In this document: positions 1 to 45,900 of the stretch, piece after piece
How positions within the stretch are numbered: the first letter of the stretch is position 1
Layout: the number at the start of each line of letters is the position of its first letter
Assembly (NCBI GenBank): GCA_005879795.1
Contig: VBKJ01000164.1
Location: 1 to 45,900, forward strand
Length of the DNA stretch: 45,900 nt
Direction of reading: 5' to 3'
From: Deltaproteobacteria bacterium
GTDB taxonomy: Bacteria; Desulfobacterota; Binatia; DP-6
Program-made: the position numbers and the translations under genes
The notes under the pieces: model-generated
Database searches by the model: none
What the model was told of the DNA's origin: nothing
What the model saw: only the letters and a program-made list of their open reading frames with translations

Positions 1-362
1 ACCAGCACGTCGCCCTCGAAGAGCCCGCCGTCGCCGAAGAACTCGACCGCGAAGCGCACCGGCAGCGTCGAGGACAGCATGAACTGCGGGATGCCGACGC
101 TGAGTGCGGCGAGCTGCCCGGTGCCGTCGAGGATGGTCGCGTTGCGCTCGTTCGACTGGTTGAGAATGGGCGTGGTGGCCGTGAGGCTCACGTGCGTCGC
201 CATCTCGTAGCAGATGGTCTCGAAGGCACCGAGGATGATCTCGGTGGTGATGGGGTCGGCGGCGGTGGCGCGCCCGGCGCGGGCGGGGCGCGGCCGCGGC
301 GCGGGCTTGCCCGCGCGCGGGCGGAGGGCGCGCAGGGTCTTCGGGCGAGAGGCGAGGGGCAT
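1..362 (-). CDS. Hydantoinase B/oxoprolinase family protein, N-terminal part (runs off the left edge)
   Basis: Reading the minus strand from an ATG at 362 gives an open frame to the window edge, about 120 residues, mid-codon at base 1. After a basic, low-complexity stretch of about 35 residues it reads ADPITTEII, then NERNATILDGTGQLAA and later FFGDGGLFEGDVLV. This matches the start of HyuB (N-methylhydantoinase B / 5-oxoprolinase beta half): the DPIT-EI opening, a D-x-x-G-x-L-A segment, and a GD-V region that normally leads to NDP. The family hydrolyses cyclic amides with ATP, usually with a HyuA partner, which would lie outside the window. A TTGTCA-17-TAGCCA promoter-like pair lies directly upstream. 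The Arg/Pro/Ala-rich N-terminus is unusual, so the true start could be nearer the ADPITTEII segment. Family assignment is good; the substrate is unknown. Confidence 0.75.
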   Translation of the reverse strand, partial: MPLASRPKTLRALRPRAGKPAPRPRPARAGRATAADPITTEIILGAFETICYEMATHVSLTATTPILNQSNERNATILDGTGQLAALSVGIPQFMLSSTLPVRFAVEFFGDGGLFEGDVL

Positions 363-368
363 GGGGTG

Positions 369-397
369 TGGCTACATCGAAGCGCAGGGAGTGACAA
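369..397 (-). promoter_or_regulatory. Predicted sigma70-like promoter for the hydantoinase B gene
   Basis: On the minus strand TTGTCA (397-392) is followed after 17 nt by TAGCCA (374-369). The expected start site, 6-7 nt beyond the -10, falls on the A of the ATG at 362, so the transcript would be leaderless. Hexamer matches are partial; this is inference. Confidence 0.35.
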
Positions 398-450
398 GGG
401 CGGGGCGGCCGGTGGCGGTCGCAGAACGCGTGGCGGCGTCCCGCAGCTCG

Positions 451-861
451 CTACCGCAGCGGCCGGAACCGCGGCAGCGTCACCTCGTCGTTCACCTTGT
501 CGAACACCACCTCGACCGGCATTCCGACACGGAGAGCTTCGTTCGTGCACCCGACCACGTTCGAGTGCAGGCGGATGCCCTCCTCCAGCTCGACGATGAC
601 GACGTTGTAAGGCACGTCCTCGAAGAAGGCGGGGTGCTGCGGGCGGTGGACGACGATGAACGAGTAGATCGTCCCGCGACCCGAGAGCCGGACCCACGTC
701 CCGCCCTCGGCGAGGCAGCGGGGGCAGAGGACGCTAGGCGGCCAGCGGAGGTGCCCGCACGCGGCGCAGCGCTGCGCCCGCAGCTCGCCCGCGCGGCAGC
801 CCTCCCAGTAGGGGGCGCCGTCCTCGGTCACCGCCGGCAGCGGCTTCTCGATGACGAACAT
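451..861 (-). CDS. DUF35 OB-fold zinc-ribbon protein (ChsH2-type partner of thiolase-like aldolase)
   Basis: A 136-residue protein with a rubredoxin-like zinc ribbon near residues 32-50 (CAACG and LCPRC, two C-x2-C pairs), followed by an OB-fold region (GRGTIYSFIVVHRP; a segment ending in VVIVELEEG) and the conserved closing pattern around LRVGMPVEVVFD. DUF35 proteins bind acyl-CoA and partner thiolase-like proteins. In ChsH2-Ltp2 of actinobacterial steroid catabolism the DUF35 domain is required for the retro-aldol step. The ATG at 861 overlaps the stop of the upstream hydrolase by 1 nt (TGATG), and the thiolase-like and MaoC genes lie further upstream in the same run, which supports a complex. 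Family assignment is firm; the substrate is inferred. Confidence 0.88.
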   Translation of the reverse strand: MFVIEKPLPAVTEDGAPYWEGCRAGELRAQRCAACGHLRWPPSVLCPRCLAEGGTWVRLSGRGTIYSFIVVHRPQHPAFFEDVPYNVVIVELEEGIRLHSNVVGCTNEALRVGMPVEVVFDKVNDEVTLPRFRPLR

Positions 862-1706
862 CAGCCGGCCCCGGTCGCCCGCCGCGCCCGCGCCAGCGGC
901 GCCCCCTCGACCGCGCGGAGGAAGTCGGCCACGGCGCGGTTGAACGCGTGCGGCTGCTCGAGCATGGGGAGATGCCCGCAGCGCTCGAGCACGGCGAGGC
1001 GCGCGTGCGGCAGCTCGCGCAGGATGCGGCGGCTGCCGGAAGGCCCGACCAGCCGGTCGTTGTGGCCCCAGACGACGAGCGTCGGCTGGGTGAGCTGGCC
1101 GAGCGGCTGGCGGCCGGCGGCGATCGAGCCGACCAGCGAGCGGGTGATGGCGCGCGCGAAGCCCGGGTAGTCGTCGGCGACCAGGCGCTCCATCAGGATG
1201 CGGCGCCGCGCACGGCAGGCGGGGAGCGACGGATCGTGGACGGACCGCTCGAGCGCCCACGGGAGCGCGAGGCGCAGCACGGCGGGGTGCGCCGCCGCCC
1301 CGATCGCCCAGCGCATCGCCTGCACGCCCGCGCCGAATCGGCCCGCGGGCGCCGCGAGCACGAGGGCACGCGTCCAGGCGGGGTAGGCGAGCCCCAGCTC
1401 GACCGCGATCTGTCCCCCGAGCGAGTTCCCGATCACGACCGCCTCGTCGATGCCGAGCGCACGCCCGAGGCTCCGGATCACGCCGGCGTAGAAGTCGATG
1501 GTGTACGGCGCGTCGGGCTTGGCCGAGCGGCCGTGCCCGGGGAGGTCGGGCGCAACCACGCGCCAGCGGTCGGCGAACGCGGGGATGGTGTACTCCCAGT
1601 TCGCGTGCGTGGCGCTGAGGCCGTGGAGGAGCACGAGCCCGGGCCCCTGCCCCGCCTCCGCCACGTGCAGGCGAATGCCGTCGACGGTGATGTCGCGCGC
1701 CGTCAT
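861..1706 (-). CDS. Alpha/beta-hydrolase fold protein (C-C bond or ester hydrolase type)
   Basis: A 281-residue single-domain alpha/beta hydrolase. Visible motifs are the oxyanion-hole HG in LLHGLSATHANW (about 40), the DLPGHGRSAKP turn, the nucleophile elbow GNSLGG (Ser about 108), an acidic residue in WGHNDRLVG, and the catalytic His in CGHLPMLEQP. The layout resembles meta-cleavage-product hydrolases such as HsaD/BphD and epoxide or ester hydrolases; I cannot choose between them. The ATG at 1706 overlaps the thiolase-like stop as ATGA, and its own stop overlaps the DUF35 start, so it is translationally coupled inside the catabolic operon. In that setting it may hydrolyse an acyl-CoA breakdown or ring-opening product. 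The C-terminal tail is Arg/Ala-rich beyond the fold. Confidence 0.88.
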   Translation of the reverse strand: MTARDITVDGIRLHVAEAGQGPGLVLLHGLSATHANWEYTIPAFADRWRVVAPDLPGHGRSAKPDAPYTIDFYAGVIRSLGRALGIDEAVVIGNSLGGQIAVELGLAYPAWTRALVLAAPAGRFGAGVQAMRWAIGAAAHPAVLRLALPWALERSVHDPSLPACRARRRILMERLVADDYPGFARAITRSLVGSIAAGRQPLGQLTQPTLVVWGHNDRLVGPSGSRRILRELPHARLAVLERCGHLPMLEQPHAFNRAVADFLRAVEGAPLARARRATGAG

Positions 1707-2860
1707 CCGCTCAGCACCGCCACCGTGTAGGCGACCGTGGGCGGCGGCTCGTGCGGCGCGCCGCCGTACCCCGTCACCATGGAGAGCTCGACCTCCGGCA
1801 CCTGGCAGTGCGACGTGCCGCGGATCTGGCGCACCGCCTCGGCGACGTGACCGAAGCCGGAGAGGTGGCCCTCGGAGAGGAGCCCGCCCGCCGTATTGGC
1901 CGGGAGCCGCCCGCCCAGGTCGAGCTCGCCCGCCTCGACGAAGGCGCCCACGTCCTCCCAGGTGGCAAACCCGTAGGCCACCAGCTCGTGCACGACGAGC
2001 GGCGTGAAGCCGTCGTAGAGCTGCACCACGTCGATGTCGCCTGCCGTGCAGCCCGCCATCCGGTACGCGGCCTCGGCCGCCTCGCGGCCGCCGTCGCGCC
2101 CATCGTCCCAGGGGCGGATGATCTCGGAGGAGTGCACCTGCCCCAGGCCCGCGACCAGGGCCGGCTTCCGCCGCAGGTCCCGCGCCCGCTCGACGCTCGT
2201 CACGATCACCGCCCCGCCCCCGTCGGTGACGAGGCAGCAGTCGAGGAGCCGGAGCGGGTCGTTGATGAGCCGCGAGCTCTGGTGGTCCTCGAGCGTGATC
2301 GGCTCGCGTTTCTGCGAGAGCGGGTTCGAGGATGCGTGCCGCCGCCATGTCACCGCGATGTGCCCGTAGTGTCGGCTCGTGATCCCGTGCTCGTGCATCT
2401 GGCGGCGGGCCACGTGGCCCATGAAGGTGATCGCCCCCACGTCGCCGTACGGGATCGCCCAGGGCGAGCCGAAGAGGGTCGGGATGACGCCCTGCGGGTT
2501 GTTCTGGCAGGCGAAGGCGCAGAGCACGGTGGAGCAGAAGCCCGCCTCGATCGCCATGACGGCGGTCTGGATCATGCCGATCGCGGTGGCGCCGCCCATG
2601 TCCATGGTCGAGCAGAACGACGGCGTGATGCCGAGGAAGGCCGCCACGCGCGAGGCCCAGCCGTGCTGCTCGCCCATCACCGCCGGCATGAGGGCGAGGA
2701 CGCCGTCGATCGCGTCGCGCCCGATCCCGCAGTCCTCGATCGCGCGCCGCGCCGCCTCGAGCGTGAAGCCCATCGTGCTCGTGCCGGGGAGCTTGCCGAA
2801 GCGCGAGAGGCCGATGCCGGCGATGGCGTGGCGGCCGCGGAGGCGGGTGGGGTCGCCCAT
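1703..2860 (-). CDS. Thiolase-like protein (SCP2/Ltp2 type), probably a CoA-dependent retro-aldolase rather than a thiolase
   Basis: A 385-residue thiolase-fold protein. ATG 2860 is preferred over the GTG one codon earlier because AGGAGG sits 5 nt upstream. The canonical nucleophile region is changed: around residues 81-91 it reads SFCSTMDMGGA. Aligned on GGA, Met88 takes the usual Cys position, although Cys83 lies five residues earlier. The catalytic-His loop (normally NTHGG) reads LPANTAGGLLSEGH, with Ala in place of His, and the C-terminal CxG motif is GYGGAP. Such changes typify Ltp2-like proteins that cleave beta-hydroxyacyl-CoA side chains with a DUF35 partner, which is encoded two genes downstream. 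YDGFTPL (about 277) retains the Tyr/Asp-containing region. The alternative is a structural lipid-transfer paralogue with no chemistry. Confidence 0.87.
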   Translation of the reverse strand: MGDPTRLRGRHAIAGIGLSRFGKLPGTSTMGFTLEAARRAIEDCGIGRDAIDGVLALMPAVMGEQHGWASRVAAFLGITPSFCSTMDMGGATAIGMIQTAVMAIEAGFCSTVLCAFACQNNPQGVIPTLFGSPWAIPYGDVGAITFMGHVARRQMHEHGITSRHYGHIAVTWRRHASSNPLSQKREPITLEDHQSSRLINDPLRLLDCCLVTDGGGAVIVTSVERARDLRRKPALVAGLGQVHSSEIIRPWDDGRDGGREAAEAAYRMAGCTAGDIDVVQLYDGFTPLVVHELVAYGFATWEDVGAFVEAGELDLGGRLPANTAGGLLSEGHLSGFGHVAEAVRQIRGTSHCQVPEVELSMVTGYGGAPHEPPPTVAYTVAVLSG

Positions 2861-2869
2861 CACGGCCTC

Positions 2870-3298
2870 CTAAGCCTGCCGGAGCGCGAGCGTCGCGCTG
2901 CCGACCAGCTTCCGCTCCCCCGCCTGGTTCTCGGTCCAGATCTCGCACTCGACGAGGCGCTCGGCGCCCTGGTCCGCGACGCGCGTCACGCGCCCGCGGC
3001 AGGTGATCACGTCGCCCGGCCAGGTGAGCTTGGCGAAGCGCGTCTTGAACCTGCGGACCGCGCCCACGCCGGCCGCCTGCACCAGGAGCTCGCCCAGGTA
3101 GCCCATCGAGAGCATCCCGTGCGCGAAGACGCCGGGGTAACCGGCGGTGCGCGCGAACTCGTCGTCGGTGTGCATGGGGTTCGGATCGCCCGAGGCCGCG
3201 GCATACGCCTTCAGGTCCTCGCGCGTGATCGGGCCCTTCACGAGGGGCGGCAGCTCCTGCCCCACGGCGACGGTCTTGGGATCGAGGGCGGGAATCAC
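2870..3298 (-). CDS. MaoC-like (R)-specific enoyl-CoA hydratase, catalytic subunit type
   Basis: A 142-residue single hot-dog domain. The hydratase-2 motif is complete: YAAASGDPNPMHTDDEFA carries the Asp (SGDxNP) and His of the catalytic pair, followed by YPGVFAHGMLSMGYLGELL. The GTG start at 3298 overlaps the stop of the upstream MaoC gene as GTGA. The frame is open upstream, but only this start fits the overlap and the normal domain length. It ends 9 nt before the thiolase-like ATG, whose Shine-Dalgarno lies in that gap. Together with the catalytically degenerate upstream paralogue it probably forms a heterodimeric hydratase of the ChsH1-ChsH2 kind that handles bulky enoyl-CoA. The enzyme family is clear; the substrate is inferred. 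Confidence 0.88.
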   Translation of the reverse strand: MIPALDPKTVAVGQELPPLVKGPITREDLKAYAAASGDPNPMHTDDEFARTAGYPGVFAHGMLSMGYLGELLVQAAGVGAVRRFKTRFAKLTWPGDVITCRGRVTRVADQGAERLVECEIWTENQAGERKLVGSATLALRQA

Positions 3299-3747
3299 GT
3301 CCTCCGCGAGATGAGCGTGTTGCGCGAGAAGAAGACCGGCTGGCCGGCCTCGTCCACCGCCTCGGTCTCGAGCACCGCGAAGTCGAGGACGCCGTTCGAG
3401 CCCTGCTTCTCGTAGACGTCGGCGATGCGGCCGGTGAGCGTGAGGGTCTCGCCGGCCTTCACGGGACGCGCGTACTCGAACTCCTGCTCGCCGTGGACGA
3501 GGGTCATGAAGTCGAGCCCGAGCTCCAGGAACACGTCCGCGCCGCCCGCCAGCGCCTGCGTCATGAAGGCGATCGGGTAGGTGGGTGGGGCGACGATCGT
3601 CCCGAACGGACCGCGGCGAGCCGCCTCGGGGTCGACATAGAGCGGGTTCGCGTCGCCCAGGGCGCGCGCGAACGCGGCCACGTGCTCGGCCTGCACGGTC
3701 GCACTTCCGGTCGAGAGCACGCGCCCGATCATCGCCTTCGACGGCAT
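3295..3747 (-). CDS. MaoC-like dehydratase, N-terminal-half type (FAS1_DH-like), lacking the catalytic His
   Basis: A 150-residue hot-dog protein. It contains FARALGDANPLYVDPEAA, where the hydratase Asp is kept but the catalytic His is Tyr, then a Pro-rich loop (IVAPPTYPI) and HGEQEFEYARPVKAGETL, typical of the N-terminal MaoC half that shapes the acyl tunnel. I chose ATG 3747; a TTG 18 nt upstream is in frame but overlaps the ATCAAGTGAT motif. It is the first gene of the five-gene run ending with DUF35 at 451. Pairing of a His-less and a complete MaoC protein is known from heterodimeric steroid enoyl-CoA hydratases. Confidence 0.85.
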   Translation of the reverse strand: MPSKAMIGRVLSTGSATVQAEHVAAFARALGDANPLYVDPEAARRGPFGTIVAPPTYPIAFMTQALAGGADVFLELGLDFMTLVHGEQEFEYARPVKAGETLTLTGRIADVYEKQGSNGVLDFAVLETEAVDEAGQPVFFSRNTLISRRT

Positions 3748-3762
3748 CGTCCCGACGCCACT

Positions 3763-3776
3763 CAATCAAGTGATTT
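3763..3776. promoter_or_regulatory. Operator-like motif ATCAAGTGAT upstream of the MaoC/thiolase operon
   Basis: The core at 3765-3774 is ATCA-AG-TGAT, a 4-bp inverted repeat with a 2-nt spacer, 18 nt upstream of the ATG at 3747. The same core in reverse orientation occurs twice at 7313-7322 and 7338-7347, before the amidohydrolase gene. I infer a binding site for a shared regulator; its identity is unknown. Confidence 0.5.
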
Positions 3777-3793
3777 GAGCGTTCGTCCGACCG

Positions 3794-3822
3794 TAATGGC
3801 CGGGAGGCGACGGGCCTGTCAA
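3794..3822 (-). promoter_or_regulatory. Weak candidate promoter for the MaoC/thiolase operon
   Basis: On the minus strand TTGACA (3822-3817) is a perfect -35. With 17 nt spacing the -10 is CCATTA, and with 18 nt CATTAC; neither is strong. The start site would fall near 3788, which puts the ATCAAGTGAT motif about 15-25 nt downstream, a position suited to repression. Confidence 0.35.
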
Positions 3823-3887
3823 GCGCGCGCTTCGGAAACATCCGGCAGACGCGGGGCTCGACGACCCGGCCGGCGGGCCGCGGCCGC

Positions 3888-4649
3888 TCAATCCACCCAG
3901 CGATTCATGGTGCACACGCGCGCCTCGGCCACCAGGAGGTAGTTGCGGATCGCCTCGCGGCAGCGGTCCTGGACGGCGCGTGGGGTGGCGACCAGACGGA
4001 AGATCCGGCCCGCCTTGTCGCCGTGGTCGGGCTCGGCGTAGGCGTGCACCTCGAAGTTCCTGACCGGCAGGCCGTAGTGCCGCTGGAGCCCCTCGTAGAG
4101 GGTCCTCGCGTAGCCGCTCCCTGCCGCCACCCGCTCGCCGGCGTAGCCGAAGACCGCGAGCCCCTCCTCGTAGGAGCGGCGGACGTAGTAGAGCATGGTG
4201 AAGGTCATCGCGATCGTCTCGGGAAGCGGTCGGTAGGCGCGGATGTCGTCGTCGCTGAGCCCGAGCTGATGGCAGAAGGCGACCTTCATCTGCACGTGGT
4301 TCGGGTCGCGGAGATAGCCGGCCTCGTCGGCCAGGTTCTGCGCCCAGTGGTGGTAGTGCTGCGAGGCGTCCATGGTGAACGCGTAGGCGTCCGGGGCGTT
4401 CGCCACCAGGAGAGCGAACTCGGGCGTCATCCACCTGCCGAGGTAGTAGAACTCGAGGGCGACGCGCTGCACCACCTCGCGCGAGGCGGCGCCTCTGCCG
4501 ATGGCCGGAATGACCTTGTCCTGTCCGAAGTAGTCGTGGGCGGCGATGAGCCGGTCGAGCTCGGCCAGGTACTCGTCGACGGGCAGCGGCGGCGCGGCGG
4601 CCCCCTCGTGGACCACGTTCTCGAAGGTGCCGCGCCTGGTCTCGGACAT
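3888..4649 (-). CDS. TenA/PqqC-like (heme-oxygenase-fold) iron-dependent oxidase candidate
   Basis: A 253-residue, all-helical protein. Likely metal or acid/base residues sit where this fold expects them: Glu66 in LEFYYLGRWMTPEF, His98/His100/His101 in DASQHYHHWAQNLADE, and the C-terminal cluster HAYAEPDHGDKA (residues 202-213). These recall heme-oxygenase-like diiron oxidases and the cofactor-free PqqC/TenA group. The nearest class I recognise is the iron-containing redox enzyme family; the reaction is unknown. It lies upstream of, and in line with, the MaoC/thiolase operon, but a separate promoter-like -35 and an operator motif lie between them, so co-transcription is uncertain. ATG 4649 is used. 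The presence of a TenA-type enzyme here does not by itself imply thiamine metabolism. Confidence 0.72.
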   Translation of the reverse strand: MSETRRGTFENVVHEGAAAPPLPVDEYLAELDRLIAAHDYFGQDKVIPAIGRGAASREVVQRVALEFYYLGRWMTPEFALLVANAPDAYAFTMDASQHYHHWAQNLADEAGYLRDPNHVQMKVAFCHQLGLSDDDIRAYRPLPETIAMTFTMLYYVRRSYEEGLAVFGYAGERVAAGSGYARTLYEGLQRHYGLPVRNFEVHAYAEPDHGDKAGRIFRLVATPRAVQDRCREAIRNYLLVAEARVCTMNRWVD

Positions 4650-4716
4650 GGATGACCCGCTCCCCGGGCTCGACCCTAGCGCAGGGCTCCCCGGCCCGGC
4701 AAGGCGGGCCTCCCCC

Positions 4717-4746
4717 TTGTGGCGCTCCCCGAGCAGGAGCTAGCAT
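4717..4746 (+). promoter_or_regulatory. Weak candidate promoter for the small ORF and SDR
   Basis: TTGTGG (4717-4722) and TAGCAT (4741-4746) are separated by 18 nt. A start site near 4753 would leave a 26-nt leader containing GAGGAGG (4763-4769) before ATG 4779. Both hexamers are partial matches. Confidence 0.3.
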
Positions 4747-4778
4747 ACGGTTATCTTCTGTTGAGGAGGGTTGCGGTG

Positions 4779-5012
4779 ATGGAGTTCCACTGCTCGACAC
4801 ACCAGCCTCCGAAGCCCCTCGACCCGGCCGTTGACCCCGCGTACCACGACGGCCTCCCGCCGCGGCCGCGGCATGCGAACCACGCCGGCGAGGTCACCGT
4901 CGACTGGCCCGTGCGGCGCCTCCCCGCGGCGCTGCAGCGGCAGCACACGATCTCGATCGAGGTGCTGGAGGACGAGCTCGAGCGCGAGGCGGAGCGCGAG
5001 GAAGCAACCTAG
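4779..5012 (+). CDS. Small hypothetical protein coupled to the downstream SDR gene
   Basis: A 77-residue ORF starting MEFHCSTHQPPKPLDP and ending in an acidic helix (LEDELEREAEREEAT). ATG 4779 has TTGAGGAGG about 9 nt upstream. The frame extends upstream to a GTG at 4719, but that start has no ribosome binding site. The stop lies only 3 nt before the GTG of the SDR, so the two are probably co-translated. I recognise no family; there is no signal peptide or membrane segment. Its support is the good Shine-Dalgarno and the coupling rather than homology. Confidence 0.5.
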   Translation: MEFHCSTHQPPKPLDPAVDPAYHDGLPPRPRHANHAGEVTVDWPVRRLPAALQRQHTISIEVLEDELEREAEREEAT

Positions 5013-5015
5013 CCC

Positions 5016-5801
5016 GTGCGCCTGCGCGACCGCGTCGCGATCATCACGGGGGCCGCGCAGGGCATCGGCAAGGCCTACGCGCTGCGCTTCGCGCGCGAGG
5101 GCGCACACGTCGTGGCCGCGGACCTCCGCGACGACCAGGCGCGCGCCGTGGCCACCGAGTGCGCGGCGCTCGGCCCCGAGGCGCTGGGCGCGCGCGTCGA
5201 CATCGCCGACGAGGCCAGCACGCGGGCGCTCGCCGAGGCGACCGTCGCGCGCTTCGGGCGCGTCGACGTGCTGGTCAACAACGCGGCCATCTACTACGAC
5301 CTCGACCGCACCGAGAACACGCTCGCCTACTTCAACCGCGTGCTCTCCGTGAACCTGACCGGCGCCTGGCTCATGAGCCGCGCCGTCGAGCGCTTCATGA
5401 AGCGGCAGCGAAAGGGGAAGATCATCCACCAGTCGTCGACCGCCGCCTATCTCGGCAACGTGGGGATGGTCGACACCGAGGATCCCGAGAAACCCATGCC
5501 GCCCTTCCACTACAGCATCGCCAAGATCGGCATCGCGGGCCTCACCAAGTACATGGCCGGCGCCCTCGGCCCGTGGGGCATCAACGTGAACGCGATCGCC
5601 CCGGGCGTCACCATGACCGAGGCGACCAGGAAGATCGTGCCGGAGGAGATCGCGAGCGCGCTCGTCATGTTCAGCGCGCTGCGCCGGGCGCTCCAGCCCG
5701 AGGACCTGACCGGGACGGCGGTTTTCCTCGCCTCCGCCGACTCCGACCTGATGACGGGTCAGGTGCTGGTGGTCGACGGCGGCATGATCATGCTCGGCTG
5801 A
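5016..5801 (+). CDS. Short-chain dehydrogenase/reductase (SDR), classical type
   Basis: A 261-residue Rossmann-fold oxidoreductase. TGAAQGIG at residues 11-18 binds the dinucleotide; VAADL suggests NAD(H) preference through the Asp after the second strand. NNAA follows near residue 90, then the active-site Ser in HQSSTAAYL and the YSIAK catalytic Tyr-Lys. The gap between Ser and Tyr holds an insertion (GNVGMVDTEDPEKPMPPFH), longer than the usual dozen residues, which may form a substrate lid. The C-terminus (GQVLVVDGGMIMLG) is canonical. The start is GTG 5016, 3 nt after the small ORF stop. Its place beside acyl-CoA catabolic genes suggests a hydroxyacyl or alcohol substrate; this is not shown. 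Confidence 0.9.
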   Translation: MRLRDRVAIITGAAQGIGKAYALRFAREGAHVVAADLRDDQARAVATECAALGPEALGARVDIADEASTRALAEATVARFGRVDVLVNNAAIYYDLDRTENTLAYFNRVLSVNLTGAWLMSRAVERFMKRQRKGKIIHQSSTAAYLGNVGMVDTEDPEKPMPPFHYSIAKIGIAGLTKYMAGALGPWGINVNAIAPGVTMTEATRKIVPEEIASALVMFSALRRALQPEDLTGTAVFLASADSDLMTGQVLVVDGGMIMLG

Positions 5802-5804
5802 GCC

Positions 5805-6082
5805 GACCCGAGACCTTGTCTCGGGTCAGGGACGGACCGAGAGTGCCGCCCGGTGGAGAAGGCCAACGGCGTGCCGCGGCCGGCGAAGCCGGCGCGGCAG
5901 ACGTTCCGGAGCGTGAGCGCGCGCCTGGAACGACGTCTCCGCAGCAGACGCCGATTGCCCCAGGCCCTCCGGTCCGGCACGTTTTGCCGCGCCGGCTTCG
6001 CCGGCCGCGGCACGGCGCTCGCGCCATGCGCCGAACGCGTCACGCTCGCTTCCGATTCCGACCCGAGACAAGGTCTCGGGTC
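5805..6082. repeat. 278-nt nested palindrome between convergent genes
   Basis: Both ends are 23-nt hairpins with GACCCGAGAC/GTCTCGGGTC arms and 3-nt loops (5805-5827 loop CTT; 6060-6082 loop AAG), and each is the reverse complement of the other. Inside, 29-nt arms at 5871-5899 and 5985-6013 are exact reverse complements. At the centre CGTCT (5934-5938) pairs with AGACG (5946-5950). All pairs share a centre near 5942-5943, so the whole segment can fold as one giant hairpin with some mismatched stretches. It fills nearly all of the space between the SDR stop (5801) and the amidohydrolase stop (6085). It may be a bidirectional terminator, a MITE or REP-like element, or a remnant of an inverted duplication. 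No coding capacity is evident. Confidence 0.9.
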
Positions 6083-6084
6083 GC

Positions 6085-7248
6085 TCAGGGGAACCAGCGG
6101 TCGAGCGTCCCCGTCGCCACCATCCGGACGTCGTCCTCGTCGAGCCCGCCGCTCGCCTTGCGGAAGCCGTTCAGGAGGTCCGGCGTCCCGTCGTAGTGCG
6201 GCCAGTCGGAGGCGAGCGCGACGTGGTCGGCGGGCAGGAACTCGAGGGCGATCTTCAGGTCGGTCGCCTCGCACGCCTCGACCGTCACCAGCATCTGGCG
6301 CTCGAAGATCTCCATCGGCGGCGTCTTCCACTCGGGCGCCTTCAAGCTCCCGAAGGCCTCGCGGTGCTCCTCGAAGCGCTCGAACATCGACGGGAGCCAG
6401 CCGACGCCGGCCTCGAGGATCATGGTGGGCATGCTCGGGAAGCGGTCGAACACCCCGCCCGCCATCATGTCGTAGAGCGTGTGCATCATGTCCATCGGGA
6501 AGCCGAGGCAGGAAGCGGCCATGATGTCGGGGAGCCGATAGCCTTTCGACGTCCCGTCCTGGTCCCACATGGGGAGCGGATGGAGGCCGAGCTTCAGCCC
6601 CGTGTCGACGATCGCCTGCCAGAGCGGGTCGAAGGAGCGATCCGAGTACCTCTTCCCGTACACCGGGTTGGTGCGGATGAAGACGGCGGGGAAGCCGCGT
6701 TCGGCGACGCGGTGCACCTCGGCGACCGCGGCGTCCACGTCGACCGTGGGCAGGGTCGCGACCGGGACGAGGCGCCCGCCCGAGCCGGCGCAGTAGTCGT
6801 CCAGGATCCAGTCGTTGTAGACGGCGCACACCGCCGGGGCGAGGTGCGGGAGGATCGTGCCGCCGGCCAGCATGAAGGTCGGATAGAGGACGGCGCGCGA
6901 CACGCCATGCGTGGTATTGAAGGCGAGCCGCTCGCGCCCGTCCATCGCCCAGCGCGGCGCATCGAGGATGGTGTGCTTCTCGCCCTCGGCGCCAGTGAAC
7001 ACGCGCTCGAGTGGCATCCCCATGGCGCACGAGAGCCCCATGTTGTCGAGCATGTCCTTCGGCTTCATGCCGCCGTGCATGACGGGGAGGTCGTCGATCT
7101 CGATACCGTAGATGCGCGAGCGAAAGACCCCCTCCGCGTCGCGATAGAAGCGCGGCGCGAGCGGACGGAGATCCTCCGGCAGGCGCTCCACCCAGAGGTC
7201 GCCGGGCTCGATGATGTGCCCGTCGGCGTCGGCGAGGTGCTCGATCAT
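6085..7248 (-). CDS. Amidohydrolase-2 family metal-dependent hydrolase (ACMSD-like fold)
   Basis: A 387-residue TIM-barrel amidohydrolase. The N-terminal metal motif is degenerate, DADGHIIEP (D-x-D-x-H in place of H-x-H), as in many members of this family. A mid-barrel His occurs in LGLHPLPM, and the C-terminal Asp is in ASDWPHYDGTPD. A family-typical ILEAGVGWLPSMFERF segment precedes it. Members decarboxylate or hydrolyse ring-derived acids and often sit in aromatic or steroid catabolic loci. ATG 7248 is the start. Upstream lie a TTGACA-17-TAACGC promoter and two ATCACTTGAT repeats shared with the MaoC operon, pointing to co-regulation. The gene ends 2 nt from the giant palindrome. Confidence 0.88.
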   Translation of the reverse strand: MIEHLADADGHIIEPGDLWVERLPEDLRPLAPRFYRDAEGVFRSRIYGIEIDDLPVMHGGMKPKDMLDNMGLSCAMGMPLERVFTGAEGEKHTILDAPRWAMDGRERLAFNTTHGVSRAVLYPTFMLAGGTILPHLAPAVCAVYNDWILDDYCAGSGGRLVPVATLPTVDVDAAVAEVHRVAERGFPAVFIRTNPVYGKRYSDRSFDPLWQAIVDTGLKLGLHPLPMWDQDGTSKGYRLPDIMAASCLGFPMDMMHTLYDMMAGGVFDRFPSMPTMILEAGVGWLPSMFERFEEHREAFGSLKAPEWKTPPMEIFERQMLVTVEACEATDLKIALEFLPADHVALASDWPHYDGTPDLLNGFRKASGGLDEDDVRMVATGTLDRWFP

Positions 7249-7271
7249 TGTGCTGGCCCTCCCGCTTCCCG

Positions 7272-7300
7272 GCGTTACCCGCGCGCGGCCCGCTTGTCAA
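7272..7300 (-). promoter_or_regulatory. Predicted promoter for the amidohydrolase gene
   Basis: On the minus strand TTGACA (7300-7295) is followed after 17 nt by TAACGC (7277-7272). The predicted start near 7266 leaves an 18-nt leader before ATG 7248. The nearer ATCACTTGAT copy lies 12 bp upstream of the -35. Confidence 0.45.
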
Positions 7301-7304
7301 TCGT

Positions 7305-7353
7305 ACGCCCTAATCACTTGATCTACACACGCCCTAAATCACTTGATCCACAC
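7305..7353. promoter_or_regulatory. Two direct repeats carrying the ATCACTTGAT operator-like motif
   Basis: Two near-identical 24-25 nt units in tandem read ACGCCCTAATCACTTGATCT and ACGCCCTAAATCACTTGATC, each followed by ACAC or CACAC, at 7305-7328 and 7329-7353. The cores at 7313-7322 and 7338-7347 are spaced 25 nt apart, close to two and a half helical turns. They lie in the divergent gap between the amidohydrolase and DUF971 genes, and a third core sits before the MaoC operon. Confidence 0.6.
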
Positions 7354-7395
7354 CTCGGGCTTGTCGCAGCCGCCCGGCTTCTCTAGCGTGGCGGC

Positions 7396-7734
7396 ATGCC
7401 GGGCCCGCGCTCGCCGGACGCCACCCACATCGAGAAGCTCACCGAGGTCGGTCGCTACGCGCTGGGTGTCGTGTGGGCAGACCGGCACGACAGCATCCTG
7501 CCCTTCCGGAGCCTGCGCCGCGCCTGCCCGTGCGAGACCTGCACGGCGGCGCCGCAGGCGGATCTGCCGCCCGAGGCGGAGCGTCTCGCGCGCGTCGAGG
7601 TGCTCGGCGACCGAAGCCTCTTCCTCGGCTGGGCCGACGGGCACGAGAGCGTGCTCCTGCTCGAGGAGGTGCGTGCGCTCTGCCGTTGCGCGCGCTGCGC
7701 CGGCGAGCCCGAGTACCCGATCTCGGGTCGCTAG
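7396..7734 (+). CDS. DUF971 / GBBH-like N-terminal domain protein with an internal duplication
   Basis: A 112-residue protein with two related halves: VVWADRHDSILPFRSLRRACPCETC and LGWADGHESVLLLEEVRALCRCARC (each given here only as a motif; residues about 25-48 and 77-100). The W-x-D-x-H-x-S pattern followed by LR-x-x-C-x-C-x-x-C marks DUF971, the small domain also found at the N-terminus of gamma-butyrobetaine hydroxylase. Zn binding by the Cys/His set is likely. Stand-alone DUF971 proteins are often linked to Fe-S or Mrp/ApbC contexts, but no such gene is adjacent. The TAG stop at 7732-7734 is the first three bases of a 36-nt palindrome. Confidence 0.85.
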   Translation: MPGPRSPDATHIEKLTEVGRYALGVVWADRHDSILPFRSLRRACPCETCTAAPQADLPPEAERLARVEVLGDRSLFLGWADGHESVLLLEEVRALCRCARCAGEPEYPISGR

Positions 7735-7767
7735 GAGGCCGTCCGGGTAATCCCGGACGGACTCCTA
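7732..7767. repeat. 36-nt palindrome, short member of the TAGGAGGCCGTCCGGG family
   Basis: TAGGAGGCCGTCCGGG (7732-7747), loop TAAT, then CCCGGACGGACTCCTA (7752-7767); one mismatch in a 16-bp stem. It lies between convergent genes and overlaps the DUF971 stop codon; the DUF4340 stop (7771-7769) begins 1 nt beyond it. A 117-nt relative with the same arms is at 18580-18696. It has no T-tract, so intrinsic termination is possible but not standard. Confidence 0.92.
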
Positions 7768-7768
7768 G

Positions 7769-8281
7769 CTAGCGCGGCCCGTCGCGGTTGAAGAAGATGC
7801 GCTCCAGGTCGGTCAGGAACCCCGTGCCGACCTCGAGGACGCGGGGATCGCCCAAGCGGCGCGCGTAGAGGGCGCTGGCCCCCGCGTTCATGTCGCCGAT
7901 CACCAGCCGGCGCGCGCCGCGCGCGGTCGCCACCTCGACCGTGCCGCGCGGCCGCTCGAGGCCGAACGACGCCGCGTCGCGGCTGCGAAACGAGTCCACG
8001 GCGCGCAGCCCGACCACCGCCGTCAGGAGATCGTCGAGTGCCTCGGCTGTCCCCGCCGACGCGCGCCGGCCGTCGATCTCCCAGCCCTCGGCCCTCCGCC
8101 GGGCGCTGAAGCGCCGCCCCTCGAGCACCACGTCGATGCCGCGCACCGCGTGCCTCCCGACGCCGAAGACACGGTGCCCGCGCACCGCGAGCTGACCCCG
8201 CGGGCGCACCGGCGCGCGCACCAGCAGAACGAGCACGGTGCCCAGGGCGACGAGGGCCGCGAGGACCAGCGTGCGGCGCAG
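7769..8281 (-). CDS. DUF4340 domain membrane-anchored protein, last gene of the Gld-type ABC operon
   Basis: The conventional start is GTG 8236 (155 residues), but in-frame coding continues upstream to CTG 8281. That extension supplies LRRTLVLAALVALGTVLVLLV, the N-terminal membrane helix that DUF4340 proteins normally carry. No ATG, GTG or TTG exists in that stretch, so a CTG start giving 170 residues is my choice. The rest shows an alternating strand pattern, with the DUF4340-like segments GIDVVLEGRRFSARRRAEGW, a two-domain beta architecture and LVIGDMNAGASALYARRLG. DUF4340 genes commonly follow GldG-like ABC genes, as here (4-nt gap). The protein probably sits on the periplasmic side of the exporter. 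It is shorter than typical multi-repeat DUF4340 proteins. Confidence 0.75.
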   Translation of the reverse strand: MRRTLVLAALVALGTVLVLLVRAPVRPRGQLAVRGHRVFGVGRHAVRGIDVVLEGRRFSARRRAEGWEIDGRRASAGTAEALDDLLTAVVGLRAVDSFRSRDAASFGLERPRGTVEVATARGARRLVIGDMNAGASALYARRLGDPRVLEVGTGFLTDLERIFFNRDGPR

Positions 8282-8285
8282 CCGC

Positions 8286-9668
8286 TCACCCCCCGCGCCG
8301 GCGGCGGCCCACCAGCGTCGCGCCCACGAGGAGGACGAGCGCCGGCTCGACGACCACGCCGGCCAGGAAGATGGCCCGCCCCTGCGCCTCGGTCAGCACG
8401 AGCGGCGAGAGCGGCCGCATCACCTCCGGGACCTTCTTCGTGCGCGTCCCGGTGAGCGCCTCCTCGCCCGCCGCCCACTCGACCGCGTTGAGCGCCAGGT
8501 CGCGGTTGCCGAGCAGGTCCAGGTACGCGTCGCTCGCGAAGTCCGAATCACCGACCACCACCAGACGCCCACGGCGATGGGCCGTCCCGTCGCCGGTACT
8601 TCCCACCTCGGCCATGACCACCACCGAGGCCGACCCGGGCGTGTCGTGGTGCGCCGGCGACGGCTCCTCGCCGCGCCGCGCGCGCCCCGGGTCGGCCATC
8701 GCCCACGCACTGCCCGCGGTGCGCGCGATGCTCTCGGCGTCCACCCCCGGCACCTCCGCGCCCACGTCGACGGTGCGCGCCGAGGGGAGCACGACGCCGC
8801 TCTCGATCGGATGGGCCGACGGGTCGGACACCGGGTTCCCCCGCTTGAAGAGCTCGACGACCGCCGCCAGCCCGTCGGTGCCGAGCACGCGCTTCTCGCG
8901 ATCGACGACGAAGTCGTCGCCGAGCCGGATGCCCATGCTGGCGAGGAAGCGCGCGAGGTTCGGGAGCGGGGTCGGATCGAGGAGGAGGAGGACGCCACCC
9001 CCGCCCTTCAGGTAGCGGGCGACCTCGTCGAGCTCCGCGACGAGGAAGTCGTGCTTCGGCCCCGCCACCAACACGACGTCGGTCTCGGGCGGCAGGGGGC
9101 CGTCGAGCAGCGAGTGGCCCGCGGGGACGTAGTTTTCGGCCGCGAGCGCACCGGCCAGGCGGCCGTAGCTGTCCGCGTCGCCCCCCGGCGTCCGCTCGCC
9201 GTGCCCGGCAGTGAACACGATCCGGCGCGACCTCCCGCGCAGCGCGCGCAGGATGCCGCCCGCGAGCTCCTCCTCGGGCAGGACCGGCGCGACGGTCCGG
9301 CGGCCGGCATACTCGATCGCCGCGCGCCCGTACTGGGTGACGCCGAGGCCCCGCGCCCGCTCCGGGTAGCGGTCGAGGTCGTGCAGCTCGAACTCGACGC
9401 GCCGGTTCTGGGCGCGGACGCGCTCGAGGAGCTGGGCGTACTGCTCGCGCGTCCCGCGCTGGAAGAAGACCGTGATCCGGAGCGGCTCCCACACCTGGGC
9501 GAGGATCTTCTGCGTGACCGGCGAGAGCGAGAGCTCGCGGCCCGGCGTGAGATCGAAGCGGTGGCTCGTCCGCTCGGCCACGACCTGGAGCAGCCCGAGG
9601 CCGCCGAGCAGCAGGAGAACCTGGAGCACCAGCTGCGACCAGCTGCGCACCGCCCGCCCGAGCGCCAT
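8286..9668 (-). CDS. GldG-like ABC transport auxiliary protein
   Basis: A 460-residue membrane protein: N-terminal helix (about residues 12-30, LVLQVLLLLGGLGLLQVVAE), a large soluble domain beginning FDLTPGRELSLSPVTQKIL, and a C-terminal helix (AIFLAGVVVEPALVLLVGAT) followed by RRRRGG. The soluble part has the GldG-type pattern: RITVFF, FTAGHGERTPGG (a conserved GHGE segment), TDVVLVAGPKHDF, and VVVGDSDFASD before the last helix. GldG works with a GldA ATPase and GldF permease; all three are in order here. In Bacteroidetes the set is linked to gliding, but in other phyla the exporter has no assigned substrate. ATG 9668 overlaps the permease stop by 1 nt. Confidence 0.85.
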   Translation of the reverse strand: MALGRAVRSWSQLVLQVLLLLGGLGLLQVVAERTSHRFDLTPGRELSLSPVTQKILAQVWEPLRITVFFQRGTREQYAQLLERVRAQNRRVEFELHDLDRYPERARGLGVTQYGRAAIEYAGRRTVAPVLPEEELAGGILRALRGRSRRIVFTAGHGERTPGGDADSYGRLAGALAAENYVPAGHSLLDGPLPPETDVVLVAGPKHDFLVAELDEVARYLKGGGGVLLLLDPTPLPNLARFLASMGIRLGDDFVVDREKRVLGTDGLAAVVELFKRGNPVSDPSAHPIESGVVLPSARTVDVGAEVPGVDAESIARTAGSAWAMADPGRARRGEEPSPAHHDTPGSASVVVMAEVGSTGDGTAHRRGRLVVVGDSDFASDAYLDLLGNRDLALNAVEWAAGEEALTGTRTKKVPEVMRPLSPLVLTEAQGRAIFLAGVVVEPALVLLVGATLVGRRRRGG

Positions 9669-10408
9669 CAGCGGACTCCGCGCCAGCGGCGGGCGTCGAG
9701 CGCGAAGAACGTGAAGCAGAGGAACGCCACCGTGAAGAGGACGAGGTAGCTCACGTTGCCGGTGTCCACCGCCCCGAGCGCGAAAGTGTAGAAGCGGTCG
9801 AAGAGCGAGAAGGGCAGCAGGAGGTGCCGCGTCACCTCGCTCATCGCTGCCTCGTTCCAGGTGACCACCCAGAAGAAGAGCAGCACGCCGTAGGTCGCAG
9901 CCCCCGCGAGCAGCTGGCTCTCGGTCAGGGCCGAGATGAAGAGGCCACAGGCGACGAAGGCGGCCGCCAGCATCCAGAGGCCCAGGTACCCGGCTACGAG
10001 CGGCCCCGCCGCCACGGGGTAGAAGCGCGCGAGCATGAGGGGGTACGTGGCCGTCCCGGCCAGCATCAGCGTGACGACCGCGAGGCAGGCGATGAACTTC
10101 CCGGCGATGATCTCGACGTCCCGCACCGGGTATGTCCACAGGAGCTCGAGCGTGCCGAGCTTTCGCTCCTCGGCGAAGAGCCGCATGGTGAGGAGCGGCA
10201 GGAGGACGAGGAGCCGCTGCTGCGTGTCCAGGAACTGGTACTGCCAGAGCCCGCGCTGGAGCTGCATCCCGCCGAACACCACGAAGTAGCTCAAGTTGGT
10301 CGAGAAGTAGTACCCCGAAAGCACGAGGAACACGCTCGCGAGCGCATAGAAGAGGAAGGAGGTGAAGTAGAGCTGGAGCTCCTTGGCGGCGAGGGCGAGG
10401 ACCGTCAT
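9668..10408 (-). CDS. ABC-2 type permease (GldF-like)
   Basis: A 246-residue polytopic membrane protein with about six helices. The N-terminal helix follows AAKELQLYFTS; a cytosolic stretch RLFAEERKLGTLELLWTYPV (the E-R-K-x-G-T-L-E motif typical of ABC-2 permeases) precedes VEIIAGKFIACLAVVTLMLAG, and further helices follow to ARRWRGVR. ATG 10408 overlaps the ATPase stop (ATGA), and its own stop overlaps the GldG-like start. It is half the size of two-module permeases, so it should act as a dimer with the ATPase. Confidence 0.88.
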   Translation of the reverse strand: MTVLALAAKELQLYFTSFLFYALASVFLVLSGYYFSTNLSYFVVFGGMQLQRGLWQYQFLDTQQRLLVLLPLLTMRLFAEERKLGTLELLWTYPVRDVEIIAGKFIACLAVVTLMLAGTATYPLMLARFYPVAAGPLVAGYLGLWMLAAAFVACGLFISALTESQLLAGAATYGVLLFFWVVTWNEAAMSEVTRHLLLPFSLFDRFYTFALGAVDTGNVSYLVLFTVAFLCFTFFALDARRWRGVR

Positions 10409-11364
10409 GCCGGCGGCCGCTCTCCATCGCGCACCAGGTGGAGGAAGATCTCCTCCAGGTCGGGCGTCTCCGCGCGCAGCTCGCGGATCGCCCAGCCCCG
10501 GGCCGCCATCGCCTCGCCGGCGGCCCGCGCCGCGTCGCCCTGCGCGGCGGCCTCGAGCACGAAGGCGTCCGCTTCCCGCGCGACGCGCTCGACGCCGGGG
10601 ATCGCCGCCAGCGCCGCCGCCACGGCCTCCGCCGGCCCCTCGACCCGGAGCACGACCCGCTGCCGGCGGCCGACGCGCTCGGCGAGCTCGCGCGGCGTGC
10701 CCTCCCCCACCAGCCGGCCGCGCGCGACCACGATCACGCGCTCGCAGAGCGCCGCCACCTCGGCGAGGATGTGGCTCGAGAAGAAGACGGTCCGCTGGCC
10801 GCCGAGGGCGCGGACCAGGTCCCGCACCTCCACCACCTGCTCCGGGTCGAGGCCGATGGTCGGCTCGTCGAGGATCAGGATGGGCGGGTTCCCGCACAGG
10901 GCCTGCGCCAGGCCGACGCGCTGGCGGTAGCCCTTGGAGAGCGTCCCCACGCGCCGGCGGGCGACGCCCTCCAGGCCGCACCAGGCGAGCACCTCGGCGA
11001 CGGCGCGCGCGCGCTCCGCCCGCGGGATGCGCTTCATGCGCGCGACGAAGCGGAGGTACCCCTCGACGCGGAGATCCGGGTAGAAGGGCGCGTACTCCGG
11101 GAAGTAGCCGACCGCGCGCCGGCAGGCGAGCGGGTCGCGCGCGGGATCGCGGCCGGCGATGCGCACCTCGCCGCCGGTGGGCGGGAAGATGCCGGCCAGG
11201 ATGCGCAGGGTGGTCGTCTTGCCGGCGCCGTTCGGCCCGAGGAAGCCGACGATCTCGCCCGCATCCACCCGGAACGAGATGCCGCGCACCGCCTCCACCG
11301 CGCCGAACGTCTTGGTCAGGTCGCGCACCTCGATCATCGCCTGGCCCATGCGGCTGCCGGACAT
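10405..11364 (-). CDS. ABC transporter ATPase (GldA/CcmA-like)
   Basis: A 319-residue ATPase with Walker A GPNGAGKTTT (about 43-52), a Q-loop region in GYFPEYAPFYPDL (Glu in the Q position), signature LSKGYRQRVGLAQAL, Walker B ILILDEPTIGLDP and switch His SSHIL. A C-terminal extension after residue 235 (VVLRVEG to TPDLEEIFLHL) is the usual regulatory domain of ABC-2 exporters. ATG 11364 begins 1 nt after the HAD stop; Met10 (MIEVRDLTKTFG) would be a more classical N-terminus, so the first nine residues are uncertain. The glutamate replacing the Q-loop glutamine is common in this subgroup. Confidence 0.92.
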   Translation of the reverse strand: MSGSRMGQAMIEVRDLTKTFGAVEAVRGISFRVDAGEIVGFLGPNGAGKTTTLRILAGIFPPTGGEVRIAGRDPARDPLACRRAVGYFPEYAPFYPDLRVEGYLRFVARMKRIPRAERARAVAEVLAWCGLEGVARRRVGTLSKGYRQRVGLAQALCGNPPILILDEPTIGLDPEQVVEVRDLVRALGGQRTVFFSSHILAEVAALCERVIVVARGRLVGEGTPRELAERVGRRQRVVLRVEGPAEAVAAALAAIPGVERVAREADAFVLEAAAQGDAARAAGEAMAARGWAIRELRAETPDLEEIFLHLVRDGERPPA

Positions 11365-11365
11365 A

Positions 11366-12007
11366 TCAAATCCGGGCGAGCCGCTCCGCGGTCAGCTCGT
11401 CCAGGTGCGCGAGGCGGCAGGCGGCGCCCGTGAAGTCGTTGTCGAAGGTCAGATCGCTCGGCGCGGCGACGGCGCGCGCCCCGGCGGCGAGCGCGGCGCG
11501 GAGCCCGCGCTCGGTGTCCTCCACCACCGCGCACTCGCCCGGCACGAGCCCGAGGGCGGCCGCGGCGGCCAGGTAGGCGTCGGGTGCCGGCTTGGGACGG
11601 ACGTAGTCTTCGCGCGCGATGGTCGCCTGGAAGAGCGGCGCCACGCCGAGGCGCTCGAGGACGAAGGTCACCTCGGCGCGCGCGCTGTTGGTCGCGAGCC
11701 CCAGCCGGTGCGTGCGGCGGAGGCGGCGGAGCGCGTCGACCGCGCCCGGGCAGGGGGCGACTCCCTCGCGCAGGAGGGCCAGGTAGGCGGGCGCCTTGCG
11801 CGCCCGGAGCTCGTCGGGGCCGATCGGCAGCGCGTAGGTCCGGCACGCGTACTCGGGGCCGCAGCCGCGCGCGATCCAGTGCCGCCGGTACTCCTCGAGC
11901 CCGACGTCGACGCCGAGCTCGCCGAGCACGCGCCGGTACGCCTGCCACTGCAGGCGTTCGGTGTCGGCGATCACGCCGTCCAGGTCGAAGATGACGCCGC
12001 GCACCAC
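11366..12007 (-). CDS. HAD-superfamily phosphatase (beta-phosphoglucomutase-like)
   Basis: A 213-residue HAD hydrolase with all four motifs: DLDGVIADTE (nucleophile Asp8), TNSA (motif II), RPKPAPDAY (Lys) and VEDTERG (acidic pair), plus a C1 helical cap of subfamily IA. It could dephosphorylate or isomerise a sugar phosphate. The GTG start at 12007, or the next codon (also GTG), directly follows the TAG of the FGGY kinase gene, so kinase and phosphatase are coupled; the ABC ATPase begins 1 nt after its stop. The pairing suggests a sugar-like metabolite that is phosphorylated and then processed. Confidence 0.88.
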   Translation of the reverse strand: MVRGVIFDLDGVIADTERLQWQAYRRVLGELGVDVGLEEYRRHWIARGCGPEYACRTYALPIGPDELRARKAPAYLALLREGVAPCPGAVDALRRLRRTHRLGLATNSARAEVTFVLERLGVAPLFQATIAREDYVRPKPAPDAYLAAAAALGLVPGECAVVEDTERGLRAALAAGARAVAAPSDLTFDNDFTGAACRLAHLDELTAERLARI

Positions 12008-13451
12008 CTACAGCGTCCAGGTCTGGAGCAGGTCGTACACGCTGCGCCACTTCCGGTAGCGCTCGTCGCACGCGGCCGCGCGCCCGGCCTCGGGGTCGAC
12101 CCGGCGGGCGCGGCTCATCGCCGCCACCGCCTCCGCGACGCTGGCGTAAACGCCCCCGCCCACGGCAGCGAGGATCGCGCAGCCGAGGCTCGCGCTCTCC
12201 GGCACCTCGGCGACGGACACCGGCACGCCGAGCGTGTCGGCGACCAGCCGAACGAGCGTCGGGCTCTGGGTCATGCCGCCGCTCAGCGCGAGGGCCGGGA
12301 CCGGGCAGCCGGCCACCGCCGCGATCTGCTCGCAGTTGCCCCGGATGGCGAACGCGATGCTCTCCAGATAGGCATGCAGGACCTCGCCGCGCGCCGGCCG
12401 GTCGACGTGCAGGAGCGGGAAGCGGAAGAGCATGCCGGCCGGCTTGAAGGGGCTCATGTCCGCCAGGCTGAAGACGACCGGGCCCAGGTGGCAGAAGATC
12501 TGGCGCTCGCCGGACGAGGTCTCCGCGATCGCCGCCTCGGCGGCGGCGTGGGCGGGGGCGTCGGCGGCGCCGTAGACGAACTCCAGGAGCCAGCGGTACG
12601 CGCCCCCCGTGTCGCCCGCGTTGCTCTCGAGCACCCACCGGTCCGGCACCACGTGACAGCTCGTCCAGAGCTTCCGTCTCCCCCGGCTCGTGCACGCCCG
12701 AGCCGAGGAGCGCGCTCTCGGTGTCGGCGCCGCCGACGAACACGGGCGTGCCCTCGGGGAGCCCGGTCGCGGCCGCGGCCGCCGCGGTCACGCCGCCGGC
12801 GCGCGCGCCCGGGGCGACGAGCGGCGGCAGGATGTGCGGGGGGATGTCGAGCGCGCCCAGGATCTCCTCCGACCAGACCCGCCGCGACACGTCGTAGAGC
12901 ATCGACTCGCCCGCGTTCGAGTGCTCGGCGACGCGCGCGCCGGAGAGGAGATGGGTGATCCAGTCGTTCAGCATGAGGAGGGTCGCCACCCGGCGCGCGT
13001 CGCGGTGTTTGCGGAACCAGAGGTAGCGCGCCAAGGGGAAGATGTAGGGCGGGGCATGGCCGGTGAGCGCGTGGAGGCGATCGGCCGGAATGCGCTCCAG
13101 CAGCTCGATGCCCTCGGCAGCCGCGCGCGCATCGAGGTTCGGCCCCGCGTAGAGGACTTCGCCGGCGCGGTCGACGAACACGCAGCCCTCCCGCTGGCTG
13201 GTGGCGGCGACGCCGAGGATGCGCGCGCCGGCGGGGAGGCGCGCGACCACCGCGCGCGCGGAGCGGGCGAGCGCGCCCCAGAACGCCCCGGGGTCGAGGT
13301 CGAAGCCCCGCAGGAACGGAAGGCTCGGGTCGTCGAAGATGGTGTAGCGGAACGGCTCCTGGGCGCTCGCCACCGGACGGCCGGCGAGGTCGAAGGCGAG
13401 CGAGCGCCCCGACCCGGTGCCGGCGTCCAGCGTGACCAGGTAGTCGGCCAC
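12008..13451 (-). pseudogene. FGGY-family carbohydrate kinase, interrupted by one frameshift
   Basis: From GTG 13451 the first frame reads MADYLVTLDAGTGSGRSLAFD (phosphate-binding DxGTxxxR loop) through FVDRAGEVLYAGPNLDARA, LARYLWFRKH, NDWITHLLSG and VFVGGADTESALLGSG up to about HEPGETE. The second frame then continues LWTSCHVVPDRWVLESNAGDTG, ALSGGMTQSPTLVRLVADTLG and ESASLGCAILAA to the stop at 12008. The frames join near 12661-12675 and need one nucleotide removed (or two added). Together they give a kinase of about 480 residues, the normal size. The second half alone has an in-frame GTG (12652). This may be an assembly indel, a recent mutation or, less likely, recoding. The subgroup resembles LsrK/xylulokinase types with an unknown sugar. 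Confidence 0.8.
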
Positions 13452-13457
13452 CCGCCC

Positions 13458-14459
13458 TCAGGTCCCGCGCTCGAGCACGGCCGGGTTCGCAATCCAGCGC
13501 GGGCGCTCGCCGCGCAGGTGCCGTTCGATCGCGTCCACGACGATCTCGCTCTGGTGGCGGGTCACGTCGACGGTCGCGCCGCCGATGTGCGGCGTGACGA
13601 TCACGTTGGGGAGCCCGAGGAAGCGGTTGTCGGGCTGAAGCGGCTCCTCGGCCAGCACGTCGAGCGCCGCGCCGGCGAGCCGGCCGTCCCGCAGCATCGC
13701 GTAGAGCGCGTCCTCGTCCGTGAGCGCGGCGCGCGCCGTGTTGACGAAGTACGCGGTGGGCTTCATGAGGGCGAGGCGCTCGCGCGAGACGAGGTTGCGG
13801 CTCTCGGGCGTGACCGGCGCGTGCAGGGAGACGAAGTCGGAGCGGCGGAGGAGGTCGTCGAGCGGGCACAGCTCGACCCCCGGCGGCGGGTCCGCGACGT
13901 ACGGGTCGTAGGCCAGGACCCGCGCCTTGAAAGGGAGGAGGCGCGCCGCCACCTCGCGCCCCACGGCGCCCAGCGCCACCAGGCCGACCGTACGCCCCCC
14001 CAGCTCGACGCCGGTGAAGCGGTTGTAGAGGGCGAGGAAGTCGCCCGCGCCCGTGATCCGCACCCCACCCGCGCGGAAGGCGTCGTGCACCGGTCCCAGG
14101 TGGCGGGCGAGCATCAGGAGGAACGCGAGCGTCAGGTCGGCGACCGCATCGGCGTTGCGTCCCGGGGCGTGGAAGACGGGGATGCCCTTCCGCGTCGCCA
14201 GCTCGAGGTCGATGTTGACCGGGTCGCCGCGGCAGCAGCCGATCATCTTGAGCGGTACCGCCTCCAGGACCTCGGCGTGCACCAGGTCCGCCTCCACGAT
14301 GAGCACGTCGGCGCCGACCTCGCGGATGCGCCGGGCGAACTCGGCGCCGTCGAAGTAGATCGACCGGCGCTCCTTCCAGTCCTCGTGCACCACCTCCATG
14401 TGGCGCGCGAGGCGCGCCTTGGCAGCGTCGTCGAAGCTCGCCGTGACGAGGGCCCGCAT
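13458..14459 (-). CDS. NAD-dependent 2-hydroxyacid dehydrogenase (D-isomer family)
   Basis: A 333-residue protein with an N-terminal catalytic half (SFDDAAKARLARH; VLIVEADLVHAEVLEAVP; IGCCRGDPVNIDLELA) and a nucleotide-binding half. The Rossmann loop reads VGLVALGAVGREVA, so the first Gly of G-x-G-x-x-G is replaced. Catalytic residues are present: Arg in NTARAALTDEDAL, Glu in LAEEPLQPDNRF, and His in TPHIGGAT. The DPYV sequence after the second strand supports NAD preference. Its place between TetR and an FGGY kinase with 6-8 nt gaps resembles sugar-acid loci where such dehydrogenases act on hydroxy acids. ATG 14459 is clear. Confidence 0.9.
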   Translation of the reverse strand: MRALVTASFDDAAKARLARHMEVVHEDWKERRSIYFDGAEFARRIREVGADVLIVEADLVHAEVLEAVPLKMIGCCRGDPVNIDLELATRKGIPVFHAPGRNADAVADLTLAFLLMLARHLGPVHDAFRAGGVRITGAGDFLALYNRFTGVELGGRTVGLVALGAVGREVAARLLPFKARVLAYDPYVADPPPGVELCPLDDLLRRSDFVSLHAPVTPESRNLVSRERLALMKPTAYFVNTARAALTDEDALYAMLRDGRLAGAALDVLAEEPLQPDNRFLGLPNVIVTPHIGGATVDVTRHQSEIVVDAIERHLRGERPRWIANPAVLERGT

Positions 14460-14467
14460 GGCGCGCG

Positions 14468-15106
14468 TCAGGCGGCGAGCAGGCGGTGGACGAGCTGGGT
14501 CACGTGGCGCCGCACCTGCTCGCGCAGCTGCCCGCTCCGCACACTACCGCCGAGGAGGCTCTGGTAGGAGCGGCTGTCGAGCAGGTAGACGAGCAGCACC
14601 GAGTGCATCGAGAGCATGAACAGCCGCAACTCGTCGTCGTCGAGCGTGCGCCGCCTGAGCCGCCCGACCAAGGTCGAGAAGACGCTCCACGCCGGGGCCA
14701 GGATGTCGCGCTCGATGCCGAGCTCGATCTCCTCGTTCTCCACGATGCGGCGCATGAGGAGCTTCGGCACGTTCGGGTTGTCGGCGAAGAAGTCGAAGAG
14801 CTCCCGCATGGTCGCATCGATGGCGGACTCGCGCGCGTCCTGGCGCGCGAGGAGCGGCGCGAGCGTGTCGCGCAGCAGGTCGACGATCCGGTCGTAGATG
14901 TTGCGGAAAACCGTGAAGTAGAGCGTCTCCTTCGACTCCCAGTGGTAGTGCAGGCTCGAGATGTTGACGCCGGCGCGCGCGGCGATCTCCCGCGTCGACG
15001 CCCCCTGAAAGCCCTTGACCGCGAAGACCTCCTCGGCGGCGGCGAGAATGCGCGCCTTCGTGGATCCCGGCGCCTCTCGCGCCTTGTCGAGCGCCGACTT
15101 GGCCAC
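14468..15106 (-). CDS. TetR-family transcriptional regulator
   Basis: A 212-residue repressor type. The N-terminal helix-turn-helix spans about residues 15-60: TKARILAAAEEVFAVKGF, STREIAARAGVNISSLHYHWESKETLY. The C-terminal ligand domain is all-helical with RRIVENEEIELG. GTG 15106 is the only close start and has no strong Shine-Dalgarno. It is the first gene of the minus-strand run TetR/2-HADH/FGGY/HAD/ABC, so it probably controls that operon; a perfect TTGACA lies upstream. It is also a candidate to bind the ATCACTTGAT motifs near the acyl-CoA genes, but its own upstream region has no such motif. Confidence 0.9.
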   Translation of the reverse strand: MAKSALDKAREAPGSTKARILAAAEEVFAVKGFQGASTREIAARAGVNISSLHYHWESKETLYFTVFRNIYDRIVDLLRDTLAPLLARQDARESAIDATMRELFDFFADNPNVPKLLMRRIVENEEIELGIERDILAPAWSVFSTLVGRLRRRTLDDDELRLFMLSMHSVLLVYLLDSRSYQSLLGGSVRSGQLREQVRRHVTQLVHRLLAA

Positions 15107-15143
15107 GTGCGTCGCGGGCGATTGGAGCGACTGACCAGGCCGG

Positions 15144-15173
15144 GGCCTAGCCCGGCCCGGCGGCCGCTGTCAA
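15144..15173 (-). promoter_or_regulatory. Candidate promoter for the TetR-led operon
   Basis: On the minus strand TTGACA (15173-15168) is followed after 18 nt by TAGGCC (15149-15144); a 17-nt spacing gives CTAGGC. The -35 is perfect and the -10 poor. The predicted start near 15138 leaves a 31-nt leader before the GTG at 15106. Confidence 0.35.
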
Positions 15174-15180
15174 CCGGTGG

Positions 15181-15831
15181 CTAGTGGACGATCTTCTTCC
15201 GCACCGCGAAGCGCACGATCTCGGCCGTGTTGTGGAGGTCGAGCTTCTCCATGATGTGCTTGCGGTGGGTCTCCACCGTGTTGATGCTCACGGTGAGGAC
15301 GGTCGCGATCTCCTTGTTGGTCTTCCCCTCGGCGATGAGCTGCAGCACCTCGCGCTCGCGGTCGGTCAAGAGCGCGAGGTTGTCCTCGACGTCCTGCCCG
15401 CCCGCGTCGCCGAGGTAGCCCTCGAGCAGCACCTTCGAGACCGCCGGGCTGAAGAACGAGCCGCCGCGGCCGATCGCCTTCACGGCCTTCAGGAGATCCA
15501 GGTCTTCCGAGTCCTTGAGCAGGTAGCCGCGTGCGCCGGCCTTGAGGCTCTGCCGCACGCACACGTCGTCGGAGTGCATGGTCAGGATGAGCACCCGGGC
15601 GCCCTCGTTGCGCTTCATGATCTGGCGCGTCGCCTCGATGCCGTTCAGCTCGGGCAGCGCGATGTCCATCACCACGATGTTCGGGTGCATGCGCTGCGCC
15701 ATCTCGACGGCACTGCGCCCGTCGCCGGTCTCGCCCACGATCTCGATCTCGTCGTCGGTCTCGAGGATGCGGCGCAGGCCTTGGCGCACCACCGTGTGGT
15801 CATCGACGAGCAGCACGCGGATCTTGGCCAT
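15181..15831 (-). CDS. NarL/LuxR-type response regulator
   Basis: A 216-residue two-domain regulator. The receiver has VDDHTVV acidic pocket residues, the phosphorylated Asp in VVMDIALPELNG, Thr in ILTMHS, and Lys in LLKDS. The C-terminal GerE helix-turn-helix runs LTDREREVLQLIAEGKTNKEIA then SINTVETHRKHIMEKL. No histidine kinase lies nearby, so it is an orphan in this window. ATG 15831 has CAGGAG 9 nt upstream. It reads away from a coiled-coil gene with a 73-nt gap; its 3' end overlaps nothing, although the TetR promoter -35 begins 8 nt beyond its stop. Confidence 0.93.
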   Translation of the reverse strand: MAKIRVLLVDDHTVVRQGLRRILETDDEIEIVGETGDGRSAVEMAQRMHPNIVVMDIALPELNGIEATRQIMKRNEGARVLILTMHSDDVCVRQSLKAGARGYLLKDSEDLDLLKAVKAIGRGGSFFSPAVSKVLLEGYLGDAGGQDVEDNLALLTDREREVLQLIAEGKTNKEIATVLTVSINTVETHRKHIMEKLDLHNTAEIVRFAVRKKIVH

Positions 15832-15904
15832 TTCTCAGCTCCTGTCTCGGGGCCTGCCTGCCGCTCTTCTCGGACCACACATGCCCGGTTCCCCGGAGCT
15901 GATC

Positions 15905-16249
15905 TCACCCCAACTGGGTAGGGGTGCGCAAGAGGGCAGCCTCGAGCTCGGCGATCCGCTGCGTCTGCCGCGCAAGTGCTATGTCGCGTTCGGCGAGGAG
16001 CCTGGCGAGGGCGTCGGCCCGCGCCTGGTGGTACCGGAGCGCGGTGATCTCGCGCATCACGGCCGCCAGCCGCCGGTCCGCCGCCCGACGGGCCGCCGCC
16101 AGCTCCCGGGCGTGCCGTCGGCGCAGCGTCTCCACCTGGGCCGTCAGGCGAGCAAGGCGGGTCTGGAGGGCCCGTAGCGCTGGGCCGGCCCCTGCACCGG
16201 GCCGCCCGCGCGGGCGCTTGGGGCGCGACTGTGGCGAGCGGGTCGGCAC
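15905..16249 (-). CDS. Small coiled-coil protein downstream of lpxL-like gene
   Basis: A 114-residue ORF with a basic, Pro/Arg-rich start (PTRSPQSRPKRPRGRPGAGA) followed by about 75 residues of heptad-like Leu/Ala/Arg pattern (LQTRLARLTAQVETLRRR; RDIALARQTQRIAELEAALL), a predicted coiled coil. GTG 16249 directly follows the lpxL-like TGA (16253-16251), suggesting coupled translation. I recognise no family and no membrane segment. High-GC DNA produces Arg/Ala-rich spurious frames, so the call rests on the coupling and the regular heptads. Confidence 0.5.
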   Translation of the reverse strand: MPTRSPQSRPKRPRGRPGAGAGPALRALQTRLARLTAQVETLRRRHARELAAARRAADRRLAAVMREITALRYHQARADALARLLAERDIALARQTQRIAELEAALLRTPTQLG

Positions 16250-16250
16250 G

Positions 16251-17252
16251 TCAGTAGAGGCGCGGCTCGCCCGGCGGGCGCGTCTTCCAGCGCCTGTGCA
16301 TCCACAGCCACTGCTCGGGGTGGCGGCGGACCATGTCCTCGACGACGGCGGTGAAGCGCTGCGTGTTCCGGCGGACGTCCTCGCTGGGCTCGCCCGTGCG
16401 CTCCACCTGGAGGATGGGGAGCACGTGCACGCGGTGGCGGGCGCTCCGGCCCTCGCGCACGATGAAGGCCGGCACGATGGGCGCGTCGGTGCGCAGCGCG
16501 ATGCGGGCCATGCCGCTGTTCGTGCTCGCCGGCAGGCCGAAGAAGTCGACGAACACCCCGAGCCCCCGGGTCGAATTCTGGTCGATGGGGAGCACGAGCA
16601 GACCGCGCTCGTGGAGGGCCTGGAGCACCCCGCCCGCGCCGTCGCTCTTGCGAATCATGCGCGTCCCCGCGCGGCGGCGCAGCCCGGAGAGCCAGCGGTC
16701 GACGAGCGCATTGGCGATCGTGCGGTGCACCATGTGGACCGGGTGGCCGCGCCGCCCCTGCGCGAAGACCAGGAGCTCCCAGTTGCCGAAGTGCCCGCTC
16801 AGGACGAGGACGCCGGTGCTCCGCTCCCAGCCGATCGCCTGCTCCCACCACGCCTCGTCCTCGAAGCGGACCATGCCCCGCAGCTGGTGGTCCGAGAGCC
16901 GGGGCAGATGGGCCAGCTCGGCGGCCATGCGGCCGAGATTCAGGAACGAGTGACGCAGGATGCGGCGCCGCTCACGGAGGGGCCGCTCCGGAAACGCGAT
17001 GCCGAGGTTCACCATGCCGATCCGCCGGTGGGGCAGGTCGAGCGCGTAGGCCAGCAGCGCGCCCAGCTCGCCCAGGCGGAGCGCCAGGGAGAGCGGCAGG
17101 GCGCCGAGCAGCCCCATCACGACGCGCAGCGCCACGTACTCCAGGCGCATGCGCGCCCGCCCCCGATGCCGCTTTGGCGTGCCCCGCGGCCGAGCCCCGG
17201 GCCGACGCCGCGGCGCATGCGTGGCCGGCATGCGTCCGGCCGGAACCGTCAT
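16251..17252 (-). CDS. Lipid A biosynthesis lauroyl/myristoyl-type acyltransferase (LpxL/HtrB family)
   Basis: A 333-residue protein. After a basic N-terminus (PRRRPGARPRGTPKRHRG) comes a membrane-associating helix near residues 35-60 (RLEYVALRVVMGLLGALPLSLAL). The acyltransferase motif is SGHFGNWE (H-x4-E), with HMVHR, DQNSTRGLGVFVDFFGLPAST and the terminal MHRRWKTRP. The family adds secondary acyl chains to lipid A, indicating an LPS-bearing envelope. ATG 17252 has GGAGG 4 nt upstream; Met34 (MRLEYVALR) is an alternative that removes the basic leader. A TTGCAA-17-TAATAG promoter lies just upstream. The related PE-PGL or ornithine-lipid acyltransferases remain possible. Confidence 0.88.
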   Translation of the reverse strand: MTVPAGRMPATHAPRRRPGARPRGTPKRHRGRARMRLEYVALRVVMGLLGALPLSLALRLGELGALLAYALDLPHRRIGMVNLGIAFPERPLRERRRILRHSFLNLGRMAAELAHLPRLSDHQLRGMVRFEDEAWWEQAIGWERSTGVLVLSGHFGNWELLVFAQGRRGHPVHMVHRTIANALVDRWLSGLRRRAGTRMIRKSDGAGGVLQALHERGLLVLPIDQNSTRGLGVFVDFFGLPASTNSGMARIALRTDAPIVPAFIVREGRSARHRVHVLPILQVERTGEPSEDVRRNTQRFTAVVEDMVRRHPEQWLWMHRRWKTRPPGEPRLY

Positions 17253-17450
17253 GGCTCCTCCTATTAAGGTAGCGGTCCGGGGTTTGCAAGGCGACGCGCT
17301 GCTTCGCGGTCCCGCGCTTCGCGGTTGCCTTTGCCCGAGCCGCCGTGCTATCGACCTCGCGATCGCTGGTTGTTGGGGTGAAGGCCGCACCGTCTTTTCC
17401 TCAAGTTATCCGGCGCAGTCAGAGGCAGCATTCGACGGGAGGGAAAGACC
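17253..17450. other. Divergent gap between lpxL-like and cold-shock genes
   Basis: A 198-nt region holding the lpxL-like promoter on the minus strand. On the plus side it has GC hairpin potential (GCTTCGCGG repeated near 17302 and 17320) and GGGAGGGAAAGACC just before the cold-shock GTG. A long leader is usual for cspA-type genes, but I cannot identify its promoter or a clear thermosensor fold. Confidence 0.4.
17261..17289 (-). promoter_or_regulatory. Predicted promoter for the lpxL-like gene
   Basis: On the minus strand TTGCAA (17289-17284), 17 nt, then TAATAG (17266-17261). The predicted start at about 17255 leaves only 3 nt before ATG 17252, placing the GGAGG outside the transcript; either the start site is upstream or translation is leaderless. 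Confidence 0.45.
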
Positions 17451-17654
17451 GTGGCGCAGGGCAAGGTCAAGTGGTTCAACAGCCAGAAGGGTTACGGGTT
17501 CATCACCACTGACGAGGGGGAGGACGTCTTCGTCCACTACTCGGCGATCGCCGGTTCCGGCTTTCGCAGCCTCGATGAGGGGCAGCGGGTCACGTTCGAG
17601 GTCACGCAAGGGCCGAAGGGCCTCCAGGCGGCCAACGTCAGCAAGGTCGCCTGA
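17451..17654 (+). CDS. cspA: Cold-shock domain protein
   Basis: A 67-residue single-domain nucleic-acid chaperone: [15 protein letters not shown] includes RNP1 (KGYGFI), and DVFVHYSAI includes RNP2 (VFVHY). The close [15 protein letters not shown] is canonical. It binds single-stranded RNA or DNA and melts secondary structure. The start is GTG 17451 with GGGAGGG about 8 nt upstream. It is monocistronic in appearance, with an 82-nt gap before the next gene. Which paralogue of the Csp family it is cannot be told from sequence. Confidence 0.95.
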
Positions 17655-17736
17655 GCGACCGTTCGGCGCCGCCGACACGCCGTTCGGCCGCCGGTGATTG
17701 ACTGGCGGCAATTGCTCCGCAAGGTTTGGCGGGGCA

Positions 17737-18582
17737 ATGCGCATCCTGGTCGCCGTCGTATTGGTCCTGGCCCTCGGATCGGCCGCCGGGGCCGAGTGTC
17801 CTCCCGACTGCATCGCGGGCGGAGGGCCCGCGGCAACCGACTGCTTCGTCGCCTGGAGCGGCATGCAGGCCATGAGCGAAGCGTGCACCGACGGTGAGGC
17901 CTGCGACATCGACGGGAAGGTCGACGGCGTCTGCACGCTCGGGATCCAGGGTTGCATCAACGTCCCGGGCCTGGGTCCGTGCATGCCGGCGGGCCTGAGC
18001 GGACCGCCGACCGTCACGCCGAGCAAGGACCCCACGGGGCAGGCGCTCGCCGCCGCGCTCGACGCGCTCGACTCGAGCACCCACGGCTGCACCCCGCCGG
18101 GGCTCGGCCTGCCGCTGCGGCTCTCGCTCGCGGGCATCAGGCCCGGCAAGTCGCGCCTCACCGTCACGGCGTCCTCGGGCGGCAAGCGCGACCGCGACCG
18201 CCTGCGCCTCACCTGCACGCCCGGCGCGGCGCAGCCGAGCTTCGCGCGCGACGTGCAGCCGATCTTCACGTCGCGCTGCGCGATCCCGAGCTGCCATACC
18301 GGCCCAGCGGTGAGCGCGAGCGGCATGCAGAGCCTCGACGCGGCCGTGGCGTGGGCGAGCAGCGTCAACGTCCGCGCCACCACCGGCAAGCTGCTGCGCG
18401 TGAAGCCGGGTAGCATCAGGGGCAGCCAGGTCGCGCACCGCGTCCTCGGCCAGGGACTGCCCCGCGGCGGCACCCTGATGCCGCAGGGCTGCCCCGGCTT
18501 CCCCCCGGCGGGTGGTTGCCTCACCGAGCCCGAGATCTTCACCATCCTCGCCTGGATCGCCGAGGGCGCGCCGAACAACTAG
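17737..18582 (+). CDS. Secreted Cys-rich protein with a C-x4-CH cytochrome-like domain
   Basis: A 281-residue protein with signal peptide RILVAVVLVLALGSAAGA. A Cys-rich N-terminal module follows (ECPPDCIAGGG, TDCFVAW, EACTDGEACDIDGKVDGVC). After a short beta-like segment (LPLRLSLAGIRPGKSRLTV) comes a C-terminal domain beginning FARDVQPIFTSRCAIPSCHTG, with C-x4-C-H in place of CxxCH; the terminal LTEPEIFTILAWIAEGAP matches cytochrome-like ends. The C-x4-CH variant is known from haem-binding PSD/PPC-type domains, but whether haem is attached is unproven. ATG 17737 is preferred over 17698 because it begins the signal peptide. Its TAG stop is the first three bases of the 117-nt palindrome, beyond which a dihaem cytochrome gene converges. 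Confidence 0.8.
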   Translation: MRILVAVVLVLALGSAAGAECPPDCIAGGGPAATDCFVAWSGMQAMSEACTDGEACDIDGKVDGVCTLGIQGCINVPGLGPCMPAGLSGPPTVTPSKDPTGQALAAALDALDSSTHGCTPPGLGLPLRLSLAGIRPGKSRLTVTASSGGKRDRDRLRLTCTPGAAQPSFARDVQPIFTSRCAIPSCHTGPAVSASGMQSLDAAVAWASSVNVRATTGKLLRVKPGSIRGSQVAHRVLGQGLPRGGTLMPQGCPGFPPAGGCLTEPEIFTILAWIAEGAPNN

Positions 18583-18696
18583 GAGGCCGTCCGGGTAGTC
18601 ATGGCGGCTGCGGCGAACGATCCGGGGGCTGCGAGCGGCGTGCTCGCTCCCCGGCTCGTTCGCCTCGCTCACCATGATTACCCGGACGGACTCCTA
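18580..18696. repeat. 117-nt palindrome, long member of the TAGGAGGCCGTCCGGG family
   Basis: Outer arms TAGGAGGCCGTCCGGGTA (18580-18597) and TACCCGGACGGACTCCTA (18679-18696) pair with one mismatch. Inner arms GGCGAACGATCCGGGG (18612-18627) and CCCCGGCTCGTTCGCC (18649-18664) also pair with one mismatch. At the tip GCGAGC (18631-18636) and GCTCGC (18642-18647) close a 5-nt loop. Both convergent genes use the outermost bases as stop codons: TAG 18580-18582 for the secreted protein, and the reverse-strand TAG 18696-18694 for the cytochrome. The 36-nt copy at 7732 has the same outer arms without the inner part. Confidence 0.93.
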
Positions 18697-19512
18697 GCGA
18701 ATCAGCGGCCGCCAGGTGCCTGCCCGGATCCAGCGCACGTAGGCGGCGAGCGCATCCACGTCCATCTCGGGGATGAAGCGCTGGAAGGCGGGCATCCTGA
18801 TCGCCTGCCGCTTGAAGAACCGGCCGCCGATCGGGTGCTCGGAGACCCGCGCGAGCTCGCCCCTGGCGATCCAGCTGCGCAGCTCTTCCTCGCTGCGCAC
18901 CAGGTCGTCGAAGTCGGCGCCCCAGAAGCCGGGCACGTAGCCCTTGAACGAGCCCGGGTTCCGCACCCCCCCGGCGCCGAGCGGGCCGTGGCAGGCGAAG
19001 CAGCCGAGGTCGCTCGCCAGCTCGGCGCCCCGCTGCGCCAGCGCTTCGTCGGGCAGGATCTGCCCCGAGGCGGCGCGCAGGTAGGCGACCAGGTCGTCGA
19101 CCTGCGCGGCGGTCACGAAGCTCCGGTAGGCCGGCATGCGGAGCGCTGCCTTCTCCACCCGCGCGCGGTAGTCGGGATCCTCGCGCTTGCGGCGCGGCGC
19201 GCCGTCGAGCACGTACTCGCGGAGGTCGTCGGTCGTCTTCACGTACATCATCTGCGTGCGCTCGGTGAACGCGGGCACCGTCCCCTCCTCGCTGCCCGGG
19301 TTCTTCGTCCCGCCGCCGCCGCCCGGTCCGTGGCACGAGAAGCACCCCAGCTCGGCCGCCAGCCGCTGCCCGCGCCGCGCCGGCGTCTCCTCGAGCGCGA
19401 ACAGCCGGACACGCACGGCCGGATAGGAGAGCCAGCCCGTCTCGACCACCGCCAGGGCAACGAGCGCTCGCCCGAGCGCGCGGCGCAGCCGGGGCATCCG
19501 GTTCACTTCCAT
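18694..19512 (-). CDS. Membrane-anchored dihaem c-type cytochrome with tandem domains
   Basis: A 272-residue protein with a single N-terminal anchor or uncleaved signal (about residues 13-31, LGRALVALAVVETGWLSYP) and two homologous cytochrome domains. Haem motifs are CFSCHG (about 57) and CFACHG (about 171), each followed by a GG-x-K/R-NPGS segment; probable distal Met ligands are ALRMPAYRSF and AIRMPAFQRF. The domain duplication is plain: both halves share LGCF-CHG, NPGS and RMPA-RF. It would carry electrons in the periplasm. ATG 19512 is used; Met6 is an alternative. It is divergent from a LolA-like gene with a shared 46-nt gap, and the partner oxidoreductase is not in the window. Confidence 0.92.
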   Translation of the reverse strand: MEVNRMPRLRRALGRALVALAVVETGWLSYPAVRVRLFALEETPARRGQRLAAELGCFSCHGPGGGGGTKNPGSEEGTVPAFTERTQMMYVKTTDDLREYVLDGAPRRKREDPDYRARVEKAALRMPAYRSFVTAAQVDDLVAYLRAASGQILPDEALAQRGAELASDLGCFACHGPLGAGGVRNPGSFKGYVPGFWGADFDDLVRSEEELRSWIARGELARVSEHPIGGRFFKRQAIRMPAFQRFIPEMDVDALAAYVRWIRAGTWRPLIR

Positions 19513-19523
19513 CGTCCCCTCGC

Positions 19524-19552
19524 TTGACAGCGTGCGATGCTCCGCGATTTAT
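19524..19552 (+). promoter_or_regulatory. Predicted promoter for the LolA-like gene
   Basis: TTGACA (19524-19529) is perfect; 17 nt later comes ATTTAT (19547-19552). The expected start falls on 19559, the A of the assigned ATG, so translation would be leaderless. No Shine-Dalgarno is seen before that ATG, which agrees. Confidence 0.5.
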
Positions 19553-19558
19553 CCGCTC

Positions 19559-20281
19559 ATGCGTATAACGCGCGGGGTCCGCGAGTGCCACGTCGCGCTG
19601 GCGCTTCTCGTGCTGCTCGTCGGCGCGACACGGGCGCAGGCCGAGAGCCTGGCGGAGCTTCTCCAGGCCGTCGCCACCAACGCGCGCTTCGCCGCACCCG
19701 CACGCGCCGACGTGCGCATCGAGCATGGTGCGACCCGCATCCCCGCGATCTTCGTCGGGCGCGGTGAGGCGCTCTACGTCGAGGTGAAGGGCGACCAGCG
19801 GGCGCTCATCCGGCCGGGGCGGATTCTGGTCGCGCACGGCGAGGCGGCGCCGGGCCAGACGCTCGCGGACACCGACGTCCTGCTCGAGGACCTCGCCGTG
19901 TTCACCCCGTCCGCGCTCAAGCAGCCGCAGATCAGCGACGACGGCCCGGCCGGCGTGGTGGTGACGGCGGCGCCCGCCGGGCGCTCGTCCTATGCGCTCC
20001 TGGTCGACACCATCGACCGGGAGCGGCACGTGATCATCCGCACGCTCTACTACCGCGACCTCATCAACAACTTGAGCAAGACCCGGCGCGACGCGGCCTT
20101 CGCGCGCGTGGGCGCGTCCTGGCGGCCCGGCGAGATCACCGTCGAGTCGGTGCGCCAGGCGACGAAGACGCACCTGACGCTCTCCTGGCGCGAGGCGCCG
20201 GACGTCCCCGAGGCGCTGTTCGAGCCTGCCGGCCTGGAACGACCCTCGGGGCTCACCTGGCCGGGCACGTCCAGCCCCTGA
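19559..20281 (+). CDS. Periplasmic LolA-like outer-membrane lipoprotein-sorting family protein
   Basis: A 240-residue secreted protein with signal peptide RECHVALALLVLLVGATRAQA. The mature part begins ESLAELLQAVATNARFAAPARADVRIE and consists of a beta-rich fold: IFVGRGEALYVEVKG, RALIRPGRILVAHGEAAPG, DVLLEDLAVFTPSALKQP, SYALLVDTIDRERHVI. This matches the LolA/LolB-like superfamily domain used by outer-membrane lipoprotein-sorting and related proteins in many Gram-negatives. The ligand is unknown. ATG 19559 gives a standard signal peptide; an in-frame GTG 27 nt upstream exists. A perfect -35 box upstream predicts a leaderless mRNA. Confidence 0.75.
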   Translation: MRITRGVRECHVALALLVLLVGATRAQAESLAELLQAVATNARFAAPARADVRIEHGATRIPAIFVGRGEALYVEVKGDQRALIRPGRILVAHGEAAPGQTLADTDVLLEDLAVFTPSALKQPQISDDGPAGVVVTAAPAGRSSYALLVDTIDRERHVIIRTLYYRDLINNLSKTRRDAAFARVGASWRPGEITVESVRQATKTHLTLSWREAPDVPEALFEPAGLERPSGLTWPGTSSP

Positions 20282-20297
20282 TACGCGTACCGCCGGC

Positions 20298-20846
20298 TCA
20301 GCGCTCCGCCACGTCCGTCAGCGTCAGGTCGACGCGCAGGTCGGCCGCCACCCGCTCGAGGCGCTCGCGCAGCACGCGCCGGTCCAGCTCCGCCGGCACT
20401 GCCATCTCGATCCGCATGGTGAACATCGGCGTCCCCGTCTCGGCCCCCGGGCGCGACCGCGTCCCGAGCGCCGTGATGTTCACGCCGTGGTCGGCGAGCG
20501 TGCGCGCGATGCGGGCCACGATGCCCGCCTTGTCGACGCCGCTCACCTCGCACGCCATGGCCACCGTGTGCTGGCCCGGCGGGCGCGCGAAGGGATCGCC
20601 TTCCAGGGGGCGGAAGAAGACCGTGAGCCGCTTCTCCCACTCGAGCCGCTTGCAGCCGGCGGAGAGCCGCCGCTCGACGTCGGGCCCCTGCCCCGAGAGC
20701 AGGAGGAGAACGGCGAACTCCGAGCCGAGGATCGTCATGCTCGAGTCCTCGAGGTTGCAGTCGCACTCGTAGATCAGCTCGGCCAGGTCCGCGACGATCC
20801 CGGGTCGGTCGAGCCCGATGGCCGAGAGGGCGAACCAGCGTCCCAT
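20298..20846 (-). CDS. Tandem ACT-domain protein (GcvR-like)
   Basis: A 182-residue protein of two ACT repeats: WFALSAIGLDRPGIVADLAELIYE with CNLEDSSMTILGSEFAVLLL, and HTVAMACEVSGVDKAGIVARIARTLADHGVNIT with MFTMRIEMAVP. The two-ACT layout without other domains fits the glycine cleavage transcriptional repressor family GcvR, which senses amino acids and acts through protein contacts. No gcv genes are nearby, so the name is only a family hint. ATG 20846 is clear. It lies 46 nt downstream of larB on the same strand and its stop is 16 nt from that of the convergent LolA-like gene. Confidence 0.88.
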   Translation of the reverse strand: MGRWFALSAIGLDRPGIVADLAELIYECDCNLEDSSMTILGSEFAVLLLLSGQGPDVERRLSAGCKRLEWEKRLTVFFRPLEGDPFARPPGQHTVAMACEVSGVDKAGIVARIARTLADHGVNITALGTRSRPGAETGTPMFTMRIEMAVPAELDRRVLRERLERVAADLRVDLTLTDVAER

Positions 20847-20892
20847 GGCCCGCCCCTACCACGCGGGCCCGGCGCCGGGAAAGCGCCCCCGC

Positions 20893-21648
<756 letters not shown>

Positions 21649-21650
21649 CG

Positions 21651-22832
21651 TCAGCCGCTCCGCCGCTCGCGCACGCGCAGCTCCTGCACGGCGCGCGCGC
21701 TCGAACGCGTCACCTCGATGTGCACGCGCCCGGCCTGCACGCCGTCCCCCGGCTTCGGCACGCGCCCGAGCCGCTCGAGGACGAGGCCACCGAGCGTCTC
21801 GTAGTCGCCCTGCGGCAGGTTCCAGCCAAAGCGCTCGTTCACCTCGGACACCGCCGCGCGCGCGTTCACCACGAAGACCCCCGGGGCGACGCGCCGCACG
21901 TGCTCCTGCGGCAGATCATATTCGTCCTGGATCTCGCCCACAATCTCCTCGACGACGTCCTCGACGGTGACCAGGCCGACGAAGCCGCCGTACTCGTCGA
22001 CCACGAGCGCGAGATTCCGCCCCTCGGCCTGCAGGGTCGAGAGCAGCTCCGGGAGCGGCTTCGACTCGGGCACGAAGAGCGGCTCGCGCATCACGGCGGT
22101 CACGGGCAGGTGCGGGTCCATCACCCCGAGCAGATCCAGGCTCGACACCACGCCGATGGTGTTGAACATGCGCTCGTGGAAGACCGGCAGGCGCGAGAAG
22201 CCTCGCTCCTGCACCAGGGCGACGACCTCGGCCACCGAGGCGGTGTCGGGCACGGCACACACGTCGACGTGCGCCACCAACACGTCGCGCGCGGTCTTGG
22301 CCGTGAAGCGCGCGATGCGGGCGACCAGGCCGGCCTCCGAGACCTCGAGCGGACCCCGCGCGGGGCGCGCGGCGAGCCACGTCCCGAGCTGGCGGAGGGC
22401 CGCGAGCGCCGGATCGGGCCGGCCGAGCATGCGACCCAGCCCATGCTCGACGGCGAGCAGCGGGGCGAGCACGACCGCGAGCGCCCCCGCGAGGGGCTCG
22501 AGGAGCGAGCGGTGGCGGGCGGCACCGTCCGCCGCGAGGCCGCGCGGCACGAGGTCCGAGAGGATGAGCTCCGCGGGCGCCATCAGCGCGACCGCCGGAA
22601 CGACCCAGGCGCGCCCGGCGGAGCGCCAGACGAGGGTGGCAACGATGCCGACGCTCGCCGCGCCGGCCAGGTGCGCGGTGGCGCCCGCCGCGGCGGCGAG
22701 GATCGCGTCGGGCGGCATCCAGCGCCGGGGGGGCGATGCGGACGCGGTCGCGAGCATCACCTCGGCCGTCGCCGCGAGCGCACGAAGCGCCAGGAGCGGG
22801 ACCAGGGCGAGGGCCAGCACGAACGAGGTCAC
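21651..22832 (-). CDS. CNNM/CorC-type membrane protein with CBS pair (hemolysin C family), second of two
   Basis: A 393-residue protein. Its N-terminal half has a DUF21-type membrane domain with about four helices (TSFVLALALVPLLALRAL; DAILAAAAGATAHLAG; AWVVPAVALMAPAELILSD; LLEPLAGALAVVLAPLLA). Then come paired CBS domains (VSSLDLLGVMDPHLPVTAVM; LALVVDEYGGFVGLVTVEDVVEEIVGEIQDEY across residues 250-300, not contiguous here) and a CorC_HlyC C-terminal domain (NERFGWNLPQGDYETLGGL). Members help control Mg2+/Co2+ export. The GTG start at 22832 overlaps the first paralogue's stop as GTGA. It differs from the first copy mainly in having the CorC domain; functional pairing of the two is inferred. Confidence 0.88.
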   Translation of the reverse strand: MTSFVLALALVPLLALRALAATAEVMLATASASPPRRWMPPDAILAAAAGATAHLAGAASVGIVATLVWRSAGRAWVVPAVALMAPAELILSDLVPRGLAADGAARHRSLLEPLAGALAVVLAPLLAVEHGLGRMLGRPDPALAALRQLGTWLAARPARGPLEVSEAGLVARIARFTAKTARDVLVAHVDVCAVPDTASVAEVVALVQERGFSRLPVFHERMFNTIGVVSSLDLLGVMDPHLPVTAVMREPLFVPESKPLPELLSTLQAEGRNLALVVDEYGGFVGLVTVEDVVEEIVGEIQDEYDLPQEHVRRVAPGVFVVNARAAVSEVNERFGWNLPQGDYETLGGLVLERLGRVPKPGDGVQAGRVHIEVTRSSARAVQELRVRERRSG

Positions 22833-23767
22833 GTCGCTTCCGCCTCGTCGTACTCGTCGCGGATCTCGCCGAACAGCTCCTCGAGCAGGTCCTCCATGGT
22901 GACCAGGCCGGCGATGCCGCCGTACTCGTCGACTACCAGCGCGAGGTGGACCTTGCGACGGCGCAGCTCGCCGAACACGTCGCCCGCGCGCATCCCGAGC
23001 GGCACGAAGGCGGGCGGGCGCAGGAACGGCTCCAGGCGGAAGCCGGGCGCGCTCACGTCGCGGCCGAGGAGGTCCTTCGCGTAGAGCACGCCGACGACGT
23101 TGTCGCGCTCGCCGCGGTACACCGGCACACGCGAGAAGCGCTGCTCGCGCAGCGCGGCGAGGAGCGCCGGGCCGCCGACGTCGACCGGGAGCGCTACGAC
23201 GCGCACCCGCGGCGTCATCACGGCGCGCACGGGCCGCTGCCCCAGCGCCCGTACGCGCGCGAGGAGCTGGCGCCCGCGTCCGTCGAGCGCCTCCTCCTCG
23301 CCCTCCTCCACCTGCCCGTCGGCGACGAAGCGGAGCACGCTCGCGGGCGCGAGGCCGCCCTCGCCGGCAAGCCAGCTCGCGAGCACGACCGCCGGGCGCT
23401 CGAGCGGGCGGCGCAGCACGGCGAGGAGCCGGCTCGCGAGCTCGGCCACCCGATCGGCGCTCGCGTCCGGCAGGAGGAGACCGAGCGCCGGCGCCAGGCC
23501 CTCGGCGACCAGGAACGCCGCGGCGCCCGCCAGCGCGGCGGCCGCCCACGCCGGGAGCGGGCGGGGCGCGGCGAGCGCGAGCCAGGCAGCCGCCGTCGCC
23601 GCGCCGGCGGTGCCGATCTCGCGCGCCACGAGGAGCGTCAGCCAGACGCGGCGCGGCCGTGGCGGAAGGGTCCCATGCCGCAGCAGCCGGGGCGCGTGCG
23701 GCGCGAGCAGCGCGACCAGCACGCCCAGCGAGGCGAGGAGGGCCACCGCCACGAGCGGGAGGGTCAT
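22829..23767 (-). CDS. CNNM/CorC-type membrane protein with CBS pair, first of two
   Basis: A 312-residue protein with an N-terminal DUF21-like membrane region (TLPLVAVALLASLGVLVALLA; EIGTAGAATAAAWLALAA; AAALAGAAAFLVAEGLAPALG) and a cytosolic CBS pair: RAVMTPRVRVVALPVDVGG, FSRVPVYRGERDNVVGVLYAKDLL and the terminal LALVVDEYGGIAGLVTMEDL with LEELFGEIRDEYDE. It stops just after the CBS pair and so lacks the CorC_HlyC domain of its neighbour. The ATG at 23767 overlaps the thiL stop as ATGA. A short N-terminal helix before PPRPRRVW and a polyacidic linker (VEEGEEEALDG) are noticeable. Probable role in divalent cation homeostasis. Confidence 0.85.
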   Translation of the reverse strand: MTLPLVAVALLASLGVLVALLAPHAPRLLRHGTLPPRPRRVWLTLLVAREIGTAGAATAAAWLALAAPRPLPAWAAAALAGAAAFLVAEGLAPALGLLLPDASADRVAELASRLLAVLRRPLERPAVVLASWLAGEGGLAPASVLRFVADGQVEEGEEEALDGRGRQLLARVRALGQRPVRAVMTPRVRVVALPVDVGGPALLAALREQRFSRVPVYRGERDNVVGVLYAKDLLGRDVSAPGFRLEPFLRPPAFVPLGMRAGDVFGELRRRKVHLALVVDEYGGIAGLVTMEDLLEELFGEIRDEYDEAEAT

Positions 23768-24726
23768 CGCCGGAAGTGGTCGAAGCCGCCGCGCCCGATG
23801 CGCGCGACGCGGCCGTCCAGGCCGCGCACGCGCACCACGGGACGGCCGGCGAGGAGGCGGCCGACGGGCGTGAGGGGGCAGCCGAGCCGCGGCGCGACAC
23901 GGCGCAGCGCCGCCTCGCGCGCGGGTGGCACCGCGACCAGCAGCTCGTAGTCCTCGCCGGCGCGCGCGGCGAACGCGGCCGCACCCCGGCCGAGGGCGCG
24001 CCGGCATGCGCCGGCGATCGGGAGCCGGCCGAGGTCGATCTCCGCCCCGACCCGGCTCGCACGGCAGAGCTGCCCCGCGTCCTGGAGGAGCCCGTCGCTC
24101 ACGTCGATCATGGCGCTCGCCACCCGGGCGAGGAGGCGGCCCGCGCGCACGCGCCGCGGCGGGTCCGGCAGTCGAGCGGCGGCGCCCGCGGTGAGCCGCC
24201 GCACCGCGAGGCCCGCCGCGCCGAGAGCCCCGGTCACGTAGAGCTCGTCGCCGGGCCGGGCGCCGGCGCGCGTCACCATCGCGCCGGGCGCCTCGCCGAT
24301 CACGGCGGCCGTGATCGCGAGGTGCGGGCCGGCGGCGAGGTTGCCGCCCACCAGCCGGGCCCCGTCGCGACGGGCGGCCGCCACGAAGCCCCGGACCAGC
24401 GCGTCCAGGTCGGCGGCGCGCAGGGCCGGCGGCGCCTCCAGCGCGAGGAGCGCGAAGCGCGGCACGCCGCCCATCGCCGCCAGGTCGCTGGCATTGACCG
24501 CCCAGGCGCGGCGTCCGAGGGCCGCGGGCGCCGCCCAGCCGGCGCGGAAGTGGACGTTCTCGACCAGCGCGTCGGCGGTGAAGAGGAGCGGCCGGCGTCC
24601 GGGACGGATCGCCGCGGCGTCGTCGCCCGGACCGAGCAGGACGCGGCGGTCGGCCCTCCGAGCGGCCAGCCGCCGCGCGAGCGCCGCGATCCACGCGTGC
24701 TCGCCCACGTCCCGGAGCCGGCGCAC
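23764..24726 (-). CDS. thiL: Thiamine-monophosphate kinase
   Basis: A 320-residue ThiL of normal length. Signature stretches: GPGDDAAAI (Mg/ATP Asp pair), FTADALVENVHF, NASDLAAMGGVPRFALLAL, LVGGNLAAGPHLAITAAVIG, MIDVSDGLLQDA and AGEDYELLVAVPP. It phosphorylates thiamine monophosphate to the diphosphate cofactor. GTG 24726 follows the dnaJ stop by 2 nt and begins RRLRDVGEHAWIAAL, the expected N-terminus; the frame is open further upstream into dnaJ but with no family match. The dnaJ-thiL-corC-corC series with tight overlaps suggests one mRNA from the heat-shock operon or an internal promoter I cannot see. Confidence 0.95.
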   Translation of the reverse strand: MRRLRDVGEHAWIAALARRLAARRADRRVLLGPGDDAAAIRPGRRPLLFTADALVENVHFRAGWAAPAALGRRAWAVNASDLAAMGGVPRFALLALEAPPALRAADLDALVRGFVAAARRDGARLVGGNLAAGPHLAITAAVIGEAPGAMVTRAGARPGDELYVTGALGAAGLAVRRLTAGAAARLPDPPRRVRAGRLLARVASAMIDVSDGLLQDAGQLCRASRVGAEIDLGRLPIAGACRRALGRGAAAFAARAGEDYELLVAVPPAREAALRRVAPRLGCPLTPVGRLLAGRPVVRVRGLDGRVARIGRGGFDHFRR

Positions 24727-24728
24727 GG

Positions 24729-25844
24729 CTACCCGAGCATCGACTTCACCTTCTCGAGGAAGCTCTTGGACAGGGGGTGCACCTCCTCGCCCGAGAGGCG
24801 GGCGAATTCCTCGAGCAGCTCCCGCTGCCGGGGCGAGAGCTTGCGCGGCGTCTCGACGACGACGCGGATGATCTCGTCTCCACGGCCGTAGCCGTTCAGG
24901 TCGGGGATGCCGTGTCCCTTCAGCCTGAAGACGTGGCCCGACTGCGTGCCGGCGGGGATCTTGACGCGGGCCGGGCCGTCGAGCGTGGGCACGTCGATCT
25001 CCGCCCCCAGGGCGGCCTGCGCGAAGCTGAGCGGCACCTCGCACACGACGTCGCTCCCCTCGCGCGCGAAGAGCGGATGCTCACGCACGCTGAGCACGAC
25101 GTAGAGGTCGCCGGGCGTGCCGGCGTTCGCCCCGGCCTCGCCCTCGCCTCGCAGCTTGAGCCGCGAGCCCGAGTCGACGCCGGGGGGAATCTTGATGTTG
25201 AGCTGGTGCGTCCGCCGCTGCACGCCGGAGCCCCCGCAGCTCGCACACGGCTGCGCGATGATCGTGCCCTGCCCGTTGCAGTGGCCGCACGTCTTGGCGA
25301 TCGAGAAGAAGCCCTGCTGGAAGCGGACCTGCCCCGAGCCCTGGCACTGCGGACAGGTGCGCGGCGAGGTCCCCGGCCTGGCGCCGCGCCCGTGGCACGT
25401 GTCGCAGGTCGAGAGGCGCGGCACCGCGATCGTCTTCTCGCATCCGAAGGCCGCTTCCTGGAAGCTGACCTCGAGGTCGTAGCGGAGATCCTGCCCGCGC
25501 CGCGCCCGGCCACGCCCGCCGCGCGTCCGGCCCGTGCCGAAGAAGTCCCCGAACAGGTCGCCGATGATGTCCTCGAAGTTGCCGCCGAAACCGAAGCCCG
25601 CGCCCCCCGGCACGCCCTGCTCGAAGGCGGCGTGCCCGAAGCGGTCGTAGAGGCTCCGCCGCTCCGGGTCGGAGAGCACCTGATAGGCCTCCGAGATCTC
25701 CTTGAAGCGTTCCTCGGATCGCTGGCGGTCCTCGGGATTGCGGTCGGGGTGGTACTTGAGGGCGAGCTTCCGGTAAGCTTTCTTGAGATCGTCCTCGCGC
25801 GCAGCGCGAGACACGCCGAGAACCTCGTAGTAGTCGCGCTTCAT
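24729..25844 (-). CDS. dnaJ: Chaperone DnaJ
   Basis: A 371-residue type I J-protein. The J domain (1-70) has [17 protein letters not shown] with the HPD triad, followed by a Gly/Phe region ([19 protein letters not shown]). The four zinc CxxCxGxG repeats are [24 protein letters not shown] and CASCGGSG. C-terminal substrate domains include [19 protein letters not shown] and the dimerisation end [10 protein letters not shown]. It stimulates DnaK ATPase and delivers unfolded clients. ATG 25844 lies 11 nt after a perfect 34-nt palindrome that separates it from dnaK. Confidence 0.98.
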
Positions 25845-25855
25845 TGCAAGACGAC

Positions 25856-25889
25856 AGGAGCCCTCACCCGCGCGCGGGTGAGGGCTCCT
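25856..25889. repeat. Perfect 34-nt palindrome between dnaK and dnaJ
   Basis: AGGAGCCCTCACCCGCG (25856-25872) is followed with no spacer by its exact reverse complement CGCGGGTGAGGGCTCCT (25873-25889). It lies in the 83-nt gap between the dnaK stop (25928) and the dnaJ start (25844). A hairpin here could attenuate or terminate transcription, or protect the dnaK end of the mRNA, lowering dnaJ relative to dnaK. There is no T-tract downstream on the minus strand. Its AGGAG ends resemble the TAGGAG ends of the two related palindromes, though the cores differ. Confidence 0.93.
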
Positions 25890-25927
25890 CTACTCTCTGC
25901 ACCGGGTCACCGCAAGCGAGAACGGGC

Positions 25928-27838
25928 TTACTCCTTCACCTCCTCGAACTCCGCCTCGACCACGTCGTCCTTGCCCTTTCCTTCTGGGGTCGCGCCGTCG
26001 CCCCGGGGCGCCTCGTCCGCCTTGCCCGCCTGCGACGCCTTCGCGTACATCGCCTCGGCCAGCTTGTGTGAGGCGCGCGCGAGCGCATCCGCGGCGCCGC
26101 GGATGCGCCCGACGTCCTGCGACTCGAGCGCCTTCTTGGCGTCGGCGAGCGCGCTCTCGATGTTGCCCTTGGTGGCGGCGTCCAGCGTCGCGCCGTGCTC
26201 GCCGAGCGTCTTCTCGGTCTGGTAGGCGAGGCCGTCGAGCTGGTTGCGCGCGTCGACCAGCTCCCGCTTCTTCCGATCCTCCTCGGCGTGGAGCGCGGCC
26301 TCCTTGACCATGCGCTCGACCTCCTCCTTGGCGAGGCCGCTCGAGGCCGTGATCTGGATCGACTGCTCCTTCCCCGTGCCCAGGTCCTTCGCGTTCACGT
26401 GCACGATGCCGTTCGCGTCGATGTCGAACGTGACTTCGACCTGCGGGACGCCGCGGGGCGCAGGCGGGATGCCGACCAGGTCGAACTGGCCGAGGAGCTT
26501 GTTGTCCTGGGCCAACTCGCGCTCGCCCTGGAAGACGCGGATGGTGACCGCCGACTGATTGTCGGCCGCGGTCGAGAAGACCTGGCTCTTGCGCGTGGGG
26601 ATGGTGGTGTTCTTCTCGATCAGCTTGGTGAACACGCCGCCCAGGGTCTCGATGCCGAGCGAGAGCGGGGTCACGTCGAGGAGGAGGACGTCCTTCACCT
26701 CGCCCTTCAGCACCGCGCCCTGGATGCCGGCGCCGACCGCCACCACCTCGTCGGGGTTGACGCCCCGGTGCGGCTCCTTGCCGAAGAGCTTCTTGACGCG
26801 CGCCTGGACGGCTGGCATCCGCGTCATGCCGCCCACCAGCACCACCTCGTCGATGTCCCGGGTGGAGAGGCCGGCGTCCTTGAGCGCGGTGATACACGGC
26901 TGCTCGAGGCGGTCGAGCAAGTCCGCGCACAGCGCCTCGAGCTTGGCGCGCGTGAGCTTCATGTTGAGGTGCTTCGGCCCGCTCTGGTCGGCGGTCACGA
27001 AGGGCAGGTTGATGTCGGTCTCCATCGCGGTCGAGAGCTCGCACTTGGCCTTCTCCGCCGCCTCCTTCAGGCGCTGGAGGGCCATGCGGTCCTTGCGCAG
27101 GTCGATCCCCTGGTCCTTGCGGAACTCGTCCGCCAGGTAGTCCATCACGCGCTGGTCGAAATCCTCGCCGCCCAGAAACGTGTCGCCGTTGGTTGCCTTC
27201 ACCTCGAAGACCCCCTCGCCGATCTCGAGGATCGAGATGTCGAAGGTGCCGCCGCCCAGGTCGAAGACGGCGATCTTCTCGTCCTTCTTCTTGTCGAGCC
27301 CGTAGGCGAGCGAGGCCGCGGTCGGCTCGTTGATGATGCGGAGCACGTTCAGGCCCGCGATCTTGCCCGCGTCCTTGGTCGCCTGGCGCTGGCTGTCGTT
27401 GAAGTAGGCGGGCACGGTGACGACCGCATCGGTCACCTTCTCGCCCAGGTGGTCCTCGGCGGTCTGCTTCATCTTCTGGAGGATGAAGGCGGAGATCTCG
27501 GCCGGGCTGTACTTCTTGCCGCGCACCTCGACCCAGGCGTCGCCGTTGTCCGCCCGCACCATCTTGTAGGGCAGGACCTTCATCGCCTTCTGGACCTCCG
27601 GATCCTCGTACCGGCGGCCGATCAGGCGCTTGATCGCGAACACCGTGTTCTCGGGGTTCGTGATCGCCTGCCGGCGGGCGATCTGACCCGCCAGGCGCTC
27701 GCCGCTGTCGGTGAAGGCGACCACCGAGGGGGTGATGCGGCTACCCTCGGCGTTCGTGATCACGACGGGGTCGCCCGCCTCCATGATGGAGACGCACGAG
27801 TTCGTGGTCCCCAGGTCGATTCCGATCACCTTGGCCAT
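25928..27838 (-). CDS. dnaK: Chaperone DnaK (Hsp70)
   Basis: A 636-residue Hsp70. Nucleotide domain signatures are [16 protein letters not shown] (start), [14 protein letters not shown] and [14 protein letters not shown]; the interdomain linker is [19 protein letters not shown]; the substrate domain contains [16 protein letters not shown], and the tail ends EFEEVKE, similar to the canonical EEVKD-like terminus. It holds and refolds client proteins with GrpE and DnaJ. ATG 27838 has GGAGA 8 nt upstream. It follows grpE by 24 nt. A perfect palindrome beyond its stop separates it from dnaJ. Confidence 0.99.
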
Positions 27839-27862
27839 TGCGAGGTTCTCCTTCGGGGCGGT

Positions 27863-28447
27863 TTAATCACGGTCTTTGTCCCTGGCAAGGTTGGGGTCGG
27901 GCGCCTTGGCCACGCTCACCAGCGCGGGGCGGAGCAGGCGCTCCTTCAGGCGGTAGCCCGGCTGGTGCTCCTCGATCACCGAGTTCGGCTCGTGCTCGGT
28001 GCTCTCCACGTGCGCCATCGCCTCGTGCTGCGCGGGATCGAAGGGCGTCCCCTTCGCCTCGATCCGCGTCACGCCGTGCCGCTCGAGGACGTCGCGCAGG
28101 GACTTGAGGACCAGTGCGACGCCTTCGACCAGGGGCTGCCCGTCGCCCCCGCTCTCCGCGTGCGCGACGGCGCGCTCCAGGTTGTCGAGGATCGGGAGCA
28201 GGTCCCTGAGCACGCTCTCGTTGGCGAACTTCATGGTCTCGGCGCGCTCGCGCGCGGCGCGCTTCTTCAGGTTCTCCAGGTCCGCGCGCTCGCGCAGCCA
28301 GCGCTCGTGGCTCTGCCGCGCCTCCTCGCGCGCCTTCTCGAGCTCGGCCTCGAGGGCCGCGAGGCGCGCTGCGAGCTCCTCGCCCGCTTCGGGCGCGCTC
28401 TGCGGAGCGTTCCCCTTCGTCTCGCCGTCGTCCACCATGCGACGCAT
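27863..28447 (-). CDS. grpE: GrpE nucleotide exchange factor
   Basis: A 194-residue protein. An N-terminal acidic, charged helix region (EELAARLAALEAELEKA; RERADLENLKKRAARERAE) forms the coiled-coil dimer; then DLLPILDNLERAVAHAE, GVALVLKSLRDVLERHG, IEAKGTPFDPAQHEAM and the terminal QPGYRLKERLLRPALVSVAK are GrpE signatures. It exchanges ADP on DnaK. ATG 28447 (MRRMVDD) is used, with Met4 as alternative. It is the first gene of the grpE-dnaK-dnaJ operon, driven by a TTGACA-17-TAGCTA promoter. I see no CIRCE inverted repeat or sigma32 consensus upstream. Confidence 0.97.
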   Translation of the reverse strand: MRRMVDDGETKGNAPQSAPEAGEELAARLAALEAELEKAREEARQSHERWLRERADLENLKKRAARERAETMKFANESVLRDLLPILDNLERAVAHAESGGDGQPLVEGVALVLKSLRDVLERHGVTRIEAKGTPFDPAQHEAMAHVESTEHEPNSVIEEHQPGYRLKERLLRPALVSVAKAPDPNLARDKDRD

Positions 28448-28474
28448 CGCCCCCCTCGGTGCGTGGGCCCGGTG

Positions 28475-28503
28475 TAGCTAGGGACCAAAACCCCGTTTGT
28501 CAA
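28475..28503 (-). promoter_or_regulatory. Predicted sigma70 promoter of the grpE-dnaK-dnaJ operon
   Basis: On the minus strand TTGACA (28503-28498) precedes TAGCTA (28480-28475) by 17 nt. The predicted start near 28469 gives a 22-nt leader to ATG 28447. The -35 is perfect; the -10 is moderate. No CIRCE (TTAGCACTC) or sigma32-type -10 is seen, so any heat control would have to act differently. Confidence 0.55.
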
Positions 28504-28542
28504 GCTTGCGGCACGTAGCCCCGTGGGGCATAGGAAAGGAAG

Positions 28543-28569
28543 ATGTCGGCGCCGCCCCGTGCCTCGTGA
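28543..28569 (+). CDS. Possible 8-codon leader ORF overlapping the recO start
   Basis: ATG 28543 reads MSAPPRAS then TGA at 28567-28569, with GGAAAGGAAG directly upstream as a good ribosome binding site, better than any before recO. The recO GTG (28559) lies inside it in another frame. It may be a translational coupling leader, or the sign of an indel that separated the true recO start from its frame. There is no protein evidence for it. Confidence 0.3.
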   Translation: MSAPPRAS

Positions 28570-29335
28570 GCTCGCGACCTCCGCGCTCGTGCTCCGTACC
28601 CGCTCCTACGGCGAGTCGGACCGCATCGTCACCCTCATCACCGAGCAGCATGGGAAGGTCACCGGGATCGCCAAGGGAGCGAAGAACTCGCGGCGCCGGT
28701 TCGCGGGCACGCTCGAGCCCTTCGTCCTGATCCGCGCCGTCTTCCGGCAGCGCGCGACTTCCGACCTGGTCTTCCTGCTGCGCTGCGAGCTGGTGGGCAC
28801 ACTGCGCGCCTTCACCCGCGACCTCGACCGCTTCGCCGCCGGCAGCTACGTCCTCGAGCTGACCGATCGCATGGTCTTCGGCCGCGAGTCGGGACGCGAG
28901 GTCTACGGCCTCGGGCTCGACGCGCTCACCCTGCTCGACGCGGGCGCACCCGCGGACCCCGTGCTGCGCGCCTTCGAGCTGCACCTCCTCGCGGCGAGCG
29001 GCTACGCGCCGGCGCTGGATCGCTGCCGCGCGTGCGGCCGCGCCGCCGACGGCGAGGACCCTCGTTACCTCGCCCTCGAGCGCGGCGGGCTCGTGTGCCG
29101 GAGGTGCGTGCGCGCGGGGGAGCCGGTCCGGCCGGTCGCGGCTGCAACGGCCCGCGAGCTCGGGCGGCTCGCCCGGAGCCCGCTCGCCGAGGCCGCCGCC
29201 CGCACCGACGCGGCCATCCTGCGCGAGGCGGCGGCGGTCACCGAGCAGCTGGTCGCCGCCGTCACCAGCGGACCGGTGCACTCGCTCGACCTCCTCGGCC
29301 GAACCCGCGTTGATTCCCCCGAGGGGGTTCGCTAG
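28559..29335 (+). CDS. recO: DNA repair protein RecO
   Basis: A 258-residue RecO. The N-terminal OB fold reads [20 protein letters not shown] with [23 protein letters not shown], the usual RecO opening. The helical half contains [19 protein letters not shown] and [20 protein letters not shown], with a Cys pair set (CRACG, CRRCV) of the zinc-finger type. RecO loads RecA onto SSB-coated gaps. GTG 28559 (VPRELATS) is the preferred start; a GTG at 28523 would add an Arg-rich extension. The strong ribosome binding site upstream actually serves a short overlapping ORF at 28543, so the start is uncertain. A 17-nt gap precedes glyQS. Confidence 0.92.
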
Positions 29336-29352
29336 GGTCGCCGCCTTCACCG

Positions 29353-30663
29353 ATGCCCGCCCCGACGATGGAGAAGGTGGTGAACCTCTGCAAGCGGCGG
29401 GGGTTCGTCTACCCGGGCAGCGAGATCTACGGCGGCCTCGGCTCGAGCCTCGACTACGGCCCGCTCGGGGTCGAGCTCAAGCGCAACGTGAAGGAGGCCT
29501 GGTGGCGAGAGATCGTCACCCGTCGCGACGACGTCGTCGGCCTCGACGCGGCGATCATCATGCACCCGCGGGTGTGGGAGGCCTCCGGCCACCTGGCCGG
29601 CTTCACGGACCCGCTCGTCGACTGCAAGGGCTGCAAGCAGCGCTTTCGCGCCGACCAGGTCGCGGGCGCACGCTGTCCCGAGTGCGGCGGCGAGCTCACC
29701 GAGGCGCGGCAGTTCAACCTCATGTTCAAGACCTTCGTCGGGCCGGTCGAGGACACCGCGCACGTGGCCTTCCTCCGCCCGGAGACCGCACAGGGCACCT
29801 TCATCAACTTCCGCAACGTGCTCGAGACCTCGCGCCTGAAGCTCCCCTTCGGCATCGCCCAGATCGGGCGCTCGTTCCGCAACGAGATCACCCCGGGCAA
29901 CTTCCTCTTCCGCACGCGCGAGTTCGAGCAGATGGAGCTCGAGTTCTTCGTCCGCCCCGGCGAGGACGAGCGGTGGTATGACTACTGGCGCAACGCGCGC
30001 TTCGAGTGGTACGTCCGCCTCGGCTTGAAGCGCGACCGCCTCCGCCTCCGCCCGCACGCCCGCGACGAGCTCGCGCACTACGCCAAGGCGTGCGTCGACG
30101 TCGAGTACGCCTTCCCCTTCGGCTGGTCCGAGCTCGAGGGGATCGCGAACCGCACCGACTTCGACCTGAAGCGGCACAGCGAGCACAGCGGCAAGGACCT
30201 CACCTACTTCGACGAGGAGCGGCGCGAGCGCTACTTCCCCTACGTCATCGAGCCGGCGGCGGGCGCCGACCGCACGACGCTCGCCCTCCTGGTGGACGCC
30301 TACGACGAGGACGAGGTCGAGGGCGAGGCGCGCGTGGTGCTCCGCCTCCATCCCCGCCTCGCCCCCTACAAGGCGGCGGTGTTTCCCCTCCTCCGCAAGG
30401 ACGGCCAGCCCGAGCGCGCGCGGCGCATCTACGATGCGCTCCGCCGGCACTTCCCGGTCGACTACGACCAGGCGGGCTCGATCGGGCGGCGCTACCGCCG
30501 CCAGGATGAGGTCGGGACGCCCTTCGGCATCACCGTCGACCACGACACCATGAAGGACGGCACGGTCACGCTGCGCGACCGCGACGCGATGACGCAGGTT
30601 CGCCTCCCCGAGGATCGGCTGGTCGAGGAGCTCGGCGCGCGCATCGAGAGGCCCGCGGCGTAG
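29353..30663 (+). CDS. glyQS: Glycyl-tRNA synthetase (single-chain, alpha2 class II type)
   Basis: A 436-residue class II synthetase of the alpha2 (eukaryote/archaeal-like) type, not the alpha2-beta2 form. It opens [22 protein letters not shown]; zinc-finger-like CKGCKQRF and CPECGG follow near residues 93-116. Motif 2 is [21 protein letters not shown], and motif 3 with the terminal anticodon-binding half appears at [20 protein letters not shown] and [21 protein letters not shown] 29353 is 17 nt after recO; Met6 is an alternative start. It charges tRNA-Gly. Between recO and ppdK is a common arrangement in delta-proteobacteria-like genomes. Confidence 0.97.
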
Positions 30664-30680
30664 GCAGGAGGCAGCGAAGC

Positions 30681-33440
30681 GTGGCGAGACCGCAGGCGAA
30701 GGTGGTCCGGTCGGCGACGCGGCGTGCGGCGCGCTACGTCTACGCGTTCGGCGCGGGCCGCAAGGACGGGCGCGCCGACATGAAGGATCTGCTCGGCGGC
30801 AAGGGGGCGAACCTGGCCGAGATGGCGCGCCTCGGCCTCCCCGTCCCGCCCGGCTTCACCATCTCGACCGAGGTCTGCACCTATTACTATGCGCACGGCC
30901 GGAGCTATCCCCCCGCGCTCCGCGCCGAGGTCGCCCAGGCCCTGGCGCGCATCGAGAAGGCGCTCGGGCGGCGCTTCGGCGATCCCGACGACCCGCTGCT
31001 GGTCTCGGTGCGGTCCGGGGCGCGCGCCTCCATGCCCGGGATGATGGACACCATCCTGAACCTCGGGCTCAACGACCGCACCGTGCAGGGCCTGATCCGG
31101 GTCTCCGGCAACCCGCGCTTCGCCTACGACTCGTATCGTCGTTTCGTGCAGATGTACGGCGACGTCGTCCTCGGGCTCAAGCCCGAGTCGAAGGACGAGG
31201 AGGACCCCTTCGAGGTCGCGCTCCAGGAGAAGAAACGAGCGCGCGGCGTCCAGCTCGACACGGAGCTCGACGCCGACGCTCTCCGCGAGCTGGTGGCCGA
31301 GTTCAAGGCGCTCATCAAGAGGCGCAAGGGGGCCGCCTTCCCCGAGGATCCGCACGAGCAGCTGTGGGGCGCGATCGGCGCCGTCTTCGGTTCGTGGATG
31401 AACCAGCGGGCCATCGTCTACCGCAAGCTGAACGGCATCCCGGAGTCGTGGGGCACGGCGGTCAACGTCCAGGCGATGGTGTTCGGCAACATGGGGACCG
31501 ACTCCGGCACGGGCGTCGCGTTCACGCGCGATCCGGCGACGGGCGAGAACACCTTCTACGGCGAGTTCCTCATGAATGCGCAGGGCGAGGACGTGGTCGC
31601 GGGCATCCGCACCCCGCTGCCGATCGCCGCGCTCGCGAAGGAGAACCCCGCCGCCCATGCGGAGCTGGTCAAGATCCGCCGCACCCTCGAGCGACACTAC
31701 CACGAGATGATGGACATCGAGTTCACCATCGAGCGGCGGAAGCTCTACATGCTGCAGTGCCGGGTCGGGCAGCGAAATGGGCTCGCGGCGGTGCGGATCG
31801 CGTGCGACATGGTGGCGGAGAAGCTGATCGACCGGACCGAGGCCATCCGCCGCGTGAAGCCGGAGGACCTGAATCAGCTGCTGCGCCCCATCTTCGATCC
31901 CCGGGAGAAGCGCGAGGCGACTCGAGAGGGCCGGCTCTTGACCAAGGGGCTCAATGCCGGACCGGGGGCGGCGACGGGCCGCATCGTCTTCAACCCCGAC
32001 GACGCCGAGGCGTCCGCCGCGCGCGGCGAGCCGGTCATCTTGGTCCGCATCGAGACTTCCCCCGAGGACATTCACGGCATGCAGGCCGCCGAGGGAATCC
32101 TCACCGCCCGCGGCGGAACCACGAGCCACGCGGCTCTGGTGGGTCGGCAGATGGGGAAGGTCTGCGTGGTCGGCTGTGAGGCGCTCCAGATCGACTACCG
32201 GGAGCGGGCGTTCCGCATCGCCAACCGTGAGGGCGTCCTGAAGGAGGGGAACGACATCTCGATCGACGGGTTCACGGGTGAGGTCTTTCTCGGCAAGATC
32301 AAGACGATCCCGAGCGAAGTGGTGCAGGTGCTGGTCGACAAGACCCTCGATGCGGCGCACGCGCCCCTCTACCAACGGTACGTCCGCTTCATGAGGTGGG
32401 TCGACGGTGAGCGCCGCCTCCGCGTGCGCGCCAACGCCGACCAGCCCGACCAGGGCGCCAACGCGGTCGCCTTCGGGGCCGAGGGCGTGGGCCTCTGCCG
32501 CACCGAGCACATGTTCTTCGGCGAGGGGAAGATCGGCCCCATGCGCGAGACGATCCTCGCCGGCACGGCGGAGGAGCGGCGCACCGCGCTGGCAAAGCTC
32601 CTCCCCCTCCAGCGCGCCGACTTCGCGGGCCTCTTCCGCGTCATGAACGACCGCCCGGTGACGATCCGGACGCTGGATCCACCGTTGCACGAGTTCCTGC
32701 CGCACGACGAGGCGGGGCAGCGCGAGGTCGCCGCCGCCCTCGGCGTTCCCTTCGAGCGCGTGCGCGAGCGCGTCGACGCGCTGCACGAGTTCAACCCCAT
32801 GCTCGGCTTTCGCGGCTGCCGTCTCGGCATCATCTATCCCGAGATCACCGAGATGCAGGCGCGGGCGATCTTCGAGGCGGCGGCCGAGGTGCGTCAGGAA
32901 GGCGTCGCGGTCGCGCCGGAGATCATGATCCCGCTGGTCGGGCACGTGAAGGAGCTGGCCCTCCAGGCCGAGGTCGTGCGCCGCGTCGCGGAGGAGGTGA
33001 TGCGGGAGAAGGGCACGCGATTCCGCTACTTGGTCGGGACCATGATCGAGATCCCGCGCGGCGCGCTCACCGCCGACGAGATCGCGAGCGTGGCCGAATT
33101 CTTCTCCTTCGGCACCAACGACCTGACCCAGACGACGCTGGGCGTGTCGCGCGACGACGCCGGCCGCTTCCTCGTCCCCTACGTCGACCGGTTCGAGATC
33201 TACGACAAGGACCCGTTCGAGACGATCGATCGCGCCGGCGTGGGCGCGCTCATGCACATCGCGAGCGAGAAGGGGCGCGCGCGGCGGCCGAAGCTCAAGC
33301 TCGGCATCTGCGGCGAGCACGGCGGCGATCCGGCGACCGTCCGCTTCTGCCACGAGATCGGCCTCGACTACGTCTCCTGCTCGCCTTTCCGCGTGCCCAT
33401 CGCCCGGCTCGCGGCGGCGCGGGCAGCGCTCGGTGCTTGA
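30681..33440 (+). CDS. ppdK: Pyruvate, phosphate dikinase
   Basis: A 919-residue enzyme, normal length, interconverting pyruvate/ATP/Pi and PEP/AMP/PPi. N-terminal ATP domain: [45 protein letters not shown]. The swivel domain holds the phospho-His in [18 protein letters not shown] (canonical GGMTSHAAVVARGMGK; here Thr and GRQ replace two positions). The C-terminal pyruvate domain has [25 protein letters not shown] and the catalytic Cys in [10 protein letters not shown]. An N-terminal extension ([18 protein letters not shown]) precedes [11 protein letters not shown] 30681 has GGAGG 9 nt upstream. The TGA stop lies in the loop of a 7-bp hairpin. Confidence 0.98.
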
Positions 33441-33460
33441 AAGCACCCGCGGTCTGCGGG
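33432..33460 (+). terminator. Stem-loop overlapping the ppdK stop codon
   Basis: GGTGCTT (33432-33438) pairs with AAGCACC (33441-33447) around GA, so the ppdK TGA is at the tip. An alternative CCCGC (33446-33450)/GCGGG (33456-33460) stem overlaps it and is mutually exclusive. No T-tract follows, so a terminator is possible but not certain. Confidence 0.35.
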
Positions 33461-33543
33461 CAGGCTAAAGCTCGCCCCGACTCCGACCGATGATGAGTCG
33501 GGCCAGGTGCCCCGAGGGGCCCCTGCGTTCCGGGAGGGCGTGC

Positions 33544-34445
33544 GTGGCGACGTGGAATCAGGCGCGATTGTTCGGGGTGCTCGGCGACCCCGTAGACCAC
33601 TCGCTGTCGCCGGCGATGCACAACGCCGCCTTCGCCGCCGCCGGCCTGCCCCACGTCTACCTCCGCTACCGGGTGCCGGCCACCCGGCTGCCGGCCGCCG
33701 TGCGGGAGGCCAAGGCGCTCCGCATGGGCGGGCTGAACCTGACCGTCCCGCTCAAGGAGGCCGTCCTCCCCCTTCTCGACGCCGTCACGCGCGAGGCGGA
33801 GCGCATCGGCGCGGTGAACACCGTGCTCTTCGCCCCGGGCGGGCGGACCGTCGGCGACAACACCGATGGACGCGGCTTCCTCGCCGCGCTCCGCGGACGG
33901 GTGCGGCTCCGCGGCGCGCGCGCCCTCGTCATCGGCGCGGGGGGCTCCGCGCGCGCCGTGGGCACGGCGCTCTGCCGGGCCGGCGCGGCGCGGGTCACGA
34001 TCGCGAACCGCACCCCGGCGCGCGGCGAGCGGCTCGCAGAGCGCCTCGGCCGCCTCGGCGCCGGGGTGGCCGCCGCCGTGCCGCTGGCCGCGCTCGAACG
34101 CGGTCAGGCGCTCGAGGACGCGACCCTGGTGGTGAACGCGACACCGCTCGGGCTCGCCGGCGGCGCCCCGCGCGTGCGCTACGCGGCCACCCGGCCGGGC
34201 TGCCTGTTCGTCGACCTGGTCTACGCCCCGCGCCCGACGGCCTTCCTGGCCGGCGCCGCACGCGCCGGCCGGCGGACGCTCGGCGGCGCCCACGTGCTGC
34301 TCCATCAGGGCGCGCTCGCCTTCGAGGCCTGGACGGGCTACCGCGCGCCGCGCACCGTGATGGCCCGCGCGCTGCGCGCCGCGGGGCTCACGTTGACTCT
34401 GCGGGCGCGCACCGCTAGGGTCGCGGCTCGCCGCCCTCCGATGCG

Positions 34446-34449
<4 letters not shown>
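33544..34449 (+). CDS. aroE: Shikimate dehydrogenase
   Basis: A 301-residue AroE. The N-terminal substrate domain has FGVLGDPVDHSLSPAMHNAAF (SLSP shikimate loop) and GGLNLTVPLKEAVLP with catalytic Lys; NTDGRGFLAAL contains the substrate-binding Asp. The NADP domain has VIGAGGSARAVGTAL and VTIANRTPARGERL, where the NRT basic patch supports NADP. GTG 33544 follows GGGAGG by 6 nt; an ATG at 33490 is in frame but without a ribosome binding site. The TGA overlaps the pilB ATG (ATGA), so pilB is coupled. The C-terminus has an Arg-rich tail (RARTARVAARRPPMR) beyond the fold. Confidence 0.94.
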
Positions 34450-36131
<1,682 letters not shown>

Positions 36132-36263
36132 TCCCGCGTACGATTTTGTTCCAACGGCGTTTCACCCCGCGACGCCCCGACACAAAGCTGACGGCGTTAG
36201 CGGCCGGGCGGCGCGGCCGGCCGAGGGGTCGCAGGTGGCACGCCCCCTGCTTTCCCGGGTGCC
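36132..36263. other. Gap between pilB and pilT
   Basis: 132 nt. It contains a low-GC stretch (TACGATTTTGTTCCAAC near 36138-36154) and, at its right end, a sigma54-like element (36236-36251). I see no gene, repeat or clear terminator. Confidence 0.6.
36236..36251 (+). promoter_or_regulatory. Sigma54 (RpoN)-type promoter candidate for pilT-pilC
   Basis: TGGCACG-CCCC-CTGCT matches the TGGCACG-N4-TTGCW consensus with one mismatch; GG (36237-36238) and GC (36249-36250) keep the required spacing. The start would lie near 36262, 2 nt before the pilT ATG 36264. RpoN with PilR-type activators controls pilus genes in several proteobacteria; no activator gene is visible here. Confidence 0.5.
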
Positions 36264-37346
36264 ATGCCGTCCATCGAGGCCTTCCTGCACGAGATGATCG
36301 AGCGGGGGGCGTCGGATCTCCACCTCACGACCAACAGCCCGCCGATGATCCGCCTCCACGGCGAGCTGCTCGCGCTGGCCCATCCGCCGCTCACCGCGAC
36401 CGACACCAAGAACCTCACCTACAGCCTCCTCACGGAGGCTCAGAAGAAGAAATTCGAGGAGGAGAGCGAGCTCGACTTCTCGTTCGGCATCAAGGGGGTG
36501 AGCCGCTTCCGCGGCAACCTCTACCTCCAGAAGGGTGCGGTCGGCGGCGCCTTCCGCATGATCCCGCACCAGACGCCGCAGCTGCAGACGCTCGGGGTTC
36601 CGCCCTCGGTGCCGGAGCTCACCACCCTGCCGCGCGGTCTCGTCCTGGTGACCGGCCCCACCGGCAGCGGCAAGTCGACCACGCTCGCCGCCATGATCGA
36701 CAAGATCAACCGCGAGCGGCACGAGCACATCGTCACGGTCGAGGATCCGATCGAGTTCGTGCACGAGCACAAGGGTTGCCTCGTGAACCAGCGCGAGGTG
36801 TTCTCCGACACGCAGAGCTTCGCGCAATCCCTCAAGCACGTGCTGCGCCAGGACCCCGACATCGCGCTGATCGGCGAGATGCGCGACCTCGAGACGATCG
36901 AGGCGGCGCTGGTGGTCGCCGAGACCGGCCACCTCGTGTTCTCGACCCTGCACACCAACTCCGCGGTGCAGACCATCAACCGGATCATCGACGTCTTCCC
37001 GCCACACCAGCAGTCGCAGGTGCGGGCGCAGCTCTCGCTCGTCCTCCAGGGCGTGATCTCGCAGCAGCTCGTCCCGCGCCGGGACGGGCGCGGCCGCGTG
37101 CTGGCGGCCGAGGTCATGATCCCGAACACCGCCATCCGCAACCTGATCCGCGAGGAGAAGGTGCATCAGATCTACTCGCAGATGCAGGTGGGTCAGTCGA
37201 AGTTCGGAATGCAGACCATGAGCCAGGCGCTCATCGCCCTGGTGCAGCGGAACCTCATCACGGCCGAGGAGGCAATCGGCAACGCCACCGAGATCGAGGA
37301 GATCCGCATGATGCTCGGGCAGCAGACGGCGCGGCGCGTCGGCTGA
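36264..37346 (+). CDS. pilT: Twitching motility retraction ATPase PilT
   Basis: A 360-residue ATPase. The N-terminal region carries IERGASDLHLTTNSPPMIRLHG; then Walker A GPTGSGKSTTLA, Asp box VEDPIEFVHEHK, Walker B ALIGEMRDLET and His box GHLVFSTLHTNSA. The AIRNLIREEKVHQIYSQMQ signature near the C-terminus is the PilT-specific retraction motif, separating it from PilB. It depolymerises pili for twitching and surface sensing. No Shine-Dalgarno precedes ATG 36264; with the predicted sigma54 start at 36262 it would be almost leaderless. Confidence 0.98.
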   Translation: MPSIEAFLHEMIERGASDLHLTTNSPPMIRLHGELLALAHPPLTATDTKNLTYSLLTEAQKKKFEEESELDFSFGIKGVSRFRGNLYLQKGAVGGAFRMIPHQTPQLQTLGVPPSVPELTTLPRGLVLVTGPTGSGKSTTLAAMIDKINRERHEHIVTVEDPIEFVHEHKGCLVNQREVFSDTQSFAQSLKHVLRQDPDIALIGEMRDLETIEAALVVAETGHLVFSTLHTNSAVQTINRIIDVFPPHQQSQVRAQLSLVLQGVISQQLVPRRDGRGRVLAAEVMIPNTAIRNLIREEKVHQIYSQMQVGQSKFGMQTMSQALIALVQRNLITAEEAIGNATEIEEIRMMLGQQTARRVG

Positions 37347-37357
37347 CGGAGGGGACG

Positions 37358-38581
<1,224 letters not shown>

Positions 38582-38626
38582 CGTCTGACTGAGGACGGCA
38601 ACCAATCCCGCCCCAGGGGAGGACAC

Positions 38627-39016
38627 ATGGGGACGACATCGACCAGGAGGGAGCGAAGGCGAGCGAGGGGCTTCACGCTGATCGAGCTGCTGGTGGTGGT
38701 GGCGATCATCGGCATCCTGGCCGCGATCGCGATCCCGCAGTTCTCGGCGTATCGTTCGCGCGGCTTCAACGCCCGCGTCGCGGCCGACGCCCGCAACGCG
38801 GCGACGTCGCAGGAGGCGTACTTCGTGGACAACAACACGTACGCCACGGGCGCGTGCGGCTCGCTGCCGGGCTTCGTCGGCTCGGGCGGCGTGACCTGCA
38901 CCACGACCGGCACGGCGACCAGCTTCTCGCTCACCACGAGCCACCCGAGCGCGACCGTGAGCTGCACCTGGACGAGCAACCCGAGCCCCGGGAGCCCCAA
39001 CCTGGTCTGCTCGTAA
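38627..39016 (+). CDS. pilA: Type IV major pilin PilA
   Basis: A 129-residue prepilin. The leader MGTTSTRRERRRARG is cleaved before FTLIELLVVVAIIGILA, with the conserved Glu5 and a strongly hydrophobic helix through AIAIPQFSAYR. The globular part is short, with four Cys in two likely disulphide pairs (GACGSLPG, VTCTTT; VSCTWT; LVCS at the end). The Thr/Ser-rich head (TTTGTATSFSLTTSHPSATVS) looks compact and Geobacter-like in being small. AGGGGAGG precedes ATG 38627 by 5 nt. A 10-bp terminator-like stem follows. Confidence 0.96.
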   Translation: MGTTSTRRERRRARGFTLIELLVVVAIIGILAAIAIPQFSAYRSRGFNARVAADARNAATSQEAYFVDNNTYATGACGSLPGFVGSGGVTCTTTGTATSFSLTTSHPSATVSCTWTSNPSPGSPNLVCS

Positions 39017-39041
39017 GACGCTCGCATCGGGCTGCGATCCG

Positions 39042-39072
39042 GCGGGGGACGGGCTGCGGGCGCGTCCCCCGC
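39042..39072 (+). terminator. Stem-loop after pilA
   Basis: GCGGGGGACG (39042-39051) and CGTCCCCCGC (39063-39072) form a perfect 10-bp stem with an 11-nt loop, followed by TGCTCGGGTTT with a short T run at 39081-39083. It probably attenuates transcription from the abundant pilin into pilD, or stabilises the pilA mRNA end. Confidence 0.55.
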
Positions 39073-39110
39073 TGCTCGGGTTTGACCGCCTCCCGGAGGC
39101 CAGGGTAACC

Positions 39111-39992
39111 GTGCCCGCGGTGCTGTCCAGCACGTCGCCGCTTTCCATGCGCGCCGAAGACGGCGGCTGGCTGCTGCTCGGCCTCGCCTTCGTGGTCGGC
39201 GCCTGCGTCGGGAGCTTCCTCAACGTCTGCATCTACCGCCTCCCCGAGGACGAGTCGCTCGTGCGCCCGGGCTCGCGTTGCTCGCGCTGCGGGACGCCGA
39301 TCGCCTGGCGCGACAACATCCCCCTCCTGTCCTGGCTTCTGCTCGCCGCCCGCTGCCGCGCCTGCCGCGCGCCGATCTCGGCGCGCTATCCGCTGGTCGA
39401 GGCGGCGACGGGGGGTCTCGCGGTGCTGGCACTCGCCCGCTTCGGACCGAGCGCGGCGGCGGCGGTCGCCTTCCTCTTCACCGCGGCGCTCCTCCTCGTC
39501 ACCTTCATCGACCTCGATCACCGCTTCATCCCCGACGAGGTGAGCCTGCCGGGCATCGTGGTGGGGCTCGGCGCCGCGTTCCTGCCGGGGCGCATCGGGC
39601 CGCTCGACGCGCTCGCCGGCACCATCCTCGGCGGCGGCGTCCTGTGGGCCGTCGCCTGGACCTACGAGCGCCTGACCGGCGTCGAGGGCATGGGCTTCGG
39701 CGACGTCAAGCTGCTCGCCATGATCGGGGCCTTCCTCGGCTGGCAGGCGATCCCGGTCGTGCTCGTGGTCGCCTCGCTCACCGGCTCGCTCGCCGGCCTC
39801 GCGGTCCTCTTCACGCGCCGCGGCCGCTGGCGCATGCGGCGCGTGGCGCACCGCCTCGGCGCCGGCGCCGTGCTGCCCTTCGTGCGGCGCGCGGCGCGCC
39901 GCACCGAGATCCCCTTCGGCCCCTTCCTCGCCCTGGGCGCCGTGCTCGCGCTCTACCGCCCCGCGCTGACGGTGCCCTGGCGTCTCGGGTAG
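39111..39992 (+). CDS. pilD: Prepilin peptidase/N-methyltransferase PilD
   Basis: A 293-residue polytopic membrane enzyme. The N-terminal part has VGACVGSFLNVCIYRLP and a zinc-binding set CSRCG and CRACRAP typical of the methyltransferase domain. The protease aspartates lie in TFIDLDHRFIPDE and GMGFGDVKLLAMIGAFLG. About seven helices are visible. It cleaves the leader of PilA and minor pilins after Gly and methylates the new N-terminal residue. GTG 39111 has GGAGG 11 nt upstream; ATG 39147 (MRAEDGGW) is an alternative and would keep the whole first helix. The C-terminus has an added basic loop (FTRRGRWRMRRVAHRLG). Confidence 0.96.
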   Translation: MPAVLSSTSPLSMRAEDGGWLLLGLAFVVGACVGSFLNVCIYRLPEDESLVRPGSRCSRCGTPIAWRDNIPLLSWLLLAARCRACRAPISARYPLVEAATGGLAVLALARFGPSAAAAVAFLFTAALLLVTFIDLDHRFIPDEVSLPGIVVGLGAAFLPGRIGPLDALAGTILGGGVLWAVAWTYERLTGVEGMGFGDVKLLAMIGAFLGWQAIPVVLVVASLTGSLAGLAVLFTRRGRWRMRRVAHRLGAGAVLPFVRRAARRTEIPFGPFLALGAVLALYRPALTVPWRLG

Positions 39993-40081
39993 GCCGATCC
40001 GGGACGCGCCCCGGGGGGCTTGCCTCAGCCAGCGGCGCCGGGTAGCAAGCGAGTGCCGCACGCGTCGTCCCGCCCGCCGGC

Positions 40082-40524
40082 GTGCCGCGGAGGAGGCGGG
40101 TACGCAGCGCGCGCACGGGTTCACGCTCCTCGAGGCCGTGGTCGGCCTCGGCCTGGCCATGGTGCTCGCGGGGGTCGGGGTCGTCCGGCTCGTCGCGCTG
40201 GTCGAGACGGCCCGGCTCGCCGGCGCGGCCCGCGAGGTGGCCACCGCCCTCAGGCTGGCGCGCGGCATCGCGCTCTCGGGTGACGCCTCCATCGAGGTCC
40301 GCTTCGATCCGGCGCGTGCCCTGTGCGAGACGCGCGACCGGGCGGGCGCGCTGCTCGAGACGCGGCGGCTGCCGCCGGGGGTCGGTTTCGCGGCCCTCCC
40401 CGGGCGCAGCCGCGTCCTCTTCAGCGGGCTCGGCAGCGCCGAGAACGCCACCATCATCCTCGCGGCGGGCGCGCGGACGCGCAGCGTGATCGTGAACCAG
40501 CGCGGCCGCGTGAGGGTCCAGTGA
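40082..40524 (+). CDS. Minor pseudopilin (FimT/GspH type), N-terminus broken by a 2-nt frame error
   Basis: The body from GFTLLEAVVGLGLAMVLAGVGVVRLV (prepilin helix, Glu5 present) to VNQRGRVRVQ is in one frame ending at 40524. In that frame no start codon exists upstream of GFTLLE. A GTG at 40082 begins MPRRRRVRSA in another frame; removing one GC unit from the GCGCGCGC run (40107-40114) joins it as MPRRRRVRSAHGFTLLE, a perfect prepilin leader. The break may be an assembly error, slippage or a switch. A GTG at 40138 inside the helix would be a false start lacking the cleavage site. The stop overlaps the next gene as GTGA. Residues such as FDPARALCETRD fit GspH-like heads. Confidence 0.7.
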
Positions 40525-40880
40525 GCAGGCCCGCCACAGGCCGCCGGCGGCCCGGCGGCTTCTCCGTAGTCGAGGCGCTGGTCGGCGCAGCGCTCGCCGG
40601 TATTGCGCTCGCCGGGCTGGCCGCGGTGGCGGGCCTCGCGAGCGCGAGCCTCGGCCTCGCACGCGACACCGGCAGCGCGCTCGCGCTCGCGACCGAGCGG
40701 CTCGAGGCCCTGCGCGTCGGACCGCGCGACGCCGGCGCGGACAGCCGGGTCGGGCCGGACGGCACGCGCTTTGACCGGAGCTGGACCGGCGAGGGCGGGC
40801 GCGGCACGCCGGCGCGCCTCAGCGCGCGCATCGCGTGGGGGCGGCACGCGCTCGAGCTCGCGACGGAGGCGCTGCCGTGA
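40521..40880 (+). CDS. Minor pilin, PilV/GspI-like
   Basis: A 119-residue prepilin. The leader MSRPATGRRRPGG precedes FSVVEALVGAALAGIALAG with Glu5 kept and PilD cleavage after Gly. The head is short with TERLEALRVGPRDAG, RFDRSWTGEGG. GTG 40521 overlaps the previous stop, and its own stop overlaps the PilW-like start (GTGA), so the four minor pilins form a coupled set. Minor pilins prime pilus assembly and can present adhesins. Order and length fit PilV. Confidence 0.85.
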   Translation: MSRPATGRRRPGGFSVVEALVGAALAGIALAGLAAVAGLASASLGLARDTGSALALATERLEALRVGPRDAGADSRVGPDGTRFDRSWTGEGGRGTPARLSARIAWGRHALELATEALP

Positions 40881-41455
40881 GATACCGCCGCGCCCGCGGC
40901 ACCGGTCTGGTCGAGTTGCTGGTCGGCGCGGCGCTCGCGCTGCTGGTGCTCTCCGCCCTGACCGCAGCGGTCGCTACGGGCGCGCGCCTGCTGGTCGCGT
41001 GCGGCGCCCGGGGTGAGGCGGAGGACACCGCCCAGCTCGCGCTCGAAGCGCTCGGCTTCGACGTACGGCGCGCGGGGTGGGACCCGGCCGCCAGCGGCCT
41101 CGCGGCCGTGCGCGAGGCCGGCGCCGATCGGCTCGTCCTCGCCGCCGACCTGGACGGCGACGGTGCGATCGACGACACCTCGGAGGAGATCACGGCCTAC
41201 CGCTGTGACGCGAGCGCGCGGCGCCTCTCGCGCGTCGTCGGCCGCCAGTCGATGCCGCTCGCCGACGGGGTGACCGGCTGCGCCTTCCACTACCTCGACC
41301 GGGACGGCGCGGCGATGCCGATCCCGAGCGGCGGCCTCGACGCGGCGGCGCGCGCGCGCATCGGCGCGGTCGGGCTCGACTTCGTGCTCGTGCCGAGCGG
41401 CCTCCGCGGGCGCTCCGAGCGCAGCCTCCTGATCGCCCTTCGGACGGCGCCATGA
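40877..41455 (+). CDS. Minor pilin, PilW/GspJ-like
   Basis: A 192-residue prepilin. MRYRRARGTG precedes LVELLVGAALALLVLSALTAAV; Glu is conserved relative to the Gly cleavage point, which is followed by Leu rather than Phe as in PilW proteins. The head includes DTAQLALEALGFDVRRAGWDPAASG and AADLDGDGAIDDTSEEITAYRC (two separate segments), consistent with PilW-type Asp-rich calcium-like loops DLDGDGAIDD. Overlapping start GTG 40877 and stop ATGA with the next gene indicate coupled translation. Confidence 0.85.
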   Translation: MRYRRARGTGLVELLVGAALALLVLSALTAAVATGARLLVACGARGEAEDTAQLALEALGFDVRRAGWDPAASGLAAVREAGADRLVLAADLDGDGAIDDTSEEITAYRCDASARRLSRVVGRQSMPLADGVTGCAFHYLDRDGAAMPIPSGGLDAAARARIGAVGLDFVLVPSGLRGRSERSLLIALRTAP

Positions 41456-42477
41456 AGCGGGGGAGCACGGCGCTGCCGGCGGCCCTGGCCGCGCTCGTGG
41501 TCTCCGCCGCACTCAGCGCCGCGGTCGCCGAGTTGGCGCGCATCGAGGTCATCCTCGCCGGGAAGCGCCGCACGGCGGCGGTCGCGCTCGCGGCGTGCGA
41601 TGCGTGCGTGGCCGAGGTGCTCGCCGCCCTCCCCGCGGGCTGGGACTTCGCCCCGCTCATCGCCGGCCCGGACGGCCGGATCGGCACCGGGGACGACGGC
41701 GCGCTCGCCACGCCGGCCGGGTGCACGGGGAGCGCCGGCGCCGCGCCGGGACCGGCCGACCCGCCGCGCGCGCTCCTCCGCCTCGAGGCGCGCGCCGCGG
41801 GTGGGCGGCGCGCGCTCGACGCGCTCGTCGGCCGCGCTCGGGCGCCTGGCGTCCCGGCGCTCTTCTGGCTCGGCGCGCCCCCGGGCGCGAGCGTCTCCGG
41901 CACGGTGACGCTCGACGGTGCCGATGCCGACGATGCGTCGGCACCGGACTGGGCGGGGCTCGCAGCGCCAGACGCACCCGATGCGCTCGACCGCTGGCTC
42001 GCGGACGAGGGGGCGCGGGTCGTGTCGAGCGCGCGCACCCGGGCCGCACTCGACTCCCCGCCGCCACCCCTCGCCGCGCTCGCCGGGCGCGTGCGGGCCG
42101 CAGGGCCGCGGGGCGCCGAGGCCCTCGTGGCCGGGGACGCGCCGCCCCCGTCGCTCGCGCTCGTACCGGGCGACCTGGTGGTGAGCGACGCGCTGCACGG
42201 CGCCGGGGTCCTCTTCGTGGACGGGCTGCTCGACATCCGCGGCGCCTTGGACTTTACTGGACTGGTGGTCGCCGCAGGCGGGGTACGGGTGGCCGGTGCG
42301 GGGCGCCTCGCCATCGCGGGAGCGCTCTGGGTGGACGCGCCCGGAGTGGGCGGCCCGCTCCTCGACGTTGCCGGGAGCCTCGCGCTTCGCCAGCAGCGCG
42401 CCGCCATGGCGACCGCCGATGGCCTCCTGCCACTCCCCCGCCGCCCCGTGCTGCTCGGCGTGCGGGACCTCGGCTGA
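41452..42477 (+). CDS. PilX-like minor pilus protein with a repetitive beta-strand domain
   Basis: A 341-residue protein opening MKRGSTALPAALAALVVSA, an RG-S-x-AL PilX-type signal without the Glu5 of the other pilins, followed by a helix. The central part is Ala/Asp-rich. From about residue 240 it has a short-repeat beta domain: GDLVVSDALHGAGVLFVDG, LDIRGALDFTGLVVAAGG and VAGAGRLAIAGALWVD, in the manner of the beta-helix domain common at the C-terminus of PilX proteins from delta-proteobacteria-like genomes. ATG 41452 overlaps the PilW-like stop. It would complete the pilus tip or priming complex. Annotation of homologues is usually only hypothetical. Confidence 0.72.
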   Translation: MKRGSTALPAALAALVVSAALSAAVAELARIEVILAGKRRTAAVALAACDACVAEVLAALPAGWDFAPLIAGPDGRIGTGDDGALATPAGCTGSAGAAPGPADPPRALLRLEARAAGGRRALDALVGRARAPGVPALFWLGAPPGASVSGTVTLDGADADDASAPDWAGLAAPDAPDALDRWLADEGARVVSSARTRAALDSPPPPLAALAGRVRAAGPRGAEALVAGDAPPPSLALVPGDLVVSDALHGAGVLFVDGLLDIRGALDFTGLVVAAGGVRVAGAGRLAIAGALWVDAPGVGGPLLDVAGSLALRQQRAAMATADGLLPLPRRPVLLGVRDLG

Positions 42478-42492
42478 GAGCAGCTCCGCAGG

Positions 42493-42864
42493 ATGGCAAA
42501 GCGCATACTGGTCGCCGAGGACGACCCGGACAGCCGCTCCATCGTGGTCAAGACCTTGACCCTCGAGGGCTACGAGACCCTCGAGGCGGCCGACGGCCGG
42601 TCCGCCCTCGCCCTGGCGCGCCAGGAGCGTCCCGACCTGATCGTGATGGATCTCGCCCTGCCGGGGATGGACGGCTGGGAGGCGTCGCGTCGGCTCAAGG
42701 CGGATCCGGGAACGGCCGATATCCCGATCATCGCGCTCACCGCCCACGCCATGCGGGGTGACGAGGAGCGGGCGCGCGAGGCGGGATGCGATGGCTACCT
42801 CTCGAAACCTTGCCGGCCGCAGAGAATGCGTGAGGTCGTCGCGCGCTTCCTCGCCGGCCGTTGA
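42493..42864 (+). CDS. Single-domain response regulator (CheY-like), first of two
   Basis: A 123-residue receiver alone. AEDDPDSRS acidic pocket, phospho-Asp in LIVMDLALPGMDGWEASRRL, Thr in IIALTAHAMRGDE and Lys in GYLSKPC. It has no output domain. It follows the PilX-like stop by 15 nt and precedes a second receiver, as with PilG/PilH beside pilus genes. ATG 42493 is preceded by AGCTCCGCAGG, a weak site. Its kinase is not in the window. Confidence 0.93.
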   Translation: MAKRILVAEDDPDSRSIVVKTLTLEGYETLEAADGRSALALARQERPDLIVMDLALPGMDGWEASRRLKADPGTADIPIIALTAHAMRGDEERAREAGCDGYLSKPCRPQRMREVVARFLAGR

Positions 42865-42879
42865 GCGGAGCGGGCCGCC

Positions 42880-43260
42880 ATGAGTGCCACCGTCCTCGTC
42901 GTCGACGACGACGCGGAGAACGTCGCGATCCTCGGCACGATGCTCCTCGAGCACGGCTACGAGGTCCGCATCGCCCGCGACGGGCGGAGCGCCCTCGAAT
43001 CGGTGCGCCAGCAGCGGCCGGACGTGATCCTGCTCGACGTGATGATGCCCGGGGTGCCCGGCACGCAGGTGCTCCACTACCTGAAGCTCGACCCGCGGAG
43101 CGCCTCGATTCCGGTCGTGATGGTGACCGCCAGGGTGGAAGACCCGGACCTGCTCGCCGGCTACGAGGGCGGCGCCGACTACTACGTCACCAAGCCGTTC
43201 ACCGCCCGCGATATCCTGTACGCCATCGGTCTCGTGCTCGGCAGCCACGAGCCGGGCTGA
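42880..43260 (+). CDS. Single-domain response regulator (CheY-like), second of two
   Basis: A 126-residue receiver. VVDDDAENVAILG, phospho-Asp in VILLDVMMPGVPG, Thr in VVMVTARVEDPD and Lys in YYVTKPFTARDI. It is about 30 percent like its neighbour by eye, so a diverged pair rather than a recent duplication. It lacks any DNA-binding or enzymatic output. It lies 15 nt after the first receiver and 47 nt before tmk. Likely to tune pilus extension/retraction or another phosphorelay. Confidence 0.92.
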   Translation: MSATVLVVDDDAENVAILGTMLLEHGYEVRIARDGRSALESVRQQRPDVILLDVMMPGVPGTQVLHYLKLDPRSASIPVVMVTARVEDPDLLAGYEGGADYYVTKPFTARDILYAIGLVLGSHEPG

Positions 43261-43307
43261 TCGCCCTTGCGGCGGGGCGTGGCGCGGGCTAGACGGGCCC
43301 CTCGCCC

Positions 43308-43937
43308 GTGGCGCTGTTCATCACCTTCGAGGGCATCGAGGGCTCCGGCAAGTCGACCCACCTGCGGCAGCTCGCCGAGCACCTGCGCGCGCGCGGGCGC
43401 CGCGTGGTCGAGACGCGCGAGCCGGGCGGCACGGCGGCGGGGGCCGCCATCCGGCGCCTCCTGCTCGGCCCCGACGCCGCCCCGCTGACGTCGCTCGCCG
43501 AGCTCTTCCTCTACTGCGCGGACCGCACGCAGCACGTGCGCGAGGTCGTCCGGCCCGCGCTCGACGCGGGGCAGATCGTGCTCTCGGACCGCTTCTCGGA
43601 CTCGACCCTCGCCTACCAGGGCTACGCGCGCGGCCTCGAGCTGGAGACGGTGCGCGCGCTCGATGCGCGGGCGCGCGGCGGGGTGTGGCCGGACCTCACC
43701 TTCCTGCTCGACTGCCCGGTCGCCGACGGGCTGGCGCGCGCGCGCGGGCGCGCCGGGACGGGCGACCGCTTCGAGCGGGAGACGCTCGCCTTCCACGAGC
43801 GCGTCCGCCAGGGCTTCTTGACGCTCGCCGCCGCGGAGCCCGGACGCTTCTGCGTCCTCGACGCGGCCGGGCCCATCGAGCGGGTGCACGCGCGCGTCAT
43901 CGTCGAGGCCGAGGGGCGGCTCGGGGGCCGCGCGTGA
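43308..43937 (+). CDS. tmk: Thymidylate kinase
   Basis: A 209-residue P-loop kinase: FEGIEGSGKSTHLRQL (P-loop), ETREPGGTAAGAAIR (substrate-binding DR/EPGGT motif) and SDRFSDSTLAYQGYARG (DRY-like region), LID around GRAGTGDRFERE. It phosphorylates dTMP to dTDP. GTG 43308 is the start. The tmk TGA overlaps the holB GTG (GTGA). The tmk-holB-ricT-metG order is a widespread bacterial arrangement. Confidence 0.97.
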   Translation: MALFITFEGIEGSGKSTHLRQLAEHLRARGRRVVETREPGGTAAGAAIRRLLLGPDAAPLTSLAELFLYCADRTQHVREVVRPALDAGQIVLSDRFSDSTLAYQGYARGLELETVRALDARARGGVWPDLTFLLDCPVADGLARARGRAGTGDRFERETLAFHERVRQGFLTLAAAEPGRFCVLDAAGPIERVHARVIVEAEGRLGGRA

Positions 43938-44940
43938 CCCTCGGCCGGGTGGTCGGCCACGCGGGGGCGGCGGCGCGGCTGGCGCGCGCGGCGGCGGAGG
44001 GCCGCGTGCCGGCGGCCGTGCTCCTGGTCGGCCCGGCGGGTATCGGCAAGCGCGTGCTGGCCGACGCCTTCGCGGCCCGCCTCCTCTGCGCGGCGCCCGG
44101 CACAGGCGGCGCATGCGGCGCCTGCGCGCACTGCACCCGTGTGGCCGCGGGGACACACCCCGACCTGCACCTCGTCGCGCGCGAGCCGGAGCGCCGCGAC
44201 ATCCGCATCGAGCAGGTGCGCGAGCTCGGCCGCTGGCTCGCGCTCCAGCCGCTCATGGCGGCGCGCAAGGTGGCCGTCCTCGACGACGCGCACTGCTTGA
44301 GCGAACAGGCGCAGAACGCCCTCTTGAAGACGCTCGAAGAGCCGCCGGGGGCGGCAGTGCTCGTGCTCGTCGCCTCCGCCGCGGCCCTTCTCCTCCCGAC
44401 CGTCCGCTCGCGCTGCCAGGTGGTGCGCCTGGACCCGCTGCCGGTGGCGGAGGTCGTGCGCGTGCTCGAGGCCTCGGGCGTGCCCGCCCGGCAGGCCCGC
44501 GAGCTGGCACCGCTCGCCGAGGGATCGCCCGGCCGCGCGCTCGCGCTCGCGGGCGAGGCGGAGACACGAGCGCGCGCGCGCGTGCTGCAGGACCTGCCGC
44601 GGCTCCGCGAGCTCGGCGCGGACGAGCTCTCCCGGACCGCGCAGGAGCTCTCGCGGGGCGCCCTCGACGCGGGCCTCGCCACGGCCCTCGCCTGGTACCG
44701 CGACGTCCTCGAGACCGCGCTCGCGGGCGACGCCGCCCCACTGCGCAATCCGGCGGCGGCGGACGACGTCCGCCGCGCCGCGCGCCATCTCTCCCCCGCG
44801 GCGCTGCTTCGCCAACTCGAGGCCGTCTATGCTACGATCGTCGCGCTCGAGAAGAATGCCAACCGCATGCTCGCCGTCGAGACCATGCTGCTCTCGCTGC
44901 GCGCGATCGAGCGCGGCGCAAGCGCCGCGCAGGCGCCCCC

Positions 44941-44959
<19 letters not shown>
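43934..44959 (+). CDS. holB: DNA polymerase III subunit delta prime
   Basis: A 341-residue clamp-loader subunit. GRVVGHAGAAARLARAA opens; the P-loop-like VGPAGIGKRVLADAF, zinc-binding CGACAHCTRV and VLDDAHCLSEQAQNALLKTLEEPP (SRC-like region follows in PTVRSRCQVVRL) are typical delta prime features. GPAGIGK keeps a P-loop Lys, although delta prime is usually inactive as ATPase. GTG 43934 overlaps tmk, and its 3' end overlaps the ricT start by 19 nt. Confidence 0.95.

Positions 44960-45900
<941 letters not shown>

Follow-up and report, generated by a model that had tools for sequence, protein, structure and literature searches.

In the part of the published account drawn on here (PMC3733652), REPs are described as occurring mainly between genes that are either unidirectional or convergent, with opposed dimers being frequent, and the termini of GTAG REPs often supply a TAG stop codon. 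The elements described below resemble the GTAG and CGTC REP superfamilies of that account in being tagged hairpin repeats in opposed (head-to-head) dimers, in lying downstream of coding regions between convergent and unidirectional genes and, as far as GTAG REPs are concerned, in having a terminus that provides a TAG stop, but their tag is a different one, CTAGGAG, standing two bases from the stem (PMC3733652). They also differ in size: a REP unit is given there as 20-40 bp with a stem of 5-13 bp, whereas an arm of the main family considered here (family A) is ~100 nt long and has two hairpins (PMC3733652). The likeness to REPINs with their RAYTs, in the excerpts of the two reports used (PMC3116915, PMC8266576), is that two inverted hairpins move as one unit; the difference is that no repeat-flanked RAYT was found here, the Y1 proteins of related genomes scoring below the cut-off and one genome (G003) having none. 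E. coli has inverted repeats after its stop codons, which in the portion of the source used (PMC6060812) are mostly parts of intrinsic terminators; they share this position with our elements, but the latter have no U-tract and show multi-copy homology.

Because the tag and, for family A, the size differ from those of REPs, we call the elements REP-like, and not GTAG/CGTC REPs or RAYT-linked REPINs. MITEs and ERIC-type elements are imperfect palindromes, intergenic and non-coding. Family A shares these features and the size range with them, but it has hairpin ends and no partner transposon was found for it. No published account of a CTAGGAG-tagged repeat was found in the literature searched, most subscription journals lying outside its scope. 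The element from which this analysis started is located in a window of 45,900 nucleotides, the whole stretch of DNA analysed, from a Deltaproteobacteria bacterium. We consider it probable that it is a palindromic insertion element, REP/REPIN-like and non-autonomous, which has settled between two convergent stop codons.

The palindrome and its junction in the window

The complete family A element occupies positions 5804-6083, with no strand assigned, and consists of two inverted arms of ~100 nt around a centre of ~77 nt, either half being built as an outer hairpin, a linker and an inner hairpin. The outer hairpin of the left arm (5805-5827, plus strand; identified by sequence, fold and covariation) is 23 nt long and reads GACCCGAGAC-CTT-GTCTCGGGTC, and that of the right arm (6060-6082, minus strand, 23 nt), GACCCGAGAC-AAG-GTCTCGGGTC, is its exact reverse complement. 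The inner hairpins of 29 nt, at 5871-5899 (plus strand; identified by sequence, inverted-pair search and covariation) and 5985-6013 (minus strand), are likewise exact reverse complements of each other, and each is by itself a hairpin. Both inverted pairs found, 5862-5899/5985-6022 (92% identity) and 5804-5836/6051-6083 (88%), have a common centre. The preliminary description had claimed the matching terminal hairpins, the matching internal arms and the single centre, and was right on all three. It had also spoken of a 278-nt nested palindrome with hairpins as its termini; the nesting and the hairpin ends stand, but the palindrome is not perfect. Outside the hairpins the two arms are only 59% identical, and the palindrome is therefore nested and imperfect; it is not a single perfect 278-nt hairpin. 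The self-complementarity of each hairpin means that a second arm, being inverted, pairs with the first automatically. Folding of a 298-nt stretch gave -134 kcal/mol as DNA (z -11.7) and -220 kcal/mol as RNA (z -12.6), and none of 200 shuffles was equally stable in either case. The palindrome is real and far beyond chance. No intrinsic terminator (stem-loop plus T run) was found in 5600-6300, and there is no U-tract. A search of Rfam with the element returned matches solely far below gathering scores, and the plasmid and phage collections contained no match.

As had been stated earlier, the palindrome fills the gap between two convergent genes. The short-chain dehydrogenase gene (5016-5801, plus strand, PF13561) ends with a TGA stop (5799-5801) 2 nt before the element, and the TGA stop of the amidohydrolase gene (6085-7248, minus strand, PF04909; stop at 6085-6087) starts 1 nt after it, so that the element occupies the 283 nt between the stops. 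The same junction is arranged in other ways in related genomes: in G001 and G003 an extra gene separates dehydrogenase and amidohydrolase; the orthologous junction of G004 (L231, 1961-2340) contains a hairpin-rich spacer of another sequence, and there the end of the dehydrogenase is not the same either; and in G002, G005 and G006 no matching dehydrogenase end was found beside the amidohydrolase. No clean empty site for the window's own junction was present among the related genomes compared.

Family A in related genomes

The search for copies with common ends, which the preliminary description had rightly suggested, uncovered a multi-copy family, a high-copy extragenic palindrome in the relatives of the source organism, which are uncultured soil bacteria. 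Matches to the element were found in 15 of 38 genomes, with 59 in G002, 49 in G003, 62 in G005 and 46 in G006, numbers in which one copy may score twice, once on each strand. The pattern of its ends exceeded the reversed control in the same genomes (81 vs 3 in G002, 71 vs 3 in G005, 44 vs 4 in G003 and 38 vs 3 in G006). The own genome shows no such excess (5 vs 5) and contains one full family A copy only. The pattern scan of genomes (119 stretches) also picked up unrelated organisms in which a hairpin of the same sequence occurs by chance, and these were not counted as copies. A search with an arm profile gave 202 unit hits, or 150 distinct units after removal of duplicate loci, 75 per strand. 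These form 58 full pairs, from which the window itself (L001) was excluded, and the outer hairpins are on the outside in all 58; the remaining 34 units are unpaired, several being truncated by contig ends or internal deletions. Elements of family A range from ~190 to 410 nt, and shortened derivatives are frequent. The earlier remark that palindromes of this length are rare because they are unstable is too strong: the elements are common in relatives, and their arms are too unlike to form a perfect long hairpin, even if shortened forms are often seen. In G002, one subfamily comprises 19 copies of ~323 nt with identities of 93.2-99.7% (median 97.2%) and has therefore spread recently.

As in REPINs, two inverted hairpin repeats constitute the unit, and the types of arms travel together. 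Averaged over 17 elements, the two linkers within an element are 62% alike, and the closest linker of 32 of the 34 arms tested belongs to another element and not to the opposite arm. It follows that both arms have long travelled as a pair, which argues against a fold-back artefact. Both hairpins are, as judged from the aligned arms, maintained by compensatory change. In 46 arms, picked by hand from the fetched loci out of the 150 units, 99.1% of the cells of the two hairpins are standard pairs, and 7 of the 23 hairpin pairs have changed on both sides; none of 500 shuffles equalled the real arms in percentage paired, in double changes or in score, a single shuffle matched them in the number of pair types, and alignments that were slid were only 32-42% paired.

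A profile of 110 ends, from which three loci with irregular ends (L039, L134, L142) were omitted, as they were from the table of 4-mers, consists of CTAGGAG, two variable bases and then the stem, so that an element typically runs CTAGGAG...CTCCTAG; no GTAG or CGTC tag appears in this profile, and the bases beyond the tag are not conserved. Among full copies, 36 of 53 have convergent genes on their two sides, 16 have a single gene end beside them and one has none, as determined by a codon-usage score that was derived from these loci by training (5 of the 58 pairs were dropped, their flanks being too short); among element-free neighbours in 27 sequences, 18 of 151 are convergent. In 26 of the 36 convergent copies both stops are located <=12 nt from the element. 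The TAG at the conserved place that faces the incoming gene is the stop codon of this gene in 37 of 47 cases, where a random frame would give one third. Of 55 family A copies, only 17 have CTAG at the expected place on both ends, and none has another common 4-mer on both sides, which would prove duplication of a target. At CTAG itself duplication and an inverted end are indistinguishable because CTAG is its own reverse complement. The window's own family A copy abuts TGA stops and has no CTAG. Throughout the window (1-45900) CTAG is strongly avoided, 17 sites being present where shuffles predict 53.

Family A copies are, by comparison of assembled loci, present or absent at orthologous junctions. 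When 17 family A junctions were tested across seven family genomes, a relative was found to have both genes joined without the element, separated by no more than about 60 nt, at 12 of them (L155, L208, L139, L047, L185, L136, L003, L048, L167, L202, L120 and L065). One more junction (L063) gave a single spanning match in one search and one flank only in the other, and no simple empty site was found in the seven genomes for L044, L050, L056 and L058. Such joined, element-free gene pairs indicate that the elements are most likely insertions. Some empty sites have overlapping convergent stops: CTAG at L208 in G005, CTAG at L155 in G000, where the empty site belongs to another copy of the gene pair, and CTAA at L185 in G006. 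At three others (L120, L202, L048) the stops in the relatives are TGA and stand a few bases from each other. G006 contains another family A copy (L039) at the L155 junction and a one-armed relic at the L003 junction. An unrelated palindromic repeat occupies the L139 and L185 junctions in G005 and the L044 junction in G006, and junctions of this type therefore receive several kinds of repeats. Another family of palindromic repeats of ~110 nt, with GAGGGGC...GCCCCTC and CCCGGCGGGCGAAGCCCGCCGGG hairpins, occurs at junctions of this type in both G005 and G006, in the middle of loci L276, L284 and L277.

Proposed mode of insertion and alternative origins

If the window element is a REP/REPIN-like insertion, as we favour, an enzyme recognising single strands would read the hairpin together with the adjacent CTAG-GAG tag and insert the element at CTAG, typically a TAG stop. 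The best target would then be a pair of convergent TAG stops overlapping at CTAG, and, with CTAG left on either side of the element, each gene would retain its stop. Against CTAG as the insertion target stand the TGA stops of some empty sites, the absence of CTAG from the window copy and the limited number of copies with CTAG at both ends. Hairpins placed just downstream of both stops could act as a two-way barrier at the 3' ends or as mRNA stabilisers, a role suggested by position and fold. Elements of this kind would occupy the least harmful site of a compact genome, the common end of convergent genes, where either gene keeps its own stop with a strong hairpin behind it, and the natural pairs of filled and empty sites could be used to test whether REP-like repeats insulate convergent transcripts or are merely tolerated. 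The elements also pose a concrete question, namely which enzyme moves CTAGGAG-tagged repeats.

RAYTs were considered as partners. RAYT-like Y1 proteins are encoded by six of the seven family genomes (G001, G002, G004, G005, G006 and G000, in the last of which the gene is split across two frames), and the best of them scores 47 bits against the NCBIfam model of REP-associated transposases, whose cut-off is 80. Such genes are absent from G003 despite its many copies of the element, and at none of 22 Y1 loci does the gene have an evident copy of the element next to it, the arm profile giving two weak matches only at these loci (E 0.019 and 0.1); RAYTs were rejected as partners on these grounds. 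Separately, the multi-copy Y1 genes (L285, L291, L300, L304, L308, L313) were seen to have a common promoter-like leader, TTGACA...TATTAT, in mostly different surroundings, and many Y1 copies in G002 and G006 are fragmentary.

An origin of the elements as MITEs of a DDE transposon, IS5-like, with the transposase elsewhere or lost, is unlikely in our opinion. The terminal inverted repeats and the size of ~190-410 nt are what such an origin predicts, and since IS5 targets YTAR with a 4-bp duplication, the CTAG or CTAA of some element-free sites suits it as well. An IS4/IS5-type partner was, however, searched for and rejected: PF01609 (DDE_Tnp_1), the only DDE family covered by the search, has no match in G000, G003 and G005, one in G002 and two in G006, and among the matches listed no two element ends are spaced by 0.6-3 kb, as those of a transposon sharing the terminal repeats would be. 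MAGs often lose multi-copy IS. The compensatory changes in the terminal hairpins also count against a MITE, suggesting a need for folding and not recognition of the double strand.

Host genomes might instead have built the palindromes as bidirectional terminators or 3'-end structures of convergent genes, selected and not mobile. This proposal, which we hold to be quite improbable, would account for the site between stops, the excess of convergent junctions, the maintained hairpins and the fact that more than one unrelated family of palindromes is found at sites of this type, but not for near-identical copies with a conserved two-arm plan at unrelated loci, nor for orthologous junctions that lack the element, and a U-tract is missing. 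An assembly or fold-back artefact, a concern of the preliminary description, might be considered because the genome is in 280 contigs and long inverted repeats can be misassembled. It is hardly credible given that the arms differ from each other and nearly all of those tested are nearest to an arm of another element, and that the identical two-armed architecture is found in other assemblies.

Family B and other tagged repeats

The window contains two further elements, no strand being assigned to either, which belong to a second family (family B) with the tag of family A and a different stem. The first, at 7731-7768, is a minimal form of 38 nt, CTAGGAG, a single hairpin and CTCCTAG, and is the sole element here within the 20-40 bp size of REPs; it is flanked by convergent genes at 7396-7734 (plus strand) and 7769-8236 (minus strand). 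The second, at 18579-18697, is a shortened form of 119 nt; two convergent ORFs, one ending at 18582 (plus strand) and the other at 18694 (minus strand), have their TAG stops within its terminal CTAGs. Elements of family A or B are present at three of the four called convergent junctions of the window. Of the CTAG sites counted in the window, 5 of 17 lie within or right by the two family B elements. A pattern search for family B gave 46 matches, not all of them elements, as the reversed control gave 14; for eight sites the locus had been fetched and the two ends matched. Five of the eight extracted are other copies of 178-196 nt in the own genome, up to 99.4% identical. Seven junctions of family B were prepared, and the search covered four of them.

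A repeat of 75 nt (flanking CTAGs included) in the MAG FCS_M_Myxococcota_02 starts with CTAGCAGGCC and ends with CAGCTAG, and 19 of its 21 matched copies have CTAG on both sides. The ends within the CTAGs are not mutually inverted in this repeat, so that its CTAG is better explained by duplication of a target than as part of an inverted end. We put forward only tentatively, as the less likely case, that families A and B and the 75-nt repeat make up a further REP-like superfamily, tagged with CTAGGAG or CTAGCAG, whose putative enzyme would split stop codons, above all the CTAG of overlapping TAG stops, and leave the genes undamaged. A near-perfect inverted repeat of 48 nt was also noticed at 25849-25896, with arms 25849-25872 and 25873-25896 (88%) and a GGAGCCCTCACCCGCG core, possibly one more hairpin of this general type.

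Follow-up and report, generated by a model that had tools for sequence, protein, structure and literature searches.

CTAG-flanked palindromes on the stop codons of convergent genes in a Binatia contig: probable IS1182-type MITEs with a recurrent hairpin core

Why should short palindromes of one kind sit exactly on the stop codons between convergent genes? Two such palindromes lie in the window, by which we mean the whole 45,900-nt stretch analysed here (contig C164 of G000, a 4.1-Mb draft genome in 280 contigs). We consider them, with a probability of about 0.9 and on the strength of sequence comparison, to be non-autonomous IS1182-type MITEs, with terminal inverted repeats that run from CTAG into GAGNCYGTCCGRGTAA and that would be moved in trans by a CTAG-duplicating IS1182-family DDE transposase. 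This reading offers a concrete reason for their position.

Two palindromes between convergent genes

The short member (7731-7768) reads CTAGGAGGCCGTCCGGGTAATCCCGGACGGACTCCTAG and spans 38 nt including both CTAG copies, one base more on each side than the 36 nt of the earlier note. Its left CTAG (7731-7734) contains the TAG (7732-7734) that ends the plus-strand GBBH-like_N gene (PF06155; 7396-7734). There follow a left arm on the plus strand (7735-7752), the IS1182-type terminal repeat GAGGCCGTCCGGGTAATC, and the remainder of the right arm on the minus strand (7753-7764), CCGGACGGACTC. The right CTAG (7765-7768) is assigned as a target copy from frame-restoration cases elsewhere. The minus-strand DUF4340 gene (PF14238; 7769-8236) has its stop at 7769-7771, in a directly adjacent CTAG (7769-7772). 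The longer member (18579-18697) spans 119 nt, again including both CTAG copies; its left CTAG (18579-18582) supplies the stop (18580-18582) of a plus-strand open reading frame (17698-18582), and its right CTAG (18694-18697) supplies the minus-strand TAG (18694-18696) of a cytochrome c gene (18694-19512). Both copies thus lie between convergent genes and overlap a plus-strand TAG, and they share their outer arms and the position of one mismatch, as had been noted before. Folded as single-stranded DNA and compared with shuffles, they scored z = -8.2 (38 nt) and z = -10.8 (119 nt).

A search of the 4.1-Mb genome with the arm pattern AGGAGNCCGTCCGGGTAA returned 37 matches at two or fewer mismatches, against 1 for the reversed control, so the family is not due to chance; an extended pattern gave 51 matches. 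Most arm matches pair in inverted orientation to form two-ended elements, and we counted at least 19 two-ended copies (five of them short forms: C164a, C164b, C139a, C43 and C144b), together with roughly a dozen that are decayed or have kept one arm. At full length the copies measure 181-220 nt, start and end with CTAG and carry CTAGGAGNCYGTCCGRGTAA at their ends; CTAG stands at both ends of most copies. The dispersed copies are short, lack a transposase gene and have unrelated flanks, and the family thus outlasts both objections raised in the earlier note, that only two copies might exist or that a segmental duplication might explain the identical arms. The arm mismatch is a G in one arm and a T in the opposite arm, and most copies carry it. 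With few exceptions, the T arm is linked to the interior half called alpha and the G arm to the half called beta. Because the arms track the interior halves in this way, the mismatch can be read as an inherited mark of polarity; the G (beta) arm is on the left in both window copies, and the right arm of the short member is T-type (alpha).

Copies also occur in two genomes of the same taxonomic family (G004 and G005) and in two from a different family of the class (G024 and G037). A near-identical copy, cut off at a contig end, lies in a contig assigned to a Gemmatimonadetes MAG (L077, 7684-7866; QHVD01000042.1), which reflects either mis-binning or transfer between phyla; a second genome-contig match, in a Clostridia contig and without a second arm, was judged to be chance. 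A nested inverted-repeat module, AGCCATCTGGCAGCGCGGCTGCCGCCGCGCT or one base off, replaces part of one arm in three copies (L064, 1125-1344, G000 C7; L069, 1498-1717, G000 C53; and L077). Its presence on two different arm subtypes suggests exchange between subfamilies.

The absence of an interior in the short copy, taken earlier as a sign of deletion, was borne out when the window copies were aligned with a 184-nt reference copy (C159). In the 119-nt copy 65 nt are missing; the 8-nt direct repeat CTCGCTCC marks the breakpoints, and the rest of the alignment has 2 mismatches. The 38-nt copy is short of 146 nt and shows 1-nt microhomology and 1 mismatch. Judging from these alignments, the short forms of the window are internal deletion derivatives of the MITE. 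The ancestral unit would have been an imperfect hairpin of about 180 nt; the breakpoints suggest that the 119-nt copy arose by deletion between the 8-nt direct repeats, and the 38-nt copy may reflect a further or an independent internal deletion, deletions at hairpins being a usual outcome of slippage. The deletion of C164b recurs in C139a, and G004 shows deletions that resemble these yet are distinct. Two tiny hairpins with family ends, CTAGGAGCCTGTCCGAGTAAGGCTCCTGG (L039, 1542-1570, C144) and CCAGGAGCCCG...CGGGCTCCTGG (L044, about 1510-1555, C211, just downstream of a tRNA-like gene), were also seen in G000 and are possibly end-stage deletion remnants.

IS1182-type ends and the CTAG target

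In a scan of viral contigs with the arm, CTAGGAGCCTGTCCGAGTAATC turned up a short way before the start of a protein, MPMSKTFRPWDVDQVWLLPPS, that resembles IS1182 transposases. Three viral contigs (L133, L134 and L135) carry IS1182-type ends, and two of them run into the transposase start and stop there, as is typical of assembly breaks at insertion sequences. A 48-aa query, composed of the first residues of the viral protein and, as its second half, a generic IS1182 N-terminus, retrieved annotated IS1182-family transposases on plasmids, and the ends of these plasmid elements were computed from their DNA. ISMno8 (L137) and the elements of Methylobacterium sp. FF17 (L138) and Xanthobacter Py2 (L148) have CTAGGAGCCYGTCCGAGTAA at both ends, flanked by CTAG; those of Roseomonas, Bradyrhizobium, Streptomyces and Halomonas, as well as ISAzo1 and ISKpn6, show the variants CTAGGAG or CTAGCAG on both sides. 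Copies in C143, G037 and G024 carry CTAGGAGCCTGTCCGAGTAA, or a sequence one base off, in one arm. Since IS1182 elements on alphaproteobacterial plasmids end in the same sequence, the palindrome arms can be identified as IS1182-type ends.

To assay CTAG as a target duplication, flanks were joined with one, none or two copies of it. A Roseomonas IS1182 element (L140) splits a short-chain dehydrogenase gene, and its flanks give a 273-aa frame with exactly one CTAG and with neither none nor two. The MITE copy C86 lies between ATGAGG and GCTGGATC..., in the leader of an HlyD-type adaptor gene; one 4-nt copy kept restores MRLGWIVVLALAVLPAC... (a lipoprotein-like leader), and none kept does not. The left target copy of C86 is now CCAG, one substitution from CTAG. 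Because two interrupted genes are restored only with a single CTAG, we take CTAG to be a 4-nt target duplication, seen as CTAG at both ends and as restored frames from joined flanks rather than from a real empty site; plasmid searches with the joined flanks found no empty sites of the plasmid IS1182 elements. These results also bear on an IS1272-style insertion, in which the palindromes would be target hairpins replaced by the element and not MITEs. IS1272, of the IS1182 family, is reported to insert in place of inverted-repeat targets and to leave no target duplication (PMC5678879), whereas here one CTAG is duplicated and the arms are the ends of insertion sequences rather than just any palindrome, and we consider such replacement extremely improbable. 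The match of the ends to IS1182, together with the CTAG duplication, is what identifies the palindromes as IS1182-type MITEs.

The same target accounts for the stop codons. CTAG is palindromic and contains TAG, so many targets are stop codons, including those of convergent genes that share one CTAG, and the overlap of the elements with TAG stops follows from their targeting of CTAG. Of the 19 two-ended copies in the genome, 8 lie where a recognisable gene takes its TAG stop from the CTAG; the genes encode GBBH-like_N, MoaC, DUF6282, ABC ATPase, aldo/keto reductase, PfkB kinase, SRPBCC and cytochrome proteins, and two cytochrome-type proteins abut one single copy. In the relative G004, CTAG supplies the stop of phosphoglucose isomerase (PGI). 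An IS1182-family DDE transposase would insert the MITE at CTAG in trans and duplicate the CTAG, and the duplicate would hand each neighbouring gene its stop back. Before the insertion at 18579-18697, a single CTAG would have been common to both convergent genes, and the duplication would leave each with its own stop. Since a CTAG-targeting transposon restores the stop codons of both neighbours, such insertions would be nearly neutral. Only 17 CTAGs occur in the window (72.5% GC), and several are stop codons of called genes (7383-7386, 4740-4743, 28478-28481 and 36128-36131), a ready set of further insertion targets.

The placement of the hairpins directly at the stop codons of convergent genes, and the compact stable stem of the 38-nt form, would also suit bidirectional intrinsic terminators that had spread for that function, an origin the earlier note had entertained. 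The run of Ts expected of a Rho-independent terminator is absent after either arm of both window copies, one copy (C86) lies in a gene leader, and CTAG targeting explains the convergent, TAG-overlapping placement so that no terminator function is needed; we therefore find terminators very unlikely as the cause. The earlier note had also proposed a REP/MITE family with deletion derivatives, and its MITE and deletion parts stand, with IS1182-type ends and a CTAG target. The REP part, mobilization as REP/REPIN elements by a RAYT (Y1 HUH) transposase, draws on the intergenic, multicopy hairpins with a conserved mismatch. However, no match to Y1_Tnp (PF01797) was found in the genome by a search that finds matches in 5 control genomes, the ends match those of DDE-type insertion sequences and are flanked by duplicated CTAG, and the units are about 180 nt long, which leaves this origin with practically no likelihood.

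The genome, a 280-contig draft, likewise gave no match to the IS1182 transposase (NF033551) or to IS5/IS4-type transposases (PF13340 and PF01609). IS1182 matches were found in 24 of 58 relatives; where CTAG ends could be identified, they were the variants CTAGGAGTCTGCGCC and CTAGGAGCGTGACCC, not GTCCGAGTAA, and some of these elements have CTAGGAG-type ends of other subgroups. The driver transposase has either been lost, been missed by the draft assembly or never been resident. Searches of plasmids and phages for the full element or its core gave no convincing match.

A hairpin core shared across the phylum

Among 20 aligned copies we found 62 consensus pairs, 17 of them with two-sided changes. 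Two-sided changes filled 57 cells, against 13.9 ± 3.3 in shuffles (0/500 shuffles), and pairing was seen in 96.8% of cells, against at most 47% when slid. Internal loops are uniform, with GA/GA at three places in 14-19 of the 20 copies and GA/GCA at four places in 16-20 of them; one GA/GA has become GC/GC in three copies, giving two standard pairs.

The same architecture recurs with other ends. G051 has a 183-nt element with the same core and loop order but with ends CTAGCCCGGATNATTCA..., and G167, G340 and G362 have a 184-nt element ending in CTAGCCCGCATTATTCATGA. Laid on C159 without gaps, the latter shows 48% identity and keeps 61 of 70 pairs, 34 of them by two-sided change, with unpaired positions alike at 28/40 (70%) versus paired positions at 58/140 (41%; one-sided Fisher p = 0.001). 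Equal-length palindromes keep their pairs trivially, so the overlay is informative only in the position and identity of its loops and in its unchanged length. A covariance model (R1) of the 87-nt core, run on 395 genomes of the phylum, matched 24 of them, from 17 genera, the weakest matches near E = 5e-4 being uncertain. Several genomes have at least 10 copies, with no more than 11 scored in any one genome. Multicopy elements of 183-184 nt with the same architecture end in CTAGCCCG[CG]AT[TN]ATTCATGA (L184, L190 and L194, G051; the same end type in L203, L226, L227 and L229, G167, G362 and G340). Other end types on the core are GGGGCC[GT]GTCCCCGGAAGGG (L208 and L230, G209 and G405), [CT]CCG[AG]ATT..TCATGAAG (L212 and L213, G459 and G364) and GGCTGTTGAAAAACAGCC (L211 and L214, G495 and G242). 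An insertion sequence owning CTAGCCCGSATNATTCATGA ends was looked for and not identified.

Terminal repeats alone would not require compensatory change along the entire hairpin, which to this extent speaks against our main reading. The two-sided changes would reflect either selection on the folded strand, be it RNA or DNA that is single-stranded in the course of transposition, or correction between the arms of the palindrome. The conservation of the non-complementary loops favours the former, and the near absence of G-T intermediates favours the latter. On another reading, selection would act on the fold of the interior, as a structured RNA or as single-stranded DNA, and mobility would be secondary. 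The copies would then serve as RNA genes scattered through the genome or as signals for mRNA processing, a view partly compatible with MITEs. It draws on the excess of two-sided changes, on the recurrent GA/GA and GA/GCA loops, more conserved than the stems in the 184-nt relative, and on a Geobacter family with the same central palindrome, predicted as short RNAs in the available text of PMC2700814. Against it, arm-to-arm correction would likewise account for two-sided changes with hardly any G-T intermediates, deletion derivatives are common, and no Rfam family was matched at the gathering score; we regard it as unlikely. Sub-threshold Rfam matches, mostly to miRNA-type hairpins, were judged to be chance matches of long hairpins.

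We tentatively suggest, leaning slightly against it, that the structured hairpin of about 180 nt may itself be the selected unit. Its fold, with GA/GA and GA/GCA loops at regular places, would be kept throughout a phylum by compensatory change and its ends swapped between IS types (IS1182-type CTAGGAGNCYGTCCGRGTAA here, CTAGCCCGSATNATTCATGA and others elsewhere), making it either a modular hairpin parasite or a dispersed RNA, carried along by different transposases. If so, one scaffold with different transposon ends could be used to examine whether the fold of a MITE, and not only its ends, is under selection. In the open-access literature searched, we found no description of a hairpin scaffold that is common to a phylum and whose ends are interchangeable.

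Comparison with known systems

IS1182-type MITEs and CTAG-targeting MITEs are already known, as MITEPye1 (PMC11578231) and MITEPsy1 (PMC3189936). MITEPye1 of Paracoccus yeei is described, in the available text of PMC11578231, as 159 bp long and gene-less, with 18-bp IS1182-like terminal repeats and 4-bp direct repeats. By that description it resembles the window family in being small, gene-less and intergenic, with IS1182-type repeats and a long stem-loop, and differs in its 1-3 copies of 96-100% identity in one species; the same portion of the source reports no covariation, link of CTAG to stop codons or deletion series. Autonomous IS1182-family elements (ISMno8 and its plasmid relatives) share the ends CTAGGAGCCYGTCCGAGTAA and CTAG on both sides; they are 1.45-1.5 kb long and encode a transposase, which the window elements lack. 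MITEPsy1 of Pseudomonas syringae, a 100-nt MITE that has been shown to transpose, resembles the family in its 4-nt duplication of CTAG or YTAA (PMC3189936). It differs in its IS5-type (ISPsy2) ends and its unrelated sequence.

Correia elements (NEMIS), ERIC and RUP differ from the window family in their ends and target; the target of RUP and Correia elements is TA. By description they are alike as short palindromic mobile repeats that form mRNA hairpins, and Correia elements can be cut by RNase III (PMC10969869, where hairpin-forming bacterial MITEs are reviewed). A published family may also belong here: in L211 and L214, phylum relatives found with the core model, the apical hairpin is GRCGTAGCGCTGCTACGCC, the central palindrome of a 24-member Geobacter family. 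In the available part of PMC2700814 that family is described as predicted short RNAs, intergenic, for example in 5' regions, with no link to IS ends. Our comparison is by this central palindrome, which is absent from both window copies, as these have lost the core. On this sequence match, the phylum-wide core probably includes the Geobacter family, and, were the hairpin indeed a unit with exchangeable ends, the published "predicted short RNAs" could be reinterpreted as mobile elements.
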